From Mesoterricola sediminis (GTDB taxonomy: Bacteria > Acidobacteriota > Holophagae > Holophagales > Holophagaceae), in contig NZ_AP027081.1 of NCBI RefSeq assembly GCF_030295425.1, forward strand, positions 3,393,001 to 3,457,000: a stretch of 64,000 nt of DNA, written 5' to 3'. The notes under the pieces are model-generated. The model worked only from the letters and a program-made list of their open reading frames with translations. It was not told the origin of the DNA and searched no databases. Below are positions 1 to 64,000 of the stretch, piece after piece. Numbering within the stretch: the first letter of the stretch is position 1; each line of letters begins with the position of its first letter. Position numbers and translations under genes: made by a program.

Positions 1-90
1 CAGGTCCGTGACCGGATCGGCGCCCACCGTGAAGCGGTGGAGCTCCATGTCCAGGGGCAGGTCCTTGGCCCAGAGCGGCTTATCGGACAT
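1..90 (-). CDS. argH: Argininosuccinate lyase, N-terminal 30 codons (gene continues off the window)
   Basis: The first 30 codons of a minus-strand gene are visible, beginning MSDKPLWAKDLPLDMELHRF and running on to a TVGADPVTDL stretch. This matches the opening of argininosuccinate lyase, where a 'LW...F..G.D' segment starts the fold. The enzyme splits argininosuccinate into arginine and fumarate in the cytoplasm, the last step of arginine synthesis. The start overlaps the end of the upstream deacylase gene by about 11 bases, as expected for the last gene of the arg operon. The call rests on a short N-terminus plus strong operon context. Confidence 0.75.
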   Translation of the reverse strand, partial: MSDKPLWAKDLPLDMELHRFTVGADPVTDL

Positions 91-1135
91 CGGCGGCCTC
101 CCGGGCGTAGTGCCGCGCCAGGGCGTCGTAGAAGGCGGCGCCGGCCTCCAGCTCGGCCAGGGTGATCCATTCGTCGGGGCGGTGGCTCCGGTGCGTGTCG
201 CCCGGACCCGCCTTGACGGCGGGGAGATGGGCCAGGAAGGCCCAGTCGGAGGCGGTCGCGGATCCCACCGGGGCCTTGCGGCCCGAAGCGGCGAGGGCCG
301 CCTTGACCACGGGCTGGGCGGCGTCGGTGGCGACGGCCCGGTAGCGGAGGGAGTGCACGGCCACGTCGCTCTCCAGGATCGTGCGGATCCGCTCCGCGGT
401 GGCCTCGTGGTCCAGGTTGGGCGTGGTGCGCAGGTCCACGAAGAATTCGCAGGCGTCGGGGACCATGTTCCGGGCCCGGCCGCCCTGGACCGTCGTCACC
501 TGGGCCCGGGTGGCGCCCAGCAGGGGGTGGGGTTCGAAGGTCATCCGCGCGAGGCGGTCGATGTCGCGGGCCGCCTTGTGGATGGCGTTGTCGCCCAGGC
601 CCGCGTGGGCCACGTGGGCGCTCTCGCCCCGGGCGGTGCAGCGCAGGATCAGCATGCCGCGCTGGGCGGCGCAGACGTCGAGGCCGGTGGGCTCGCCCAC
701 CACCGCGGCGTCCAGGGGGCCCAGGTCGGGCAGGATCTCCTGGATGCCCTTGCCGCCGACCTCCTCGCCGGCCACGAAGGCGAAGACGGCCCGGGCGCCC
801 CGCAGGTCCCCGAGGCGGGAGGCCGCCAGCAGCATGGCCGCGACGCAGCCCTTGGCGTCGTTGGCGCCGAGGCCCGTGAGCCGGTCCCCGTCCCAGCGGG
901 GCTTGAAGGGGTCGAAGCTCCAGCCGTCGCAGGGGGGCACGGTGTCCAGGTGGCTGACGAAGAGGATCCGGGGACCCTCGCCGCCGGTCTCGAACCACAC
1001 GCTGGGGCCGGAGCGGCGGGGCGCCAGGCCCAGGCCCTCCACGAGCCGCGCCACGTGGTCCCCGAGCGCCTGCTCGGCCCCGCTCACGCTGGGGATGGCG
1101 ACCAGGGATTCCAGGAGCGGGCCGGGTTCCATCAC
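80..1135 (-). CDS. argE: M20-family N-acyl-citrulline/ornithine deacylase (ArgE-like)
   Basis: A 351-residue M20 metallopeptidase-fold amidohydrolase. The di-zinc ligands and catalytic acids are visible: H62-x-D64 in SHLDTVPP, D93 in NDAKG, the E124-E125 pair in GEEVGGKG, and E148. In arg operons that use an N-acyl-ornithine transcarbamylase, this family removes the acyl group from N-acyl-citrulline rather than N-acetylornithine. Because the neighbouring gene is argF', I expect the citrulline substrate here. Its start overlaps the argB stop by 4 bases (ATGA), so translation is probably coupled. A LysK-type or general M20 role cannot be excluded from sequence alone. Confidence 0.85.
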   Translation of the reverse strand: MMEPGPLLESLVAIPSVSGAEQALGDHVARLVEGLGLAPRRSGPSVWFETGGEGPRILFVSHLDTVPPCDGWSFDPFKPRWDGDRLTGLGANDAKGCVAAMLLAASRLGDLRGARAVFAFVAGEEVGGKGIQEILPDLGPLDAAVVGEPTGLDVCAAQRGMLILRCTARGESAHVAHAGLGDNAIHKAARDIDRLARMTFEPHPLLGATRAQVTTVQGGRARNMVPDACEFFVDLRTTPNLDHEATAERIRTILESDVAVHSLRYRAVATDAAQPVVKAALAASGRKAPVGSATASDWAFLAHLPAVKAGPGDTHRSHRPDEWITLAELEAGAAFYDALARHYAREAADVR

Positions 1136-2007
1136 GGAGCCACCTCGTGCTTGTCGGACACGATCATGGTCCCGCTGCCCTCGTTCGTGAAGACCTCCGC
1201 GAGGATCGCGTCGGAGCGGCTGCCGGAGACCAGGTGGACGCTGCCCACCCCGGCGGCGAGCGCACGCTTGGCCGCCGCGATCTTGGGCTTCATGCCGCCC
1301 TGGATGACCGGCTTCAGCTCCTCGAGGGTGGCCAGGTCCGCCAGGGGCACCAGGCTGCTGGCGTCCTTCAGGTCCCGCATGAGGCCGGGCACCTTGAGGA
1401 TGAAGAACAGCTTCTCCACGCCCAGGGCCGCCGCGATCTCGGCGGCGACGGTGTCGGCGTTGGTGTTGAGCACCTCGCCTTCCTCCGTGGCGGAGAAGGG
1501 CGCGACGACGGGCACGAAGCCCCCGTCCAGGAGGGTCTTCAGCAGGGCGGGGTCCACGGACGCCACGTCCCCGACCATGCCGTAGTCCACGGGCACGGGG
1601 CTGCGCCGGGTCGACTTGACCAGGCCCGCGTCCTGGCCGGAGATGCCCACGGCCGGAAGCCCGGCCGCCTGGAGGGCGGCCAGGAGGCCCATCTGGATGC
1701 GGCCCTTGAAGGCCATCTTGGCGGCGTCCAGGACCCCCGGCGGGGTCACGCGGCGTCCCTCCACCTTCTCGGTGGGGAGGCCCAGGCGCTCGCAGAGGGC
1801 GTCGAGGCCGGTGCCTCCGCCGTGGACGATGACGAGGGGGATGGAGAAGCTCCAGAGCAGGGCCAGCTGGCCGCAGACGGAACGGCAGAGGGCCTCGTCC
1901 TCCAGGATGTCCCCGCCCAGCTTCACGACGAAGGGGCGGTTCCGGAAGCGGCGCACGTAGACGGCGGCGTTGTGGAGCGCGGCGAAGGGATGGGCGGTCC
2001 GGGGCAT
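1132..2007 (-). CDS. argB: N-acylglutamate kinase
   Basis: A 291-residue amino-acid-kinase-fold protein. It shows the phosphate-binding VVKLGGDIL near residue 28, the VIVHGGGTGLD segment near residue 60, VLNTNADTVAAEIA near residue 180, and the ATP-site GGMKPKIAAAKRA near residue 237. It phosphorylates the gamma-carboxyl of N-acetylglutamate, or N-succinylglutamate if the pathway is succinylated. The gene follows argF' by one base and overlaps the deacylase gene. It should be repressed by ArgR with the rest of the operon. The family length is normal and nothing looks broken. Confidence 0.93.
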   Translation of the reverse strand: MPRTAHPFAALHNAAVYVRRFRNRPFVVKLGGDILEDEALCRSVCGQLALLWSFSIPLVIVHGGGTGLDALCERLGLPTEKVEGRRVTPPGVLDAAKMAFKGRIQMGLLAALQAAGLPAVGISGQDAGLVKSTRRSPVPVDYGMVGDVASVDPALLKTLLDGGFVPVVAPFSATEEGEVLNTNADTVAAEIAAALGVEKLFFILKVPGLMRDLKDASSLVPLADLATLEELKPVIQGGMKPKIAAAKRALAAGVGSVHLVSGSRSDAILAEVFTNEGSGTMIVSDKHEVAP

Positions 2008-2008
2008 G

Positions 2009-3001
2009 TCAGGCCTCCAGCAGCCACTGCAGCAGGGCCCGCTGCACGTGGAAACGGTTCTCGGCCTCGTCCACGACGCGGCTCCAGGGCCCGTCCAGGA
2101 CGCCGTCGGCGACCTCGACGTTCCTCCGCACGGGGAGGCAGTGCATGAAGATGGCGTCCGCGGCGGCCTTGGCCATGATCTCCGGAGAGGTCATCCACGC
2201 GGGGAAGGCCTTGACGGCCTCGGGCCCCAGGGGGCCGCCGGTGGCCGGGCCCCAGGCCTTCGCGTAGACGACGCGGCTGTCCTTGACGGCCTCGTCCAGG
2301 TCCTGGGTGAAGGCGACGCTGCCGCCGGCCTCCTTCGCCAGGGCCTCGGCCTGGGCCTGGACCTCGGGCTGGAGCTCGAAGCCCTTGGGATGGGCCACCC
2401 GCACCTCGCAGCCGGCGGCCGCGGCGGTGAGGAGGAAGCTGTTGGGCACGGCCTTGGGCAGGGGCTTGATGTGGGGCGCCCAGCTCAGGGTCACGGGCAG
2501 GCCCTTGGTGGTCCCGAAGGTCTCCCGGGCGGTCATGAGGTCGGCGAGGCCCTGGCAGGGGTGCTCCCGGGCGCTCTCCATGCTCAGGGTGGGGACGGTG
2601 GCGAAGTTCCGGAACCCGTTCATGACGGGATCCTTGTGATCCTCCGCGTCGTCGGTGTTGCCGGCGAAGGTGCGCACCGCCAGCACGTCCACGTAGCGGC
2701 TCAGGACCGGCGCGGCCTCGCGGATGTGCTCGGCCCGGTCCCCGTCCATGACGGCGCCCGCGCGGTCCTCCAGCTTCCAGACCCCGTTGCCCACCTCCAG
2801 CACGATGCTGGAACCGCCGCCCCGGGCCATGCAGGCCTCGAAGGAGGCGCGGGTGCGCAGGCTGGGGTTGAAGAAGACCATGCCGAGGATCTTGTCGACC
2901 AGGTGCTTCGGGTGCGGCCCCTGCTTCCACTGGATGGCCTGGGCCAGGACCTTCTCGAGGCCCTCGACGCCGAGGTCGCTGATGCCGGTTGCATGCCTCA
3001 T
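2009..3001 (-). CDS. argF': N-acyl-ornithine carbamoyltransferase (ArgF' type)
   Basis: A 330-residue transcarbamylase. The carbamoyl-phosphate loop FFNPSLRTRASF is at residues 43-54, HPCQ at 147-150 and HCLPVRRN at 287-294. The KPLPKAVPNSF segment near residue 179 is typical of the AOTCase/SOTCase branch (Xanthomonas ArgF', Bacteroides ArgF') and unlike ordinary ornithine transcarbamylase. It transfers carbamoyl phosphate to an N-acylated ornithine, giving N-acyl-citrulline for the ArgE-like enzyme next door. The residue remembered as setting acyl choice aligns with Pro98, as in the succinyl-specific Bacteroides enzyme, and position 296 is Glu where Xanthomonas has a carboxylated Lys. Acetyl versus succinyl is therefore unresolved. 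Confidence 0.88.
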   Translation of the reverse strand: MRHATGISDLGVEGLEKVLAQAIQWKQGPHPKHLVDKILGMVFFNPSLRTRASFEACMARGGGSSIVLEVGNGVWKLEDRAGAVMDGDRAEHIREAAPVLSRYVDVLAVRTFAGNTDDAEDHKDPVMNGFRNFATVPTLSMESAREHPCQGLADLMTARETFGTTKGLPVTLSWAPHIKPLPKAVPNSFLLTAAAAGCEVRVAHPKGFELQPEVQAQAEALAKEAGGSVAFTQDLDEAVKDSRVVYAKAWGPATGGPLGPEAVKAFPAWMTSPEIMAKAAADAIFMHCLPVRRNVEVADGVLDGPWSRVVDEAENRFHVQRALLQWLLEA

Positions 3002-3003
3002 GT

Positions 3004-4170
3004 TCAGTTCTCCTTGCCGAATGCGGTGACGGCCTCGGCCAGCGCGTCCACGGCGGCCTGGGTCAGGGTGAGGGGGGGCATCAGGCGCAGCGCGTCCGGG
3101 TCGGAGCTCCCGCCGACGAGGATCCGATGCGTCTGCAGGTGCGCCTTGAGGGCCTTGGCCCTGCCCGGGACCACGAGGCCCAGCAGCAGGCCCGCGCCCC
3201 GGACCTCGGTGACGCAGGTGCCGGCCAGGGCCTTCCGGATCGCCGCCTCCCGCGCCAGGGCGTTCTGGAGGAGGCCCTCCTGCCGGATCACCTGGAGGGT
3301 GGCGATGAGGGCGGCGCAGGCGATGGGCCCGCCGCCGAAGGTGCTGCCCAGGTCCCCGGGCCGGATGCAGGCCGCCGTCTCGGAGCCCAGCAGGATGGCG
3401 CCCATGGGCACGCCGGAGGCGAGGCCCTTGGCCGAGGTGACGATGTCGGGGCGGACGCCGTGGAGGCCGGCCGCGTAGGGGTGCCCGAGCCGGCCCACGC
3501 CGGTCTGGACCTCGTCGTAGATCAGCAGGGCGCCCTCGGCCAGGGTCTTGGCCCGGAGGGCCTGGAGGAACTCGGGCGTCGCGGGCCGGATGCCGGACAT
3601 GCTCTGGATGGGCTCGAGGATGACGCCGGCCACGTCGGAGAAGTCCGCCGCCGCCAGGGCCTCCAGGTCGTTCCAGGGCAGGCGCAGGCAGGGCGCCAGG
3701 AGACCCTCGTAGGGGCCGGTGATGGGGGGGTCGTCGGTGACGGAGAGGGCCAGCAGGGTCCGGCCGTGCCAGCCGCCCTGGAAGGCCGCGAAGCGCTTCC
3801 GGCCCGTGATCCGGCAGGCCATCTTGAGGGCGTTCTCGTTGGCCTCCGCCCCGCTGTTGCAGAAGAAGATGGAGCTCAGCCCCGTCTCCCGGCCCGAGGC
3901 CGTGAAGGCCAGGAGCTCCTGGGCGGCCCGGCTGCGGACCGGCAGTTCGGCGGCGGTGCTGTAGAAGATCAGCTCCTTCGCCTGCGCGGCCACCGCCTCC
4001 GCCACCCGGGGGTGGGCGTGGCCGGTGCTGGCGACGCAGTGGCCGCCGTAGAAGTCCCAGTAGCTCTGCCCGAGCGGGTCGAAAACGCGGTCGTTCTCGC
4101 CCCGCAGCAGCGGGAAGGGGAAGGGGGTGTAGGTGGGGAGGAGGGCGGGAGCCTGCAAATTTGCGTTCAT
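3004..4170 (-). CDS. argD: N-acylornithine aminotransferase
   Basis: A class-III PLP aminotransferase of 388 residues. Visible marks are the PLP-phosphate loop FFCNSGAEANENALK, the cofactor-stacking GGWHGRT, the PLP-ring aspartate in IYDEVQTGVGR, and the Schiff-base lysine in TSAKGLASGVP. It makes N-acylornithine from N-acylglutamate semialdehyde using glutamate. I chose the start MNANLQAP, because the longer reading frame to 4,218 runs back through the TTGCA repeats of the control region. It is the promoter-proximal gene of the arg operon, 2 bases ahead of argF'. Confidence 0.92.
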   Translation of the reverse strand: MNANLQAPALLPTYTPFPFPLLRGENDRVFDPLGQSYWDFYGGHCVASTGHAHPRVAEAVAAQAKELIFYSTAAELPVRSRAAQELLAFTASGRETGLSSIFFCNSGAEANENALKMACRITGRKRFAAFQGGWHGRTLLALSVTDDPPITGPYEGLLAPCLRLPWNDLEALAAADFSDVAGVILEPIQSMSGIRPATPEFLQALRAKTLAEGALLIYDEVQTGVGRLGHPYAAGLHGVRPDIVTSAKGLASGVPMGAILLGSETAACIRPGDLGSTFGGGPIACAALIATLQVIRQEGLLQNALAREAAIRKALAGTCVTEVRGAGLLLGLVVPGRAKALKAHLQTHRILVGGSSDPDALRLMPPLTLTQAAVDALAEAVTAFGKEN

Positions 4171-4314
4171 GGAATGCAAATACCCGGAAATACCGGCAAC
4201 ATGTTGCAAATTGTGCACCCGTCCAGGAGGGGGGTCAAGTAAGAAATTCAGCCTTTTTCAGCTTTTCCACAAAGTCTCCCCCAACCCAGGCGGTTGCAAT
4301 TTCCTGCAATTGAT
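4154..4314. promoter_or_regulatory. Divergent argD/argR control region with repeated TTGCA-type motifs
   Basis: The gap between the divergent argD and argR genes is AT-richer than its surroundings and holds several related short motifs. They are GCAAATTTGC (a perfect 10-base palindrome at 4,155-4,164, at the argD start), TGCAAAT at about 4,175, TTGCAAATTGTGCA at about 4,204, and TTGCAATTTCCTGCAA at 4,294-4,309, about 20 bases before the argR start. Clustered, partly palindromic repeats beside argR fit operator sites for ArgR acting on both operons. They do not match the E. coli ARG box closely, so the assignment is by position. Confidence 0.5.
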
Positions 4315-4328
4315 CCCACATTGGCTCC

Positions 4329-4739
4329 ATGAACCTGGACGAGGCCATTCTCAGCCACCTTTCCCGGCGGCCCATCACCGAACAAGCGGACCTGCTCGCC
4401 CTCCTGAAGACGGAGGGCTACGACCTCACCCTGTCCACCCTGTCCCGCCACTTCAAGAAGCTGAACGTGCGCAAGGAGGACGGCCGCTACCAGCGGATGC
4501 GGCCCGCCGCGGTCCCGACCCACCCCTTCACCCTCCAGAAGGTCCCCCCCATCCTCATCGTCGTGAAGACCACCCCCGGCTTCGCCCAGCCCATGGCCCT
4601 CGCCCTGGACCAGGCCGCCCTGCCCTCCCTGGCCGGCACGATCGCTGGTGACGACACCATTTTCCTGGCGCCGCGGGAGGCGGCCCTCCTCGACCGCCTG
4701 GAGCAGGAGGTCCGGGGCCGCCTCGCCATGGGCCTCTGA
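4329..4739 (+). CDS. argR: Arginine repressor ArgR
   Basis: A 136-residue ArgR/AhrC protein. The N-terminal winged helix contains the recognition segment TLSTLSRHFKKLNVRKEDGRY at about residues 37-57. The C-terminal hexamerisation and arginine-binding domain contains PGFAQPMALALDQ and the family hallmark GTIAGDDTIFLAPR. With arginine bound, this family represses arg genes. It is transcribed divergently from the arg operon through the repeat-rich gap, so autoregulation is likely. There is no clear Shine-Dalgarno sequence before the ATG. Confidence 0.93.
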   Translation: MNLDEAILSHLSRRPITEQADLLALLKTEGYDLTLSTLSRHFKKLNVRKEDGRYQRMRPAAVPTHPFTLQKVPPILIVVKTTPGFAQPMALALDQAALPSLAGTIAGDDTIFLAPREAALLDRLEQEVRGRLAMGL

Positions 4740-4773
4740 GCCGCCCCCGGGGTCCGGACCGAAGGAACCGTTC

Positions 4774-5166
4774 ATGTCCCTCCTCAAAGACTTCAAGGCG
4801 TTCATCGCCCGGGGGAACGTGGTGGACCTGGCGGTGGCCGTCGTCGTGGGCGGCTCCTTCCAGACGATCGTCAAGGCCTTCGTCAGCGGCATCATCATGC
4901 CCATCGTGAGCTACGTGATGCCGCCCGAAATGGCCTGGGAGGAGTGGACCCTCGGCCGGCTCCGCATCGGCCTGGTCCTGGGCGACATCCTCAACTTCCT
5001 CATCACCTCCGCCGTGGTCTTCCTGCTCTTCGTCAAGTCCGTCGCCCTCATCAAGCGCCTCGAGGGGGAGACCCCCCCGCCCCCGACCACCAAGACCTGC
5101 CCCGAATGCCGCGAGACCATTCCGATTGAGGCAACCCGGTGTAAATTCTGCACTTCCAAACTCTGA
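4774..5166 (+). CDS. mscL: Large-conductance mechanosensitive channel with C-terminal zinc ribbon
   Basis: A 130-residue MscL. The amphipathic N-terminus and first membrane helix are seen in MSLLKDFKAFIARGNVVDLAVAVVVGGSF, and the second helix in the LVLGDILNFLITSAVVFLLFV region. It releases solutes through the inner membrane on osmotic downshock. The C-terminus ends in a CPEC...CKFC four-cysteine knuckle (about residues 109-128), which could bind zinc in the cytoplasmic bundle. E. coli MscL lacks this tail. The start is set by the MSLLKDF homology; the upstream GAAGGAACC may serve as ribosome-binding site. Confidence 0.93.
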   Translation: MSLLKDFKAFIARGNVVDLAVAVVVGGSFQTIVKAFVSGIIMPIVSYVMPPEMAWEEWTLGRLRIGLVLGDILNFLITSAVVFLLFVKSVALIKRLEGETPPPPTTKTCPECRETIPIEATRCKFCTSKL

Positions 5167-5318
5167 TCCAGGCTCCATCCGATCGCTCGGTGGGCCCGAA
5201 TGTTAAGAAATTAAAAAAAGAGTCTTCGCATCCGAAATTCTGCCGACTGAAAGGTTGCTGGAAGGAACCGGTGCCCGGTCCCTGGCCATGACCAGCGCCC
5301 GCCCGTCCAGGAGCCCCC

Positions 5319-6635
5319 ATGCGAAGACTCTTCAAGAGCCTGTACGTCCAGGTGATCGTCGCCGTGGTGCTCGGCGCCCTCCTCGGGTTCTTCAAACCGG
5401 ACGTAGGCGCGTCCATGCGGCCGTTGGGTGAAGGGTTCATCAAGCTGGTGAAGATGCTCATCGCGCCGATCATCTTCCTGACCGTCGTCATGGGCATCGC
5501 CAAGATGGGCGACATGAAGAAGGTGGGCCGGGTCGGGGGCAAGGGCCTCCTCTACTTCGAGGTCCTCACCACGGTGGCCCTCGCCATCGGCCTGGTCATC
5601 GCCAACGTCTTCAAGCCCGGCGCCGGCATGAACATCAACCCGGCCTCCCTGGACGCCAAGGCCATCGCCGCCTACACCCACGGCGCCCACCTGACGACCA
5701 CCGAATTCATCATGAACATCATCCCCAAGGACGTGGCCGACGCCTTCGCCAAGGGGGACATCCTCCAGATCCTCCTGTTCTCCATGCTCTTCGGGAGCGC
5801 CCTGGCCTTCGTGAAGGCCGACGGCCTCCCCGTGATGAAGTTCCTGGACGCCCTCAACAAGGTCTTCTTCCGCATCGTGGCCGTGGTCATGCGCCTCGCC
5901 CCCATCGGCGCCTTCGGCGCCATGGCCTTCACCGTCGGCAAGTACGGGCTCCACACCCTGGTCAGCCTGGGCAAGCTCATCGCGTGCTTCTACGCCACGA
6001 GCCTCCTGTTCGTCGTGCTCGTCCTCGGCCTCGTCATGCGGTGGGCGGGCCTCTCCGTCTTCAAGTTCCTGCGCTACATCCGGGAGGAGATCCTCATCGT
6101 GCTGGGCACCAGCTCCTCGGAGTCGGCCCTGCCCCTGATGATGGAGAAGATGGAGCGCCTGGGCTGCTCCAAGTCGGTGGTGGGCATGGTGATCCCCATG
6201 GGCTACTCCTTCAACCTGGACGGCACCTCCATCTACCTGACCCTCGCCGCCCTGTTCATCGCCCAGGCCACCAACACCCCCGTCACCCTGGGCCAGCAGC
6301 TCTACATCCTGGCCATCCTGCTCCTCACCTCCAAGGGGGCCGCGGCGGTGACCGGGGGCGGGTTCATCACCCTGGCGGCCACCCTCTCCGTCACCGGCAA
6401 CATCCCCGTGGCGGGCCTGGCCCTCCTCCTGGGCATCGACCGCTTCATGAGCGAGGCCCGCGCCATCACGAACCTCATCGGCAACGGCATCGCCTCCGTG
6501 GCCGTCAGCAAGTGGGAGGGCGAGCTGGACCTCGCCCGGGCCCGCTACTTCCTGGATCATCCCAAGGTCGTGGAGGAGGAGGAGTACGAGGCCAGCCGCA
6601 TCCCCGACCACCCCGGCGTCCCCCAGGAGGCCTGA
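5319..6635 (+). CDS. dctA: C4-dicarboxylate:cation symporter (DctA type)
   Basis: A 438-residue member of the DAACS (dicarboxylate/amino acid:cation symporter) family. The serine-rich re-entrant motif SSSESALP, the NLDGTSIY signature in TM7, and [17 protein letters not shown] of the substrate-binding TM8 are all present, the last being the DctA-type version. It takes up succinate, fumarate or malate across the inner membrane. It lies about 60 bases upstream of the citrate lyase operon, so it may import or exchange dicarboxylates for citrate fermentation. GltP-like glutamate transport is a less likely alternative. Confidence 0.85.
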
Positions 6636-6696
6636 TCCGCGCGCGGGCGCGCTTGGTGACGAACAGCACATTTCCGGCCGGGCAGGCACGCCGAAA

Positions 6697-7710
6697 ATGC
6701 GTAGGCTGGAAGTCCAGGTGAGACCCGGACCGGAGCCTGCCTTGATCGACCATCCCACTGAGCGCGAAGCCAGGGCCTTCGTCGAAGGCCACGGGCTCCG
6801 CTATGAACCCGGCGCCGACGCCTGGGCCGGGCTCTACGAGGACGGCCGGCTTGTCGCCGTGGGCGCCCGGGCGGGCCAGGTCCTCAAGATGTTCGCCATC
6901 GCCCCCGAGCACCAGGGCACCGATGCCCTGGGGCAGCTGGTGACGGAACTCCGGGCCTCGGCCGCCGCCGCCGGCCACGAGACCCTCTTCGTCTTCACCG
7001 CCCCGGCCAACGCCCCCAGCTTCGAGGCCCTCACCTTCCGCCTCCTGGCGGCCCACGGCCCGGCCGTCCTCCTGGAGCACGGCCCCGGGCTTGCCGCCTG
7101 GCTGGAGCGCCAGGCGCCCCTCGTCCGGCCGGGCCGGAACGGGGCCATCGTCATGAACGCCAATCCCTTCACCCGGGGGCACCAGTACCTGGCGGAGACC
7201 GCCGCCGCCCGGGTCGATCACCTCTACCTGTTCGTGGTCGCCGAGGACCGGTCGGCCTTCCCCTACGCCACCCGGCTCCGCCTCGCCCGGGAGGGCACCG
7301 CCCACCTCCCCAACGTGACGGTGCTGGGCACCGGGCCCTACGCCGTCTCGGCCGCGACCTTCCCCACCTACTTCCTCAAGCGCCTGGAGGCCGGCGCCGA
7401 GGCCCAGATGGGCCTGGACCTGGACCTCTTCGGGCGGCGCATCGCCCCCGCCTTCCACATCGCGGCGCGCTTCGCCGGGGAGGAGCCCCGCTGCCCCCTG
7501 ACCGCGGCGTACAACCGGGCCATGGCCGAACTCCTGCCGCCCCTGGGCGTGGCCGTGGAGATCGTGCCCCGCCTGGAGGCGGACGGCGCGCCGGTGAGCG
7601 CGTCCCGCGTGCGGGAGGCCCTGGCCGCCGGCGACGGGGCCGCCCTGCCCGCCCTCGTCCCGCCCACCACCCTCGCCCATCTGAAGCTCACCAAGGAACC
7701 CCAGCCATGA
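6697..7710 (+). CDS. citC: Citrate lyase ligase ([citrate (pro-3S)-lyase] ligase)
   Basis: A 337-residue CitC. The first 130 residues carry a GNAT-like region (LKMFAIAPEHQGTDALGQLV). The rest is a nucleotidylyltransferase domain with IVMNANPFTRGHQYL, the HxGH-type nucleotide site, and an SASRVREAL segment near the end. It uses acetate and ATP to acetylate the thiol of the citrate lyase prosthetic group and so switches the lyase on. It is the first gene of a compact operon, and its stop overlaps the citD start by 4 bases. No obvious Shine-Dalgarno precedes the ATG, so the exact start is a little uncertain. Confidence 0.93.
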   Translation: MRRLEVQVRPGPEPALIDHPTEREARAFVEGHGLRYEPGADAWAGLYEDGRLVAVGARAGQVLKMFAIAPEHQGTDALGQLVTELRASAAAAGHETLFVFTAPANAPSFEALTFRLLAAHGPAVLLEHGPGLAAWLERQAPLVRPGRNGAIVMNANPFTRGHQYLAETAAARVDHLYLFVVAEDRSAFPYATRLRLAREGTAHLPNVTVLGTGPYAVSAATFPTYFLKRLEAGAEAQMGLDLDLFGRRIAPAFHIAARFAGEEPRCPLTAAYNRAMAELLPPLGVAVEIVPRLEADGAPVSASRVREALAAGDGAALPALVPPTTLAHLKLTKEPQP

Positions 7711-7970
7711 ACATACGAAAAAAGGCGACCGCCGGGACCATGCAGTCCAGCGACCTCGTCGTCGTCGTGGAGCCCGCCGAGGGCCTCGTGATCGACATCG
7801 AGTCCACCGTCAAGAAGCAGTTCGAGCACCTCATCCGGGCGCGCATCGAGGCGACCCTGGAGACGCTCGGCGTCACCTCCGGACGGATCCACGTCTCCGA
7901 CCGGGGCGCGCTGGACTACGCCATCGCCGCCCGGGTCGAGGCCGCCGTCCGCCGCGCGGACCAGGAGTAG
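7707..7970 (+). CDS. citD: Citrate lyase acyl carrier protein (gamma subunit)
   Basis: An 87-residue CitD. The AGTMQSSDLVV segment places the prosthetic-group serine at Ser14, the expected position, and the GALDYAIAARVEAAV tail matches the family end. The triphosphoribosyl-dephospho-CoA arm on this serine carries the acetyl or citryl group between the alpha and beta subunits. The gene overlaps citC and is 2 bases ahead of the PPC-domain gene. Length and key residue are intact. Confidence 0.95.
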   Translation: MNIRKKATAGTMQSSDLVVVVEPAEGLVIDIESTVKKQFEHLIRARIEATLETLGVTSGRIHVSDRGALDYAIAARVEAAVRRADQE

Positions 7971-7972
7971 CC

Positions 7973-8443
7973 ATGGACAAGATCTGGCATCGCGAGTGCG
8001 TCACCGGACGCCGCTTCATCATCAAGATCGAGCCCGGGGCCAACCTGGCCGAGAGCATCCTGGCCTTCGCCGCCTGCAAGGAGCTCCCCTTCGCCTCCCT
8101 CGTCTCCGCCGTGGGCTCCGTCCGCAACGTGGTGTTCCGGGACATCCAGACCGGGGCCCACCTGCCCATGACCGAGCCGCGCATCCGCACCCACCGCGTC
8201 GAGGGCCCCCTCGAGATGCTGGGCCTCCAGGGCAACATCGCCCCCGGGCCCGAGCGCCGCCTCCACGGCCAGTTCTACTTCCTGGGCTCCAAGGCCAGCG
8301 GCGAGGTCGTCGGCGGCCGGCTCGTGGAGGCCGAGGTCTTCGGCACCTGCGAGATCGTGCTGGCCGAATACCTCGTCCAGGGCATCGAGCGCTACCACTC
8401 GGCCTCCAGCGGGGTCGACACGCTGTATTTCGAGGAGGAATGA
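7973..8443 (+). CDS. PPC-domain (DUF296) protein inside the citrate lyase operon
   Basis: A 156-residue PPC/DUF296 domain protein, with IKIEPGANLAESILAFAACKEL, SAVGSVRNVVFRD, GLQGNIAPG, HGQFYFLGSKASGEVVGGRLVEAEVFGTCEIVL in order. This fold forms trimers. In plants it is joined to AT-hooks, while bacterial stand-alone members have no settled function. It sits between citD and citE, 2 bases after citD and overlapping citE, so it is co-transcribed. That position is not part of the textbook cit operon. A regulator or small-molecule-binding role is possible, but nothing here fixes it. Confidence 0.8.
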   Translation: MDKIWHRECVTGRRFIIKIEPGANLAESILAFAACKELPFASLVSAVGSVRNVVFRDIQTGAHLPMTEPRIRTHRVEGPLEMLGLQGNIAPGPERRLHGQFYFLGSKASGEVVGGRLVEAEVFGTCEIVLAEYLVQGIERYHSASSGVDTLYFEEE

Positions 8444-9357
8444 CCGTGAAACTCCGCCGTTCCTTCCTCTACGTCCCCGGCAACATGCCCGGGATGCTCC
8501 AGAACATCCCGGTCTTCCAGGCCGACGGCGTCATGATCGACCTGGAGGACGCCGTGCCCCTCCAGGAGAAGGACGCCGCCCGCCTCCTGACCCGCAACTT
8601 CATCCAGGGCTTCAAGGACCGCCGCCTGGAGCTCTTCGTGCGCATCAACGGCCTCGACACCCCCTACGCCGAGGACGACCTCCGGGAGGTCCTGCCCGCC
8701 GTCCCCGACGGCATCCGCCTCCCGAAGGCCGACAACCCCGAGACCGTCGAGCGCCTCGACACCATGCTCACCGAGGCCGAGGAGCGCCTGGGCCTGCCCA
8801 TCGGGCACTTCAAGATCATCCCCTCCATCGAGAGCGCCCAGGGCGTCCTCAACTGCGTGGAGACCGCCAAGGCCTCCCCCCGCCTCGTCGCCCTCGCCTT
8901 CGGCGCCGAGGACTTCACCGCCAGCATGGAGATCGACCGCACCAAGTCCGGCGAGGAGCTCTTCTCCGCCCGGACCCGCATCATCTGGGCCGCCAAGGCC
9001 GCCGGCCTCCAGGCCATCGACACGATCTTCCCCGACGTCAACGACATGGACGCCCTCCGCGCCGAGACCGAGCTGGGCCGCCGCCTGGGCTTCACCGGCA
9101 AGTCCCTGGTGAACCCCCGGCAGATCGAGGTCATCCACGAGGTCTTCCGGCCCACCCAGGCGGAGATCGACCACGCCCTCGCCGTGCTGGACGCCATCAA
9201 GCGCGCCCGCGAGATGGGCACCGGCGTCATCAGCCTCAAGGGGCGCATGGTGGACGCCCCGGTGGTCACCCGCGCCGCCCGCGTCCTCAAGACCGCAGTC
9301 GCCTTCGGCATGATCGAGGTGGACCTTTCCGACGAGGTGATTCATGGCACGAAATAG
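8440..9357 (+). CDS. citE: Citrate lyase beta subunit
   Basis: A 305-residue CitE of the HpcH/HpaI-type TIM-barrel family. Marks are RSFLYVPGNMPGML at the N-terminus, DGVMIDLEDAVP with the metal-site Glu-Asp, FVRINGLDTPY, IIPSIESAQGVLN, FGAEDFTASM, and GFTGKSLVNPRQIEVIHEVF. It cleaves the citryl-thioester on CitD to oxaloacetate and acetyl-CitD. The start is taken at the ATG with GAGGAGG just upstream and overlaps the PPC gene by 4 bases. Its stop overlaps citF, so the three lyase subunits are translated together. Confidence 0.95.
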   Translation: MTVKLRRSFLYVPGNMPGMLQNIPVFQADGVMIDLEDAVPLQEKDAARLLTRNFIQGFKDRRLELFVRINGLDTPYAEDDLREVLPAVPDGIRLPKADNPETVERLDTMLTEAEERLGLPIGHFKIIPSIESAQGVLNCVETAKASPRLVALAFGAEDFTASMEIDRTKSGEELFSARTRIIWAAKAAGLQAIDTIFPDVNDMDALRAETELGRRLGFTGKSLVNPRQIEVIHEVFRPTQAEIDHALAVLDAIKRAREMGTGVISLKGRMVDAPVVTRAARVLKTAVAFGMIEVDLSDEVIHGTK

Positions 9358-10882
9358 CCTTGGACGGGAGATCCCCGACGTCTGGCGCGGCCGGAAGCTG
9401 GAGCCCTACCGGGATCCCTGGTCGAAGAAGCCCGAAGTCCTGCGCGCGACCCGCCCCCTGGTGCGGCGCTTCCCCGGCGACAGCAAGCTCCTCCCGAGCC
9501 TGAGGGCCGCCCTCGAGGCCTGCGAGCTGCGGGACGGCATGAACATCTCCACCCACCACCACCTCCGGAACGGCGACCTCCTCCTCAACCTCCTGGTGAA
9601 GGAGCTGGACGCCATGGGCCTGAAGGACATGGGCATCGCCTCCAGCTCCGTCCACGACGTGCACGCGGAGATCATCCCCTACATCCGCAAGGGCGTGATC
9701 ACCCGCATCGAGACCGGCGTCAACGGGCTCATCGCCAAGATGGTGAGCCGGGGCGAGCTGCGCTGCGACATCATCGTCCGCAGCCACGGCGGCCGCGCCC
9801 GTTCCATCGTCACCGGCGAGGTGGAGATCGACGCCGCCTTCATCGCGGCCCCCTGCTGCGACGAGACCGGGAACATGAACGGGGTGATGGGCCGTTCCGC
9901 CTGCGGCAGCCTCGGCTACGCGCACACCGACGCCCGCTACGCCAAGAAGGTCGTGGCCGTCACCGACAACCTCGTCAGCTTCCCGGCCGCCCCCATCAGC
10001 ATCAGCTCCAGCGACGTGGACTACGTCGTCCAGATCGAGAGCCTCGGGGACCCCTCCAAGATCGTCAGCACCACCACCCGCGTCACCCGCGACCCCGCCG
10101 GCCTCCTCATCGCCAAGTACGCGGCCGAGGTGATCCAGGCCTCCGGCCTCCTCAAGGACGGCTTCTCCTTCCAGACCGGCGCCGGCGGCACCTCCCTCGC
10201 CGTGGCCGACAACGTCAGGAAGATGATGGCCGAGGCCCGGGTCAAGGGCAGCTTCGGCTGCGGCGGCATCACCGGCTACTTCGTGGACATGCTCGAGGAG
10301 GGCTACTTCCAGACCCTCTTCGACGTGCAGTGCTTCGACCAGCGCGCCGTGGAGTCCATGCGCGTGAACCCCGGCCACCGGGAGATCAGCGCCGACCTCT
10401 ACGCCAGCCCCTTCAACCGCGGCTGCATCGCCAACATGCTGGACTGCGTCATCCTCGGCGCCACCGAGGTCGACGTTGACTACAACGTGAACGTGAACAC
10501 CGAGTCCAGCGGCTGGCTCCTCCACAACACCGGCGGCCACTGCGACGTCGCGGCCGGGGCCAAGCTGGCCATCGTCGTGGCCCCCTCCATCCGCGGGCGC
10601 CTGCCCGTGGTGCGCGAGTCCGTCACCACCGTCACCACCCCCGGCGAGACCGTGGACGTGGTCGTCACCGAGCGGGGCATCTGCGTCGCGGACCGCCACG
10701 AGGACCTCAAGCGGGAGCTCCTGCGCAGGAACCTCCCCGTCAAGGAGATCCACGACTTCCACGAGGAGATCACCCGCGTGACCGGCAAGCCCCGGGCCCT
10801 CGAATTCGAGGACGAGATCGTCGCCCTCGTGGAATACCGGGACGGCACGATCATCGACGTCGTGAGGCAGGTCCGTGACTGA
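9344..10882 (+). CDS. citF: Citrate lyase alpha subunit (citrate CoA-transferase)
   Basis: A 512-residue CitF of the CoA-transferase family. Family stretches include NISTHHHLRNGDLLLN, GIASSSVHDVHAEI, IDAAFIAAPCCDETGNMNG, GGHCDVAAGAKLAIVV and, near the end, VTGKPRALEFEDEIVALVEYRDG. It swaps acetate for citrate on the carrier arm of CitD, making citryl-CitD for the beta subunit. It is coupled to citE by a 14-base overlap and to citXG by an 8-base overlap. Length matches the family. Confidence 0.95.
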   Translation: MARNSLGREIPDVWRGRKLEPYRDPWSKKPEVLRATRPLVRRFPGDSKLLPSLRAALEACELRDGMNISTHHHLRNGDLLLNLLVKELDAMGLKDMGIASSSVHDVHAEIIPYIRKGVITRIETGVNGLIAKMVSRGELRCDIIVRSHGGRARSIVTGEVEIDAAFIAAPCCDETGNMNGVMGRSACGSLGYAHTDARYAKKVVAVTDNLVSFPAAPISISSSDVDYVVQIESLGDPSKIVSTTTRVTRDPAGLLIAKYAAEVIQASGLLKDGFSFQTGAGGTSLAVADNVRKMMAEARVKGSFGCGGITGYFVDMLEEGYFQTLFDVQCFDQRAVESMRVNPGHREISADLYASPFNRGCIANMLDCVILGATEVDVDYNVNVNTESSGWLLHNTGGHCDVAAGAKLAIVVAPSIRGRLPVVRESVTTVTTPGETVDVVVTERGICVADRHEDLKRELLRRNLPVKEIHDFHEEITRVTGKPRALEFEDEIVALVEYRDGTIIDVVRQVRD

Positions 10883-12173
10883 CCCCGCCGACTTCCTCGA
10901 AGCCCGGGACGCGCGCCAGCGCGAGCTGACGCGCGCCCTGTTCCTCTTCGAGGGATCGGGCTGCCTCCTCATGGCCGGCACCAACGTGCCCGGCCCGGAC
11001 AAGCACGCCGGGGGCCTCGCCGCCCTCCTGGACGAGGCCCTGGAGCGCCTGGCCCGCACCCATCCCTTCCGGATCCTGGTGTCGGGCCTGGACGCCCTGG
11101 GGCCCTGGCGCCTGGCCCACGTCCCCGCCCCCGCCGAGGCCGTCAAGGCCGCCGCGGTGGCCGTGGAGGGCCTGGACCCCGCCGCGCGCCTCCTGGACCT
11201 GGACGTGTACCGGCCCAATGGCTCCCAGGCGGGCCGGGCCGCCCTGGGCCTGCCCCCCCGCACCTGCCTCCTGTGCGACCGGCCCGCGGTGGACTGCATC
11301 CGCAGCCAGGCCCACCCGGTGGAGGACCTGCGCGCCCAGGTCGACCGCCTCCTGGCCACCGTCCGCCGCGCCCCCACCCGCATCGCCATCGACCAGCTCG
11401 CCGAGGGCCTCCACCTGGGCGCCCTCCGGGAGCTGGAGCTGACCCCCAAGCCCGGCCTCGTGGACCGGCGCGACCGGGGCAGCCACCCCGACCTCTCCTT
11501 CGACGCCATGCGGACCTCCGCCCAGCTCCTGCCCCAGTACTACGAGGACCTCCTCGGGCGGGGCGGCTGCCAGGCGCCCCTGGCCGGATGCGTGGAGGCC
11601 GGCCGCGACGCCGAGGCCCGCATGTTCGCCGAGATCGGCACCAACGGGCACCGCGGCTACATCTTCCTGTCGGGCCTCGCCCTCCTGGGGGCCTGCGCCT
11701 CCGGGGGCCGCCTGGAGGCCCTCCCCGGCGCCATCGCCCAGGTGGCCGCCGCCTTCTTCCAGGCCCATCCGCCGGCCCCCTCCACCCACGGCGCCAGCAT
11801 CCGGGCCCGCCTGGGTCTGGGGGGCATCCAGGCGGAGGCCGAACGCGGCCTGCCGGCCGTGTTCGAGACCGGCTGGCCCGCCTACCGCGCCGCCCTCGCC
11901 CGGGGCTGGGACCCGGACCGGGCCGCCTTCAAGCTCATGGCCGTCCTCATGCAGGTCCTGGAGGACACCACCATGGTCCGCCGCGGAGGCCTGGCCGGCC
12001 TGGCCCGCCTGCGGGAGGCGGGCGCCCAGCTCGAGGCCCTCCTGGACGCCGGGGACGACCCCCTCCCCTACCTGACCGCCCTGAACCTGGCCTGGTGCCG
12101 GGACAACCTCACCATGGGCGGGGTCGCCGACTGCATGGCCCTGACCTTCGCCCTCCACGACGCCGCCCATTAG
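10875..12173 (+). CDS. citXG: CitXG fusion: apo-citrate lyase prosthetic-group transferase plus triphosphoribosyl-dephospho-CoA synthase
   Basis: A 432-residue fusion. The first ~170 residues are CitX: an FLEARDARQREL start, then RTCLLCDRPAVDCIRSQAHPV. This part transfers the triphosphoribosyl-dephospho-CoA arm to Ser14 of CitD. The remainder is CitG: ELTPKPGLVDRRDRGSHPDLSF, TNGHRGYIFLSGLALLG, STHGASIRARLG and a DNLTMGGVADCMALT C-terminus. This part makes the arm from ATP and dephospho-CoA. The fusion order X-G is known in other bacteria. With citC, D, E and F it completes a self-sufficient citrate lyase set. Confidence 0.92.
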   Translation: MTDPADFLEARDARQRELTRALFLFEGSGCLLMAGTNVPGPDKHAGGLAALLDEALERLARTHPFRILVSGLDALGPWRLAHVPAPAEAVKAAAVAVEGLDPAARLLDLDVYRPNGSQAGRAALGLPPRTCLLCDRPAVDCIRSQAHPVEDLRAQVDRLLATVRRAPTRIAIDQLAEGLHLGALRELELTPKPGLVDRRDRGSHPDLSFDAMRTSAQLLPQYYEDLLGRGGCQAPLAGCVEAGRDAEARMFAEIGTNGHRGYIFLSGLALLGACASGGRLEALPGAIAQVAAAFFQAHPPAPSTHGASIRARLGLGGIQAEAERGLPAVFETGWPAYRAALARGWDPDRAAFKLMAVLMQVLEDTTMVRRGGLAGLARLREAGAQLEALLDAGDDPLPYLTALNLAWCRDNLTMGGVADCMALTFALHDAAH

Positions 12174-12388
12174 CGTCCCATCCATCCTGGGTCCGGCGCG
12201 CTGGGGCCGTGCGGGAGGCCCGTTCACGGGGAGCCGGGCGGGTTCGGGAGGCGGCGCCACCCCGGTGACGGCGGTCACAGGCGGGCGGAGCCGCTTGACG
12301 TTCCGTCCGCTTTGGTTGAGAATGAGTCTCGATCCTATTGTGTGACGCCCGCCCGGCGTCCCCCCGAACCCGGCCCCCGGAGCCCGCC
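12174..12388 (+). promoter_or_regulatory. Upstream region of the cytochrome peroxidase operon with a Fur-like inverted repeat
   Basis: This 215-base gap ends the cit operon and leads into the peroxidase gene. At about 12,316-12,333 it reads TTGAGAATGAGTCTCGAT, a 7-1-7 inverted repeat (TGAGAAT-G-AGTCTCG) of the Fur-box type, followed by a TATTGT that could be a -10 element. The start codon is about 55 bases further on. A related string precedes the ApbE gene (about 28,250-28,266). The Fur assignment is by resemblance only. I see no gene in the gap. Confidence 0.45.
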
Positions 12389-13537
12389 ATGCGTCTGCGC
12401 ACGCTCGCCCTTTGTCTGCCCGTCGCCCTCCTGGCCTGCGGCGGCGCCCTCGCCCCCACCCGCGGAGGCCTGTCCGCTGAAGCCCAGCTGGGCGAGGCCA
12501 TCTTCAAGGACACGCGCCTGTCGGCCTCCGGCCAGCAGGCCTGCGCCACCTGCCACGTGGCCGCCGACGCCCACGGCGCCCCCAACGCCTTCCCCGCCCA
12601 GTTCGGCGGCGCCGCCCTGGACCTCCAGGGCACCCGCCAGTCCCCCTCCATCCGCTACCTCGCCACGAACACCCCCTTCTTCTTCGACAAGGAGGGGACC
12701 CCCACCGGCGGGTTCTTCTGGGACGGGCGGGTGGACACCCTCGCGGAGCAGGCCGGAGGCCCCTTCCTGAACCCCCTGGAGATGGCCATGCCCGGCAAGG
12801 CGGCGGTGGTGGAGCGCCTCGCCCAGGGGGCGTACGCGGACGCCTTCCGCCAGACCTACGGGGCCGCCATCTTCGCCGACACCGAGGCGGCCTACCGCGC
12901 CATGACCCTGGCCCTCCAGCGCTACCAGCTGGAGGATCCCGCCTTCCGGCCCTACGACAGCAAGTACGACGCCTTCCTGGACGGGAAGGTCCGCCTCAGC
13001 GACGCCGAAGCCCGGGGCCTCGCCCTCTTCAACGATCCCCGCAAGGGCAACTGCGCCGCCTGCCACCCCTCCACCCGGGGCGCCGACGGCAGCCGCCCCC
13101 TGTTCACCGACTTCACCTACGACGCCCTCGGCGTCCCCCGGAACCCCGCCCTCCAGGCCAACGCCGATCCCGCCCACTTCGACCTGGGCCTGGGGGCGCG
13201 CCTGGGCCGGGAGGACCTCTACGGCGCCTTCAAGGTGCCCAGCCTCCGCAACGTGGCCAGGCGCAAGGCCCTCTTCCACAACGGCCGGTTCACCTCCCTC
13301 AAGGAGGCCGTCACCTTCTACGTCCAGCGGGACACCAACCCGGAGAAGTGGTACCCCCGCGACGCGGACGGCAACGTGGTGAAGTTCGACGACCTGCCCC
13401 CCGCCTTCCGCCGGAACGTGAACGTCACGGAAGCCCCGTACGACCGGACCCCGGGCCAGGCCCCGGCCCTCGACGAGGCCGAGATCGACGATCTGGTCGC
13501 CTTCCTCCAGACCCTCAACGACGGCTTCCAGCCGTGA
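12389..13537 (+). CDS. Di-heme cytochrome c peroxidase family lipoprotein (CcpA/MauG type)
   Basis: A 382-residue exported di-heme protein. The leader MRLRTLALCLPVALLAC ends in a lipobox (LLAC|GG), so it should be lipid-anchored. Heme-binding sites are C52-ATCH-56 and C222-AACH-226. Family stretches include RQSPSIRYLATNTPFFFDKEG, FFWDGRVDTLAEQA, PLEMAMP and VPSLRNVARRKALFHNGRF. The family reduces H2O2 in the periplasm with electrons from c-type cytochromes, or oxidises substrates (MauG). The start is chosen for the signal peptide; an upstream GTG-started frame would bury it. A porin gene follows 17 bases later. The Fur-like box suggests iron control. Confidence 0.88.
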   Translation: MRLRTLALCLPVALLACGGALAPTRGGLSAEAQLGEAIFKDTRLSASGQQACATCHVAADAHGAPNAFPAQFGGAALDLQGTRQSPSIRYLATNTPFFFDKEGTPTGGFFWDGRVDTLAEQAGGPFLNPLEMAMPGKAAVVERLAQGAYADAFRQTYGAAIFADTEAAYRAMTLALQRYQLEDPAFRPYDSKYDAFLDGKVRLSDAEARGLALFNDPRKGNCAACHPSTRGADGSRPLFTDFTYDALGVPRNPALQANADPAHFDLGLGARLGREDLYGAFKVPSLRNVARRKALFHNGRFTSLKEAVTFYVQRDTNPEKWYPRDADGNVVKFDDLPPAFRRNVNVTEAPYDRTPGQAPALDEAEIDDLVAFLQTLNDGFQP

Positions 13538-13554
13538 CCCGCCCAGGAGCCCCC

Positions 13555-14745
13555 ATGCGCACCGCCCCCCTTTCCCTCGCCCTCCTCCTCGCCGCCGCGC
13601 CCCTGGCCGCCCAGACCCCGGACCTCGCCGAGAAGGTCGAGCGCCTCTCCCGGGAGGTGGAGCGCCTGAAGGCCGAAGCCGCCCCCGCCCAGCCCTCCAG
13701 CACCAGCATCCTCGGCTACGGGGAGATCGTCTTCTCCCGCTACCGCCGGGACGGCGCCAAGGACACCGCGGACCTGCGGCGCTTCGTCCTCGGGGTGACC
13801 CACGCCTTCGACGCCGACACCGAACTCGTCACCGAGGTGGAGGTGGAGCACGCCGTCAGCTCCGCCGACGACAAGGGCGAAGTGGAGATCGAGCAGGCCT
13901 ACATCCTCCACCGCCTCTCCCCGGCCTGGTCCATCCGCGCCGGCCTCTTCCTGGTGCCCTCGGGCCTCCTCAACGAGCGCCACGAGCCCACCGTCTACTA
14001 CGGCGTGGAGCGCAACCTGGTGGAGACCGCCATCATCCCCAGCACCTGGCGCGAGGGCGGCGTCCAGGTCGCCGGCGACCTGGGGTCCGGCTTCCTCCTC
14101 CAGGCCGGCGTCAGCACCGGCTTCGACCTGGGCAAGTGGGACGCCTCCTCCACCGAGGGCGCCGAATCCCCCCTCGGCGCGGTCCACCAGGAGCTGAGCG
14201 GGGCCAAGGCCCACGACCTGGCCGTCTTCGGGGCCCTCAACTGGCGCGGCGTGCCGGGCCTGCACCTGGGGGCCTCCATCTTCCACGGCAAGGGCAGCCA
14301 CGCCGCCTCCGGCGTCCCCCCCCTCTCCGCGACCCTCTGGGAGGCCCACGGGCGCTGGACCCCCGGCGCCTGGGACCTGAGCGCCCTCTACGCCCGGGGC
14401 GAGATCTCCGGCACCGCCGCCTTCAACCAGCCCCTGGTGGGCTTCCCCACCCTCATGCCCAGGACCTTCGACGGCTGGTACGTCCAGGCCGCGCGCCAGG
14501 TGTGGGCCTCCGGCCCGCGCGCCCTGGCGGCCTTCGCCCGGTTCGAGACCGTGAACACGGCGGCCGCCTTCGCGACCCTGAGCCCGGCCAGCCTCACCCC
14601 CGCCCCGGCCCGGGCGGAGCGGGTGTGGACCGCCGGGGCCAGCTTCAACCTCAACCCCCACGTGGTCGTGAAGGCGGACCTCCGCCGCTTCCGGGAGGAC
14701 CGGAACCAGGACCGCTTCAACCTGGGACTGGGCTGGGCGTTTTGA
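13555..14745 (+). CDS. Outer-membrane porin (phosphate-selective/OprP-like beta-barrel)
   Basis: A 396-residue exported barrel. A signal peptide ([20 protein letters not shown]) is followed by a short heptad-like coil (LAEKVERLSREVERLKAEA) and then alternating strands ending in an aromatic C-terminus, GLGWAF, as in outer-membrane porins. The stretch SILGYGEIVFSRYRRDG starts the barrel. It probably lets small solutes cross the outer membrane. It is co-transcribed with the cytochrome peroxidase gene, 17 bases upstream, under the Fur-like box. The cargo cannot be read from sequence. Confidence 0.75.
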   Translation: MRTAPLSLALLLAAAPLAAQTPDLAEKVERLSREVERLKAEAAPAQPSSTSILGYGEIVFSRYRRDGAKDTADLRRFVLGVTHAFDADTELVTEVEVEHAVSSADDKGEVEIEQAYILHRLSPAWSIRAGLFLVPSGLLNERHEPTVYYGVERNLVETAIIPSTWREGGVQVAGDLGSGFLLQAGVSTGFDLGKWDASSTEGAESPLGAVHQELSGAKAHDLAVFGALNWRGVPGLHLGASIFHGKGSHAASGVPPLSATLWEAHGRWTPGAWDLSALYARGEISGTAAFNQPLVGFPTLMPRTFDGWYVQAARQVWASGPRALAAFARFETVNTAAAFATLSPASLTPAPARAERVWTAGASFNLNPHVVVKADLRRFREDRNQDRFNLGLGWAF

Positions 14746-14757
14746 GGCCGGGCCTCA
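14743..14757. terminator. Short hairpin between convergent porin and thioredoxin-like genes
   Basis: TGAGGC-CGG-GCCTCA forms a 6-bp stem overlapping the two convergent stop regions. It has no T-run beyond the TTTT just before it on the plus strand, so it is only a candidate bidirectional terminator. Confidence 0.3.
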
Positions 14758-15228
14758 GGCCTTGGGCTTCCAGGCTTCGATGAAGGCTGCGATCTTCGCC
14801 CGGTCGTAGCCTTTGTCCTGCTCCAGCACGCCGGTGTCCTGGCTGTGGAGCAGCTTGCCCGCCGCATCCAGCACGAAGAGGTGGGGGTAGCCCGGCACCT
14901 TGGGGAACTGGGCGAGGAAGGCCTCGTTCCGGTGGGCCTTGCTGAAGTCCACGGGCACGGTCACGAAGGCGCGGTCCCGGAGGCCCGCCAGCTCCGCGTC
15001 GGCGGCGAAGAGGCCGTGGAGGCGGTGGCACCAGGGGCACCAGTTGCCGCCGACGATGAGGAGGATGCGGCGGCCCGACCGGGCTGCCTCCGCCTTCGCC
15101 GCCTCCAGATCCTTGAAGCTGTCCCGGGCCGGATCGTAGGGTCCGGTCTGGGGCGCCTTGGCGTCGGGAGGGGCGGCGAGGCCGGGCAGGGTCGCGGCGA
15201 GAAGGGCGGTCACGAGGAAGGCGCGCAT
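14755..15228 (-). CDS. Secreted thioredoxin-like protein (WCPWC)
   Basis: A 157-residue thioredoxin-fold protein with a signal peptide (MRAFLVTALLAATLPGLA). The active site is NWCPWCHRLH, near residues 63-72. Downstream FVTVPVDFSKAHRNEAF and VPGYPHLFVLDAAGK give the cis-proline strand of the Thioredoxin_7/DUF255-like subfamily. It likely acts as a periplasmic thiol reductant or disulfide handler. It reads convergently with the porin gene and is upstream of nothing obvious, so its partner is unknown. Confidence 0.82.
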   Translation of the reverse strand: MRAFLVTALLAATLPGLAAPPDAKAPQTGPYDPARDSFKDLEAAKAEAARSGRRILLIVGGNWCPWCHRLHGLFAADAELAGLRDRAFVTVPVDFSKAHRNEAFLAQFPKVPGYPHLFVLDAAGKLLHSQDTGVLEQDKGYDRAKIAAFIEAWKPKA

Positions 15229-15249
15229 GCAGGGCTCCGTTGCCTTCGA

Positions 15250-15717
15250 TCATAGCGCGGCGGGCGAGGTCTTCAGGAGGGAGACCGCCACCCGGATCTC
15301 GCCGCCGTCCTCGCCCCGCGGACCCACCTTGGCCAGGGTCGCGGCCCGGGCCAGGTCCGAGGCGGCATGGAGCTCGCCGAGCACGTCCACCGCCCGCTGG
15401 TGGGGGAGCGCCGCGTCCACCTTCAGGAAGACCTTGCGGAGGCCCGCGGGCTGGAGCAGGACGGCCTCGGCCACCCGGGCCCGGAGCGTCGCGGCGTCCA
15501 CCGCCTCCCGCTGCAGGAAGAGCCGGCCTTCCCCGTCCAGGCTCACCACGATGGGCGGGGCGGGAAGCCCCCGGGGGCCGTCCACGATCTGGGGCACGGC
15601 CACCTTCAGCGCCGGCACGAGGCCCGGCACCAGCACGATGAAGACGATCAGCAGCACCAGCACGATGTCGATGAGGGGCGTGATGTTGATGTCGGCGCGC
15701 GCGCGGCTCAGGTCCAT
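15250..15717 (-). CDS. exbD: ExbD/TolR biopolymer transport protein
   Basis: A 155-residue ExbD/TolR protein. A short cytoplasmic start (MDLSRARADINITPLIDIVLV) enters a single membrane helix with the proton-path aspartate (Asp17 in LIDIVLV), and a periplasmic domain follows. With ExbB/TolQ and TonB/TolA it passes proton-motive force to the outer membrane. No exbB or tonB is next to it, so it must work with partners elsewhere. The start at 15,717 is chosen for AAGGGAGGGAACC just upstream; a longer frame to 15,822 has no such support. Confidence 0.87.
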   Translation of the reverse strand: MDLSRARADINITPLIDIVLVLLIVFIVLVPGLVPALKVAVPQIVDGPRGLPAPPIVVSLDGEGRLFLQREAVDAATLRARVAEAVLLQPAGLRKVFLKVDAALPHQRAVDVLGELHAASDLARAATLAKVGPRGEDGGEIRVAVSLLKTSPAAL

Positions 15718-15989
15718 GGTTCCCTCCCTTGAAGCAGGCCGAAGGCCTGGCAGGTGATTCCCCGCGCCCTTCACAAACGGCCGACGCCGGCCCGGGGGCC
15801 GGCGTCTGAACCTGTTCCTCAAAGAGCGTTGCCCAAGCTTCAGGCCATTCGCTCGCCCGTCAAGATCGCCCCGCCTGAAGTTACGCGGCCGTGAGAAACC
15901 CCCCGCGGCAAGGCCCTTCCGTCACGAGGGCGTCACGCCGAGGCGGAAACCCCCTGCGAAGGGCCCCGCGCGGGGAGGGCGTCCGGCGC
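15718..15989. other. Gene-free gap with a GC-rich perfect hairpin
   Basis: No gene is seen in this 272-base gap. At about 15,783-15,806 the sequence GACGCCGGCCC-gg-GGGCCGGCGTC is an almost continuous palindrome. It could end transcription of the minus-strand thiamine-binding gene upstream, though it lacks a T-run on either side. The rest is featureless to me. Confidence 0.4.
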
Positions 15990-16289
15990 CTACCCCAGCT
16001 TCTCCCGGAGGCTGCGCAGCTTGTCCCCCATCCGCTGCTCCCGGTCGGAGCGGGTGCCGAACTTCACGTCGGTGTGGATGCGGGGGACGCCCATGGCGTG
16101 GAGCCGCTCGTGGCAGGCGCGGATCGTCCCGAAGACCGCCTCCCAGTCCCCCTCCAGGTTGGTGCCGTTGGCGTGGGTCTCGAAGGTGAGGCCGCTGGCC
16201 TGGAGCACCCGCTCCAGCTCGGCGATGTAGGGGGAGAGGCTGACCCCGACCCCCACGGGGACGACGGTGAAATCGGCGATGACGTGCAT
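15990..16289 (-). CDS. MTH1187/YkoF-family thiamine-binding protein (UPF0045)
   Basis: A 99-residue protein of the MTH1187/UPF0045 family: IADFTVVPVGVGVSLSPYI at the N-terminus, FETHANGTNLEGDWEAVF in the middle, VPRIHTDVKFGTRSDR toward the end. Members form small ferredoxin-like dimers or tetramers and several bind thiamine or related pyrimidines. Its role in the cell is not well fixed. It stands alone on the minus strand just downstream of the first M13 peptidase gene (50-base gap) and could share its transcript. Confidence 0.85.
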   Translation of the reverse strand: MHVIADFTVVPVGVGVSLSPYIAELERVLQASGLTFETHANGTNLEGDWEAVFGTIRACHERLHAMGVPRIHTDVKFGTRSDREQRMGDKLRSLREKLG

Positions 16290-16338
16290 GGACCACCTCC
16301 CTTCCAGGATCCCACGCCGGCCCTGGCCGGGAGGCCGG

Positions 16339-18399
16339 CTACCAGATGCGGACGCGGTCCGCCGGGGCCAGGTAGAGCTTCTGCCCGGGCTTCACGCCGA
16401 AGGCCTCATACCAGGCGTCCAGGTTGCGGACCACGTTGGGCCGCAGGAAGCCGGGGGTGTGGGGATCGGTCATGACGCGCTTGAGCAGCTCCTCGTCCCG
16501 GTACTTCTGGCGCCACACCTGGGCGAAGCCGAGGTAGAAGCGCTGGTCGGGGGTGAATCCGCCGAGGACCTTCCCCGGCTTGCCGGCGAGGGAGGCGTGG
16601 TAGGCCTCGTAGGCCACGGTCACGCCGGCCAGGTCCGCGATGTTCTCGCCCAGGGTCAGCTCGCCGTTCACGTGGCTGCCCTTGAGGGGCTCGTAGGCGG
16701 CGTACTGCTTCACCAGGCGGTCCGTGAGGGCCGTGAAGCGCTTCACGTCCTCGGGGGTCCACCAGTCGGAGAGCTTGCCGTCCTTGTCGTACTTCCGGCC
16801 CTGGTCGTCGAAGTGGTGGCTGATCTCGTGGCCGATCACGGCGCCGATGGCCCCGTAGTTGACCGCGGGATCGGCCTTGGGATCGAAGAACGGCGCCTGC
16901 AGGATGGCCGCGGGGAACACGATCTCGTTCCACGAGGGGTTCGCGTAGGCGTTCACCGTCATGGGCGTCATGCCCCACTCGGAGCGGTCGATGGGCTTGC
17001 CGATCTTGTCGAGGCTGCGCTGGAACTCGAACTCGGCGGCGCGGAGCAGGTTGCCCACGGGATCCCCGGCCTTGACCTCCAGCCTGGCGTAGTCGCGCCA
17101 CTTCCCGGGGTAGCCGATCTTGGGGGTGAAGCGCGCCAGCTTGGCCCGGGCCTCGGCCTTGGTGTGCGCGTCCATCCAAGCCAGGTTCGAGAGGCGGCGG
17201 TCCATGGCCGCGATGATGTTCTTCACCATCACGTCCATCTGCTGCTTGGCCTCGGGGGGGAAGTACTTGGCGACGTAGAGCTTGCCCACGGCCTCGCCGA
17301 GGACCCGGTCGGTGAGGTCCACGCCCCGCTTCCAGCGCGCGGTCTCCTCGGGCTGGCCGTTCAGGACCCGGCCGTTGAAGGCGAAGGAGGTCTCGCCGAA
17401 GGCCTTGGGCAGCACGGAGGAGAAGTGGCCCAGGGTGTGGAAGGTCAGGTAGTCCTTCCACACCTCCAGGGGCTCGGAGGCGAGGAGCTTGCCCGTGCCC
17501 GCCACCGCGCTGGGCTGGGTCACGATCAGGCGCTCCTGCTTCGGGATCCCCGCCGCCTGGAGGAGGGCCGCCCAGCCCACGCCCGGATAGGTCGTCTCCA
17601 GGTCGGCGACGGCGCAGGGGTTGTAGAGCTTCTCCCGCTGGCGGGACTGCACGCGGGTCCAGTGGACCTCGGCGAGCTTCTTCTCCAGGCCGTAGATCCC
17701 CGCGGCCTTGGCGTCCGCGTCCTTGATCCCGGCCAGGGTCAGCATGGCCGCGATGTGCTTGACGTACTTCTCGCGGATGGGGCCGAACTTGGGGTTCTTG
17801 GCGTCCAGGTAGTAGTCCCGGTCCGGGAGGCCGAGGCCGCCGGCGCCCACCATCACCGAGATGATGTCGGGGTTCTTCATGTCCTGCGCGGCCCGCAGCC
17901 CCAGGGGGCCGCGGCCGCCGGTGCGCATGGCCTTGCCCAGCCAGGCGCTCAGGGCCTGGCGGTCGCCGATGGCCTGGATGCCGCCCAGGATGGGCTGGAT
18001 GGGCGCGAGGCCGGCGGCCTCGATGGCCTTCTCGTCCATGAAGCTGGTGTAGAGGTCCTTGATCTTCTGGGCCTCGGTGCCGGGCTTGGCCGGCTTCTTG
18101 GCCACGGCCTCCACCAGGACGCGGGTGCGCTTCTGGCTCAGGTCCCGGAGCATGGTGAACATGCCGTAGTCGGAGCGGTCCGCCGGGATCTCCAGCTTGC
18201 GCATGTAGGCGCCGCCGGCGTAGCCCGCCCAGTCGTCGCCGGGCAGGAGGGTCCGGTCCATGCCCTCGGTGTCGATGCCGAAGGCGCCGAGCACGCAGCG
18301 GGAAGCGTGGGCGGGGGCCTTGTCGGCGGCCGCGAGGACCGTGGGGGCGAGGATGAGGGCGCCGGCCGCAAGCCGTGCGAGGAGAGACGTTCGCATCAT
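16339..18399 (-). CDS. M13-family zinc metallopeptidase (neprilysin/PepO-like), copy 1
   Basis: A 686-residue exported M13 peptidase. The signal peptide is MMRTSLLARLAAGALILAPTVLAA. The N-terminal M13 domain runs to about residue 440. The catalytic domain has the substrate-backbone motif VNAYANPSWNEI, zinc motif HEISH at 524-528, the third ligand in GENIADLAG about 60 residues on, and the family end QKLYLAPADRVRIW. It trims short peptides outside the cytoplasm. A close paralogue lies 1.4 kb away on the same strand with rlmF between them. The start is set by the signal peptide and GGAGCTCCC upstream. Confidence 0.93.
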   Translation of the reverse strand: MMRTSLLARLAAGALILAPTVLAAADKAPAHASRCVLGAFGIDTEGMDRTLLPGDDWAGYAGGAYMRKLEIPADRSDYGMFTMLRDLSQKRTRVLVEAVAKKPAKPGTEAQKIKDLYTSFMDEKAIEAAGLAPIQPILGGIQAIGDRQALSAWLGKAMRTGGRGPLGLRAAQDMKNPDIISVMVGAGGLGLPDRDYYLDAKNPKFGPIREKYVKHIAAMLTLAGIKDADAKAAGIYGLEKKLAEVHWTRVQSRQREKLYNPCAVADLETTYPGVGWAALLQAAGIPKQERLIVTQPSAVAGTGKLLASEPLEVWKDYLTFHTLGHFSSVLPKAFGETSFAFNGRVLNGQPEETARWKRGVDLTDRVLGEAVGKLYVAKYFPPEAKQQMDVMVKNIIAAMDRRLSNLAWMDAHTKAEARAKLARFTPKIGYPGKWRDYARLEVKAGDPVGNLLRAAEFEFQRSLDKIGKPIDRSEWGMTPMTVNAYANPSWNEIVFPAAILQAPFFDPKADPAVNYGAIGAVIGHEISHHFDDQGRKYDKDGKLSDWWTPEDVKRFTALTDRLVKQYAAYEPLKGSHVNGELTLGENIADLAGVTVAYEAYHASLAGKPGKVLGGFTPDQRFYLGFAQVWRQKYRDEELLKRVMTDPHTPGFLRPNVVRNLDAWYEAFGVKPGQKLYLAPADRVRIW

Positions 18400-18495
18400 G
18401 GGAGCTCCAGGGATATACCTCGTTATGAATGGTAGGAGGGGGGCGCCGGGTTGGCCAGCCCAAAGACGGGGCGCCGGCGCGGTATCCTGCCTTCC

Positions 18496-19398
18496 ATGAG
18501 GAAGCTGCAGCCCCCCGCAACCAGGCCCGGCCTGCACCCCGCCAACCCCCACCGGGCCCCCTACGCCTTCGAGGCCCTGGTGGCGGCCGTCCCTTCCCTC
18601 GGCCCCCACGTGCGCCGAAATCCGGCCGGACTGCCGACCATCGATTTCGCGGATCCCACCGCTGTCCGCCTCCTCAACCGGGCCCTCCTCGCCACCACGT
18701 ACGGGGTCCGGGACTGGGACCTGCCCGAGGGCTACCTGGTGCCCCCCGTGCCCGGCCGCGCCGACACCATCCATCACCTGGCCGGGCTCTTCGCGGCCCC
18801 CCGGGGCCTGCGCGTCCTGGAGATCGGCGTGGGCGCGGGCCTCATCCACCCCATCCTCGGCCACGCCGCCTACGGATGGACCTTCGTGGGCACGGACGTG
18901 GATCCCGCGGCCCTGGCCTCCTGCCGGGCCATCCTCGCCGCCAACCCCGCCCTGGCCGCCGCCGTCGAGCTGCGCCTCCAGCGGGACCCCGGCCGCATCT
19001 TCGAGGGGGTGACGGCCCCCGGCGAGGCCTTCGACCTGAGCCTCTGCAATCCCCCCTTCCACGCCAGCGCCGCCGAGGCCGCCGAAGGCACCCGGCGCAA
19101 GTGGCGCAACCTGGGCCGCCGCCCGCCCCAGGCCCGCAATTTCGGCGGCCAGGGCGCCGAACTCTGGTGCCCCGGGGGCGAAACCGCCTTCGTCACGCGC
19201 ATGGCCGAGGAAAGCGCCCGCCAGCCTGGCCTCTGCACCTGGTTCTCCAGCCTGGTCTCCCGGTCCGAGAACCTCCCCGCCCTCCGCGCCGCCGTCCTGC
19301 GCGCCGGCGCCACCCGCCTGAGGATCCTGGACATGGCCCAGGGCCAAAAGCGCAGCCGCCTCCTCGCCTGGGGCTTCGACCCCCCCGCCGCCACGTAG
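18496..19398 (+). CDS. rlmF: 23S rRNA (adenine-1618-N6)-methyltransferase
   Basis: A 300-residue class-I methyltransferase of the RlmF/METTL16 family. [17 protein letters not shown] at the N-terminus, [14 protein letters not shown] for SAM binding, the catalytic NPPFHAS, and [21 protein letters not shown] are all family stretches. It methylates A1618 of 23S rRNA. It is divergent from the first M13 peptidase gene and has about 100 bases of upstream space for both promoters. The start is the ATG at MRKLQPP; a longer in-frame option at 18,451 is not supported by homology. Confidence 0.9.
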
Positions 19399-19506
19399 GC
19401 CCGCGCGCCCCTCCGGCGGGTCCGTTCACCGACGCGGGGCGGGCGCTGGCCGATGGGGCCCTTGGCGGGCCGGGCGGAGGACCGAGACTGGGCATGGGAG
19501 GCCCCC

Positions 19507-19695
19507 ATGGTCCACATCCTGCTCTGGTTCATCCTCCTGGTGCTGTGCTGGCCCCTGGCCCTGGCCCTGCTGATCCTCCTGCCCCTGGTCTGGCTGGTGC
19601 TGCTGCCCTTCCAGATCCTCGGCTTCGCGGTCCACGGGGCGCTGGCCCTGGTGAAGGCGGTCTTCCTGCTCCCGGCGCGGATCCTGGGCCTCTGA
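19507..19695 (+). CDS. Small hydrophobic membrane protein, unknown
   Basis: A 62-residue protein made almost entirely of leucine-rich hydrophobic sequence (MVHILLWFILLVLCWPLALA and on), enough for two membrane passes. GGAGGCCCCC precedes the ATG as a good ribosome-binding site, and a strong terminator follows directly. I do not recognise the family. Similar tiny Leu-rich proteins are common and mostly unstudied. The longer frame back to 19,453 is less likely. Confidence 0.55.
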   Translation: MVHILLWFILLVLCWPLALALLILLPLVWLVLLPFQILGFAVHGALALVKAVFLLPARILGL

Positions 19696-19702
19696 AACGG
19701 GA

Positions 19703-19731
19703 AAGGGGATGGGCGGAGCGCCCATCCCCTT
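19703..19731. terminator. Bidirectional terminator between convergent genes
   Basis: AAGGGGATGGGC-ggagc-GCCCATCCCCTT is a perfect 12-bp stem with a 5-base loop, placed between the plus-strand small membrane protein and the minus-strand M13 copy 2. A-rich and T-poor flanks are short, but position and stem strength make a two-way terminator likely. Confidence 0.75.
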
Positions 19732-19750
19732 CCGTCGGCCGGAGCCGGCC

Positions 19751-21817
19751 CTACCAGACCTTGATGCGGTCCGCGGGGGCCAGGTAGAGCTTCTGGCCCG
19801 GCTTCACGCCGAAGGCCTCGTACCAGGCATCCAGGTTCCGCACCACCGCGGGCCGGAAGTGGCCGGGGGTGTGGGGATCGTTCTGGAGCTGGTTGAGGAG
19901 GGCGGCGTCGCGGTACTTGGTGCGCCACACCTGGGCGAAGCCCATGAAGAACCGCTGGTCGCCGGTGAAGCCGCCGACGACCGGGGCGGGCTTGCCCTTC
20001 AGGCTGCGGTGGTAGGCGTCATAGGCCATGGTGAGGCCGGCCAGGTCGGCGATGTTCTCGCCCAGGGTCAGCTCGCCGTTGACCTTGGTGCCCGGGAGGG
20101 GCTCGTAGTCGGCGTACTGCTTGACCACCTTCTCCGTCAGGGCCGTGAAGCGCTTGACGTCCTCGGGGGTCCACCAGTCGGAGAGCTTGCCGTCCTTGTC
20201 GAACTTGCGGCCCTGGTCGTCGAAGTGGTGGCTCAGCTCGTGGCCGATGACGACGCCGATGGCGCCGTAGTTGACCGCGGGGTCGGCCTTGGGATCGAAG
20301 AACGGCGCCTGCAGGATGGCGGCGGGGAACACGATCTCGTTCCAGAGGGGGTTGGCGTAGGCGTTGACGGTCATGGGCGTCATGCCCCACTCGGAGCGGT
20401 CGATGGGCTTGCCGATCTTGTCCAGGTTGCGCTGGTACTCGAAGTCGGCGGCGCGCATGGCGTTGCCGAGGGCGTCGCCGCGCTCGACCCGGAAGCGCGA
20501 GTAGTCACGCCACTTGGAGGGGTAGCCGATCTTGGGGGTGAACTTGGCCAGCTTGGTGCGGGCCTCGGCCTTGGTCTTGGCGTCCATCCAGGGCAGGTTG
20601 GCCAGGTGCTGGTCGAAGGCGGCGATCAGGTTCTGCACGAGGGCATCGGCCTGCTTCTTGGCCTCGGGGGGGAAGTACTTTGCGACGTAAAGCTTGCCCA
20701 CGGCCTCGCCCAGCACCGCGGTGGTCATGTCGACGCCGCGCTTCCAGCGGGGCTGCATCTCGGGCTGGCCCATGAGGACCTTGCCGTTGAAGGCGAAGTT
20801 CTCTTCCACGAAGGCCTTGGGGAGGAAGGCGGCGGCGCCCTTCAGGGTGTGGACGGTGAGGTAGTCCTTCCACACGGCCAGGGGCTCGGAGGCCATCAGG
20901 CGGGCCGCGCCCTCGATGGCGCTGGGGGTGGTCACCACCAGCTCCTTCTGGGAGGCCACGCCCACGGAGGCGAGGAGGGTCTTCCAGTCCACGCCGGGGT
21001 ACTTGGCGTCGAGCTCGTCCACCTTGCAGGGGTTGTAGAGCTTGTCGACCTGCCGGGACTGGACCTTGGTCCAGTGGGAGGCGGCGATCTTGGTCTCCAG
21101 GTCGTAGACCGCCTTGGCCCGGGCCTCGGCGTCGGGGAGCCCGGCCAGCTTCAGCATGGCGGCCAGGTGGGCCTGGTACTTGGTGCGGATCTCCTTGAAC
21201 TTCTCGATCTTGACGTCGTAGTAGTCCCGGTCGGGCATGCCGAGGCCGCCCTGGCCCACATAGACGGAGTAGATGGCGGGGTTCTTCAGGTCCTGCATGG
21301 GGGACATGCCGACGGGGAGGTCCATGCCCTGCCGCATGGCCTTGCCGAAGGCCAGGGCCAGGCCCTGGGGGTCCTTGATGGCCGCGATGGCGTCCAGGTG
21401 GGTCTTGAGGGGGGCCAGGCCCTTCTTCTCGATGGTGGCCTCGTCCATGAAGCTCGAATAGAAGTCGCCCACCTTCTGGGCCTCGCTGCCCTTCCGGGCG
21501 CCCTTGGCGGCCGCGGCGGCCTCCACGATGCCCTTGGTGCGCTCCTGGCTCAGGTCGTGCAGGACATGGAACATGCCGAAGCTGGCCTTGTCGGCGGGGA
21601 TCTCGAGCTTGCGCACGTACTGGCCGTTGACGTAGCCATTGAAGTCGTCGCCGGGGGCGACGGCCGTATCCATGCCGGCCAGATCGATGCCGAAGGTGCC
21701 GAGGGTGGGCTTCTGGGCCTTGACCGCGGCCCGGGTCTCAGGCGCGCGGGCGGCGAGGGGCGCCGACAGCACCAGGGCGCCGGCGGCGAGGGCCAGAAGG
21801 ATTCCATGTCGAGACAT
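19751..21817 (-). CDS. M13-family zinc metallopeptidase (neprilysin/PepO-like), copy 2
   Basis: A 688-residue exported M13 peptidase, closely related to copy 1 over the whole length. Signal peptide MSRHGILLALAAGALVLSA; VNAYANPLWNEI; zinc motif HELSH at 526-530; GENIADLAG; end QKLYLAPADRIKVW. It differs mainly in the N-terminal 250 residues, which line the substrate chamber in this family, so the two copies may favour different peptides. The start is chosen for AAGGGAGAACGT before the ATG. A longer frame to 21,898 lacks support. Confidence 0.93.
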   Translation of the reverse strand: MSRHGILLALAAGALVLSAPLAARAPETRAAVKAQKPTLGTFGIDLAGMDTAVAPGDDFNGYVNGQYVRKLEIPADKASFGMFHVLHDLSQERTKGIVEAAAAAKGARKGSEAQKVGDFYSSFMDEATIEKKGLAPLKTHLDAIAAIKDPQGLALAFGKAMRQGMDLPVGMSPMQDLKNPAIYSVYVGQGGLGMPDRDYYDVKIEKFKEIRTKYQAHLAAMLKLAGLPDAEARAKAVYDLETKIAASHWTKVQSRQVDKLYNPCKVDELDAKYPGVDWKTLLASVGVASQKELVVTTPSAIEGAARLMASEPLAVWKDYLTVHTLKGAAAFLPKAFVEENFAFNGKVLMGQPEMQPRWKRGVDMTTAVLGEAVGKLYVAKYFPPEAKKQADALVQNLIAAFDQHLANLPWMDAKTKAEARTKLAKFTPKIGYPSKWRDYSRFRVERGDALGNAMRAADFEYQRNLDKIGKPIDRSEWGMTPMTVNAYANPLWNEIVFPAAILQAPFFDPKADPAVNYGAIGVVIGHELSHHFDDQGRKFDKDGKLSDWWTPEDVKRFTALTEKVVKQYADYEPLPGTKVNGELTLGENIADLAGLTMAYDAYHRSLKGKPAPVVGGFTGDQRFFMGFAQVWRTKYRDAALLNQLQNDPHTPGHFRPAVVRNLDAWYEAFGVKPGQKLYLAPADRIKVW

Positions 21818-21925
21818 ACGTTCTCCCTTGGGAATGATCCTGCAAGGGTAACGCGCCTCGGGGACCGCCGGTTTAGCCGGGGCTGTGACCTCGGGCAAGA
21901 GTGATCCGGCCCGGAAAGGACTGCG

Positions 21926-22987
21926 CTACTTGGGGTTCTGGGGCGCGTCCCGCTTGTAGAACTGGGCCTGGCCCATGACGGGGAAGGCCCTGGCCTCGAG
22001 CTCCCGGAGCTGGGCGGGCGCGTAGGGGGTGAATTCCCGGGCGATCCGCACGTTCTCCTCCAGCTGGGCCACGTTGTCGACGCCCACGATGACCGTGGAG
22101 ACCCCGTGGCTGAGCGTGTAGCCCATGGCCTCGCGCATCGTCAGGGTGCCGGGACGGGTGGCCTTCACGGCCCCCCGCTGCTGGGCCACGGGCGGCGGGG
22201 TCCAGGAGGCCAGCAGGCGCCCCCGGGCCGGGACCTTCATGCCGATGATCCCCATGCCCTTCTCCAGGGCCAGGGCGAGGAGGGGCTGGAAGGTGAGGTG
22301 GTGGGGATCCGCGGCGTTGAAGGCCATGAGCACCGTGTCGAAGGGGAAGCGGCGGATGGCCTCCATGAGCACCTGGGGATCCGTGTGGCCGGAGAGGCCC
22401 AGGAAGCGGACCAGGCCCTGCTCCTTGGCCTCCCGGAAGGCCTCGAGGGCGCCGCCCTTGGCGCAGACGGCGTCCACGTCGGCGGGGGTGGCCATGGCAT
22501 GGAGCTGCCACAGGTCCACGTGGTCGGTCTGCAGGAGCTTGAGGGAGGTCTCCAGCAGGCGCAGGGAGCCGTCCCGGTCCCGGGCGTGGGTCTTGGTGGC
22601 GACGAAGGCCTCGGCCCGGCGCCGCTTCAGGACCCGGCCCAGGTACTGCTCGCTCCAGCGGGCCTCGCCCCCGTAGCGGGCGGAGGTGTCCAGGTAGTTG
22701 ACGCCCAGGTCCAGGGCCCGCTCGATGAGGGGCACGGCGATGGCTTCGTTGTGGGGCTGCTCGATGGCGGCCTGGCCCCCCAGGCTGAAGATCCCGACCA
22801 AATGGCCGGTCCGCCCGAGGTTCCGGGTGGGCATGGCCTTGGCGGTGCGGGGGTTCCAGGGTTCGAGGACCGGGCGGGGGGCGGCCGGCGCCGCTTCCTC
22901 GGCGCCCAGTCGGGTCGCCATCAGGCCCAGGGCCGCGCCCGCGCCCAGCTTCAGGAGGTCCCGGCGATCGAGGGAGGAGGTGGTCAT
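21926..22987 (-). CDS. Tat-exported aldo/keto reductase
   Basis: A 353-residue aldo/keto reductase. The N-terminus MTTSSLDRRDLLKLGAGAALGLMA carries a twin-arginine motif and hydrophobic stretch, so it should be folded first and exported by Tat. The barrel follows: FSLGGQAAI, LGVNYLDTSARYGG with the catalytic Asp and Tyr, FVATKTHARDRDG with the Lys, and LWQLHAM with the His. It reduces carbonyls using NADPH or has been recruited to another redox task. A cytoplasmic family member follows 40 bases downstream in the opposite sense of coordinates, but with no overlap. The substrate is unknown. Confidence 0.85.
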   Translation of the reverse strand: MTTSSLDRRDLLKLGAGAALGLMATRLGAEEAAPAAPRPVLEPWNPRTAKAMPTRNLGRTGHLVGIFSLGGQAAIEQPHNEAIAVPLIERALDLGVNYLDTSARYGGEARWSEQYLGRVLKRRRAEAFVATKTHARDRDGSLRLLETSLKLLQTDHVDLWQLHAMATPADVDAVCAKGGALEAFREAKEQGLVRFLGLSGHTDPQVLMEAIRRFPFDTVLMAFNAADPHHLTFQPLLALALEKGMGIIGMKVPARGRLLASWTPPPVAQQRGAVKATRPGTLTMREAMGYTLSHGVSTVIVGVDNVAQLEENVRIAREFTPYAPAQLRELEARAFPVMGQAQFYKRDAPQNPK

Positions 22988-23027
22988 GGCGGCGCTCCAG
23001 GGGGTCCCCAGTTTAGCGCCGCAGACC

Positions 23028-23948
23028 TCAGGTGAGGCCGGGCCAGTCGGCGGTGCCCCTCGCCCGGGCGAAAGCCTCCCGGATGCGGGCGACGGCCGGG
23101 GCCGGCAGGGGGCCCCGCGCCAGAATGCGCAGGTTGGCCTCGGCGCTCTCCCGGCGGGTGGTGCCGATGGACAGCACGTGGGGCCCCGCCAGGGCGAGGC
23201 TGAAGCGCAGGGCCAGCTCCGGCCAGGGATCGGGCCCCTGGCCCCCCAGGTCCTCCGGATCCAGGCCCATGGCCTTGAAGCGGTCCACGTAGGGCTTCAC
23301 GTAGTCCCGGTAGATGCCCTCCTGGGCCTCCAGGGGCTTCCAGCAGGCGTTGGCCACGGTCCGCTTGAGGATGACGCCCTGGCCGCCCCGGGCGGCGGCG
23401 GGCAGGGCGGTCTCCAGGTTGGCCTGGTCCACCAGGTTGGCCGAGCACATGAGCACGTCCACGCCGGGCAGCTCCGCGGCGTAGGCGGCCGCGGCGTTGT
23501 CCCCCGAATAGCCCGCGAAGCGGATCTTGCCGGCCTCCTTGGCCCTCAGCAAGGCCCCCAGGGCCTCGCCCGCCTTGAGGACCTCCAGGGGGCAGGTGTG
23601 GAGGAGCATGACGTCCAGGTGATCCGTGCGGAGGCGGCGCAGGGAACGATCCACCGTCCGGGTCACCACGTCCGCGGACCAGTCCTCGCCGGGCACGTCC
23701 GGCAGCTTCCGGCCGCACTTGGACAGCAGGACGAAGTCGCCCCGCCGGTGGGCGACGGCCCCGCCGATCAGCTCCTCGGAGCCCAGGTAGGCCGCCGCCG
23801 TGTCGATGACGTTCACCCCCTGGTCCAGGAGGAAGCCCAGCACCTCCGCCGCCCGGTCCGCGTCCGCGCCCAGGTAGCCGATGGGGCCCGCCCCGAAGGC
23901 CAGGCGCGAGACCCGCAACCCCGTCCGTCCGAATGTCACCTGGTCCAT
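23028..23948 (-). CDS. Aldo/keto reductase (cytoplasmic)
   Basis: A 306-residue aldo/keto reductase without signal peptide: VTFGRTGLRVSRLAFGAGPIG at the start, NVIDTAAAYLGSEE with catalytic Asp and Tyr, FVLLSKCGRK with the Lys, and HLDVMLLHTCP with the His. It is transcribed toward the Tat-exported paralogue, 40 bases away, and the two could be one operon. Like many of this family it may reduce sugars or small aldehydes; no substrate can be read from sequence. Confidence 0.83.
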   Translation of the reverse strand: MDQVTFGRTGLRVSRLAFGAGPIGYLGADADRAAEVLGFLLDQGVNVIDTAAAYLGSEELIGGAVAHRRGDFVLLSKCGRKLPDVPGEDWSADVVTRTVDRSLRRLRTDHLDVMLLHTCPLEVLKAGEALGALLRAKEAGKIRFAGYSGDNAAAAYAAELPGVDVLMCSANLVDQANLETALPAAARGGQGVILKRTVANACWKPLEAQEGIYRDYVKPYVDRFKAMGLDPEDLGGQGPDPWPELALRFSLALAGPHVLSIGTTRRESAEANLRILARGPLPAPAVARIREAFARARGTADWPGLT

Positions 23949-24007
23949 GGGTGCCTCCCGGGGTCATTGTAGGCGCCTGGGCGACATCCAACAGGGGAGG
24001 AGGTCCC

Positions 24008-24091
24008 ATGACCGAGCCCATGCCCAAGGACGGCAACCTGAAATCCCCCGCGACCCGCACCACCGGCGAGGAGGCGCCGGACGCGCCCTGA
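24008..24091 (+). CDS. Possible 27-residue microprotein
   Basis: A short frame, MTEPMPKDGNLKSPATRTTG and seven more residues, starts behind an unusually strong GGGGAGGAGGTCCC ribosome-binding site. It fills the gap between two minus-strand genes, stopping one base short of the DUF2071 stop. The composition is polar and Thr/Pro-rich with no membrane segment. Only the ribosome-binding site argues that it is real. Confidence 0.3.
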   Translation: MTEPMPKDGNLKSPATRTTGEEAPDAP

Positions 24092-24823
24092 TCATCGCTC
24101 CACCCGCCGCGCGGCCCAGATCCGCACATCCTGGCGCTCCACCAGGTGGGCGAGGGCCGGCCGCGGGGGCAGGTGCAGGCCCAGGGGCTCGGCCAGGGTG
24201 TTGCTCTGCAGGTCCGCCTCGCAGGGCCGCAGTTCCCACGGGCCGTGGTCGAGGTCGCTGCGGAGCAGGCCGCCGTCCCGGGCCCGGGTGTAAAGGGCGA
24301 AGCGGGAGGTGAGCCAGTCCTCCAGGCTTCCGGGCACGGGCCGGAAGGGCGCGCCCACGGCGCGGTAGCGGCCCGTGAACGAGGCGGAGGGCGCCCCCCG
24401 GTGGGTGCGCCAGCTGGCGAAGTGCACCCAGCCCCCGCCGCGCACGTGGGCCATGCGGGCCCGCAGGTAGGGGAGGCGCGGGTGGATGCGGGCGGCCCGG
24501 ACGAGGAGGGCCTTGTCCGCGTCCAGGCTGAAGAACCATATGCCGGGCTTCCGTCCGTCGGTCACGTACGTGCGCAGGTTCAGCTCCAGGTACGAGGCCG
24601 CGCCGGGAATGGGGGGGAGCCAGCGGAGGCGGGTGCCGGAGACGGCGAAGGGCACGATGCCCAGCCAGGCGACGCCCTGGTGCGTGTCCAGGGTCAGGCC
24701 CTTCGGCAAGCGGCACGCCAGGGCCTCCGCCGGCACGGGCCAGTGGAGGAAGGCGAGGTCGTTCCAGCGCATGGCGAGGAGCCAGGGGCCGGGGGGCGGT
24801 GCGGTGTCAGGTCGAGCGTCCAT
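24092..24823 (-). CDS. DUF2071 (YqjF-like) protein
   Basis: A 243-residue DUF2071 protein: MRWNDLAFLHWPVP, GVAWLGIVPFAVSGTRL, YLELNLRTYV, GIWFFSLDADKALLV in the first half and FALYTRARDGGL in the second are typical. The family adopts an acetoacetate-decarboxylase-like fold and is of unknown function (B. subtilis YqjF belongs here). It is followed on the same strand after a 43-base gap by nothing, and upstream lies an SRPBCC gene. I can name the family but not the reaction. Confidence 0.82.
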   Translation of the reverse strand: MDARPDTAPPPGPWLLAMRWNDLAFLHWPVPAEALACRLPKGLTLDTHQGVAWLGIVPFAVSGTRLRWLPPIPGAASYLELNLRTYVTDGRKPGIWFFSLDADKALLVRAARIHPRLPYLRARMAHVRGGGWVHFASWRTHRGAPSASFTGRYRAVGAPFRPVPGSLEDWLTSRFALYTRARDGGLLRSDLDHGPWELRPCEADLQSNTLAEPLGLHLPPRPALAHLVERQDVRIWAARRVER

Positions 24824-24866
24824 GGTGCCTCCCGCGGGGTCCCGGACCCCGGTGGAGGGTTGGATG

Positions 24867-25373
24867 CTACCGGCCCCCCGGATAATGGGCCTGGAGTTCG
24901 CGCAGCACCCAGGCGTTCCCCTTCTCGAAGAAAGCCTTCATCTTCTGGGATTCCTCGTCCGGTCCGTAGCCGACCATGGCCACCCGCAGGCGCGTGGCCC
25001 CCTTCCCTTCGGGCGTGAGGGTGAAGACCGTCCACACCCTGGCGTAGGCGTTCATGAACGGGAAACCCTTCGGCGGCCGATGGATGCGGGTCACGAGGAC
25101 GCGCCCCGGGTCGTAGGCCACGATCTCCGTGTGGATGGCCGCCTCCGAATCCAGGGGGACCTTGGGGTCGTAGGCGGTGCGCAGGAGCCCGCCGGGCCGG
25201 AAGTCGATGTCCGCCGCTCCCACGCCCAGCTTCAGGACCCCCTCGGCCGTGGTGAGCACCCGCCAGAGCTCCTCGGGCGGCGCCTGGATCACCGCTTCGG
25301 TCACCAGGGGCGTCATTTCGGCGGGCCCGGCGGCCAGGACCCAGGTCAGGAGAACGGGGACGGCGCGGATCAT
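24867..25373 (-). CDS. SRPBCC/AHSA1-like protein with signal peptide
   Basis: A 168-residue SRPBCC (Bet v1-like) protein. After a short hydrophobic leader (MIRAVPVLLTWVLAAGPAEM) comes VTEAVIQAPPEELWRVLTTAEG, the standard opening strand and helix of polyketide cyclase/AHSA1 proteins, then VLVTRIHRPPKGFP and a C-terminal helix. The family binds hydrophobic ligands in a cavity. Export is unusual for AHSA1-like proteins but known. The start is chosen for GGAGGCCCC directly upstream; a longer option reaches 25,403. Confidence 0.75.
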   Translation of the reverse strand: MIRAVPVLLTWVLAAGPAEMTPLVTEAVIQAPPEELWRVLTTAEGVLKLGVGAADIDFRPGGLLRTAYDPKVPLDSEAAIHTEIVAYDPGRVLVTRIHRPPKGFPFMNAYARVWTVFTLTPEGKGATRLRVAMVGYGPDEESQKMKAFFEKGNAWVLRELQAHYPGGR

Positions 25374-25416
25374 GGGGCCTCCGGGGGGCCCAGCATGCCG
25401 CAATCCTCCGGCCCTG

Positions 25417-26328
25417 TCACCCCTTCGCGCGCACCCGCGCCACGGCCGCCTCGAGCTGGGCGCGGGAGATCAGGCCATCGGACGTGGCCCGGAGGCCGCA
25501 GGTGTGCCGGGCCCCCAGCTGGCCCCGCAGCGCGGCCTCCTCCAGCGACCGGCCCTCCAGGACGTAGGCGGTGAGGAAGCCCACGGCCAGGGCGTCCCCG
25601 GCGCCGTTGGTGTCGAGCACGGGCGTGCCCGTGTCCACGGCCGGAAAGAACCGCACCTCCCGCCCGGTGGCCACGGCGCAGCCCTGGGCGCCCCGGCCGC
25701 AGACCACCACCCGGTCCGGCCGCTGGGCGGCGAGGCGGCGCATGAAGGGCGCCGGATCCGGGAAGTTGGTCCCCGAGAAGAAGAGGAGGTCCGCCGCCTC
25801 CATGAAGTCGCGCCGGTAGGGATCCGCGGGGTCCACCACGTCCTGGAGGTCGCAGGCGATGCGGAGGCCCGCCTCCCGGGCCAGGGGCAGGAGGCGGCGG
25901 GCCCAATCCGGGATGTTGACGTGGGCCAGGCGGGCGCCCGCCATCACCGCCCGGCAGAGGGCGGGGTCCGGATCCGCGTGGCGCTTGCAGTCGTAGAAGT
26001 TCTTCCGGCGGCCGTCCCCGTACATGAAGTTCACGCTGCGGGCCGTGCCGCCGGGATCCGGGGCGAGGGCCCGCACATCGATGCCGTCCGCCGCCAGGGT
26101 CTCCCGGATGGCGCGGCCGGCGAAGTCGTCCCCCACGTGGCCGATGAAGCCCGTGCGCAGGCCCAGCCGCGCGTAGCCCCGGCTGGCATAGCCGCCGGCC
26201 TGCCCCACGCAGTCCAGGTTCTCCGTGAAGTTGGCCTCCACCTCGAAATCGATGTCCCGGCCCGGCAGGTACACGTTGGTGTCCAGGCCCACGCATCCGA
26301 TGACGACGACATCCAGGGGGTGGCCCAT
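25417..26328 (-). CDS. PfkB-family carbohydrate kinase
   Basis: A 303-residue ribokinase/PfkB kinase. The N-terminal VVVIGCVGLDTNVYLPG, the GGYASRGYARLGLRTGFIGHVGDD segment with the di-glycine hinge, and the C-terminal DTNGAGDALAVGFLTAYVLEG with the catalytic Asp of the anion hole are plain. It phosphorylates a sugar, nucleoside or similar alcohol with ATP. Position 96 onward (GTARSVNFMYGDGRRKNFYDCK) hints at a sugar ligand, but no neighbour fixes it. GGAGGACCCC precedes the start. Confidence 0.85.
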   Translation of the reverse strand: MGHPLDVVVIGCVGLDTNVYLPGRDIDFEVEANFTENLDCVGQAGGYASRGYARLGLRTGFIGHVGDDFAGRAIRETLAADGIDVRALAPDPGGTARSVNFMYGDGRRKNFYDCKRHADPDPALCRAVMAGARLAHVNIPDWARRLLPLAREAGLRIACDLQDVVDPADPYRRDFMEAADLLFFSGTNFPDPAPFMRRLAAQRPDRVVVCGRGAQGCAVATGREVRFFPAVDTGTPVLDTNGAGDALAVGFLTAYVLEGRSLEEAALRGQLGARHTCGLRATSDGLISRAQLEAAVARVRAKG

Positions 26329-26389
26329 GGGGTCCTCCGGCGGGCGCTTCGACCGGCCCCCCGCATCATGGGCGCCCTCGAAGGGACCG

Positions 26390-26836
26390 TCAACCGAGGG
26401 TGGCGCCGCCGTTCCGCCGGACCCGGGCCGCGCGGACCAGGTGGCCGAGGCCGGCGGCCAGCGCCACCAGGGCCGCGCCGCCATGGACCCAGGCGAAGGC
26501 CGCCCGGAGGCCGGGGGCCACCGCCACCTGGACCAGGTAGCCGCTGAGGACGAGCACCGGGGCCGCCACCCCGACGAGCACCCCCGTGCGCCGGCCGGGC
26601 ACGCCCCCGCCCCGGTAGGCGGGCAGGGCGTGGAGGCCCGCCACGACCCCCAGGATGAAGACCATCACCGGGCCCGCCAGCACATGGGCGTGCTGGAGCC
26701 CCGCCTGCCAGGGATGGGCCTCCGGCCCGAACTCCGTCATCCGGGCGCCGAAGTAGCGGGTCCACCCGTAGCCCAGCCCCGTGGCCGTGCTGGCCGCCGC
26801 GGACCAGCGGAAGAGGATGCGCACCGGCCGGCTCAC
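26390..26836 (-). CDS. Four-helix membrane protein, cytochrome-b-like, in flavin cluster
   Basis: A 148-residue inner-membrane protein with about four hydrophobic helices. Histidines sit in helices at useful places: QAGLQHAHVLAG, VAGLHALPAY, FAWVHGGAALV and LGHLVRA. The spacing would allow b-type heme ligation, as in small DUF4405-like or cytochrome-b561-like proteins. Its start overlaps the stop of the FMN-binding gene by 4 bases, and that gene overlaps apbE, so the three form one unit. I infer electron passage between the quinone pool and an exported flavoprotein. The heme itself is inferred, not shown. Confidence 0.6.
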   Translation of the reverse strand: MSRPVRILFRWSAAASTATGLGYGWTRYFGARMTEFGPEAHPWQAGLQHAHVLAGPVMVFILGVVAGLHALPAYRGGGVPGRRTGVLVGVAAPVLVLSGYLVQVAVAPGLRAAFAWVHGGAALVALAAGLGHLVRAARVRRNGGATLG

Positions 26837-27351
26837 GGGTGGATCCCGTACAGCACCTGGGCCAGGGCCAGGCCCCGCCGGGCGGCGTCCGTGAGCGCGC
26901 CCGCGGTGAGGGTCGCCCCGGAGAGGGGGCGGATGCCCCGCTTCAGGGCCAGGTCGCCATCCAGCCGCCGCCCCTGGAACTGGCGGAGCCAGGGTTCCCG
27001 GGCCTGGTAGTCCGGCGGTTCCCGGAAGGCCACCAGCTCCACCCGGAGGATCCGGCCGTCGGCGCCCACGGCCACCAGCACGGTCTCGTCCAGGGTCCGC
27101 ACCCGGTGGGTGTCCAGGAAGGCCACCCCCACCCGGACCCCGCCGCGGGTCGCCTCGAAGGCCACCGCCGAGGGCCGGACCGGCGTCCCCGCCAGGGCCT
27201 GGGCCTCCCTCGCCTGGGCCTCGGTGAGGGCGTGGTCCCGCTTCTGCAGCGCGGCGCCCGGGAAGGCCAGGGCCGCCGCCTCCTGGGGGGCGGGAAAGGC
27301 GCCGGTCAGGGGCGCGGCCAGAAGCGCGGCCAGGACGAGGGACGGCTTCAC
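26833..27351 (-). CDS. Exported FMN-binding domain protein
   Basis: A 172-residue protein with a signal peptide (MKPSLVLAALLAAPLTGAFP) and a C-terminal FMN-binding domain. The flavinylation motif SGATLT is seen at residues 144-149, where the threonine would accept FMN through a phosphoester bond. The enzyme that attaches FMN, ApbE, is encoded directly upstream with a 4-base overlap. A four-helix membrane protein is directly downstream. Together they look like an exported flavin electron carrier, similar in logic to NqrC/RnfG or to extracytosolic flavin reductases. Confidence 0.8.
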   Translation of the reverse strand: MKPSLVLAALLAAPLTGAFPAPQEAAALAFPGAALQKRDHALTEAQAREAQALAGTPVRPSAVAFEATRGGVRVGVAFLDTHRVRTLDETVLVAVGADGRILRVELVAFREPPDYQAREPWLRQFQGRRLDGDLALKRGIRPLSGATLTAGALTDAARRGLALAQVLYGIHP

Positions 27352-28244
27352 GGGGCCTCCTTCAGGTAGATGGGATGGAGGGCCTGGAAGGCCCGGGAGG
27401 CCCGGGGCGGCGCCCCGTGGCCCAGGAAGAGCGCCGCCACCCCGTTCCGCTCCGCCCAGGCGAGCCCCGCCCGGGGGCCGAGCACGTAGAGGGCCGTGCT
27501 GAGGATATCGGCCTCCAGGCCCCCGGGGGCCACCACGGCCACGGCCCCCCAGTCCGGGCAGGGCCGGCCCGTGCGGGGATCCAGCAGATGGCGCCCCCGC
27601 TCCGCGCAGCCGCTGGTGCTCAGGGAGGCGTCCACCAGGCGGAGGCGGACCCGGGCCCGCGACCGGTCCCGGGGGTCGGCGATGTCGGCGGGCCAGGCCC
27701 CGCCCCAGGCCAGGAGCTGGCCCCCGAAGTCCAGCAGGCCCCGGGCGGCGCCCCGGGCCTGGGCCTCGGCCCGGGCCCGGTCGAGGGCGTAGCCCTTGAG
27801 GAAGCCCCCCTCCTCCAGCTGGGCCCCGCCCGTGAGGCGGATGGCCGTGGGCCCCACCTCCAGCCGGGCGATGCCCGAGGCCGCCCGGGCCGCCGCGAGC
27901 TCCGCGGGGCCGGGCCGGGCGCCCCCCGTGCGCAGGCCCCAGGCCGCCACGAGGGTCCCCAGCACGGGATCGAAGGCGCCCTCCGTGCGTTCGCTCCAGG
28001 CCCGGGCCAGGCGGAGCAGGTCCAGCCAGGCCCCGTCCAGGGGGGTCCAGGCCTCCCCCGCCCCGTTGGCCCGGCTCCAGGCGCTATCCGGCCGCCAGGT
28101 GGAGCAGGCGGCCTCGATCCGGGCCACCTCGGCCAGGGCGGCCTCGGCGGCGGCCGGGGGCAGGTCCGCCAGGGTGAGGCGGGTGCCCATGGCCAGGACC
28201 GTGCGGTCCACAGGATGGGGGGGTTGAAGGGCGGGCGGCATCAT
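27348..28244 (-). CDS. apbE: FAD:protein FMN transferase
   Basis: An ApbE protein of about 298 residues: RTVLAMGTRLTL at the start, RIEAACSTWRPDSAWSRANG, the GGFLKGYALDRA nucleotide segment, LLDFGGQLLAWG, and the metal-site ALYVLGPRAGLAWAE region near the end. It moves FMN from FAD to a Thr/Ser of target proteins in the periplasm; the adjacent FMN-binding protein is the obvious target. The start is uncertain: the ATG at 28,244, GTG at 28,211 or ATG at 28,190 are possible. A Fur-like repeat with TATTAT just before 28,244 favours one of the downstream starts. Confidence 0.85.
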   Translation of the reverse strand: MMPPALQPPHPVDRTVLAMGTRLTLADLPPAAAEAALAEVARIEAACSTWRPDSAWSRANGAGEAWTPLDGAWLDLLRLARAWSERTEGAFDPVLGTLVAAWGLRTGGARPGPAELAAARAASGIARLEVGPTAIRLTGGAQLEEGGFLKGYALDRARAEAQARGAARGLLDFGGQLLAWGGAWPADIADPRDRSRARVRLRLVDASLSTSGCAERGRHLLDPRTGRPCPDWGAVAVVAPGGLEADILSTALYVLGPRAGLAWAERNGVAALFLGHGAPPRASRAFQALHPIYLKEAP

Positions 28245-28266
28245 AATAGCGAGTCTCAATCTCAAC
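28243..28266 (-). promoter_or_regulatory. Fur-like repeat and possible -10 before apbE
   Basis: On the minus strand this reads TTGAGATTGAGACTCGC followed by TATTAT. It lines up base for base with the string before the cytochrome peroxidase gene (TTGAGAATGAGTCTCG, then TATTGT), which argues for a shared regulator. Palindrome quality is moderate, so Fur is a guess. Confidence 0.4.
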
Positions 28267-28388
28267 ACGAGGGGCCAACCCGGTCAAGCCCCCCCGACAG
28301 GCCCAGCGCCTCCCCACCCGTCTTCTGGGCCGCGCCGGCGGGCGCGGACCACGGGGGGCGGAGGCGCTGGGGAGCGCGGGGTCCGCGG

Positions 28389-29726
28389 CTACAGCTTGCA
28401 GCGCACCTGCAGGGCCACGATGTCCACCTTGTTGTGGTAGGTGCCCGACAGGTTGCCCCGCAGGAAGTCCGGGCTGCCCGGCGTGGCCTTCAGGTCCAGG
28501 ACGGAATCCTTGGCGAAGAGGTGCGTGTAGGCCACGTCCATGGACACCTTGGCGGTGAAGGCGTAGCCGACGCCCACGGAGGCCCAGAAGCGCTCGGCGT
28601 CGGGGATGCGCGGGGTGCGGTAGGTGTCGGTGGTGGGGGTCTGGTCCAGGGCCACGCCGGCCCGGAAGGTCCAGGGGCCCGCGGGCTGCCAGGTGGCGCC
28701 CACGGAATGGAACCAGGAGTCCTTCCAGTTCTCGACCGTCACGGAATCGGCCTGGCCGGTGGCGAAGGCGATGCGGATGTCCTGGAAGTGCGTCCAGAAG
28801 GTGCGGGCGGTCTCCGCCTGGAGGGTGACGCCGGGGAAGGCCTCCCAGGCCGCCCCGAGGGAGGCGGTGGCGGGCTGGTTCGCCATGGGCCGCGCGCCCC
28901 CGTCCTTGAAGACCCCGGCCAGGGGCGCGGGGACGCCCTCGTAGTGCACGTCGCCCTTGAGGCGGTAGTCGATGGCGGAGCGGTACGAGGCCCCGAAGCG
29001 GAGGGTGGACGACGGCTCGAAGAGCACCCCGGCCTTCCAGCCCAGGCCCCAGCGCTTGCCCTGCACCTTGGCGAAGCCGTCCGCCGAACCCGGCGCGTAG
29101 CCCGGGACGTGGTAGGCGGCGGCCACGGCCCCGAAGTCCACGGCATTGCTCAGCTCGGCGTCCACGTGGCGGGCGGCGAGGGCGGCGCCCACGGACCACT
29201 GGCGGTTGACGCGCCAGGCGATGCTGGGCGCGAGCTCGATGATGGTCATCTCCGAACGGAGGGCGTGGTAGCGGCCCATCCAGCCGGAGGAGTATGAGCT
29301 ACTCAACCCGAAGGGGCTGTTGAGGGACAGCCCGAGCTTGAGATCCGGGCTCAGGCTCCAGAGGGCGGCCAGGGCCGGCAGCGTCGCCGTCTCGCCCGCA
29401 TCGCCCCCGTTCCCGCCGGAGATGGTGGACCCGCCCAGGGTGGTGGCCCGGGTGGCCTTCCCGTCGACCAGGCGCGCCGAGGGCTTGATGGTGCTGAACC
29501 CGGCCACGATCTCATTGCCGTCGAAGCGGGTGAGGGTGGCCACGTTGAAGAACATGCCGCCGACGTCCGTGCCGCCGGCGCTGATGCCGGCGTAGGCGTT
29601 GCCCTGGGCGCTCGGGCTCTGCTCCCGCAGCTGGAAGCCGGAGGCGCCCAGGGGGAGGGCGGCCAGGATGGCGACCAGAGGAAGGCGGAAGGCGCCCCGG
29701 AGGGGGAGGGAGGAAGGATTCATCAT
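28389..29726 (-). CDS. OmpP1/FadL/TodX-family outer-membrane channel
   Basis: A 445-residue FadL-family barrel. The leader RLPLVAILAALPLGASG is followed by FQLREQSPSAQGNAYAGISAGGTDVGGMFFNVATL, the plug-domain signature (the 'NPA' position reads NVA here). Later come NSPFGLSSSYSSGWMGRYHAL and YRSAIDYRLKGDVHY, and the last strand is VDIVALQVRCKL. The family moves long-chain fatty acids or aromatic compounds across the outer membrane. It lies upstream of apbE on the same strand, about 120 bases away, with a possible regulatory repeat ahead of it. Confidence 0.88.
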   Translation of the reverse strand: MMNPSSLPLRGAFRLPLVAILAALPLGASGFQLREQSPSAQGNAYAGISAGGTDVGGMFFNVATLTRFDGNEIVAGFSTIKPSARLVDGKATRATTLGGSTISGGNGGDAGETATLPALAALWSLSPDLKLGLSLNSPFGLSSSYSSGWMGRYHALRSEMTIIELAPSIAWRVNRQWSVGAALAARHVDAELSNAVDFGAVAAAYHVPGYAPGSADGFAKVQGKRWGLGWKAGVLFEPSSTLRFGASYRSAIDYRLKGDVHYEGVPAPLAGVFKDGGARPMANQPATASLGAAWEAFPGVTLQAETARTFWTHFQDIRIAFATGQADSVTVENWKDSWFHSVGATWQPAGPWTFRAGVALDQTPTTDTYRTPRIPDAERFWASVGVGYAFTAKVSMDVAYTHLFAKDSVLDLKATPGSPDFLRGNLSGTYHNKVDIVALQVRCKL

Positions 29727-30011
29727 GAGGGCCCCGATGGTCAAAAGAGCAAGCCTACCAATGAACCTCGTCTTACGTAACATCAAAAATGAATGAGAGT
29801 CAGTTCTATTTGATCCGGTTCCACTTAGCGGAGGCCCTTGCGTGACCGGCCGGGCAGGTGCATCCTGGTCCCGGAGTCTGGATGCGCCTGATGCCCACGA
29901 CAACCTGGATGATGCCGGAGCTTGCCGGCGGCTCCCGCTAGGAGCCGATCCCGCGTCGAACCGAGCGGCCCCGCCTGGGGCCTGCGCTGACATCCTTCCA
30001 GGAATCCAACC
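29727..30011. promoter_or_regulatory. Divergent gap between the FadL-like gene and rsgA, with a Fur-like string and a hairpin
   Basis: No gene is seen. Around 29,790-29,812 the AT-rich string GAATGAGAGTCAGTTCTATTTG resembles the repeats before the peroxidase and apbE genes, though more weakly. At 29,929-29,947 CGGCTCC-cgcta-GGAGCCG makes a 7-bp hairpin in the rsgA leader. Promoters for both genes should be here but none is clear-cut. Confidence 0.35.
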
Positions 30012-31127
30012 ATGCATCAGCCTGCGAACGCCTTGCCGGGCCACGCCCCGGCGTCTCGCCCCTTCGAATCCCTCCAGCCCTGGGGCTGGTCCCCCGCCCT
30101 CGCCGAGGTCTGCCAGGACCGTTGTCCCCCTGGCGCCGAGCCCGGCCGCGTCGTCGCGGCCAGCCGGGGCCTCGCCCTCGTCCAGACCGCCACCGGCGAA
30201 ACCTGGTGCGCGCCCACCGGCCGCTTCCGGGCCCGCCTCCAGGCCGAGGACCTGACCCTCTGCGCCGGCGACTGGCTCCTCCTTGAACGCCCGCCCGGAG
30301 ACGGCCGGGCCTCCGCCCTGGACCTGCTGCCCCGGGGGCCGTCCCTCACCCGCCAGGGCGCCAGCGGCCGCCCCCAGGTCCTCGCCGCCCACCTGGACGT
30401 GGTCTTCCTCGTCATGGGCCTCGACCGCAACTTCAACCTGCCCCGCCTGGAGCGCCTCCTCGCCCTGGCCTGGGGCAGCGGCGCCCGGCCCGTGGTCGTG
30501 CTGACCAAGGCCGACCTCGCCGGCGAGGCCGGGCCCTTCGTGGCCCGGGTGGAGGGGGTCGCCCCCGGCGTGGCCGTCCTCGCCGTGTCCGCCCTGACGG
30601 AAACGGGCCTGGACGGCCTCCGCGCCTGCCTCCCGCCCGGCGCCACCGCCGTGCTGGTGGGGTCCTCCGGCGCAGGCAAGTCCACCCTGCTCAACGCCCT
30701 CATGGGGGAGGCGGTGCGCCGGACCCGGGAGGTCCGCGCCTCCGACGGCCGCGGGCGCCACACCACCTCCCTCCGGGAACTGTTCCGGCTCCCCGACCTG
30801 GGCTGCCTCATCGACACCCCGGGCATCCGGGAGGTGGGGCTCTGCGCCGGGGGCGCCGACCTGGACAGCACCTTCTCGGACCTCGCCGCCTGGGCCGCCT
30901 CGTGCCGCTTCCGGGACTGCACCCACGGCGCCGAGCCGGGCTGCGCCGTCCAGGCCGCCCTCGCCGAGGGCCGCCTCGACCCCGAGCGCTACGGCCACTA
31001 CCTGCGCCTGCGCCGGGAGGTGGCCTTCGAAGCGGCCCGGAGCGACGCGCGCCTGTGGCGGGAGCGGGAGGACAAGTGGAAGCGCATCGGGAAGATGTTG
31101 AAGCAGATGAAGAAGGAGCGCCCATGA
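30012..31127 (+). CDS. rsgA: Ribosome small-subunit GTPase RsgA (YjeQ)
   Basis: A 371-residue circularly permuted GTPase. An OB-fold covers about residues 40-110. The GTPase motifs come in permuted order: G4 VVLTKADL, G5 VLAVSALTETG, G1 LVGSSGAGKST, then G2 GRGRHTTSLRE and G3 LIDTPGIRE. The C-terminal zinc knuckle is CRFRDCTHGAEPGC. RsgA checks late 30S subunit assembly. The stop overlaps the RNHCP gene start by 4 bases. A 7-bp hairpin lies in its leader. Confidence 0.92.
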   Translation: MHQPANALPGHAPASRPFESLQPWGWSPALAEVCQDRCPPGAEPGRVVAASRGLALVQTATGETWCAPTGRFRARLQAEDLTLCAGDWLLLERPPGDGRASALDLLPRGPSLTRQGASGRPQVLAAHLDVVFLVMGLDRNFNLPRLERLLALAWGSGARPVVVLTKADLAGEAGPFVARVEGVAPGVAVLAVSALTETGLDGLRACLPPGATAVLVGSSGAGKSTLLNALMGEAVRRTREVRASDGRGRHTTSLRELFRLPDLGCLIDTPGIREVGLCAGGADLDSTFSDLAAWAASCRFRDCTHGAEPGCAVQAALAEGRLDPERYGHYLRLRREVAFEAARSDARLWREREDKWKRIGKMLKQMKKERP

Positions 31128-31465
31128 GCCGGGACCTCCGCCCCCCGGCCCAGGCCCCCGGGGACGCCTTCCTCTGCGCCCACTGCGGCGCCACCGTCCC
31201 CGGCGAGGCCCTGGGCACCCGGCAGCGCAACCACTGCCCCCGGTGCCTGGGCAGCCTCCACGTGGACGTGGCCGTCGGGGACCGCCGCAGCCTCTGCCGG
31301 GGCCTCATGGACCCCATCAGCCTCTGGGTGCGCCAGGGCGGCGAAGTGGCCCTCCTCCACCGATGCCGCCGCTGCGGGACCATCCGCTCCAACCGGGTCG
31401 CCGGCGACGACGACCCGGACCTCCTCCGCGGCCTCCTCCGGGGCCTGGAGGAGGCCGTGGGGTGA
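31124..31465 (+). CDS. RNHCP-domain zinc protein
   Basis: A 113-residue protein with the RNHCP domain: FLCAHCGATVP, RQRNHCPRCLGSLHVD (the naming motif), and a second pair in HRCRRCGTIRSNRVAGDDD. The four CxxC-type pairs suggest two zinc ribbons. The family often sits beside ribosome-linked genes, and here it overlaps rsgA by 4 bases, so I infer a ribosome or RNA role. The molecular function is not established. The start is the ATG within the rsgA stop. Confidence 0.82.
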   Translation: MSRDLRPPAQAPGDAFLCAHCGATVPGEALGTRQRNHCPRCLGSLHVDVAVGDRRSLCRGLMDPISLWVRQGGEVALLHRCRRCGTIRSNRVAGDDDPDLLRGLLRGLEEAVG

Positions 31466-31473
31466 GGCCCGCC

Positions 31474-31498
31474 CCCCCGCGGCCATCGCCCGCGGGGG
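31474..31498. terminator. Bidirectional GC-rich terminator
   Basis: CCCCCGCGG-ccatcgc-CCGCGGGGG is a perfect 9-bp stem between the convergent RNHCP and chemoreceptor genes. It has no T-run, but position and strength suit a two-way terminator. Confidence 0.6.
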
Positions 31499-31506
31499 CT
31501 CCCCGC

Positions 31507-33102
31507 TCAGAGTTGGAAAGCCGCCAGGGCCTGGGAGAGGTCCTCCGAGATCCGGGCCAGGCCCTGGGCGGTCCGGGCCACCTCCTGGACCGCCACCGAC
31601 ATTTCGTGGGCGCCGGAGGCGGACTGGCCGAGTTCCTGGGTGACTTCCTCCAAGCGCTGGGAGACATCCACGGCCGTCCGCCCCTGCTCCTCGGTGGCGA
31701 CCCCGATCTCTTGCATCATGCGGGCCATGGTGGTGATGGCCTGGTGGATTTCCTCCAGAAGCCGGTTGGCGGTGGCCACGTTCGTTTGGCCCGCCTCCAC
31801 GGCCTCTCGCCCCTCCCCCAGCATCCCTTCGATCTCGATCGCGGCTTGGCGACTGCGCTCGGCCAGCTTGCGCACCTCCTCCGCCACCACCGAGAACCCC
31901 TTGCCATGGGCTCCCGCCTTGGCCGCCTCTATGGCGGCGTTCAGGGACAAGAGGTTGGTCTGCCCGGCGATGGCCTGGATCACCTGGACCGAACGGGCGA
32001 TGGCCTGAGTGGTTTCATGGATGCGCGCCATGCCCCCGGCCATGGCCGACCCCGCCTGGGCGCCCGAAGCGGTGGCCTGGACGGCGGCGTCAGAGCGCCC
32101 AGCCGATTCCCGGACATGACCCGCGACCTGCTGAAGGCTGGCCGTGAACTGGCTGATGGCCGCGGCCACAGCCTCGGTCGAGGCGTGGATGGCCTCGCCG
32201 CCCTTGGCGATCTGGGTGGTGGTCGCGGAGATCTGTTCGGCGGACGCCGACAACTCATTGGCTCCGCTGGCAACAGAGGCGGAGGCGTCCTGCACGTGGC
32301 GGAGGGTCTCCTTCAGGTGGGCCGTCATGCGCTGGAGGGCCCCCACCAGGGTCCCCACCTCGTCCCGGGAGTCCACCCGCAGGTCCACCCGCAGGTCCCC
32401 CTGGGCAATGCGTTCCGCGGCCCGAACGCTTTCCGCGAGAGGACGGGTAATTATGCGCCCGATCCCCAGCCCCAAAGCCACCCCCGCGCCCACCCCACCG
32501 GCCACGAGGAGGACGGTCAGGAGCCAGGTTCGCCCGTAGAGCTGGGCGTTCGTCAGGGTCAGGCGCTCGGAGTGCTCCTGTTTCATTTGGGCCAGCGCGT
32601 CGACGATGCCCTGGACGGGCTGGACCCGCTGGGCCCCCTCCCCCAGCGAAAGCCGGGCAGCCTCCCGAGCCGCGCCCAGGGGTTCCCGGGCCGCCGTCTC
32701 CACAATCCTTCGACTGACAGGCAACCATGCCCGCAGCGTGTCCTCCAGGCGGCTCAAGGTCGCCCGCCCCTTGTCGGTGTAGTAGAGGGGACGGACGCTC
32801 ACCAGGTGCCGCTGGAGGGCAGCCTCGGCGCGGTTGTATTCGGCCAGCCGATTGGCCCTCGTCGATGCATCCGCCGCCAGGATGATGTCCTTTTCGGCCG
32901 CGAGCATGGCCTGGATCTCGGAGCCCGCCTCCTCGGCGAAATACAGCCCGGTCATTTCCGTCCGGAACATCGATTGGCCGTTCTCGTGGAAGGTGGCCAT
33001 GTTCCGCAGGCCCAGGGCTCCGATCAGGAGGCTCATGACGGACATGAACCCGATCAGCGCAAGGAGTTTCTTCTGGATGCTCAGGTCTTTCAGGAATTGC
33101 AT
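31507..33102 (-). CDS. Methyl-accepting chemotaxis protein (next to hemerythrin)
   Basis: A 531-residue chemoreceptor. The first helix is [20 protein letters not shown], the periplasmic four-helix region runs to about residue 190, and the second helix is [26 protein letters not shown] follows ([24 protein letters not shown]). The signalling hairpin tip, [25 protein letters not shown], and [17 protein letters not shown] are intact. It signals to CheA/CheW. It lies 20 bases after a bacteriohemerythrin gene, so oxygen or redox state is a likely input. Confidence 0.92.
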
Positions 33103-33122
33103 CTCATGCTCCAAGCGGGGGT

Positions 33123-33542
33123 TCAACCGAGGTTGGTGAGGCCGAGGCCTTTGAGGTACTGGGCGAAGGCCATGTCCCGGACCTGGATGTGTTGGGTCAG
33201 CCAATCCCCGAGGAAGCGCGCCACTTCCAAGGTGCGGAGGTTCGCGGCCTGCCGGTCCCACTGCTCCTTGAACACCCCCACGTCCTGGATGAGCTGATAG
33301 TGCTCAAGGCTGTGGGCGGCCCGCTCCGGGTAGGCATGCCGCTGCATGGCCTCCTCTTCGGTCCGGAAATGGCGAGCGGTGTAGACGACCAGGAAGTCCA
33401 GCGTCTTGCCCACGTGGTCCCGGGGCTGGCCGCTCTGGAGTCCCGCGTAGAAATCGTTCACGGCGGTGAACAGGGTGCGGTGCTGCTCATCGATGGTCGG
33501 GATGCCGGTCATGAATCGGTCGTGCCAGGCAACAAGGGCCAT
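33123..33542 (-). CDS. Bacteriohemerythrin
   Basis: A 139-residue hemerythrin-like protein with the full di-iron ligand set: [16 protein letters not shown] (H, D region), [27 protein letters not shown] (H, E, H, H) and [13 protein letters not shown] (H, D). It binds O2 reversibly and may store, deliver or sense it. It is between the large hybrid kinase (10 bases upstream) and a chemoreceptor (20 bases downstream) in one operon. That arrangement suggests that oxygen binding feeds into taxis or the kinase. Confidence 0.93.
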
Positions 33543-33552
33543 GCGTCCTCCT

Positions 33553-36500
33553 TCAGGGTTCAGGGGTGGGGGGATTGGGCCGGACGGCGGTACGGAGCGC
33601 GGTCCGCAGCTCGGCGGGCGTGAAGGGCTTGGGCAGGAAACAAAGCGTGGGATCGCCCTCCAGCAGGGCGGAGACCTGGGCGTCCATGTGGCCTGAAACG
33701 ACGATCACCGGCTGCCCGGGGCACAACTGCCGGATCCGTGGCAACGTTTGCGGGCCGTTCAGGACGGGCATGTTCATGTCCAGGACCACCACGTCCGGGC
33801 GGAGACCGCTTTCCAACTGCACAAGGGCCTCCAGGCCGTTCTCGGCCGTGCGCACTTCGTGCCCGAGCGCCTCCAGCGCGTCCCGCTGGGCCGCGCGCAC
33901 CAGGGGGTCGTCCTCGACCAGCAGCACCCGGCGCCGCGGGTCGGCGCCCTCGTCCGGAAGCTCCTCGGGGCCCGGCCCCTTCACGGGGAGCACCCGGCTC
34001 GCGGGGAACCGGAGCAGGGCGCGGGTCCCCTCTCCGGGCCGGCTCGTCAGCACCAGCTCGCCGTCGTGGGCCTGCATGGTCCCGTAGACCATGGCGAGGC
34101 CGAGGCCGGTGCCCTTTCCCTGCGGTTTCGTCGTGAAAAACGGCTCCATGGCGCGCTTGAGGACCTCGGGCGGCATGCCCTCCCCGGAGTCGGCCACCTC
34201 CAGGTCCACCGAGCCGTCCGGGCCGGCTCCGGTCCGGAGGAGGAGGGCGCCTCCGGCGGGCATGGCGTCCACCGCGTTCACGCACAGGTTCATGAGGGCA
34301 TGGCTGATGGCCACCCCATCGGCGAGCACCGGCGCCAGATCCGGCTCCAGCTCCAGCCGCACCTGGATCCGCTTGAACGTGGTCGAACTCAGGAGCTGAC
34401 ACACCTCCTGGACCACCTCGTTGAGGTCGGTCCCCTCGGTCCGCGCCAGGCCCTGCCGCGCAAAGAACAGGATGCTCTTCACCACCTCCCGTCCCCGATC
34501 GCAGGCCTTGACGATGGTGCCCATGCGCCGCGCGAGGGCCGACCCGGGCTCCGCCGCGCCCTCCTGGAGGGAGGCGATGGCCAGGATGGCGGCGAGGACA
34601 TTGTTCATGTCGTGGGCGACGCCGCCGGCGAGGATGCCGAGGCTCTCCAGGCGCTGGACCTGCGCCAGGTGGGCTTCCAGCTCGAGCCGGGCCTTCTCCG
34701 AGGCCTTGCGCTCGGTGATGTCCTGGATCACGCCGACCATCCGCTGGACCCGGCCCATGGGATCCAGCTGGAACTCCCCCCAGCCGTGCACCCACCGGGT
34801 CTCCCCGGTGGCGGGCCGGACGATGGCGTATTCCCTGTCGAACCGGGACCGGTCCTCGAGGATCCGGACCAGGTAGGCGCGCATGGCGTCCCGCTGATCC
34901 GGCGCCACCATGGAGATCCAGCCCTCGACGGTCTTCGGGTGGCCGGGGCCGATGCCCAGGATCCGGTCCAGGTTCGGGGTGCAGACCCAGGCGCCGTTCT
35001 CGACGTCGAGGCCGTAGGCCCCCAGGTTGCCCACCGCCTGGGCCTGGTCCAGGATGCCGTTGAGCTCCCGCAGGTCGGCCTCCGCCCGGCGTCGCGCGGC
35101 GTCGCGGTCGAGCTGGCGGATCGCGCTGGACAGATCCCGGGAGACCTCCCGGAGGAGACCCACCCCGGCGCCCGTCAGGCTCGCGGCTTCCGCCGCATGG
35201 ACCACGAGGAGGCCGCGGACCCCCTCTCCCCGGACCAGGGGGAACACCGCTACCGCGGAAAGCCCATCCCAGCCGGGCGCCCAGGGCCGGGGCGGGGCCG
35301 CGTCCCTTCCCGCGCGGAGCACCAGGGCGTGGCCGTCCCGGAGGCTTCGGCCCTGGGGGCCCTCGTCGAGGACGCCCAGATCCGGCGGCGGTCCGCCCTT
35401 TCCGGCCTGCGCGGAGAGGGGCGCCTCCCCGGCCTCCGCCTCCAGGCTGACCCAGGCCCAGGGGAAGCGCCCGGTTTCGGCGAGGATCCGCGGCGTCTTG
35501 CGCAGGAGGTCCGGCAGGTCCCGCGCGTCGGCGATCGCCTGGTGGATGCGCGCCCGGGTCGCGTGGATGCGGTTGAGGCTGCGCATGAGCCGCGCCCGCT
35601 CCCGGGTCTGGGTCAGGTCCCGGACCAGGACCGCGACCCAAGGGATCCCCGCCAGGGTGACCGGGCGGAGGGTCTCCTCCACGGGAAAGAGGGTGCCATC
35701 GCGGTGCTGATGGTGGGTTTCCACCCGGACCATCTGCCGCCGCCGCACCCGCTCCAGAATCGCCGGGAAGGCGGCAGCCTCCATGGCCCCCCGCAAAGCG
35801 CCGAAGGGCAGGCCCCGCAGGGAATCGGACGACCTTCCGTAGGCCGCCTCCGCGCGGGCATTGGCCTCCTGGATCCGGCCCTGGGCGTCCAGGAGGAAGA
35901 CGATGTCGCTGCCCAGGTCCAGGAAGAGGTCCAGGCGGTCCTGCAGGGCCCGCCGTTCCACCCGCGCCTCGAGCCGGGCGCTGGTTTCCGCCTCCGCTTG
36001 CCAGGCCAGCCAGGCCCGGATGGCGAAGGCCGCCCCCGCGCACAGGGCCGCGAGGACCCCGAATTCGCGGATGGATTTGGCGTGGTAGGGCGCCAGGAAC
36101 CCATCAACGCTGGCGGTCGCGGCCAGCATCCACGGGGTCCCCGTCACCGCCAGTTGGTAGGTGAGGTTCTGGCCCCCGCCGGGTGCGTTCAATCGGGTCA
36201 GCCCCGCCGGGGCTTCGGCGAGGCAGCCCCCGAGGGCCCCCGACTGACAGGCTTCCAGGCGGGACGGCGCCTCCCCGGATCCCAATTGGAAGCCGTGCCC
36301 CGGGTGGCCCTGGAACAGGTGGATTCGCATGCGCTGGGAGGCGGCCCAGGCGTCCAGGATCGGCTGGACCGCCTGGGCCGGATCCGTGCGGAGTTCCAGG
36401 GTGCCCATGAGAGCCCCATCCCGGTCGCGCCGGATGGGCACCCACTGCGAAAGGCGGATGCCCCCCCCTGCGTCCCGCAGGGCCAGGGGCGCGGCGCCGC

Positions 36501-37488
36501 CAGGTGGAGGCGCCGCGGGGGGGATGCCCGGCGGCAGGGCCAGGACCCGCCGCCCCGCAGCATCATGGAGCACGAGCGCCTCATAGCCGGCATGCCCCCG
36601 GAGCGCCTCCAGCCACGCGCGGAAGTGCCCTTCCAGGGCCGCCGGATCCTTGAGCACCGGCTCGAAATGTCGGGTGAGCAGATTCCCCGCCGTCAGGAGG
36701 GTGGCATCCGCCCGCCGGTCCCGGTGCCACCCCGCCAGATCCAGGGCCTTCAGGGTCCCGATGGCCTGGAGCTCGGCGCTCTGGGCCCGCCACTCCCGGT
36801 CTACCTCCACCCGGAGACGGCGGGTTCCGGCCACCCCGAGGATGGCCGTGATGCCGAGGTAGCCCAGGAAGGCCGAGAGGGCCAGTTCCTGGCCCTCCGA
36901 ACGCTTCGCGGGCCTGCCGAAGAGCGCGAGGGGCCAGGCCCGGAGGCCGAGCCGCAGGATGAGGCCGGCCCCCAGCAGCCACAGCAGCAGGGCCGCCCCT
37001 GGCTCCAGGCCCCAGCCCGGCCCGACGCCGAGGGGATGGGGCAGCCCGGCCAGATGGTGGTAGATCCCGAACCCGCCCAGAAGCAGGGGCACCAGGCCCA
37101 GGGTCGCGGCCAGGTGGGGGCGATGGCGGGCGGCCCCCTCCGCCGCCGCCAGGGCCAGCCCCGCGGCGGCCACGGGCCCCGTGAGCCCCCAGGCCGCCGC
37201 CGGCGCCCCAGGCCCCCGGAGGACATGGGCCGCGGTTCCCGCCACCAGCAGGACCCCGAGGGCCGCCAGCAGGGCCTGCTGGACCCGGGGCCCCACCGTG
37301 GGGACCTCGGCGAGGAGCAGGGCGAGGCTCAGCCCCCCGAGGCAGGCCGATTCAAGCCCCCCCAGCCTCAGGACGGGGCTGCCGGAAAGAAAGCCGACAA
37401 CCCCCAGCCAGGCGGTGGCGCTCGCCATGAGGAGGCACCCGCGCGCCGGATGGGTCATCGGATGGAGGTGCTCGTTCGGGGGATTCAT
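33553..37488 (-). CDS. Large hybrid sensor histidine kinase with PAS, GAF and receiver domains
   Basis: A 1,311-residue hybrid kinase. From the N-terminus: several membrane helices (to about residue 220), a long extracytoplasmic Cache-like sensor (about 230-480), one more helix, a PAS domain ([22 protein letters not shown]), a GAF-like domain, a second PAS with the PAC end [12 protein letters not shown], HisKA with H959 in [13 protein letters not shown], HATPase ([20 protein letters not shown]), and a receiver with D1237 in [13 protein letters not shown]. The start is the ATG behind CCGGAGCTGC; a GTG 27 bases upstream falls inside a terminator. Hemerythrin and chemoreceptor genes follow in the same operon. 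Confidence 0.9.
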
Positions 37489-37503
37489 GCAGCTCCGGAA
37501 AAC

Positions 37504-37546
37504 GAAAAAAGGCACAACCGCCGCGACCAGCGCGGCAGTTGTGCCT
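37504..37546 (-). terminator. Intrinsic terminator immediately before the hybrid kinase ribosome-binding site
   Basis: On the minus strand AGGCACAACTGCCGCG-ctggt-CGCGGCGGTTGTGCCT pairs 15 of 16 positions and is followed at once by TTTTTT. This is a textbook Rho-independent terminator. It ends only about 16 bases before the kinase start and leaves no room for a promoter between them. It can serve the upstream response-regulator operon, but its place in the kinase leader also points to controlled read-through. Confidence 0.85.
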
Positions 37547-37618
37547 AACGACTTGCGGATTCCTCAGCACCCGCCCGTCAAGGCGTCCCACTCAACAAGC
37601 GGAACGAATTTGAGCGGA
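37547..37618 (-). promoter_or_regulatory. Structured leader of the hybrid kinase, possible riboswitch or attenuator
   Basis: Between the proposed promoter and the terminator the transcript can fold CCGCTCAA (37,617-37,610) with TTGAGTGG (37,595-37,588), then further small stems (CGCC/GGCG, GCGG/CCGC). GAGTGGGACGCC recalls part of the c-di-GMP-I aptamer, but the other conserved parts (such as AGGGCAAACC) are absent, so I do not assign a known class. Confidence 0.4.
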
Positions 37619-37648
37619 AGTGTAAATTAAGTTACAGCATGTTGTCAA
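37619..37648 (-). promoter_or_regulatory. Possible sigma-70 promoter for the hybrid kinase operon
   Basis: On the minus strand TTGACA (37,648-37,643) and TACACT (37,624-37,619) are separated by 18 bases in an AT-rich patch. The -35 is a perfect consensus and the -10 matches 4 of 6. A transcript from here would have a leader of roughly 120 bases including the terminator hairpin. Confidence 0.5.
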
Positions 37649-37690
37649 AACCAAATGAGCCGGTCCAGCCGGTTGTCCGCGCGCATCCCG

Positions 37691-38440
37691 TCACACCTTC
37701 AGCAGGTGCTCGAGGTTCTGCCGCACCTGGGCCAGGCTGCGCGATTTGAAGGCGTTCTTCGTGCGTTCCAGGATCTGCACGCAGTCCTGGATGACCTCCC
37801 GGTGCACCGCCATGCGCGGGCAGCGCTCCACCCTGCACGTGGCGAGGTCCGCGGCCTGATCCCGGGTCAGGTCGAGGAGCGTCTGCATGTCCAGCAGGGT
37901 GCCTGCGAGGTTTCCCACCGCCAGCCGAAGGAAGTCGTGAGCCATGCTGATCTCCCCCACCTGGGCGCCGGACGGGATGCGGGACCGCATGAGGCGGAGA
38001 TCCTCGTTCCAGTGGGCCAGACGATCCTGGCTGTCGCGGATGACGCGCCGCACCCGGGTCTCTTTCACGACCTTCCGCACCTGGTCCACTAGGTCGGGGA
38101 AGGGCACGGGCTTCACCATGTAGGCCGCCACCGGAAGCTGGATGGCGTCGATCGCCGTCTCCAGCGCCGGGAAGGCCGTCACGAGGATCACCTGGACGCA
38201 GGGATCGAGGGCCGCCGCGGACCGCACGAAGGCGAGGCCGTCCTCCCCCGCCAGCAGGATGTCGGAAATGATCCCATCGAAGGGCCGGCTGCCCATCAGG
38301 ACCAGCGCCTCGGCCGAGTCCGCCGCGGTCTGGACCTCGAATCCGCTTCGCGCAAGGAGTTCGGCCGTACTTTCCCGGAAGGTCTGTTCGTCGTCCAGCA
38401 GGAGAATGCGGTCGCATCCCTGGCAGGGTTGGGTGGTCAT
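37691..38440 (-). CDS. Response regulator with C-terminal helical domain of unknown type
   Basis: A 249-residue protein. The N-terminal receiver (about 8-130) has the acid pocket LLLDDEQ, the phospho-acceptor D60 in GIISDILLAGEDG, and the conserved Lys in AAYMVKPVPFPD. The remaining 120 residues are helical (MAHDFLRLAVGNLAGTLLDMQTLL...) with no DNA-binding or enzyme motif that I recognise, so output may be by protein contact. It overlaps the kinase gene upstream by 4 bases and is surely its partner. Confidence 0.85.
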   Translation of the reverse strand: MTTQPCQGCDRILLLDDEQTFRESTAELLARSGFEVQTAADSAEALVLMGSRPFDGIISDILLAGEDGLAFVRSAAALDPCVQVILVTAFPALETAIDAIQLPVAAYMVKPVPFPDLVDQVRKVVKETRVRRVIRDSQDRLAHWNEDLRLMRSRIPSGAQVGEISMAHDFLRLAVGNLAGTLLDMQTLLDLTRDQAADLATCRVERCPRMAVHREVIQDCVQILERTKNAFKSRSLAQVRQNLEHLLKV

Positions 38441-40728
38441 GGGGGCGTCTCCGGTTTGAGCAGGGCTCCCGGCCCCGACCCGTGGGACAGGGGGATCCTG
38501 GCGTGAAAGGTGCAGCCCCCGCCGTCGCCGTTGGCGTGGGACAGGTTTCCGCCCATGACTTCCAGAAGCCGGCGCGAGATGGAGAGGCCCAGGCCGAGGC
38601 CGCTCTCCGCGCCGCCCTTCTTGGTGGTGAAGCCCGGTTCCAGGATTCGCTCCCGCCAGGCCTCGGGCACCCCGGCGCCCTCGTCGGTGACGTCCAGGCA
38701 GAGCGTATCCCCCTCGATCCGGGCGCCGCAGGTGATCCGGCCGCCCTGGGGCGAGGCATCGATGGCGTTCTGGACAAGGTTGTACAGGACCTGGCGGATG
38801 GGGTTCACGTGGACGACCGCGCGCAGGGCGGGATCGGGGAGGTCCAGGCAGAGTTCGGCCTTCCGGGCCCGGGCCCGGGTCGCCAGCAGGGTCTGCACGT
38901 CCCGCAGCATCCCGGCCACCTCCGTGTCCACGGGGGTGTAGTCCACGGGCCGGTTCAGTTCGTAGAGCACCTTCACGATCGTACTGATGCGGCCGATCTC
39001 GACCTTGATGAGATCCGCGAAGCGCCGGTCGGGGTGATCGGCAGGAATGGCGGCCTCGACCAGGAGAAAGGCGTTCTGGATGCCCGCCAGGGGCCCGTTG
39101 ATCTCGTGGGCGACATAGGCCGCCATCTTCCCCTTGGCGATCTGGGCCTCCATGGCCACGCCCATCAGCTCCTGCCGGCGGCGCTGGGTGACGTCCTGGA
39201 TCGTGCCCATCAGCGTCCCCCGGGTGCAGGGGGGCCCAGGCTCCCGCTGGACGCGGACATGGACCCAGAGGCCCGGACCCATCCCGCCGCCCCCGATGGC
39301 CATCTCCTCCTGGAAGCGGGGATCCGCCTCCATCCCGGCCCGAAGCCAGCGGTCGAAGGCTTCCGAATGCAGGATCTCCCGCAGCTGCCCGATCACCCTG
39401 GGCGGGGCCTCCTCCAGGCCCAGAAGGCGGTTGAGCGTGACCGAGGTCTCCACCTTGCCGGTCCCCAAGTCCACGCAGAAATGCCCCAGGCGCGCCAGCT
39501 CCTGGGCCTCCCGCAGGGCCCACTCGCTGCGCCGGAGCGCCTCGAGGGCCAGTTGCCGCTCGGTGATGTCATGGACGATCGAAAAGAGCGCATCCTCCCC
39601 CCGCACGTGGATCGGCACGCTTTCCACCGAGACCGTGCGGATCAGGCCGCTCGCCAACCGGTGGGGGAACACGAACCGGTTGTGGCGGGAGGTCGTGGCC
39701 CGGGCGAGCTCATCGAGGACGAATTCCTTCGACAGCAGGTTGATGTCGCTGATGACCATGCGCTTCAGCTCGTCCAGCGGATAGCCGTAGAACGCGCTGG
39801 CCGCGGGGTTCGCGGCCAGGATCTGACCGTCCCGGGGCCGGATCAGCAGCATGATCGCCGTGTGGCTCTCGAACATCAGGCGGAAGCGGTGCTCGCTCTC
39901 CGAGAGTCGGTCCCGGATGGCCTTCTCCTCCGTGATGTCCTGGGTGGTGACGATGCGCACCCACTCCCCGCGAAGCGTGGTCGTCCGACCCGACAGGCTG
40001 CCCCAGAAGGTGCGCCCCGACAGGCTCCGCATCCGGCATTCCAGGCGGTCGACCTTGCCCGTCGCCTGGAGGCCCGCCACGAACGCCTCGAGGCAGGCGG
40101 GGTCCTCATAGACGGTGCCCGCCGTCTCCCCTTCGAGGGAATCCAGCTGGAGCCCGAGCAGGGCGATGGCGGGCGGGTTCGCGTAGAGGATCTTCTGGGT
40201 GACCATCGAGACCACGGTGATGGGCAGAGGGGATTCATCCACCGTGTCCACCGCCAGGTGCAGGCTGTCGGCCTGCCGCGCCTCCTTGCGCGCCGCCTCC
40301 GTCACGTCCTCGGCGTAGCCCCGGAACCCCAGGAATCGGCCATCCTGTCCCCGCTGGGGCACCGCCCGGCAAAGCCAGGTCCTGTCCCCGTCCAGGCCCG
40401 CCCTGAAACGGATGGCCAGGGGAAGCCGCGCCGCCAGCGCCTCCTCCCAGGCGGCCCTGCAGGGCTCCCGGTCCGGCCCCCAGACTTCATCCAGCCAGAC
40501 GGGAGGCGCGGGTGCGCCCGTCGCATCCGTCTCCCAGAAGACAAGGTGGGGGGTTCCATCCAGGCGGAGGAACCCTGTCGCCTCGCGGCGCGGGTCCCGG
40601 GGGGCACCCTCGAGGGCCTGTTTGCGGAAGGGAGCCAAGATCATCTCCTGGGAACATTCGGGAGCCCGCGCGAACCCAGGGGGCGAACCGCCCCCCACCG
40701 CCCCGGCTCCGGTGGACGTGGCAGACAT
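38437..40728 (-). CDS. Soluble multi-PAS sensor histidine kinase
   Basis: A 763-residue kinase without membrane helices. Four PAS-type segments run from about residue 40 to 510, seen by their PAC ends: GFRGYAEDVTEAA, VTTQDITEEKA, SIVHDITERQ and GTIQDVTQRR. HisKA follows with H541 in AYVAHEINGPLAGI, then HATPase with NLVQNAIDASPQGG, DVTDEGAGVPE and the GLGLGLSISRRLLEVMGG lid. It should phosphorylate the response regulator encoded just downstream (4-base overlap). A chemoreceptor gene is 57 bases upstream on the same strand. Cytosolic PAS input suggests an internal redox or ligand cue. Confidence 0.9.
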   Translation of the reverse strand: MSATSTGAGAVGGGSPPGFARAPECSQEMILAPFRKQALEGAPRDPRREATGFLRLDGTPHLVFWETDATGAPAPPVWLDEVWGPDREPCRAAWEEALAARLPLAIRFRAGLDGDRTWLCRAVPQRGQDGRFLGFRGYAEDVTEAARKEARQADSLHLAVDTVDESPLPITVVSMVTQKILYANPPAIALLGLQLDSLEGETAGTVYEDPACLEAFVAGLQATGKVDRLECRMRSLSGRTFWGSLSGRTTTLRGEWVRIVTTQDITEEKAIRDRLSESEHRFRLMFESHTAIMLLIRPRDGQILAANPAASAFYGYPLDELKRMVISDINLLSKEFVLDELARATTSRHNRFVFPHRLASGLIRTVSVESVPIHVRGEDALFSIVHDITERQLALEALRRSEWALREAQELARLGHFCVDLGTGKVETSVTLNRLLGLEEAPPRVIGQLREILHSEAFDRWLRAGMEADPRFQEEMAIGGGGMGPGLWVHVRVQREPGPPCTRGTLMGTIQDVTQRRRQELMGVAMEAQIAKGKMAAYVAHEINGPLAGIQNAFLLVEAAIPADHPDRRFADLIKVEIGRISTIVKVLYELNRPVDYTPVDTEVAGMLRDVQTLLATRARARKAELCLDLPDPALRAVVHVNPIRQVLYNLVQNAIDASPQGGRITCGARIEGDTLCLDVTDEGAGVPEAWRERILEPGFTTKKGGAESGLGLGLSISRRLLEVMGGNLSHANGDGGGCTFHARIPLSHGSGPGALLKPETPP

Positions 40729-40785
40729 TTTCCATGAAATACCCTGGCCCTCGCCACTGTCTGCTCGTGGCGGAGCCCGGTCCGC

Positions 40786-42369
40786 TCAGGACACCTTGAA
40801 CTGGCCCAGCGTCTGGGACAGGTCGTCGGACACCTTCGCGAGGGTCGAAGCCGTTCGGGCAATCTCCTCCACCGTGGCGGCCATCTGCTGGGTGGCCGCG
40901 GCGTTCTGTTCCATTTCCCGGCTCACGCCTTCCACCCGTCGCGCCACCTCCTCAGACGTGGTGGCCTGTTCCAGGGTCGCCGATCCGATGCCCAGCAGCA
41001 CCTCCGAGACCGAGCGGATGGCACCCCGGATCTGCCCCAGCTGCTCCTGGGTGGTACCGACAGCGGACAGGCCGCCCTCCACCGCGTCGTGGCTCTCCAC
41101 CAGCAGGCCCTCGATTTCAATGGCCGATTGCCGACTCCGCTCCGCCAGTTTCCGGACCTCCTCCGCGACGACCGCGAAGCCCTTGCCGTGGTCCCCCGCC
41201 TTGGCCGCCTCGATGGCCGCGTTCAACGACAGGAGGTTGGTCTGCTGGGCCATCTCCTGGATCACGAGGATGGCCTTCCGGATGTTGGCCGTGGTCTCCT
41301 TGATGCGGCCCATCCCCTCAGCCATTCGCTCGCCAGCGCGATGTCCTTCCTCCGTGTGTTTCACGGACAGCTCCGAGTGGCGAACCGAATCCTGGGCGTG
41401 GCCCGCGACTTGATGAACGCTCGCGGAGAGCTGGGACACGGCGGCGGCCATGGACTGGGTGGAGCGGTGCGTCAGCTCGCTCCCCTTGGCGATCTGGTCC
41501 GTCGTGGCGGTCATCTCCTCCGCCGAGGCGGACAGCTCCGTGGCTCCGCTGGCGACGGAGAGGGCCGCCGACGAGACCTGCCGGAGGGCCGCACTCAGGC
41601 TTTCCAGCGCCAGGTTCAAGGAGCGTCCCAATTGGCCCGTTTCGTCCTCCGCGCCCTGGTCGGCCCGCACCCTCAGGTCGCCGGTGGCCACCTGGCCCAG
41701 GACAGCCATGAAGGAACGGAGGGGTTCCGTGATGCTCCGCGTGATGAACCACGCCGCGGCCACTCCGGCCGCCAGGGCCACCAGGCCCAGCATGGCCATG
41801 GCCGCCGTGCCCGACTGGCGCGCCTTCGCGGCATGGGCGTACCCCTTTTGGATCTGGGTCTCCGTGAAGGCGGAGAGGGCTTTCAGGTCCTCCAGCCACT
41901 TGTCGTTGTCGGCCCGTGCCTCCCCCAGGAGCAGGACCGCCGCCTCCTTCCGTTGCCCTTGGCTCCCGAGCTGGATGATCCGGTCGTTGGCCTCCCGAGT
42001 AACGCGGGCCTGTTGCTGGACCGTGCGGTGCAACGCCTTGGCCTCCTCGGAGATCAGGAGGGTCTCCAGTTCCTCGCTGGCCTGGTTATAAGCGGCCCGC
42101 GCCGCGTGGATCCTTTCGATCATCTGGGCCGTTTCCCGAGGATCCTCCGTCAGGAGCAGGGTCCGCATGAACCTCTGGACCCCCTGCACCTCGATCTCCA
42201 TGCCCGTCGCGAGGCGATTCTCCCGCGCGTAGACCTGGGCGACGCGCCGGAGATCCTCCCCCATCCGGCCCATCTGGATCACTGCGAAAAGGCTGGCGAT
42301 GGAGAACAGGGCAATCACGGTTCCGAAGGCTGCATAAAGCCGCTGCCCGATCTGGAATCGCTTCAGCAT
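40786..42369 (-). CDS. Methyl-accepting chemotaxis protein (4HB type)
   Basis: A 527-residue chemoreceptor: first helix [21 protein letters not shown], a four-helix-bundle periplasmic sensor ([27 protein letters not shown]...), second helix [24 protein letters not shown] ([24 protein letters not shown]), and a signalling tip [25 protein letters not shown] with [17 protein letters not shown]. The C-terminal half is strongly similar to the receptor at 31,507, which points to duplication of the signalling part with a different sensor. It heads the operon with the multi-PAS kinase and response regulator. Confidence 0.92.
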
Positions 42370-42577
42370 TCAAAACTCCCATGAGAATTTCAAGATTTAA
42401 GCACAGCCGTTCCAAGGCCGGCTGCACTTTTTCCAACCAATGAAATCGGAAAAGTTACATTTGTCAGAACGGCGCCCGCAGGCCCTCCAGAACCCTGACC
42501 CCGGGTCACTTACTATTTAATTGGTCATAACAAACAGCCGACTGAGTGGGCTGCTCTCCCGGATCAGGGAGTCCTCA
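42370..42577. promoter_or_regulatory. Leader region of the chemoreceptor operon
   Basis: An AT-richer gap of about 200 bases. Toward the chemoreceptor start the minus strand can pair GCAGCCG with CGGCTGTGC (about 42,401-42,425) in a leader hairpin. CATGGGAGTTTTGA supplies the ribosome-binding site. Promoter elements are not clear. No gene is seen. Confidence 0.35.
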
Positions 42578-43882
42578 CTACATGCGGAAGGCCTCGTTCC
42601 CCAGGAGCGTCCCCAGTTCCTGCCGCACCACCTCCGGAACGGCCGGATCCCGCTTCCAGGCCTCGATGGCGTCCGCCACCAGGGGGTGCGTGCGGTAGAA
42701 GGACCCCAGGGACCAGCCCGCGGCCATGTAGGCCAGGCCCTTGACCAGGTCCAGGGTGATCCCGGCCGGCTTCCCTCCGGACTTCCGCAGCGCCACGAAG
42801 GCCTTGCCCTCCTCCCGCCACGCCAGGCGGCCCGCGATGAGGCGCACGTGCGCCGTGTCCCCCGTCACCAGGAACCGGCTCCAGAGCTGGTCGAAGGCGT
42901 CCGCAACCTTCAGCGGATGGGCCGTGTCCGGTTCCAGGTCCAGGGGGTCGGGGAGGGGCGGCAGCTGGCTGGGGAGGGCCTGGAGCATCCCGTGGTCCTC
43001 CAGGGGCAGGGCCGCGGCGACCGCGTCCCGCGGCTGGCCCGCGTCCAGGAACGCCGCCGCGCCCATCCTGCGGATCACCGGCGCCTCCCCCCGCAGGCGC
43101 TGGAGCAGGTCCTGGGCCGCCGCCGGGTCGGACCGCAGCACCGCCGCGGCGAAGGCCCGGCTCGAGGTGCGGTACCCCGCCGATTCCTTCTGGAGGGCCC
43201 GCCACAAATGGAGCAGCCGGGTCGGCTCCGGATGCTGGTAGTAGCCCATCGTCCACGTCTCCGCGGCCTTGGCGTCCCCGAAGCCGCCCTCCCGTGCCGT
43301 CCGGTCATAGGTCCAGAAGGCCGCCGTGACCTCCGGGAACACATGGACCTCCCCGCCGGGGCCCGTGGCCCGGACCTGGACCCGCACGGGCCCGTCCTGG
43401 GCCCCCGCCGGCGGCGTCCAGGCCACCTCGAAGCAGGCCGCGCTCACCAGGGACCGGAGTCCCTCCGCCTTGTCCGGCTTGATCCCCCCCGCGGCCAGGA
43501 CCGAGAACGCCATGTCCGAACCCACCGCCTTGATCCGCCGCACCCGGGACGGCCGCAGCCCCTCGAAGGTCCGCGACGCCGCCCCCAGCGTGAACGTGAC
43601 CGCATAGGTCCGCGCCTGGAGGAACGCGTCCCGACCCGTCCCCTCCGCCCCCACCATCACCGTGAGCCCCTGCCCCGGCGCCACCCGTTCCCTCAGGTCC
43701 GGCGCGTTCACCGGATCCGGCAGGCCCGCCCACCGCCCCGGCGCCTCGACCCCGACCAGCCACGGCGCCGCCACGAACCCGTCCGGCCGCGGCGACGTCA
43801 CCACCGTCGGCGGCGCCCCCGCCAGGAGCGCCCCGCCCGCGAGGACAGGAAGGAGACACAGCGCGGCGGCAACTCGAAGCAT
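42578..43882 (-). CDS. Exported protein of unknown function
   Basis: A 434-residue protein with a signal peptide (MLRVAAALCLLPVLAGGALLAGA). The first half is strand-rich (VVTSPRPDGFVAAPWLVGVEAPG..., FTLGAASRTFEGLRPS), suggesting a beta domain. The second half is helical and repeat-like (LLHLWRALQKESAGYRTSSRAFAAAVLRSDP...). I recognise no domain or active site. It is alone on its strand and divergent from the zinc-ribbon membrane protein gene, so it may be a periplasmic scaffold or binding protein; that is a guess. Confidence 0.7.
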   Translation of the reverse strand: MLRVAAALCLLPVLAGGALLAGAPPTVVTSPRPDGFVAAPWLVGVEAPGRWAGLPDPVNAPDLRERVAPGQGLTVMVGAEGTGRDAFLQARTYAVTFTLGAASRTFEGLRPSRVRRIKAVGSDMAFSVLAAGGIKPDKAEGLRSLVSAACFEVAWTPPAGAQDGPVRVQVRATGPGGEVHVFPEVTAAFWTYDRTAREGGFGDAKAAETWTMGYYQHPEPTRLLHLWRALQKESAGYRTSSRAFAAAVLRSDPAAAQDLLQRLRGEAPVIRRMGAAAFLDAGQPRDAVAAALPLEDHGMLQALPSQLPPLPDPLDLEPDTAHPLKVADAFDQLWSRFLVTGDTAHVRLIAGRLAWREEGKAFVALRKSGGKPAGITLDLVKGLAYMAAGWSLGSFYRTHPLVADAIEAWKRDPAVPEVVRQELGTLLGNEAFRM

Positions 43883-44016
43883 GGCGGGTCCTGGGAAGGG
43901 ATGGGTCCATCCTGCCCCGGGGCGGGGGAAAGGGGAAGGCTGCGCCGGTCCTGGGGCATGGCGCGGGGCCGGGAGGAAGTTCCCCCCGCGCCCTGTTTCG
44001 CGCCCCCCGCCCTCCT

Positions 44017-44637
44017 GTGGAGTCCGAAACCGTGCGCTGCCCCACCTGCGAAGCCCTCAACCTGGACGAGTCGCCGACCTGCTTCAACTGCGGCTCGCCC
44101 CTTCAGCCTGGCCGGACCCCCTACGCCTCGCCGGACGCGCCCGTGGGCGAGCCCCCCAGGCGGGGCTTCCGGGCCAAGTGGCTCCTGTGGGGCTGCGGCG
44201 GCGCGCTGGCGCTCCTGTTGCTCCTCCTGGGCAGCTGCGTGCTCTTCGTGAAGGGCGGCCTGGCCGCCAGCGAGCGCACCTTCGCGCCGGCCGTGGACGC
44301 CTACCTCGCCCACGTGCGGGCCGGGGACTACGCGGGCGCCTACCGGGAGTTCGGCGAGCCCATGCACAAGGTCGTCAAGGAAGCCGACTACATCGCCCTG
44401 GAGACCGGTTTCCAGGAGAAGCTCGGACCCCTCCTCACCAAGAAGCCCCAGGCCTTCCAGACCGGCGTCGACGGCCAGGGCACCTGGGGCCGCATCGCGT
44501 ACACCTGCGACTTCGCCAAGGGCCCCGGCACCCTCCTCGTCTCCCTCCGCAAGGCCGACGGCGTCTGGAAGATCGTTGAGCTCCGCTACGATTCGCCCGT
44601 CTTCCTCGAATATCTCAAGTCCCGCAAAGCCTCCTGA
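44017..44637 (+). CDS. Zinc-ribbon single-pass membrane protein
   Basis: A 206-residue protein starting at a GTG. The N-terminus is a zinc ribbon (CPTCEALNLDESPTCFNCG), then a proline-rich linker, one membrane helix (WLLWGCGGALALLLLLLGSCVLFV) and a 120-residue extracytoplasmic domain (AVDAYLAHVRAGDYAGAYREFGE...) resembling DUF4864/NTF2-like cystatin-fold domains in outline. It is followed 8 bases later by a lipoprotein gene, so the pair may work together at the membrane. Function unknown. Confidence 0.7.
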   Translation: MESETVRCPTCEALNLDESPTCFNCGSPLQPGRTPYASPDAPVGEPPRRGFRAKWLLWGCGGALALLLLLLGSCVLFVKGGLAASERTFAPAVDAYLAHVRAGDYAGAYREFGEPMHKVVKEADYIALETGFQEKLGPLLTKKPQAFQTGVDGQGTWGRIAYTCDFAKGPGTLLVSLRKADGVWKIVELRYDSPVFLEYLKSRKAS

Positions 44638-44645
44638 AGCCGACC

Positions 44646-45716
44646 ATGCGCGCACCCCTCTCCCTCGGCACCCTGCTGCTCCTCGCCCTCGCCGCCTGCC
44701 AGAAGCCGGCCACCCTTCCCGCCTCCCCGGCGAGCCGGGCCGAGGCCGCCGCCCAGGCCGGGGCCCTGGCCTTCCCCGCCTCAGGACGGGCGGACTATGT
44801 GCGCGGCTTCGCCAACGGCGCCCGGATGATCGACACGGCCCTGGCCCTCGGCCAGCGCCCGTACCTGCCCCGGGTCGCCCCGGCCCGGCCCCTCACCCTG
44901 GAGGTGCACCCCGGTGGCGCCGCGCCCCAGGCGGTCGCGCCCCCTCCGGAGGTGGAGGTGGATCCCGCGACGGGCCTGATCCTCCAGACCTTCTACAGCC
45001 AGGGCCTGGACACCTTCGCCCAGGGCCAGGTGGACGGATTCCAGTGGGCCCTGGCGCCGCACCGCGCCCGGCTGACGGAGGCCCGCCCCGCGCCCGCGCT
45101 GCCCACCACATGGAAGTCCCTCCGCCCGGAAACCCCGCTGACCCTGGCCACCGGCCAGACCTTCATCCAGTGCCAGGCCAGCCGCGGCCTCCTCGCCTGG
45201 TCCATCCAGGACCAGGGCTTCCCGCCCCGCCGGCGCTGGCGGCCCCTCCCCGCGGGCCTCGCGCCCCACCACGCCAGCCTCGCCGGCGACACCCTGTGGA
45301 TCGACACGCCCCAGGGCGCCCTGGGCCTCGACCTGGACAGCGGGGCCATCCGCCAGGTGCTGCCCACCCAGCCGCACCCGGCCAACGCCGAGGACACCTG
45401 GGAGGCCACCCTCCTGCGGAAGCGGGAGGAGGACGCCCGGGCGCGGCCCGAGCTCCTGAAGCGCGCCGACCAGGGGGACATGGCCGCCATCCTGGCCCTC
45501 GGCTACGCCGCGGACGACAACGCCGAGAAGGTCCGCTGGTTCAAGCAGGCCGCGACCGCCGGCGATCCCCAGGGCATGTACGAATGGGCCCTGCTCCTCT
45601 ACCAGGGCCGGGGCGTTCCGGAGGACCCGGCCGCCGCCAGGACCTGGCTGCAGAAGGCCGCCGCCCAGGGCCACCGGGCCGCGGGCATCCTGCTCGGCGG
45701 GCTCTTCCCACCCTAG
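44646..45716 (+). CDS. Lipoprotein with C-terminal Sel1-like repeats
   Basis: A 356-residue protein. The leader MRAPLSLGTLLLLALAAC ends in a lipobox, so it is lipid-anchored. The middle 200 residues match nothing I know. The C-terminus holds Sel1-type repeats: DQGDMAAILALGYAA, NAEKVRWFKQAATAGDPQGMYEWALLLYQGRGVPEDPAAARTW and AAAQGHRAAGILLG. Sel1 repeats form helical hairpins for protein binding. It is in an operon with the zinc-ribbon membrane protein. Confidence 0.78.
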   Translation: MRAPLSLGTLLLLALAACQKPATLPASPASRAEAAAQAGALAFPASGRADYVRGFANGARMIDTALALGQRPYLPRVAPARPLTLEVHPGGAAPQAVAPPPEVEVDPATGLILQTFYSQGLDTFAQGQVDGFQWALAPHRARLTEARPAPALPTTWKSLRPETPLTLATGQTFIQCQASRGLLAWSIQDQGFPPRRRWRPLPAGLAPHHASLAGDTLWIDTPQGALGLDLDSGAIRQVLPTQPHPANAEDTWEATLLRKREEDARARPELLKRADQGDMAAILALGYAADDNAEKVRWFKQAATAGDPQGMYEWALLLYQGRGVPEDPAAARTWLQKAAAQGHRAAGILLGGLFPP

Positions 45717-45789
45717 CCATTTCAGCAATTGGACGCATTTCAGCCTTGAGCGGACCCGGGATCGGACCCATGTTGAGTCCCGTCACGAG

Positions 45790-45966
45790 GTGCCTGTGGA
45801 GTACAAGGTCTATCTGAGGACGGTGGACGAGGAGGAGATCCTCCAGGATTTCGAACCGGAACGCGAGGATGCCATCGTCAAGGCCATCCGCCTGCGCCGC
45901 CGCGGCCTGGGCGAGGCCTTCGTCATCAAGGACCCCACCGGCGCGGTGGTCTTCCGGGTGGGCTGA
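45790..45966 (+). CDS. Small unknown protein, 58 residues
   Basis: A GTG-started frame just too short for standard thresholds: VPVEYKVYLRTVDEEEILQDF followed by EPEREDAIVKAIRLRRRGLG and EAFVIKDPTGAVVFRVG. It has natural-looking mixed strand-helix-strand character and a charged helix, not the composition of a shadow frame. The ribosome-binding site is weak. It stands alone between the Sel1 lipoprotein and ABC-F genes. I do not recognise it. Confidence 0.5.
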   Translation: MPVEYKVYLRTVDEEEILQDFEPEREDAIVKAIRLRRRGLGEAFVIKDPTGAVVFRVG

Positions 45967-46174
45967 GCGTAGGATCCGGCGCAATCGGCTATGCTGGGAT
46001 CCGGGCGCGGGGCACCGCGCCGGAGGCCCCCGATGAAGTAGGTGGAACCGGAACCAGGAACCCCGACCGCAGACCCTCGAGGCGGAGCATCCGCCCCCTC
46101 GAACCGCGCGAGGCCCGGGGCGCCACGGATCCCGTTCCCGCGAGCCCGTGCCCCCGGGCCTTGGAAAGGCCCCC
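45967..46174 (+). promoter_or_regulatory. ABC-F leader with hairpins and a two-codon ORF
   Basis: A GC-rich hairpin covers about 46,010-46,024 (CGCGG-ggca-CCGCG). GGAGG then precedes ATG-AAG-TAG at 46,033-46,041, a Met-Lys-stop frame. A second hairpin, GGCGGA-gca-TCCGCC, is at 46,081-46,095. Short leader frames plus hairpins control some resistance-type ABC-F genes, so attenuation is possible but unproven. Confidence 0.3.
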
Positions 46175-47668
46175 ATGTTTCTGTCCTTCACGGACGTGAC
46201 CTTCACCCACGAAGGCGCGCTGGACCCCGTCGTCCAGCACCTCGGCTTCACCGTCAGCGACGGCTGGACCGGCCTCGTGGGCGCCAACGGCTCCGGCAAG
46301 ACCACCCTCCTCCGCCTGGCCCTGGGCGAGCTCCGGCCCACCCAGGGCCACATCCGGCGGCCCGGCCCCGGGTACCTCGCCGATCAGCGCACCGACCACG
46401 CGCCTCCCGGCCTGGCCCGCCTCCTCCTGGATCCCGGTTCCGCCGCCCAGCGCCTGAAGCACCAGTTGGGGCTCCAGCCCGACTGGACCAGGCGCTGGGC
46501 CACCCTCAGCCACGGCGAGCGCAAGCGAGCCCAGCTGGCCGTCCTCCTGCACCTGGCGCCCCCCTTCCTGGCCGTGGACGAGCCCACCAATCACCTGGAC
46601 GCCGAAAGCCGTGACCGGGTGCGGACGGCCCTGGCCGGCTTCCGGGGCCTCGGCCTCCTCGTTAGCCACGACCGGGACCTGCTGGACGCCCTGTGCGGTC
46701 AGTGCCTCTTCCTGGAGCCCCCCCGCCCCGTCCTGCGACCCGGCGGCTACACCGAAGGCCGGGCCCAGGCCGACGCCGAGGCCAAGGACCAGGTCCGGGA
46801 ACGGGCCCGGGCCGCCCGGGAGGTGGAGGACCTCCGCCACGAGCAGCACCGCCGCAGGGAGCAGACCGACCGCGCCGAACGCCAGCGCTCCAAGCGCGGC
46901 ATTCCCCCGGGCGACCGGGATGCCAAGGGCCGGGTGGACGCCGCCCGCGTCGCCGACGGCGGCAGCGGCCAGCGCCTGCGCCAGCTGGACGGCCGCGTGC
47001 GCCAGGCCGCCCAGCGCCTGGACCAGCTCCCCGTCCAGCGCCAGCATGCCCTTGGCATCACCCTCGGCGGCGGGCCTCCCTCCGGTCGCCTCCTCCTTGC
47101 GCTGCCCGAACAGACGCTTCCCCTGGGCCCCGGCCGCACCCTGCGCGTGCCCGCCCTGATGATCCGCCCCGGCGACCGCATCGGCCTCGAAGGCCCCAAC
47201 GGCTCCGGCAAGAGCACCCTCGTTCGGCGCCTGATGGCGGATCCCGCCCTGGCGGGGCGACCCACTGCGTACCTCCCCCAGGAACTCCCCCTGGAGGCCG
47301 CCGTGGCCATCCTGGACGCCTTCCGCCGGCAGCCCCCCGAGGCCCTGGGCCGCGCCCTCACCCTCGTGCGCCGCCTGGGCTCCGACCCCGCCCGGCTCCT
47401 GCAGAGCCGCGCCCCCAGCCCCGGCGAGATCCGCAAGCTTCACCTGGCCGGCCAGTTCAGCGCCTCACCCCACCTGGTCGTCCTGGACGAGCCGACGAAC
47501 CACCTGGATCTGCCCTCCGTGGCCTGCCTGGAGGCGGCCCTCGCCACCACCCCCGCCGCCCTCCTTCTCGTCAGCCACGACCGCAGGTTCCTGGCGCGCC
47601 TCGTGACCCGGAGGTGGACCCTCCGGGCCACCGAAGGCGGGTGGAGGCTGGAGGATTCGGATGGCTGA
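46175..47668 (+). CDS. ABC-F family ATPase
   Basis: A 497-residue soluble protein with two ABC ATPase domains and no membrane part. The first domain has GANGSGKTTLL and LSHGERKRAQLAVLLHLAPPFLAVDEPTNHLD; the second has GPNGSGKSTLV, SPGEIRKLHLAGQF and VVLDEPTNHLD. The linker between them is arginine-rich and coiled (DAEAKDQVRERARAAREVEDL...). ABC-F proteins act on the ribosome in translation or antibiotic protection. It is shorter than EttA or Uup and nearer to resistance-type or regulatory ABC-Fs. The ATG at 46,175 is used, as a GTG upstream lacks support. Confidence 0.88.
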   Translation: MFLSFTDVTFTHEGALDPVVQHLGFTVSDGWTGLVGANGSGKTTLLRLALGELRPTQGHIRRPGPGYLADQRTDHAPPGLARLLLDPGSAAQRLKHQLGLQPDWTRRWATLSHGERKRAQLAVLLHLAPPFLAVDEPTNHLDAESRDRVRTALAGFRGLGLLVSHDRDLLDALCGQCLFLEPPRPVLRPGGYTEGRAQADAEAKDQVRERARAAREVEDLRHEQHRRREQTDRAERQRSKRGIPPGDRDAKGRVDAARVADGGSGQRLRQLDGRVRQAAQRLDQLPVQRQHALGITLGGGPPSGRLLLALPEQTLPLGPGRTLRVPALMIRPGDRIGLEGPNGSGKSTLVRRLMADPALAGRPTAYLPQELPLEAAVAILDAFRRQPPEALGRALTLVRRLGSDPARLLQSRAPSPGEIRKLHLAGQFSASPHLVVLDEPTNHLDLPSVACLEAALATTPAALLLVSHDRRFLARLVTRRWTLRATEGGWRLEDSDG

Positions 47669-47679
47669 GGGCGGCCCCG

Positions 47680-50145
47680 TCAGGGCCGTGCCCCGGCCTT
47701 CCGGGTCCGGTCCCAGCGATCGGCGAAGGCATCCTGCCCGAGTTCCCGGGCCAGCCGGACCAGTGGCCAGAATTCGGAAGCGTCCTCCTCGCCGTCTCCT
47801 TTCAGCGCCCGCAGGATGGTGTCCGCCTTCTGGGTGTCCCCCAGATGCAGGCAGGCCTCCGCCAGCCGCAACGACAGGTTCCGGGCAGATCGGAAGGGGC
47901 GGCGGTCCCGGGAAGCGGGGTCGGCGTCCGCGGGCCCCTTCGCTTCCCCCTGGCCGTCCCCCGCCTCCAGCCGGGCGCCAAGCAGATCCGCCAGGACCTT
48001 CCACTGGCCGCGCGCGCCCAGGGCCTCCGCCATGGGCGCCAGGACGTCCGTCGGGGGAAAGGCTGCCACGGGCGCGACCGGGCTGGGAACCAGGGCGCCC
48101 ACCACCTCCAGGAGGGGCCGCTCCCCATAGCGGGCGAGGTCCAGCCAGGCCCTCCAGAGCGCGCTATCCGTGGGACGGCGCGCCAGGGCCGCCTCGATGC
48201 ACGGCAGGGTCACCCGGGCCAGCTCCGCCGCCCGGGACCGGAGGTCCGCGGGCATGTCGTTCGGATCCGGGAGGGAGAGGGAGGCCTGATAAAGGACCTG
48301 GGGATAGGTCGCGAGGGGGTCCTCGAACAGGCGATGCAGGGCCGCGATCTTCGCGCCCCAGGCCTCCACTTCCTCGGGCTCCATGGCCGGCGGGGCGTTC
48401 CAGACCTCCATTTCCTCCGCAGTCCTGGGAAACGGCAAGCTGCGGCGCGCGTCATACCGCGCATCTAGAAGGGCCTCCGCCCGGGTTCCGAGCGTCTTGG
48501 TCATCTGGGCAATCGGTATCACCAGCTCTGGATGGGCCCGGAGCCGGGCCTGGGCCCGGTCCGCCTCGGTGGGGAAGCCTTCCATCCGGAGGGCGGCCAG
48601 GAGGTCCCCGTCCGTGGGCAGCCGCCGCCCGGCCAGAAGGACCCTGCCCTCGGCCGTGGCCACGGCCCACTGGGGGGACCGGCCGTCCCAGCCGAGCACC
48701 TTGCGCCACGGATTCGAGGCCTCCAGGACCTCCACGACCTCGATCGGGTAGCCCGCCTTCCAGAGCGCGGGCAGGGGCTGGGTCAGGGGCGGTCCCTGGG
48801 CCGGGGGCGGTCCCTGGGCCACGGCCACCCCCTGCCCCTGGTGGAGCAGCTTGAGGTTCGTCCCGTCCTGCCAGTACCGGGGAAGCCGGGGCCGCTGGAA
48901 CCGCAGGGCGGGGCACCAGACCCCCGGGAGCTCGGGCCGCCCGAGCTGATGGGCCAGGCGCCGGATCCGGCCGTCCAGGCCGGCCCCGGCCCAGGTCGCA
49001 TCCAGATCCTCCAGAAGGACGGGAACGTCCGCCTCCGCGCCGGTCCGCACGCATGCCTCCACCCAGGGCGCCAGGAGCACCTCCCAGACTGCCTGCCGTT
49101 CGGACAGATCCGCCTCAGCCCGCAGACCCTCGTCCGCCCCATCGGGCATGAGCTCGCTCTGGCTCCACCGCGTCAACCGGGGCCGGGCCAGGTCTGTCCA
49201 GAGGGCATGAAGGATCTCCCGGGCCTCTCCCCACGCCCCGGTGGCCCGCGCGTCCTCGGTCACCCGTTCCGCCAGGGCGAGGGTGGGCATGAGCAGGAGC
49301 TGGGCCCGGCGTGCCAAGTCCCAGGTGGTGCCCTTCAACGCCGGGAGCAGGTGCGATTCCCCCAGGGCCCGGTCCATCCGGAGCAGGTTTTTCCACCCGC
49401 AGGCGGCCTCGGGACAGCGGCGGAGCAACGCCATCACCTCCGGGAGGTGCCGCCGGTAGAGGTCCCGCATGCGCGGGCTGGCCCGCTCGGGGACCCCCGG
49501 ACCGGGCAGGACCTCGTCCAGGCTGAGGTTGAGCCCCAGCCAGTCCCCCTGCTGGAACAGGGCGTCCAAGGCCCCGGCGCAGCGGCCCCAGATCCGGTCG
49601 TCCACCTCTGGGGCCAGATCCGGCCCCTCCTCACCCCGCCCTTCCACCCGGAGGAGGAATTCGATCTGCGGCTCAAGCAGCCCCACCAGATCCCGCCGGG
49701 CTTCCGCATGGTCCGGCCACCGCTCCAGGAAGGCCATCAGCTCGCCGATCGGATTGGGCGCCCCGGCCGCCTCCAGGGCCCGCCGAAGGGTCCCCTCCTC
49801 CGGAAACCCGCGCCCCGAGGCCAACGTCTGACCGTCCCTCCCGAGCAGGATCCAGACCCAGGGCGCCTCCGCCACGGTCCCCAGCCCCGCCCGCGCCCTC
49901 AGCCAGGGCCCGAGACTGGACCCCGTTTCGGCGTCATCCCGCACGATCCGCCCCTTCAACCGGAAATCGAGGAGATAGGTTTCCAGCAGCAACGCATTCA
50001 GTTGCTTCGAAATGGAGTCTTTTGCGGATCGGGGCCCCACCATGACCAGAGCCGAAGCCCCGGGTTGCATAAAAAACGATCTTTCCCCTTGTCCAAGCAA
50101 GGAAATCGAACACCCAAACATCAGACCTGCCACATGCAAATTCAT
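47680..50145 (-). CDS. Large unknown protein, 821 residues, helical-repeat character
   Basis: An 821-residue protein that I cannot place. A short N-terminal stretch (MNLHVAGLMFGCSISLLGQG) may be a weak signal peptide. About residues 90-110 (WVWILLGRDGQTLASGRGFPEE) and 490-515 (AVATAEGRVLLAGRRLPTDG) look like two thioredoxin-like or repeated modules. Long helical stretches (RDLVGLLEPQIEFLLR, RNLSLRLAEACLHLGDTQKADTIL) suggest TPR-like repeats at the C-terminus. It ends 11 bases from the convergent ABC-F gene. No catalytic motif is evident. Confidence 0.7.
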   Translation of the reverse strand: MNLHVAGLMFGCSISLLGQGERSFFMQPGASALVMVGPRSAKDSISKQLNALLLETYLLDFRLKGRIVRDDAETGSSLGPWLRARAGLGTVAEAPWVWILLGRDGQTLASGRGFPEEGTLRRALEAAGAPNPIGELMAFLERWPDHAEARRDLVGLLEPQIEFLLRVEGRGEEGPDLAPEVDDRIWGRCAGALDALFQQGDWLGLNLSLDEVLPGPGVPERASPRMRDLYRRHLPEVMALLRRCPEAACGWKNLLRMDRALGESHLLPALKGTTWDLARRAQLLLMPTLALAERVTEDARATGAWGEAREILHALWTDLARPRLTRWSQSELMPDGADEGLRAEADLSERQAVWEVLLAPWVEACVRTGAEADVPVLLEDLDATWAGAGLDGRIRRLAHQLGRPELPGVWCPALRFQRPRLPRYWQDGTNLKLLHQGQGVAVAQGPPPAQGPPLTQPLPALWKAGYPIEVVEVLEASNPWRKVLGWDGRSPQWAVATAEGRVLLAGRRLPTDGDLLAALRMEGFPTEADRAQARLRAHPELVIPIAQMTKTLGTRAEALLDARYDARRSLPFPRTAEEMEVWNAPPAMEPEEVEAWGAKIAALHRLFEDPLATYPQVLYQASLSLPDPNDMPADLRSRAAELARVTLPCIEAALARRPTDSALWRAWLDLARYGERPLLEVVGALVPSPVAPVAAFPPTDVLAPMAEALGARGQWKVLADLLGARLEAGDGQGEAKGPADADPASRDRRPFRSARNLSLRLAEACLHLGDTQKADTILRALKGDGEEDASEFWPLVRLARELGQDAFADRWDRTRKAGARP

Positions 50146-50389
50146 AGCACTTCACCGCTTGAAAGCATGAAATTCAGTAACATGCGGCCCCTTCACACAC
50201 CGAAGTCACACTTTCAGAAATTTAACGACAAAATAATTGATATACTATTATCACATTCCAAAAATAACATTTGTTGACACTCACTCCACAAAATGTGTCG
50301 GACCATTTCCCAGAATGGCAGGAATGGGTATCAGGCCTGCCACCCTCATGCTCGCCTTTAATTAGATCCTTCCCAAAGGAGGTCAACGC
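50146..50389. other. AT-rich gap left of the IS region
   Basis: This stretch is strikingly AT-rich for the window, especially 50,215-50,280 (many TAAT, TATA and ATAA runs). It holds the promoter side of the 821-residue protein gene and a TTGACA at about 50,274-50,279 on the plus strand. I see no gene. The base composition suggests recent foreign origin. Confidence 0.5.
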
Positions 50390-50533
50390 ATGCTCTCTGT
50401 TGTTTCCCGCGTTGCCCCCACCACCTTTGCCAGGGGAAGCCGCGCCACCGGCGCCCCGTTCAAAACCACAGCCATAGCCAACCTTGGACGAAGCCGCTTC
50501 GCGGCAGGGGTGATCAGCGTCCGTCCAGCCTGA
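50390..50533 (+). CDS. Possible 47-residue Arg-rich microprotein before the IS element
   Basis: An ideal ribosome-binding site (AAAGGAGGTCAACGC) precedes ATG and a 47-codon frame beginning MLSVVSRVAPTTFARGSRAT and ending FAAGVISVRPA. It is basic with no acidic residue, so it could bind nucleic acid, but composition alone proves nothing. It ends about 30 bases before the left IS palindrome. It may be a remnant of the host sequence or a small passenger gene. Confidence 0.35.
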   Translation: MLSVVSRVAPTTFARGSRATGAPFKTTAIANLGRSRFAAGVISVRPA

Positions 50534-50565
50534 TCGTCCAATAAGGCTTGCGGGATCTACAGCTT

Positions 50566-50623
50566 GCAGTCCCCATGGATGTGGCGGTGTTACAGCACCA
50601 GCCCCACATTCATGGAGGACTGC
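50566..50623 (+). repeat. Left-copy terminal palindrome with ribosome-binding site
   Basis: GCAGTCC-CCATGGATGTGG and CCACATTCATGGAGGACTGC form a nearly perfect inverted repeat around CGGTG-ttacag-CACC. The right arm contains the GGAGGA ribosome-binding site of the recombinase, whose ATG is at 50,625. The right IS copy has the same structure with paired base changes. Confidence 0.8.
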
Positions 50624-50624
50624 A

Positions 50625-51464
50625 ATGGCGGTCAGTTTATCTCTGTCCCGGTTCGCCGGGGACCTTCAAATGGCGAACCGCGCCCATAAGACGATCCAGC
50701 AGTACGTCGCATCGGTGAGGCGTTTCGAGGAATTCCTTGGCCACGACCCATGCGACGCCAGCCAGGAATCGGTGCGGCGGTGGGTGGACGTCCTCCGGCA
50801 GCAGGCCATCGGAGCCTCCCGGCTGGCCCTCCACTACTCAGCCTTGAAGTTCCTCTATGCCCGGACCCTGGGCCAGCCCGAGAAGGTGGCCTGGATCACC
50901 GTCCCCAAGGCCAAGGCCCACCTGCCTTCCACCTTGAGCCAGGCTGAGGTTGCGCGGCTGCTGGACGGGTTCACCACCACGAAATACCGCACCTTCTTCA
51001 CTCTGGTCTACGCCACCGGCCTGCGGATCAACGAGGCCTGCCGGCTCGAGACCCGGGACATCGACGCCATGCAGCAGGTGATCCACGTCCGCGATGGAAA
51101 GGGCGGCAAGGACCGGATGGTGCCCATGGGGGCCAAGCTCTACCGGGCGCTGCGGACCTACTACAAGCACATGCAGCCCCCGAAGCCTTGGCTGTTCGCC
51201 TCCAAGTCGGGAGGGCCCCTCTGCGCGGACACCGCCCGGCGCGCCCTCCTTTGCGCAGCGGCCGTCTCCGGCATCGGCAAGTTCGTGAACCCCCACCTTC
51301 TGCGCCACGCGTTCGCGACCCACCTGCTGGAGAGCGGCGAGGACCTGCGCAAGATCCAGGTGGTCCTGGGCCACGCCAGCATCACCTCCACCCAGATCTA
51401 CACCCAGGTGGCGCCAGGCCAGATCGCCGCCGTGCGAAGCCCTCTGGAGGACCTGCCGGAGTAG
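50625..51464 (+). CDS. IS91-associated tyrosine recombinase, left copy
   Basis: A 279-residue tyrosine recombinase. The N-terminal SAM-like core-binding domain covers about residues 1-95. Catalytic residues are visible: R134 in ATGLRINEA, K162 in GKGGKDRM, H224-x-x-R227 in HLLRHAFATH, H250 in LGHASITS, and the nucleophile Y259 in TQIYTQV. It is the accessory recombinase carried by a subset of IS91-like elements, where it may resolve transposition intermediates. It ends 4 bases before the transposase start. GGAGGA before the ATG sits inside a palindrome that could hide it. Confidence 0.9.
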   Translation: MAVSLSLSRFAGDLQMANRAHKTIQQYVASVRRFEEFLGHDPCDASQESVRRWVDVLRQQAIGASRLALHYSALKFLYARTLGQPEKVAWITVPKAKAHLPSTLSQAEVARLLDGFTTTKYRTFFTLVYATGLRINEACRLETRDIDAMQQVIHVRDGKGGKDRMVPMGAKLYRALRTYYKHMQPPKPWLFASKSGGPLCADTARRALLCAAAVSGIGKFVNPHLLRHAFATHLLESGEDLRKIQVVLGHASITSTQIYTQVAPGQIAAVRSPLEDLPE

Positions 51465-51468
51465 GGCG

Positions 51469-52593
51469 GTGGGGTTCACCCGACCCCGTTTCGACATCGC
51501 CGACATCGTCCGCCTCCACCGCGACGCCCTGGAAAGCCGGGTTGCCTTGAACCGGCAGCAGCGCCGCGTCCTCACGGCCATCGGCCAATGCCGCACCGCG
51601 GCCCTGGGCGGGCACAAGGAGGTCTGCGAGCACGGTGACTTCGAGCGGATCGCCTACAACTCCTGCCGGGACCGGCACTGCCCCAAGTGCCAGGCCCTGG
51701 CCCAGGAACGCTGGCTCGACAAGGAGACCCAGCGCCTCCTGGACGTGCCCCACTTCCACCTGGTGTTCACCCTCCCGGCGGAACTGCGGTTCCTGGCCCG
51801 GCAGTATCCGGCCAAGTTCTACGGCGCCCTGTTCCGGGCAGCGACGAAGACCCTCCTGAAGCTGTTCCGGAGCCGACTGAAGGCCATTCCCGGCCTGCTG
51901 CTGGTGCTGCACACCTGGACCCGGGAGTTGACCTTCCACCCCCACCTCCATGTGCTGGTCACCGCCGGGGGCCTCGCCCTCGACGGCGGAGGCTTCATCC
52001 CCAGCGGGAAGAATTACCTGTTCCCGGTGGCCATGATGGGTGAGGTGTTCCGGGCCAAGATGCTCAACGCCCTGGGCCGGCTCCAGGCGAAGGGCGCCTT
52101 CCCTGAGGTCCCGAAGGAACTCTACGCCAGTCGGATGGCCACGGTCAGCGATCTGGACTGGGGCGTCCACGCCAAGAAGCCGTTCGGGCACTCCAGCCAT
52201 GTGGCCGGCTACCTGGCCCGGTACACCCACCGGGTCGGCATCGCCAACTCCCGGCTCCTGGACGTCACCGAGGACCGGGTGACGTTCGCCACCAAGAACG
52301 GCAACACTGCAACGGTCCACCCCGTGGAGTTCCTCGAGCGCCTGGTCCAGCACGTCCTCCCCCCGGGCTTCCACAAGATCCGTCATGCCGGCCTCTACGG
52401 CTCCCTCCAGGCTGGCGGCCTTCTGGAGAAGGCCAGGGCCATCGTCGGGACCTGCAAGAAGCCCCGGAAGGATCCATCCGACCTGGAACGGGTGGAACGC
52501 GAATCCCAGACCTGCCCGGTCTGCGGCGGGGCCCTCCGTCGGACACCCCTGCCCGCCACCATCCGCGCACCGCCCGAGGACGATCCATGCTGA
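51469..52593 (+). CDS. IS91 family transposase, left copy
   Basis: A 374-residue IS91 transposase starting at GTG. The N-terminal zinc-binding domain has C41, C53, C66, C71 and C74 (NSCRDRHCPKC). The nuclease domain has the metal-binding histidines in HPHLH at 157-161 and tyrosines Y248 and Y252 in GYLARYTHRVG, matching the two-tyrosine HUH type. It nicks DNA at the element end and drives rolling-circle transposition. The stop overlaps the ATG of a 64-codon ORF. All motifs look intact. Confidence 0.92.
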   Translation: MGFTRPRFDIADIVRLHRDALESRVALNRQQRRVLTAIGQCRTAALGGHKEVCEHGDFERIAYNSCRDRHCPKCQALAQERWLDKETQRLLDVPHFHLVFTLPAELRFLARQYPAKFYGALFRAATKTLLKLFRSRLKAIPGLLLVLHTWTRELTFHPHLHVLVTAGGLALDGGGFIPSGKNYLFPVAMMGEVFRAKMLNALGRLQAKGAFPEVPKELYASRMATVSDLDWGVHAKKPFGHSSHVAGYLARYTHRVGIANSRLLDVTEDRVTFATKNGNTATVHPVEFLERLVQHVLPPGFHKIRHAGLYGSLQAGGLLEKARAIVGTCKKPRKDPSDLERVERESQTCPVCGGALRRTPLPATIRAPPEDDPC

Positions 52594-52781
52594 CCGTCCC
52601 CACAACGCCCATGACATCAACTCCCGGCCTGCCCGGTTGGGGTGGCTGGACCGGGGTCTGCCTGCACCTCAGCATCCCGCCGGGAACGGTGATCCCGAAG
52701 GGCGGATCTGAGCCCCACGGAACGATCCAGGGAGCCATCGGGTCCCCTCCCGGGCTCCGACCCATTTCGAAATCCCCATAG
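52587..52781 (+). CDS. Third ORF of the IS91-like element (64 residues), left copy
   Basis: A 64-codon frame starting MLTVPTTPMTSTPG, Pro/Gly/Thr-rich, ending PGLRPISKSP. Its ATG overlaps the transposase stop, so it would be translated by re-initiation. The right IS copy has a frame of exactly the same length in the same place with shared MxxVPTxPxT, a common QGxxGA-like segment and a shared GxRPxxxS end. Several differences between the two are silent (P, T and V codons). That is evidence that this is a real small protein, function unknown. Confidence 0.6.
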   Translation: MLTVPTTPMTSTPGLPGWGGWTGVCLHLSIPPGTVIPKGGSEPHGTIQGAIGSPPGLRPISKSP

Positions 52782-52830
52782 CCCGGTTGCGCCGGCCCCC
52801 TGCCGCTACGGGCCTGTCCAAGAACGTAAG

Positions 52831-52888
52831 ATCGGGCTGCGCGTCAGCGCGCCGGTCAAGGCGTACGCTCGTGTTCCTGCGAGCCCGA
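52831..52888 (+). repeat. Imperfect palindrome at the left-copy transposase end (candidate oriIS)
   Basis: ATCGGGCT (52,831-52,838) and AGCCCGAT (52,881-52,888) pair around a GCGCGCCGG core and a GTTC at 52,872-52,875. The right copy has a similar palindrome with the same GCGCGCCGG core and GTTC. IS91-type elements carry their replication origin as a hairpin near a GTTC end downstream of the transposase. Confidence 0.55.
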
Positions 52889-53484
52889 TTTACTAACTAT
52901 TCTCTGCATATGCCTGGTGATGCGCCTCTGGAGAAATGTCCTCAAGCACCGGATCCCCTCGGGCCAACCGACACCATTCACCCCTCATAACTCAAGCCAC
53001 AACATCGAATTCCATTCTCCAGCCATGGGTTTTCCTTGGGTGCCATGAGCCACGACCCCATTCCCAACCATTTACACTTTTCAGCCATTTTGCCGATCGC
53101 CATCACGCTTGGTTGCCACCCGGGATTCGCCGGGTCGACGGGCCCTTCTGCAGCTGGACCCCATGGATCACGCAGGCCCCACGCAGACCCCCATGCAAGG
53201 CCTCGCGAGGCGCGTACGCCTGGCGACCCAACGCGGTTTTCGAAGCATGCCGGCCGGCATTCGAAATGGATCCCTCCCCATATGACCCCCCACCAGGGGA
53301 CGTTCCGCGCCGCCCTCTCCAGGGACGTGAACCCCACCAGGCCTGGCGATGGACCCGCCTGCGATCCGATCCATCGCCTAATCGGCCCGAAACGCCAACC
53401 CCAGGGTCCATGGGCCGGCGTGCAAACTGTTAGCAATTCCGGGGGCAGGTACCGGTCGGCCATGCGTGCATGACGGCCCCAGCC
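52889..53484. other. Gene-free spacer between the facing IS elements
   Basis: About 600 bases between the two convergent IS91-like elements, lower in GC than the surroundings. Several open frames cross it, but none has a ribosome-binding site, motif or convincing composition. It may be decayed host or passenger DNA. I can name nothing in it. Confidence 0.5.
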
Positions 53485-53554
53485 CCCCAGAATTGCGGGG
53501 TTGAACAAGCTCGTTCGCAGCGGAGCCGGCGCGCTCGTTATGCGGAATTCGGGG
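53485..53554 (-). repeat. Imperfect palindrome at the right-copy transposase end (candidate oriIS)
   Basis: CCCCAGAATTGCGG (53,485-53,498) pairs imperfectly with GCGGAATTCGGGG (53,542-53,554). Inside are GCGCGCCGG-type core sequence and, on the minus strand, CTTGTTC ending at about 53,503. This matches the layout downstream of the left transposase. It overlaps the last codons of the third ORF. Confidence 0.5.
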
Positions 53555-53732
53555 TGGGTCGGGCTCCCTTGGGCATGCGGAGGGCCCCGACGATGCCCTG
53601 CATGGTCCGCAAGGTTCTCTGGCGACAGCCTGGTCCCGGGCTGCCGACCCATTCGGGCCAGACCCTTCCCAATCCGGGCAGGGACGCCAGGCACGGGATG
53701 GTGGTGATGGGCGCAGTAGGGACGGCAGTCAT
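53538..53732 (-). CDS. Third ORF of the IS91-like element (64 residues), right copy
   Basis: A 64-codon frame starting MTAVPTAPITTIPC and ending KGARPTPNSA, with ATGA overlap with the transposase stop. Length, place and start motif match the left-copy frame exactly (both 195 bases with stop). It is basic in the second half (GCRQRTLRTMQG). No known family is recognised. Two elements keeping the same frame despite wide divergence supports a function in transposition or its control. Confidence 0.6.
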   Translation of the reverse strand: MTAVPTAPITTIPCLASLPGLGRVWPEWVGSPGPGCRQRTLRTMQGIVGALRMPKGARPTPNSA

Positions 53733-54868
53733 GCTGGTGTCCCCTCGGGTGGCGCCCGCGGCCTGGGCAGGTGCTTGCGGGCCATCATCGAGCCACAGTC
53801 GGGGCACAGCATGTCCCGGCATTCGACGATGGCGATGAGCCGATCCTCCACGCCATCGTCGGGAGCGGGCTTTCGCCAGAGGTCCGGGATGGCCTGGTCG
53901 CCGAGGTGGGCCTTGGCCTTCTCCAGCAGCTTGGGCGAGGCGTATAGGCCGTAGTGCCTGACCTTGGTGAACTGCTCCGGAAGCACATGGAGCAGGAACC
54001 GGCGTAGGAAGGCCACCTCCGGCAGGGTGGCCGTGGCCTTGCCCTTGGTCCGGAAAGTCACCTGGCCATCGGCAACCTCGAGGAGTCTCGAATTGGAGAT
54101 CCCCACCCGGTGAACGTAGCGGCCCAGGTAGGCGAGGGCGTGCCAGGCCTCCCGGTAGGGGCGCTTGGCATAGACCACCCACTTCCGCTTGGCGAGCCTT
54201 GCCATGAGCACATTGAAGGCCACCCCCGTCAGGCCCAGTTCGCCCCGCTCCTGAGCCTCGCGCAGTAGGGCCATGAACTTGCCCTTGAACAGGGCGCCCA
54301 GGCGATGGACGTGGAACAGGAATTTCTGGGAGGTCGGGACCCACCGGCTCCCGTCCAAGGCGATGCCGCCGGCGGAGACCAGGGCATGGGCGTGCGGGTG
54401 GTAGCGGAGGTCCCGGGTCCAGGTGTGGAGCACGAACGTCACCCCCAGGGTGGCTTCCAGGTGGGTGTGCCCCAGTTCCAGGAGCGTGGCGCTGGCCGCC
54501 TGGAACAGGATCCCGTGGAGCAGGCGCGCGTGGCTCATGGCGATCGGGCGCAGTTCGGACGGCTCGGTGAACACCAGATGGAAGTGCGCTGCCGCCAGGA
54601 GCCGCCTGGCCCGGGCCTCGATCCACTTCTCCTGGGCCAGGTTCTGGCATTTCGGGCAATGCCGGTTGCCGCAGGAGTTGTAGCTGGGGTGCTCCCGGCC
54701 GCAGTCCGGGCAGACGTCCACATGACCGCCCATGGCGGCCGTGCGGCAGCGGCTGATGGCCCGGAGGACCTTCGTCTGGCGATGACCCAGGGATGCGTCC
54801 GCCTCCAGTTCAGGGAGATGGCGCCTGACGATATCCGCAATGTCGAACCGGGGTCGGGAGTAGGCCAC
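53729..54868 (-). CDS. IS91 family transposase, right copy
   Basis: A 379-residue IS91 transposase starting at GTG, homologous to the left copy end to end: RPRFDIADIVRRHLPELE, zinc ligands in CRTAAMGGHVDVCPDCG and NSCGNRHCPKC, the HUH motif YHPHAHALVSAGG, and paired tyrosines in ALAYLGRYVHRVGISNSRL. It has an extra CxxC near the N-terminus compared with the left copy. The recombinase gene ends 3 bases upstream, and the third ORF overlaps its stop. It looks complete. Confidence 0.92.
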   Translation of the reverse strand: MAYSRPRFDIADIVRRHLPELEADASLGHRQTKVLRAISRCRTAAMGGHVDVCPDCGREHPSYNSCGNRHCPKCQNLAQEKWIEARARRLLAAAHFHLVFTEPSELRPIAMSHARLLHGILFQAASATLLELGHTHLEATLGVTFVLHTWTRDLRYHPHAHALVSAGGIALDGSRWVPTSQKFLFHVHRLGALFKGKFMALLREAQERGELGLTGVAFNVLMARLAKRKWVVYAKRPYREAWHALAYLGRYVHRVGISNSRLLEVADGQVTFRTKGKATATLPEVAFLRRFLLHVLPEQFTKVRHYGLYASPKLLEKAKAHLGDQAIPDLWRKPAPDDGVEDRLIAIVECRDMLCPDCGSMMARKHLPRPRAPPEGTPA

Positions 54869-54871
54869 CGC

Positions 54872-55711
54872 CTACGGGACCAGGTCCTCCAAGGGACTCC
54901 GGACGGCAGCGATCTGGCTGGCCGAGACCTGGGTGTAGATCTGGGTGGACTTGATGGACTTGTGGCCGAGCAGGACCTGGATGGTCCTCAGGTCCGTGCG
55001 GTTCTCCAGGAGGGAGGTGGCGAAGCTGTGCCGGAGCATGTGGGGCGTGACCACCTTCCCGATGCCCGAGGCCGCCGAGGCGCACAGGAGGGCGCGACGG
55101 GCCGTCTCCGGGCAGAGGGGACGTCCGAAGCGGGTTGAGAACAGCAGGGGTGGCGTGGGGCGCTCGTACTTCCAATATTCCCGGAGCATATCCAGCAGGA
55201 CGGAGCGGAGCATGACTAGGCGCTGGCCCCCACCCTTGGCATGTCGGACGTGGATCACCCCCCGCAGGGCATCGATGTCCTGGGTCTCCAGGCCGATGGC
55301 CTCGCTGATCCGGAGGCCCGTGGCGTAGATCAGGGCGAAGAACACGCTGTACTTGGCCACAGTGAAGGACTTGAGCACCCGGCCCACCTCGGCCGCGGTC
55401 AGGATGGTGGGCAGCGGGGCATCCTTCCTGGGCATGGAGATGAAGGCCACCTTGTCGGGCTGGCCCAGGGTTTTCCGGAATAGGAAGGCCAGCGCCGAGT
55501 AGTGGCATCGCAGGCGTTCCGGGCCGATGGGCTGGGCCTGGAGGTGCTCCACCCAGCGGCGGATTTCCGCCTGGGAGGCACGGTCGGCCGACTTGCCGAC
55601 CATCTCCTGGAACCGCCGGATGGAGGCCAGATATTGCTGGATGGTTCCTTTGGCACGCCCGGCCATCCTAAGATCGGACTCGAGTCGCGACAATACGGGG
55701 TTGTGGCTCAT
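54872..55711 (-). CDS. IS91-associated tyrosine recombinase, right copy
   Basis: A 279-residue tyrosine recombinase, the same length as the left copy. Catalytic motifs are YATGLRISEA (Arg), HAKGGGQRLV (Lys), HMLRHSFATSLLE (His-x-x-Arg), LGHKSIKSTQIYTQV (His, Tyr). The start is MSHNPVLSRLESDLRMAG behind AGGAGGTTCATC; a longer frame to 55,762 would run back through the terminal palindrome. It probably serves the rolling-circle transposase as an accessory recombinase. Confidence 0.9.
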   Translation of the reverse strand: MSHNPVLSRLESDLRMAGRAKGTIQQYLASIRRFQEMVGKSADRASQAEIRRWVEHLQAQPIGPERLRCHYSALAFLFRKTLGQPDKVAFISMPRKDAPLPTILTAAEVGRVLKSFTVAKYSVFFALIYATGLRISEAIGLETQDIDALRGVIHVRHAKGGGQRLVMLRSVLLDMLREYWKYERPTPPLLFSTRFGRPLCPETARRALLCASAASGIGKVVTPHMLRHSFATSLLENRTDLRTIQVLLGHKSIKSTQIYTQVSASQIAAVRSPLEDLVP

Positions 55712-55720
55712 GATGAACCT

Positions 55721-55764
55721 CCTTGAATGTGGGGGACGGTGCTGTAACACCGCCACATTCAAGG
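55721..55764 (-). repeat. Right-copy terminal palindrome
   Basis: CCTTGAATGTGG (55,721-55,732) and CCACATTCAAGG (55,753-55,764) are perfect 12-base inverted repeats around CGGTG-ctgtaa-CACCG, another 5-bp stem. The recombinase ribosome-binding site AGGAGG lies at the arm. The same structure begins the left copy. Confidence 0.85.
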
Positions 55765-55970
55765 AGCCTCATTTCAGCCAATTCCGCTAGCCGGTTCCGA
55801 ATCCCTCACGCTGCCGGCGCGATCCTCCTCCGGCTGCGAACGCAGCCTTCGTTCAACAGCCCGATCATCACGCACCCCTGCCACGAGCGCGAAAGAGGTG
55901 CCCGAAGCGCTGGCCACCGGCACCAGGAGGACAAAGCGTCGAAGCGCCTGAGGATCTGCCCCGGGCCCGC
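55765..55970. other. Gap right of the IS pair with a possible IS-end relic
   Basis: No gene is seen. On the plus strand at about 55,832-55,866, GGCTGCGAACGCAGCCTTCGTTCAAC resembles the right element end (CCGCTGCGAACGAGCTTGTTCAACC on the minus strand at about 53,500-53,525), with CTGCGAACG and GTTCAAC shared. It may be a decayed end of another related element. Confidence 0.3.
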
Positions 55971-58900
55971 CTAGGGGGAGGAGGTCCCACCCCGCAGCGC
56001 CGCCGCCACGGCCGCCGCCAGTTCCGCCTGGCGGAAGGGCTTCTGCAGGAAGGCAAAGGCCCCCTCCTCCCGGATCTGGGCCAGCTCCCCCTCCCGGGAG
56101 AACCCCGAGCAGATGAGGACGGGCAACCCCGGGTCGAGGGCCCGGATCCTCCTGAGGATGTCCCTTCCCCCCATGACCGGCATGATCATGTCCAGGATGA
56201 CCAACCGGATCTCGTCCCGCCTTCCCTCGAACGCGGCGAGCCCCGTGGTGCCGTCCTCCGCCGTGAGCACGGTGTAGCCGAGGCGCTCCAGGAGGGCCTT
56301 GCCCGTGAGCCGCACGAACGCCTCGTCATCCACGAGGAGGATCGTGCCCCAGCCGCGCTCGAGCGGGGGCTCCGGGACCTGGAGGGCCCCCGCGCCGGTG
56401 GCCAAAGGCAGGTACAGGTGGAACACCGTGCCCTTGCCGGGCTCGGAGTACACCTGGATGGCACCATGGTGATCCAGGACCGTGCCATACACCGCCGAGA
56501 GGCCGAGCCCCGTCCCCTCCCCCTGCCTGCGGGTGGTGAAGAACGGCTCAAAGATCCGGGCCTGGACCTCGGGCGACATGCCGCAGCCCGTGTCCTCCAC
56601 GGACACCTGGAGGTGGGGCCCGGGTACGAGGTCGAAGGGGGCGTTGGCGCAGGAGATCTCATCCAGGGTGACGGCCTCCAGCCGGAAGGTGAGGACACCC
56701 CCTTCGGGCATGGCGTGGCCGGCGTTGATCCCCATGTTCAGGAAGGCGTTCTGCAGGAGGGCGTCGTCCCCGAGGACCCGGGCGCTTTCCGCCCGGTTGT
56801 CCACGTGGACGCGGATGCGTTTGTCGAGGGTCCGGCCGAGGATGGCCGCGGTGTCGTTCACGACGGCCGCCACGTCCACCGGAACGTGCGCCGTCTCGGC
56901 CTTCCGGGAAAAGGCGAGGAGCTTCTTGGTCAGGGCCCCCGCCCGTTCAGCGCCCACCAGGATCATGTCCGCGAAGGCCAGCCGCTGCGCCGGGGACACG
57001 TCCAGACCCCGGAGCACCTCCGCCGCGCTCATGATCCCCGCGAGGGCATTGTTGAAATCGTGGGCGATGCCCCCCGCGAGCTGCCCCACGGCCTCCATCT
57101 TCTGGGCCTGGTTCAGCTGCTCCCGCAGGCGCTTCTGCTCCGTGATGTCCTTGCTGAAGACCGAGATCCCGACGATGGCGCCGTCCTGGCGGATCGGGTT
57201 GAAGGAGAGCTCGAGCCGGCCCCCCCCGTTGGGCTCCATGAACTCCTGGCGGAAGGCCCCCTCCCGGAGCACCCGTTCATAGAACCCGATCCAGACCGCG
57301 GCCTGGTCCGCCGGTTGGAAATCCGCGGGCCCCATCCCCGGGGCGATCTCGACGTCGAACCGGCGGCGGAGGCGCTCGACGAGCGCCTGGTTGAAGGTGC
57401 GGAACCGGTAAGCCAGGTCCACCGACCAGATCGAATCGGCCGTGTTCTCGAACAGGGCCCTCAGGCTGGCCTGGGAGCTGCGCAGCTCCTCCTCCGCCCG
57501 CCGCAGGTCGGACAGGCTCACGTAGCTGACCCGCAGCAGCCGCCGGTCCTGAGTCGGCAGGCTCGTCAGGTGGACCTGGCACGGAATCAGGCGCCCGTCC
57601 CGGCTACGCACGTCCCGCGGGTAGGAGAACACCTCGCCCGCCAGGGCCCGGTCCGTGAGCTTCCGGATGCTCTCCGACACGTCCTGGCAGCCCGGGATCG
57701 GTTCCGAGAAGAAGTCCGCCGGCCCCAACTGGAGCAGTTCCCCCCGCCCGCACCCGAAGATCGCCTCCGCGGCGGGGTTCACATCGACGTAGCGCCCCAG
57801 GTCCGCGTCATAGACGGCGATGGCCTCCGGCGCCGTGTCGATCAGGACCTGGACCCACCGCCGCTGCTCCACGGCGACCCGCTCCGCCGCCCTCCTGCGG
57901 CGGTTCTGCACGGCCAGCCCCAGCGTGGACCCAGCCAGCACCGCCATGATGGCGGCGATGGAGAGGATCTGGACCTTGTACTGGGCCCAGGGGCTCGGCG
58001 GCCGGCGCAGCAGGACCGCCCCCCGGGGCAGGCGGTCGGGATCGAGCCCGTGCCCCTCGAAGGCCGGCCAATCGAACAACGGGATGGGGCGGTTGGGGAA
58101 TCGGACCACCGGCTCCTTCCCCGGCAACGGCGCCTCCCCGCGCAGGGCCCCAAGGGCGATGCGCGCGATCTGATGGGCGCTCTCGGTGACGCTCAGCATC
58201 GACCCGCCGACCACCCCCGTGCCCAGGAGCGGCTCGAACGTCCCAAAGACCGGCTGGCGGGTCTGGGCCACCACCTTCGCCGCGGCCTCCTTGGGCACGA
58301 AGCCGCTCCCCGCCCCGTCCTCGAAGATCGTCGAGTAGAGCACCAGGGTTCCCTCCCCGGCCCCCGCGACCCGCGCCAGGATCTCCGGGAAGGCCAGGCC
58401 CCGGGTGGACGTGATGGCCAGCTTCCCCGCCCAGGGCGCGAGGGCCTCCCAGGCCTGCGCCTCGTACATCCGGTCCTGGGCGCTGGACCCGGTGACGAGG
58501 AGCACCTCCCGGGCGCCGGGCCGCAACCCCAGGGCCAGCCGCAGGGTGCCCCCGTAGTCGAAGGAGGAGCCGATCAACCCTAGCCGCCCCTCGGGCCGCT
58601 CCGGGAGCGGGAAACCAGGGTAGAGCGCGATGAGCGGGGCGTTCCCCGCCAGGAAGGCCCCCTCCCCGAGCGCGAACCCGGTGGCCGCCGGATTCAGGGC
58701 CACCACGAGGGCGAACCTCTGGTTCGCGTATTTCATGCGCAGCAGGGCCACCAGCCGCTCCCGCGCAGGCCGGTCCACCACATGGAGCAGGTCCAGGTAC
58801 TCCACCCGCACCGAGCGGAGGGTGCCGCCGGCCCCGATGAATTCCGAAAAGAAGGCCCTGGAGAACAGCTCCGAGAAGGGCGCCCCGTTGGCGTCGCCCA

Positions 58901-59060
58901 GGAGCACGAGGATCTGCGGCGCCCGCTCAGGCTCCGGCCGCGCCTCGGCCCCCGCGCGGACCCAGGACGCGAGGCCCAGCACCAGCAGCCCCACCAGGCA
59001 CAGGAGGGCCCCCGGCTTGCGCGATCTGAAGCCCGGTCCGGCCCTTTCCCGCGACACCAT
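55971..59060 (-). CDS. Hybrid histidine kinase with periplasmic ABC-type binding domain
   Basis: A 1,029-residue hybrid kinase. A signal/anchor (ALLCLVGLLVLGLASWVRAG) precedes a periplasmic binding-protein domain of the ABC_sub_bind type (QILVLLGDANGAPFSELFSRAF to about residue 340). A membrane helix follows (ILSIAAIMAVLAGSTLGLAV), then two PAS domains, HisKA with H667 in GGIAHDFNNALAG, HATPase (VEDTGCGMSPEVQARIFEPFFTTRRQGEGTGLGLS) and a receiver with D957 in LVILDMIMPVMGG. It senses a small periplasmic ligand. No cognate regulator gene is adjacent. It lies right beside the IS pair and seems intact. Confidence 0.9.
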   Translation of the reverse strand: MVSRERAGPGFRSRKPGALLCLVGLLVLGLASWVRAGAEARPEPERAPQILVLLGDANGAPFSELFSRAFFSEFIGAGGTLRSVRVEYLDLLHVVDRPARERLVALLRMKYANQRFALVVALNPAATGFALGEGAFLAGNAPLIALYPGFPLPERPEGRLGLIGSSFDYGGTLRLALGLRPGAREVLLVTGSSAQDRMYEAQAWEALAPWAGKLAITSTRGLAFPEILARVAGAGEGTLVLYSTIFEDGAGSGFVPKEAAAKVVAQTRQPVFGTFEPLLGTGVVGGSMLSVTESAHQIARIALGALRGEAPLPGKEPVVRFPNRPIPLFDWPAFEGHGLDPDRLPRGAVLLRRPPSPWAQYKVQILSIAAIMAVLAGSTLGLAVQNRRRRAAERVAVEQRRWVQVLIDTAPEAIAVYDADLGRYVDVNPAAEAIFGCGRGELLQLGPADFFSEPIPGCQDVSESIRKLTDRALAGEVFSYPRDVRSRDGRLIPCQVHLTSLPTQDRRLLRVSYVSLSDLRRAEEELRSSQASLRALFENTADSIWSVDLAYRFRTFNQALVERLRRRFDVEIAPGMGPADFQPADQAAVWIGFYERVLREGAFRQEFMEPNGGGRLELSFNPIRQDGAIVGISVFSKDITEQKRLREQLNQAQKMEAVGQLAGGIAHDFNNALAGIMSAAEVLRGLDVSPAQRLAFADMILVGAERAGALTKKLLAFSRKAETAHVPVDVAAVVNDTAAILGRTLDKRIRVHVDNRAESARVLGDDALLQNAFLNMGINAGHAMPEGGVLTFRLEAVTLDEISCANAPFDLVPGPHLQVSVEDTGCGMSPEVQARIFEPFFTTRRQGEGTGLGLSAVYGTVLDHHGAIQVYSEPGKGTVFHLYLPLATGAGALQVPEPPLERGWGTILLVDDEAFVRLTGKALLERLGYTVLTAEDGTTGLAAFEGRRDEIRLVILDMIMPVMGGRDILRRIRALDPGLPVLICSGFSREGELAQIREEGAFAFLQKPFRQAELAAAVAAALRGGTSSP

Positions 59061-59206
59061 TCGAGGTCCTCATGATGTTGGTTTCCGCATCATCATGATC
59101 AATTCCGTCAAAGAAGCAAGCCCGCGGAGCCCGAGGGACGCGGAGCGCCCCGGCCCACAGGCGGGTCGCTTGCAAAATCCCCGGCTGGAATCTCCCAGGG
59201 CGGCGC

Positions 59207-59668
59207 CTACGCCCCCTCCCGGCTGAAGATCACGAAGTCCGTCACCGGGACCGGGAGCCCCCCGCCCCGCAGCAGGGCCGCGATCTGCCCCCGGTGGTGG
59301 GCCCCGTGCAGGGCCACGTGGAGGAGCAGGTCCCCCAGCGGCGTCTCGAAGGCCTCCCCCCGGGTGTTCCGGTAAGCGACGCGCGCCGCCAGCCGCTCCG
59401 AGGTGGCCCCCGCCACCAGCTCGGCGAAGCCCGCCAGGGTCCGCGCGGACAGGGAACGGCAGGCCTCCGGGGAAAGGGGAGTCCAGGGCCCGAGGTTCCC
59501 CGTGTCCCACCCCTCGATCCGCGCCAGCCACAGGTGCTCGGCCACGGCCACGTGGGCCATGAGCTTCAGGGCGCCCTCCGGCGGGTTCTCCTGGACTTCC
59601 AGCGCGTCCAGGACGCGGCCGTCGGCCCAGGCCAGGTGGCGGTAGAGGCGGTCCAGCCAGGGATCCAC
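59207..59668 (-). CDS. DinB-family protein
   Basis: A 153-residue DinB/YfiT-like four-helix protein starting at GTG behind AGGAGGCCCGAC. It reads VDPWLDRLYRHLAWADGRVLDAL, with a metal-site His in MAHVAVAEHLWLARIEGW and a second pair in LLHVALHGAHHRGQIAALLR near the C-terminus. These histidines form the family metal site. Members act as thiol-dependent transferases or are of unknown role. A longer frame to 60,145 has no homology before this point. Confidence 0.85.
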   Translation of the reverse strand: MDPWLDRLYRHLAWADGRVLDALEVQENPPEGALKLMAHVAVAEHLWLARIEGWDTGNLGPWTPLSPEACRSLSARTLAGFAELVAGATSERLAARVAYRNTRGEAFETPLGDLLLHVALHGAHHRGQIAALLRGGGLPVPVTDFVIFSREGA

Positions 59669-60486
59669 GTCGGGCCTCCTTTCAAGCGCACCGGAAGCAC
59701 TCCCGGCGTCGAGGGGACCAGGATAGCCGGAGGCCGGACGGAGGGCGGAACCGATCGGAGCCCCCGCGCGGGAACGCCCCGGGGCATTGGACCCGCGTCC
59801 CAGGTGGCCGGGGCTCCCGGGGAGGGGCCCAGCCCCCTCCCCTGGGGTCGCATTCGTTCCGTCGCCGCAGACCCGAAAGGCGGCGCGCGGAAACCGGGTG
59901 ACGAGCCTGGGGCTTGCGTCCGCCCGGATCCGGGCTCCCGGGGGCCGGGCAACCCGCACCGCTCCCGATGCCCTCCGCCCTGCGAGGCCCCCCGGGCGGC
60001 CCGGTTCCCGGACGCTCCCACCCCTGCGGCCCCGCCCTCGCGGACAGGGCGTTGACCCAGGCAGAAAGGTGCTCCAGCCCCCGGTTGACCACTGCCAACC
60101 GGGGAGGGGCAATCCGGCTTGGGGTACCGGGGGTTCCCGCCGCATTCACCTGCGAGCCCCGACTCCGCGCAGCCCCCATCTGCACGCCGAGTCGAAATCC
60201 CGGCGGTGGTGACCCCCGAGATACCCCAAACCCAGCAGGGTCAGGCGTCGTTCTCGACCGAGGGCGGCCTCGAGGCGGAAGGAGCAGGGTCAGGGCCACC
60301 CCAGCGCCCACCGTCATGGGGGAGCCGCCCGAATGGCCGGTGCCGTTCGTGACCTTGCGGATCGAGCAGACCTGGGCCTGCTAGTTCCCGAGGGCGAAGC
60401 GCGGAGCGCCGCCTACCTCGTGGACTTGGAGCGGGTCAGGTCTCCCAGGGTACGGGCCGACGCCAAGCTCGTTTGCAGGCAGCCTC
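59669..60486. other. 818-base gene-free GC-rich stretch with a perfect hairpin
   Basis: Long frames exist on both strands, but none has coding motifs or a good start, and they read as Pro/Arg/Gly-rich shadows. At 60,079-60,104, CCCCGGTTG-accactgc-CAACCGGGG is a perfect 9-bp stem. The rest may hold decayed genes or an unrecognised RNA. It separates the DinB gene from the accessory methyltransferase-nuclease. Confidence 0.45.
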
Positions 60487-62166
60487 TTATTCCCAGACGT
60501 CCACTTCCCGGTTACGCCCCAGGGCCATCCGTTTAAGGTCCACCCCCAGCATCATGTCCTCAAGGGAGGGCACCCGGCCGGCATCCAGGGCCAGGGTCAT
60601 CCGGGCCTCGATGGGGAAGCGCTCCGCGATTCTGGGATCGGGGGACCGCAGGTAGGCCTGGTCCCACCAGTCCAGAATCCGATCCTGTGCGGCATGGAGC
60701 AGGGCTGCGCTGACCAGCCGGTCCCGTTTCTGGTTGTTCACCGCAGGGGCTGCGGGCAGCAGGTTCCAGAGGTCCTGACAGGGCCAGACGGCCATGGGGA
60801 AACAATGATCAATTTCCAGTTCGCGGCGGAGCTCCTTGCCGCTCCAGACGCAATGGATCTTGCGGCCCTTGGCCCGCAGGCCTTCCGCGAGAGCACGCGC
60901 GAGGGTCGTGTCCCGGCGCGGGTCCACCCATTTCAGCGCGTTCCAGAGCTGCGCGCCCTGGGGGGATTCCGGCAGCGATTCCATGTAGTCCGCCCAGGCC
61001 TGCCGGAGGAGGGGGTCGATCCAGGCGGAGAACCGACAAAGCGCCTGCCACAGGCCGCCAGGCACTTGGAAACGCCCGAAGGCCCAAAGGCACGGCTCAT
61101 CCAGGCAAAGCCGCCCAGCCTCCGCGGGACCTGGCCCCGGGAGCGCCGTGAAAACCTGGGAGCCGTCCCCCGGGTAGGTGATATAGGTCACCGGCATCTT
61201 CCTGATGGTCGTTGCGGCCCCACGAAGGGAGGCCCGCAAGGCCGTGGCAGCGCCCCCCACCACGACCCATCCCGGCCGGAGGTCCTGTGGGTCCAGGTCC
61301 GAAAGCCGCGCAAGATCCTCACTGAACCCTCGGGCTTGTTGGGGGTGCTGCGGAAGCCCGGCCCGGTGCAGGGGGAGGTAGGCACGGAGCCAGGTGAGGG
61401 CCACCAGGCCAAGGGGCAGATCAACACCCCCATGCTCCGCTTCCCTGGCAACGCCCGGGTGATGCTCGGCGATGCGGCAGAGGACCCTCAGGAGGGCCAA
61501 CTTGTAGCTGGACGAGCGGCGGTCGCGCAGGATGATGCTGCGCAGGAGCGGCAGCGCCCCGGTGGCATCATCGGGCAACTGGAAGACGAGAACGCTCCAG
61601 GACACGCCCTCCCGACCCAGTTCATCCGCCTCATCGGTTTTCCTGAGGCACACCAGGCCGAGGTTTGCCGCCAGGACCTCCAGCTCGCTGGCGGAGACCG
61701 GATGGAACCCCCGGTTCTCGGGATCAGGGCCATGCCGCAGACTGATGGCCAGTCGCCCGCCGGGAGCCAGAAGGGCCGCCAGCTTGCGGAAAGCCCAGGG
61801 GCGGTCGGCCGGGGCCACATGCATCCACACGCCGGCCACGAGGATGAAATCGAAGCTCACACCGGAACGGGAGAGGGTGGCCAGGTCCGGAAGCGCATCG
61901 GGCAGCCATCGGACCTTTGAGCCTGGCCGGATCCGGACGGCCTCCTGCCTCATGGCGGGGGAAGGCTCGCAGGCCACCACCTCATGCCCCCGCGCCTCGA
62001 ACCAGGCGGCATCCCGCCCAGAGCCGGCGCCCATGTCCAGGACGCGAAGCGGACCGTCGGGGATCAGATCCAGGATCGAGGCATGGATCGTCTCGAAGGC
62101 GAGGGATTCAAAGAGAGCAGCATAGGCTCCCGCATGGTCCTCGTAGCTCGTCCAGGTTGGGGACAT
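60487..62166 (-). CDS. Methyltransferase-HNH endonuclease fusion, putative defence or mobile protein
   Basis: A 559-residue protein. Residues about 35-200 are a class-I methyltransferase (LRVLDMGAGSGRDAAWF for SAM, then FDFILVAGVWMHV and LAPGGRLAISLRHG). A middle region (about 210-420) is unassigned helical sequence. The C-terminus has an HNH nuclease: CVWSGKELRRELEIDHCFPMAVWP (H454 in the IDH motif) and DLWNLLPAAPAVNNQKRDRLVS. One chain holding a small-molecule- or base-type methyltransferase with a nuclease suggests defence or modification, but the target is unknown. The start is the second ATG; neither has a strong ribosome-binding site. Confidence 0.75.
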   Translation of the reverse strand: MSPTWTSYEDHAGAYAALFESLAFETIHASILDLIPDGPLRVLDMGAGSGRDAAWFEARGHEVVACEPSPAMRQEAVRIRPGSKVRWLPDALPDLATLSRSGVSFDFILVAGVWMHVAPADRPWAFRKLAALLAPGGRLAISLRHGPDPENRGFHPVSASELEVLAANLGLVCLRKTDEADELGREGVSWSVLVFQLPDDATGALPLLRSIILRDRRSSSYKLALLRVLCRIAEHHPGVAREAEHGGVDLPLGLVALTWLRAYLPLHRAGLPQHPQQARGFSEDLARLSDLDPQDLRPGWVVVGGAATALRASLRGAATTIRKMPVTYITYPGDGSQVFTALPGPGPAEAGRLCLDEPCLWAFGRFQVPGGLWQALCRFSAWIDPLLRQAWADYMESLPESPQGAQLWNALKWVDPRRDTTLARALAEGLRAKGRKIHCVWSGKELRRELEIDHCFPMAVWPCQDLWNLLPAAPAVNNQKRDRLVSAALLHAAQDRILDWWDQAYLRSPDPRIAERFPIEARMTLALDAGRVPSLEDMMLGVDLKRMALGRNREVDVWE

Positions 62167-62232
62167 GAGGACATTATTAGCACACCCAACCATTCGCGGC
62201 TGTCCGTACGCCCAATGCCTCCCAGGGAATGA

Positions 62233-62270
62233 GTTAACCCCACCGCCTTACTCCGGCAGGTCCTCCAGAG
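62233..62270 (-). pseudogene. Scrap of IS91-like recombinase 3' end and transposase start
   Basis: The minus strand reads CTCTGGAGGACCTGCCGGAG, then TAAGGCGGTGGGGTTAAC. This matches the end of the left IS recombinase through the transposase GTG (51,444-51,481) at 36 of 38 positions. It encodes PLEDLPE and stop. Nothing more of the element is present to its left. It is a relic of the same IS lineage as the left copy. Confidence 0.75.
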
Positions 62271-62316
62271 GGATTCGAACCCCCGGTGAGATCACTCCCA
62301 CACCTGATTTCGAGCC
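62268..62316 (-). pseudogene. tRNA-Ser 3'-half-like fragment
   Basis: The minus strand reads GGCTCGAAATCAGG (anticodon-loop-like CTCGAAA, Ser CGA), then a long variable arm GTGGGA-gtga-TCTCAC and a T arm GGGGGTTCGAATCCCTC with canonical TTCGAAT loop. No D arm or 5' acceptor strand precedes it, and the 3' end runs into the IS scrap in place of acceptor-CCA. Tyrosine recombinases often leave such 3' tRNA halves at attachment sites. It cannot be a working tRNA. Confidence 0.5.
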
Positions 62317-62558
62317 ATGGCACGGTGGACATCCCGCGCAAGAAATTCTTAATTCCATATAATACAGCAATAGGTTGCAACCCGACGTTTGTAAGAAGGA
62401 TCGCCCTGTTGCTCCGGTGCACCCCTGGTAGGATGCGCCCAAAGCCATGGACCATCGGGCCTGGAACCTTCTGCGACCATCGGAACCGCGAGGCGCGAAA
62501 ATGCCTCGCCAGCAGCGAACCATCTTGTACCTTACCAAGGAAGGATGGGAGCACCTGC
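62317..62558 (+). other. Leader region before the RhuM gene
   Basis: AT-rich around 62,340-62,400 with TTCTTAATTCCATATAATAC, which contains TATAAT (about 62,357-62,362) as a good -10 candidate for the RhuM gene about 200 bases downstream. The -35 is not clear. No gene is seen; frames across the region look non-coding. Confidence 0.4.
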
Positions 62559-63587
62559 ATGATCTCACGCGATGCCAAGCAGATTCGGAACAGCACCGCT
62601 GAGTTCCTGATCTTCACCAATCAGACTGGCGAAAACACCATTGAAGTGAGGGTTGAGGATGGGACGGTATGGCTGTCTCAGAAACAGATGGCCGCCCTTT
62701 TCGACGTGACCGTCCCCACGATCCACGAACACCTGACCACCTTGTTCGACCAAGGGGAAATTCGACGGGAAGCAACCATTCGGAATTTCCGAATAGTTCA
62801 AAAAGAAGGGAATAGGAAAGTTACGCGCGGAGTCGATTTCGGTAACCTGGACGCCATCATCGCCGTCGGCTTCCGGGTGAACTCCGAACGAGCCCTCCAG
62901 TTCCGCCAGTGGGCCCGGGACGTGCTCAGGAAGTTCGCGATCCGGGGCTACGTCCTGGACAAGGAGCGGCTGAAGAATGGGGCGTTCCTATCCCAGGACT
63001 ACTTCGAGGATCTCCTCGCGGAAATCCGGGAGATCCGTTCCAGCGAGCGCAGGTTCTACCAGAAGATCACCGATATCTATGCCACGGCGATGGACTATAA
63101 CAGGGATGCGGAGACCACCAAGACCTTCTTCGCGACCGTCCAGAACAAACTCCACTTCGCCATCCATGGCCACACCGCAGCGGAAATCATCGTCCAGAGG
63201 GCGGATGCAGAGAAGGACCGCATGGGACTCACCTCCTGGAAGAACGCGCCCCATGGAAAAATCCTGAAGCCGGACGTGTCCGTCGCCAAGAACTACCTGA
63301 CCCGGGAGGAACTGAGCACGCTCGAGCGGATCGTCGAAATGTACCTCAACTATGCCGAGGACCAAGCCATCCGCCGCATTCCCATGACCATGGCGGACTG
63401 GGCCAGCAAACTGAATGCCTTCCTCCAGTTCAATGAGCGGGACATCCTTCATGACTCCGGGAAGGTGACCCAGGAGGTAGCCAAGGCCTTTGCAGAGAGC
63501 GAATTCGAAAAGTACCGTCTCATCCAGGATCGCCTCTACGAATCCGACTTCGATCGGCTCATCAAGGGCGAACTGGGCGGCGGGTGA
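62559..63587 (+). CDS. rhuM: RhuM-family virulence/mobile-island protein
   Basis: A 342-residue RhuM-family protein. The N-terminal part has an HTH-like segment (TVWLSQKQMAALFDVTVPTIHEHLTTLFDQGE). The conserved core follows: REATIRNFRIVQKEGNRKVTRGVDFGNLDAIIAVGFRVNSERALQFRQWA, and later YLTREELSTLERIVEMYLNYAEDQA. RhuM genes are scattered among pathogenicity and integrative islands and defence-rich regions; their role is not settled. The lower GC of this gene, its TATAAT-type promoter and the neighbouring tRNA scar fit horizontal arrival. The start is the ATG in frame with MISRDAKQIRN. Confidence 0.88.
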   Translation: MISRDAKQIRNSTAEFLIFTNQTGENTIEVRVEDGTVWLSQKQMAALFDVTVPTIHEHLTTLFDQGEIRREATIRNFRIVQKEGNRKVTRGVDFGNLDAIIAVGFRVNSERALQFRQWARDVLRKFAIRGYVLDKERLKNGAFLSQDYFEDLLAEIREIRSSERRFYQKITDIYATAMDYNRDAETTKTFFATVQNKLHFAIHGHTAAEIIVQRADAEKDRMGLTSWKNAPHGKILKPDVSVAKNYLTREELSTLERIVEMYLNYAEDQAIRRIPMTMADWASKLNAFLQFNERDILHDSGKVTQEVAKAFAESEFEKYRLIQDRLYESDFDRLIKGELGGG

Positions 63588-63662
63588 CCGCCCATCGAAA
63601 ACCGCGAATGGAGATACCGGCGAGATACCAGCGCCTCCCATGAATGGAAGGGGTTCGAATCG

Positions 63663-64000
63663 TCAAAGCTCTGCCTTCTCGGCGTCCGCAAAGTCCTTCC
63701 AGTCCCTCCGGGCCCGCACCTCCGGCAGGATGAAGCGGGCACCCTGGTTGTCGGACGGATTCAGCCACAGCAGGCGATCGAAGACGGTCTCCGCGTCATC
63801 GAAGCAGCCCAGGCGCCACATACAGAGCCCTACCCCATGCAGGCAACGCAGGTAGGGCCGGTTGCCCAGGCAACCCCAGGCCAGGACCCCATCGAATTTC
63901 GATCCAAGGGACAGCCGACCGATGGCGACCCCCACCTGGTAATGCATCAAGGCCCGTTCTGGATGGCGTTCAAAGTGGAAGGCGCCGAGGTGGGCGTGGG
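63663..64000 (-). CDS. TPR-like protein, C-terminal part (gene continues off the window)
   Basis: The last 112 codons of a minus-strand gene. AHLGAFHFERHPERALMHYQVGVAIGRLSLG is followed by NRPYLRCLHGVGLCMWRLGCFDDAETVFDRLLWLNP and SDNQGARFILPEVRARRDWKDF. This pattern of paired helices and the NPSDNQGAR motif are known from a group of bacterial tetratricopeptide (ST7-like) proteins. Function is unknown. The 5' part is outside the window. Confidence 0.65.
   Translation of the reverse strand, partial: HAHLGAFHFERHPERALMHYQVGVAIGRLSLGSKFDGVLAWGCLGNRPYLRCLHGVGLCMWRLGCFDDAETVFDRLLWLNPSDNQGARFILPEVRARRDWKDFADAEKAEL

Follow-up and report, generated by a model that had tools for sequence, protein, structure and literature searches.

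A conserved leader RNA overlapping an intrinsic terminator tracks an unannotated response-regulator domain and may be the target of a two-component antitermination system

In front of a hybrid histidine kinase gene of Mesoterricola sediminis lies a real, conserved and regulatory feature, namely a leader RNA of a family that Rfam 15 does not contain, which overlaps an intrinsic terminator and whose presence among genomes follows that of a response regulator whose C-terminal domain is unannotated (hereafter FKSK, after a motif within this domain). The conserved RNA and the base pairs within it, its overlap with the terminator, its association with the FKSK protein and the promoters were established by computation. 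We propose, with a probability of roughly two in three, a model of two-component antitermination with the leader as its cis target, whereby the FKSK protein would bind the nascent leader, stabilise its P2 stem and block the terminator.

The window (the whole 64,000-nt stretch of M. sediminis DNA analysed here) carries the promoter, leader, terminator and genes of this locus on the minus strand (Table 1). An earlier note on this DNA had described a consensus-like promoter, a structured leader and a terminator next to the start codon, with no promoter fitting behind it, and all of these elements were recovered in our analysis. For the 128-nt leader, the computed folding energy is -60.2 kcal/mol as compared to -44.6 ± 4.1 kcal/mol for shuffled sequences (z -3.8), thereby surpassing all 200 shuffles. 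The terminator stem (37546-37510) comprises 16 bp, 11 of them G-C, and its T-run (TTTTTT, 37510-37505) ends 16 nt before the ATG of the hybrid kinase at 37488; no promoter fits between this T-run and the ATG. Likewise, the proposed operon content (hybrid kinase, hemerythrin protein and chemoreceptor) is confirmed by domain annotation.

Table 1. Features of the leader locus (coordinates are positions in the window)
Feature	Coordinates	Strand	Evidence or remark
Promoter-like TTGACA-18-TACACT	37619..37648	-	Sole sigma-70-type match in 1 kb (0.1 expected)
Conserved leader RNA, ~66 nt (P1 hairpin and P2/P3 arm)	37543..37608	-	R2 match, 57 bits, E 5e-11 (R2 training set includes this leader); covariation
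P1 hairpin, GTTCCGCTT-GTT-GAGTGGGAC	37585..37605	-	9/9 pairs covary across the family
P2/P3 arm: GCCTT..AGGC outer stem, CGG/AAGT internal loop, GCGGGT/ATCCGC inner stem	37543..37584	-	12/14 pairs covary
Intrinsic terminator	37505..37546	-	Shares its first 4 nt with the 3′ end of P2
Hybrid histidine kinase (PAS, GAF, HATPase, receiver), first gene after the leader	33553..37488	-	The same leader also precedes the orthologues in G002 and G005
Hemerythrin-domain protein	33123..33542	-	Domain annotation
Chemoreceptor (4HB_MCP, HAMP, MCPsignal)	31507..33102	-	Domain annotation
FKSK response regulator (receiver, long coil, unannotated C-terminal helical domain), proposed trans-acting factor	37691..38440	-	
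PAS histidine kinase	38437..40728	-	Stop overlaps the FKSK regulator start

The PAS histidine kinase preceding the FKSK regulator is probably its cognate kinase, and the operon shared by these two genes is headed by a second chemoreceptor gene (4HB_MCP-HAMP-MCPsignal, 40786-42369). Elsewhere in the same genome, a second leader (G000:C1:2558058-2558116, plus strand; locus L120, 6059-6117) is found behind its own FKSK regulator and before a receiver-containing kinase-like protein of ~1250 aa.

Leaders with 77-81% identity to the one in the window precede the kinase orthologue in two genomes of the same genus (G002 and G005), and in G005 a second copy precedes a duplicated response-regulator gene. 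A four-copy alignment, by itself insufficient to prove pairing, outlines a P1 hairpin followed by GCCTT-GAC-GG-(hairpin P3)-AA-GTC-GT-AAGGC and a terminator starting in AAGGC. R1, a model built from these four same-genus copies, retrieved about 35 leader copies in 20 genomes of the window's family. In a 53-row alignment that includes copies from other phyla, 94% of the cells are paired and compensatory double changes are found in 21 of the 23 pairs, with 171 double-change cells (shuffled: 40 ± 6) and values that drop sharply when the partner is slid; these figures lean slightly upward, since the alignment was fitted to the structure and contains, with L052 (plus strand), a probable antisense chance match. 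The CGG/AAGU internal loop is near-invariant across phyla and the P2 strand is also conserved, whilst P1 and P3 vary in sequence with their pairing kept. The terminal loops are variable (3-5 nt in P1; in P3 variable in both length and sequence). The leader structure, on whose presence in relatives the earlier note had made its proposal depend, is shared by them.

Several candidates were rejected. R1 matches in G099, G015, G257 and G270 were discarded for lack of the core, and weak DNA matches of ~22 nt in G001 and G028 are due to chance, being unrelated sequence devoid of the fold. An integron attC site, suggested by GTTAGGC, was ruled out, as both G005 copies lie between signalling genes and have promoters and terminators. 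As a separate observation, four species of the genus (loci L112, L113, L114 and L115) carry paired leaders ~3.9 kb apart, one before a large kinase-like gene and the other before a cluster with a CheA-like gene.

The 3′ strand of the P2/P3 arm doubles as the 5′ base of the terminator, and a crude scan indicates that the 5′ arm of the terminator includes the P2 end in at least 48 of 59 copies; a few Holophagaceae copies are devoid of a good T-run. For the window, the two structures are computed to be mutually exclusive, with -58.9 kcal/mol for the terminator form versus -53.3 kcal/mol for the P2-intact form. Since the terminator form is lower in energy, termination is the equilibrium default, and a bound factor would favour read-through. 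With regard to the promoters, three of the four same-genus copies have TTGACN-17/18-TAnnnT upstream, the G005a copy carrying a weaker version (TTGACG-18-TAACAT), and the related pattern TTGAC-17..20-TAnnnT is found upstream of 12 of 50 leaders (0.1 ± 0.3 in shuffles). A sigma-28/FliA-like pattern, [CT]T[AC]A[AG]G-N~15-CCGAT/A, precedes 16 of 50 leaders (mostly at 18-21 nt) versus 0.75 ± 0.75 in shuffles, a significance somewhat inflated by the fact that the pattern was composed after inspecting the sequences. Promoters of this type fit chemotaxis and motility targets.

Most leader copies are directly preceded, on their own strand, by the gene of a response regulator with the C-terminal sequence LExTK-x-(A/S)FKSKELGxLRxxLE. 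No family for this C-terminal domain is present in Pfam or NCBIfam, and no relative of it was retrieved by a sequence search of the PDB. Conservation reaches 90% or more for the receiver residues D16, D17, D60, T88 and K110 across 27 regulators. In the AlphaFold2 model (pLDDT 87), the receiver is followed by a long coil helix and then by three more helices, and the FKSK motif occupies the turn of the final hairpin; a Foldseek search with the full-length model places receivers on top and the RNA-bound EutV structure (6ww6) 27th, with a TM-score of 0.53. Modelled alone, the FKSK domain is predicted with low confidence to form three helices (pTM 0.44), and a structure search with this model gave no match at E≤0.001. 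Its best match, phage LUZ24 Gp4 (Z 7.1, rmsd 1.7, 46 aligned), falls within a range common for helical hairpins. ANTAR is missing from the domain-alone match list, which is not evidence against ANTAR.

In the Pseudomonas versions of the FKSK protein the receiver is truncated, so that control by phosphorylation cannot be universal, and the domain also occurs as stand-alone proteins of roughly 100 aa in Pseudomonas and Thermodesulfobacteria. The FKSK domain (window gene 37691-38440) has a conserved C-x4-C(P/R) motif in most members, and this Cys pair could be a redox or metal site.

Within the window's family (77 genomes, many of the surveyed genomes being fragmented drafts), an FKSK-domain profile detects the regulator in 20 genomes, and a search with R2 at E<1e-3 finds the leader in those same 20 genomes plus G003. 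The leader is therefore present in 20/20 genomes with the regulator versus 1/57 without it (Fisher p 1e-17, shared ancestry ignored). An R2 match in G067 (E 0.003) looks like chance. This co-occurrence is in part co-inherited, most leaders being physically linked to the regulator gene; within genus g4, presence is patchy (10 of about 44 genomes). As judged by contig and distance, 11 leaders are located far from any regulator, all of them in regulator-bearing genomes, as compared to a single one in the 57 other genomes. This exception is G003, a draft (94% complete, 8% contamination) with a leader at L205 1501-1563 in which the FKSK gene was not detected. The confinement of unlinked leaders to regulator genomes, G003 aside, fits a trans-acting factor. 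Single regulators also accompany several leaders, five in G004 and three in G001.

A scan for the FKSK domain across 84,980 species yielded 60 loci in many phyla. An R1 leader is found beside the FKSK gene in Zipacnadia, Latescibacterota, Nitrospirae, KSB1, Thiotrichales, Alcanivoracaceae, Opitutaceae (Verrucomicrobia) and Pseudomonas, as well as in another acidobacterium, a deltaproteobacterium and one further bacterium, nearly always downstream of the FKSK gene and on the same strand. A Pseudomonadaceae clade model detects the leader in 92/398 genomes. Searching from the RNA side in this family, a gene for an FKSK/FRSR protein (~105 aa) ends 28-48 nt upstream of the leader in 30 of 35 loci, these being the best-scoring of those found and some belonging to the training set; culturable Pseudomonas species hold a single leader next to the ~105-aa protein. 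In another family of the window's phylum, G337 carries a leader outside the training set (E 4e-8), 3.6 kb from the FKSK gene and before a chemoreceptor-like start. In five further genomes of the f28 family, which carry a distant FKSK gene, no leader was found near this gene, nor was one found directly behind the gene at several Planctomycetes, Bdellovibrionales and other FKSK loci. The genes downstream of leaders elsewhere encode CheW, CheA, Hpt, a globin chemoreceptor, truncated haemoglobin, a protoglobin-GGDEF-EAL protein, NifX-like and DUF2325 proteins and a periplasmic binding protein.

Two further groups of small FKSK proteins were noted. In Stutzerimonas, a 54-aa protein comprising little beyond the FKSK hairpin is encoded before an Aer-like PAS receptor gene, and weak leader-like matches upstream of this mini-gene (L190 5790-5852, L194 245-307 and L197 5801-5863) hint at possible autoregulation. 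Thermodesulfobacteria-type FKSK proteins of ~97 aa, some with the Cys motif, are encoded at L175, L178, L180 and L187, and several genes of this type are followed by a variant element GTCTTACGG..AAAGTGAAGGC and a terminator, before NifX-like/DUF2325 genes; these variants were spotted by eye only and lie outside the models.

According to the proposed model, RNA polymerase would start at the promoter, produce P1 and the P2/P3 arm and then reach the terminator. Unaided, the terminator would recapture the 3′ strand of P2 (AGGC), and transcription would halt before the kinase gene. The active FKSK regulator would bind the P1-P2/P3 RNA around the CGG/AAGU loop by means of its C-terminal domain and keep P2 closed, so that the terminator would lose its base, the T-run would be displaced and polymerase would read through into the kinase-hemerythrin-chemoreceptor operon. 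Phosphorylation by the upstream PAS kinase would switch the regulator. We infer the contact between FKSK and the RNA, the sign of the effect (antitermination as opposed to stabilised termination), the phosphorylation switch and the signal; as for the nature of the latter, the Cys pair and the recurring targets that bind O2/NO through haem or iron hint, speculatively, at redox or gas. We give slightly better than even odds to the wider proposal that FKSK represents a second, independent class of RNA-binding response regulators, present across several phyla and antiterminating motility, chemotaxis and O2/NO-sensor genes, with stand-alone forms possibly sensing redox or metal via the Cys pair. 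In the open-access literature we could not find a description of an antiterminator of this kind, nor anything on FKSK motifs, a new RNA-binding output domain, globin-coupled sensors with terminators or Geothrix riboswitches, absence from Rfam and Pfam being no proof that it is undescribed.

The earlier note had called the leader riboswitch-like, a description which holds for the regulated read-through and for the aptamer-like part overlapping the terminator; small-molecule sensing, in contrast, is unsupported, as the RNA tracks a response regulator both by adjacency and by genome-wide presence or absence. In a small-molecule riboswitch, P1-P2/P3 would bind a metabolite or second messenger and stabilise P2, the FKSK regulator travelling along as a member of the same regulon. 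The overlap of aptamer and terminator is indeed the classic layout, the targets include c-di-GMP- or chemotaxis-related signalling genes, and the conserved internal loop could form a pocket. However, Rfam 15 returned no gathering-level match in the window, at the Holophagaceae loci or in other phyla, and at a relaxed threshold none that was meaningful (only chance matches near the leader in the window and its relatives, with E≤10 around the leader), in agreement with the earlier note, in which neither c-di-GMP, TPP nor any other class checked by eye fitted. Moreover, a riboswitch would leave unexplained why one protein domain tracks the RNA, both in genomes whose leaders are unlinked and all the way from Acidobacteria to Pseudomonas. 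We therefore regard such a riboswitch as unlikely, and less likely than an antiterminator controlled by a response regulator. It is quite improbable that FKSK belongs to the same signalling pathway but makes no contact with the RNA, the terminator being controlled by another factor (a general RNA-binding protein, an sRNA or an RNA-polymerase-associated factor): no RNA-binding fold is recognisable in the FKSK domain, as this explanation would expect, but with a general factor there would be no need for the leader to be missing from almost every FKSK-less genome. A reading of the element as nothing more than the regulator gene's own 3′ end, with a terminator, incidental structure and no regulatory role, accords with its location just after this gene and yet is practically negligible as an explanation, given that promoters precede the leader, some unlinked copies have no regulator gene upstream, P1, P2 and P3 covary and the next start codon follows the terminator after 16 nt.

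The target of most response regulators is DNA, and ANTAR is the RNA-binding output domain described in the open-access literature reached. ANTAR proteins mediate two-component antitermination in EutV/EutW, AmiR and NasR, and their target RNA consists of two small hairpins with hexanucleotide loops carrying A at position 1 and G at position 4 (PMC3369931). The system proposed here resembles them in its response regulator with a coil and a C-terminal helical output (AlphaFold2 model), in its two-hairpin leader, the second hairpin of which is mutually exclusive with an intrinsic terminator, and in the co-occurrence of protein and RNA across genomes. Together with the high TM-score of the EutV-RNA structure among the full-length matches, this layout would accommodate a very divergent ANTAR system, with FKSK as an ANTAR relative and the leader as a modified dual hairpin. 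We consider this highly improbable, since the ANTAR model PF03861 matches none of 27 FKSK domains in Pfam at E≤10, the alignment to EutV (6wsh) does not extend beyond model residue 173 and leaves out the FKSK hairpin, and the leader is conserved in its CGG/AAGU internal loop, its short and variable terminal loops being devoid of the A1/G4 hexaloop. The targets differ as well, being chemotaxis, kinase and haem/O2-sensor genes for FKSK and, as reported, mostly nitrogen-metabolism operons for ANTAR. With transcriptional riboswitches such as c-di-GMP-I, the leader shares a conserved aptamer-like part overlapping a terminator before signalling genes, but differs in matching no Rfam 15 family and in tracking a regulator protein. 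Taken together, the pairing of leader and regulator across distant groups suggests an undescribed route by which two-component signalling controls genes via RNA; if true, FKSK would be a second RNA-reading module besides ANTAR, extending from Acidobacteria to Pseudomonas, tied to chemotaxis, c-di-GMP and globin/hemerythrin genes, and accounting at once for a set of unannotated proteins and leaders.
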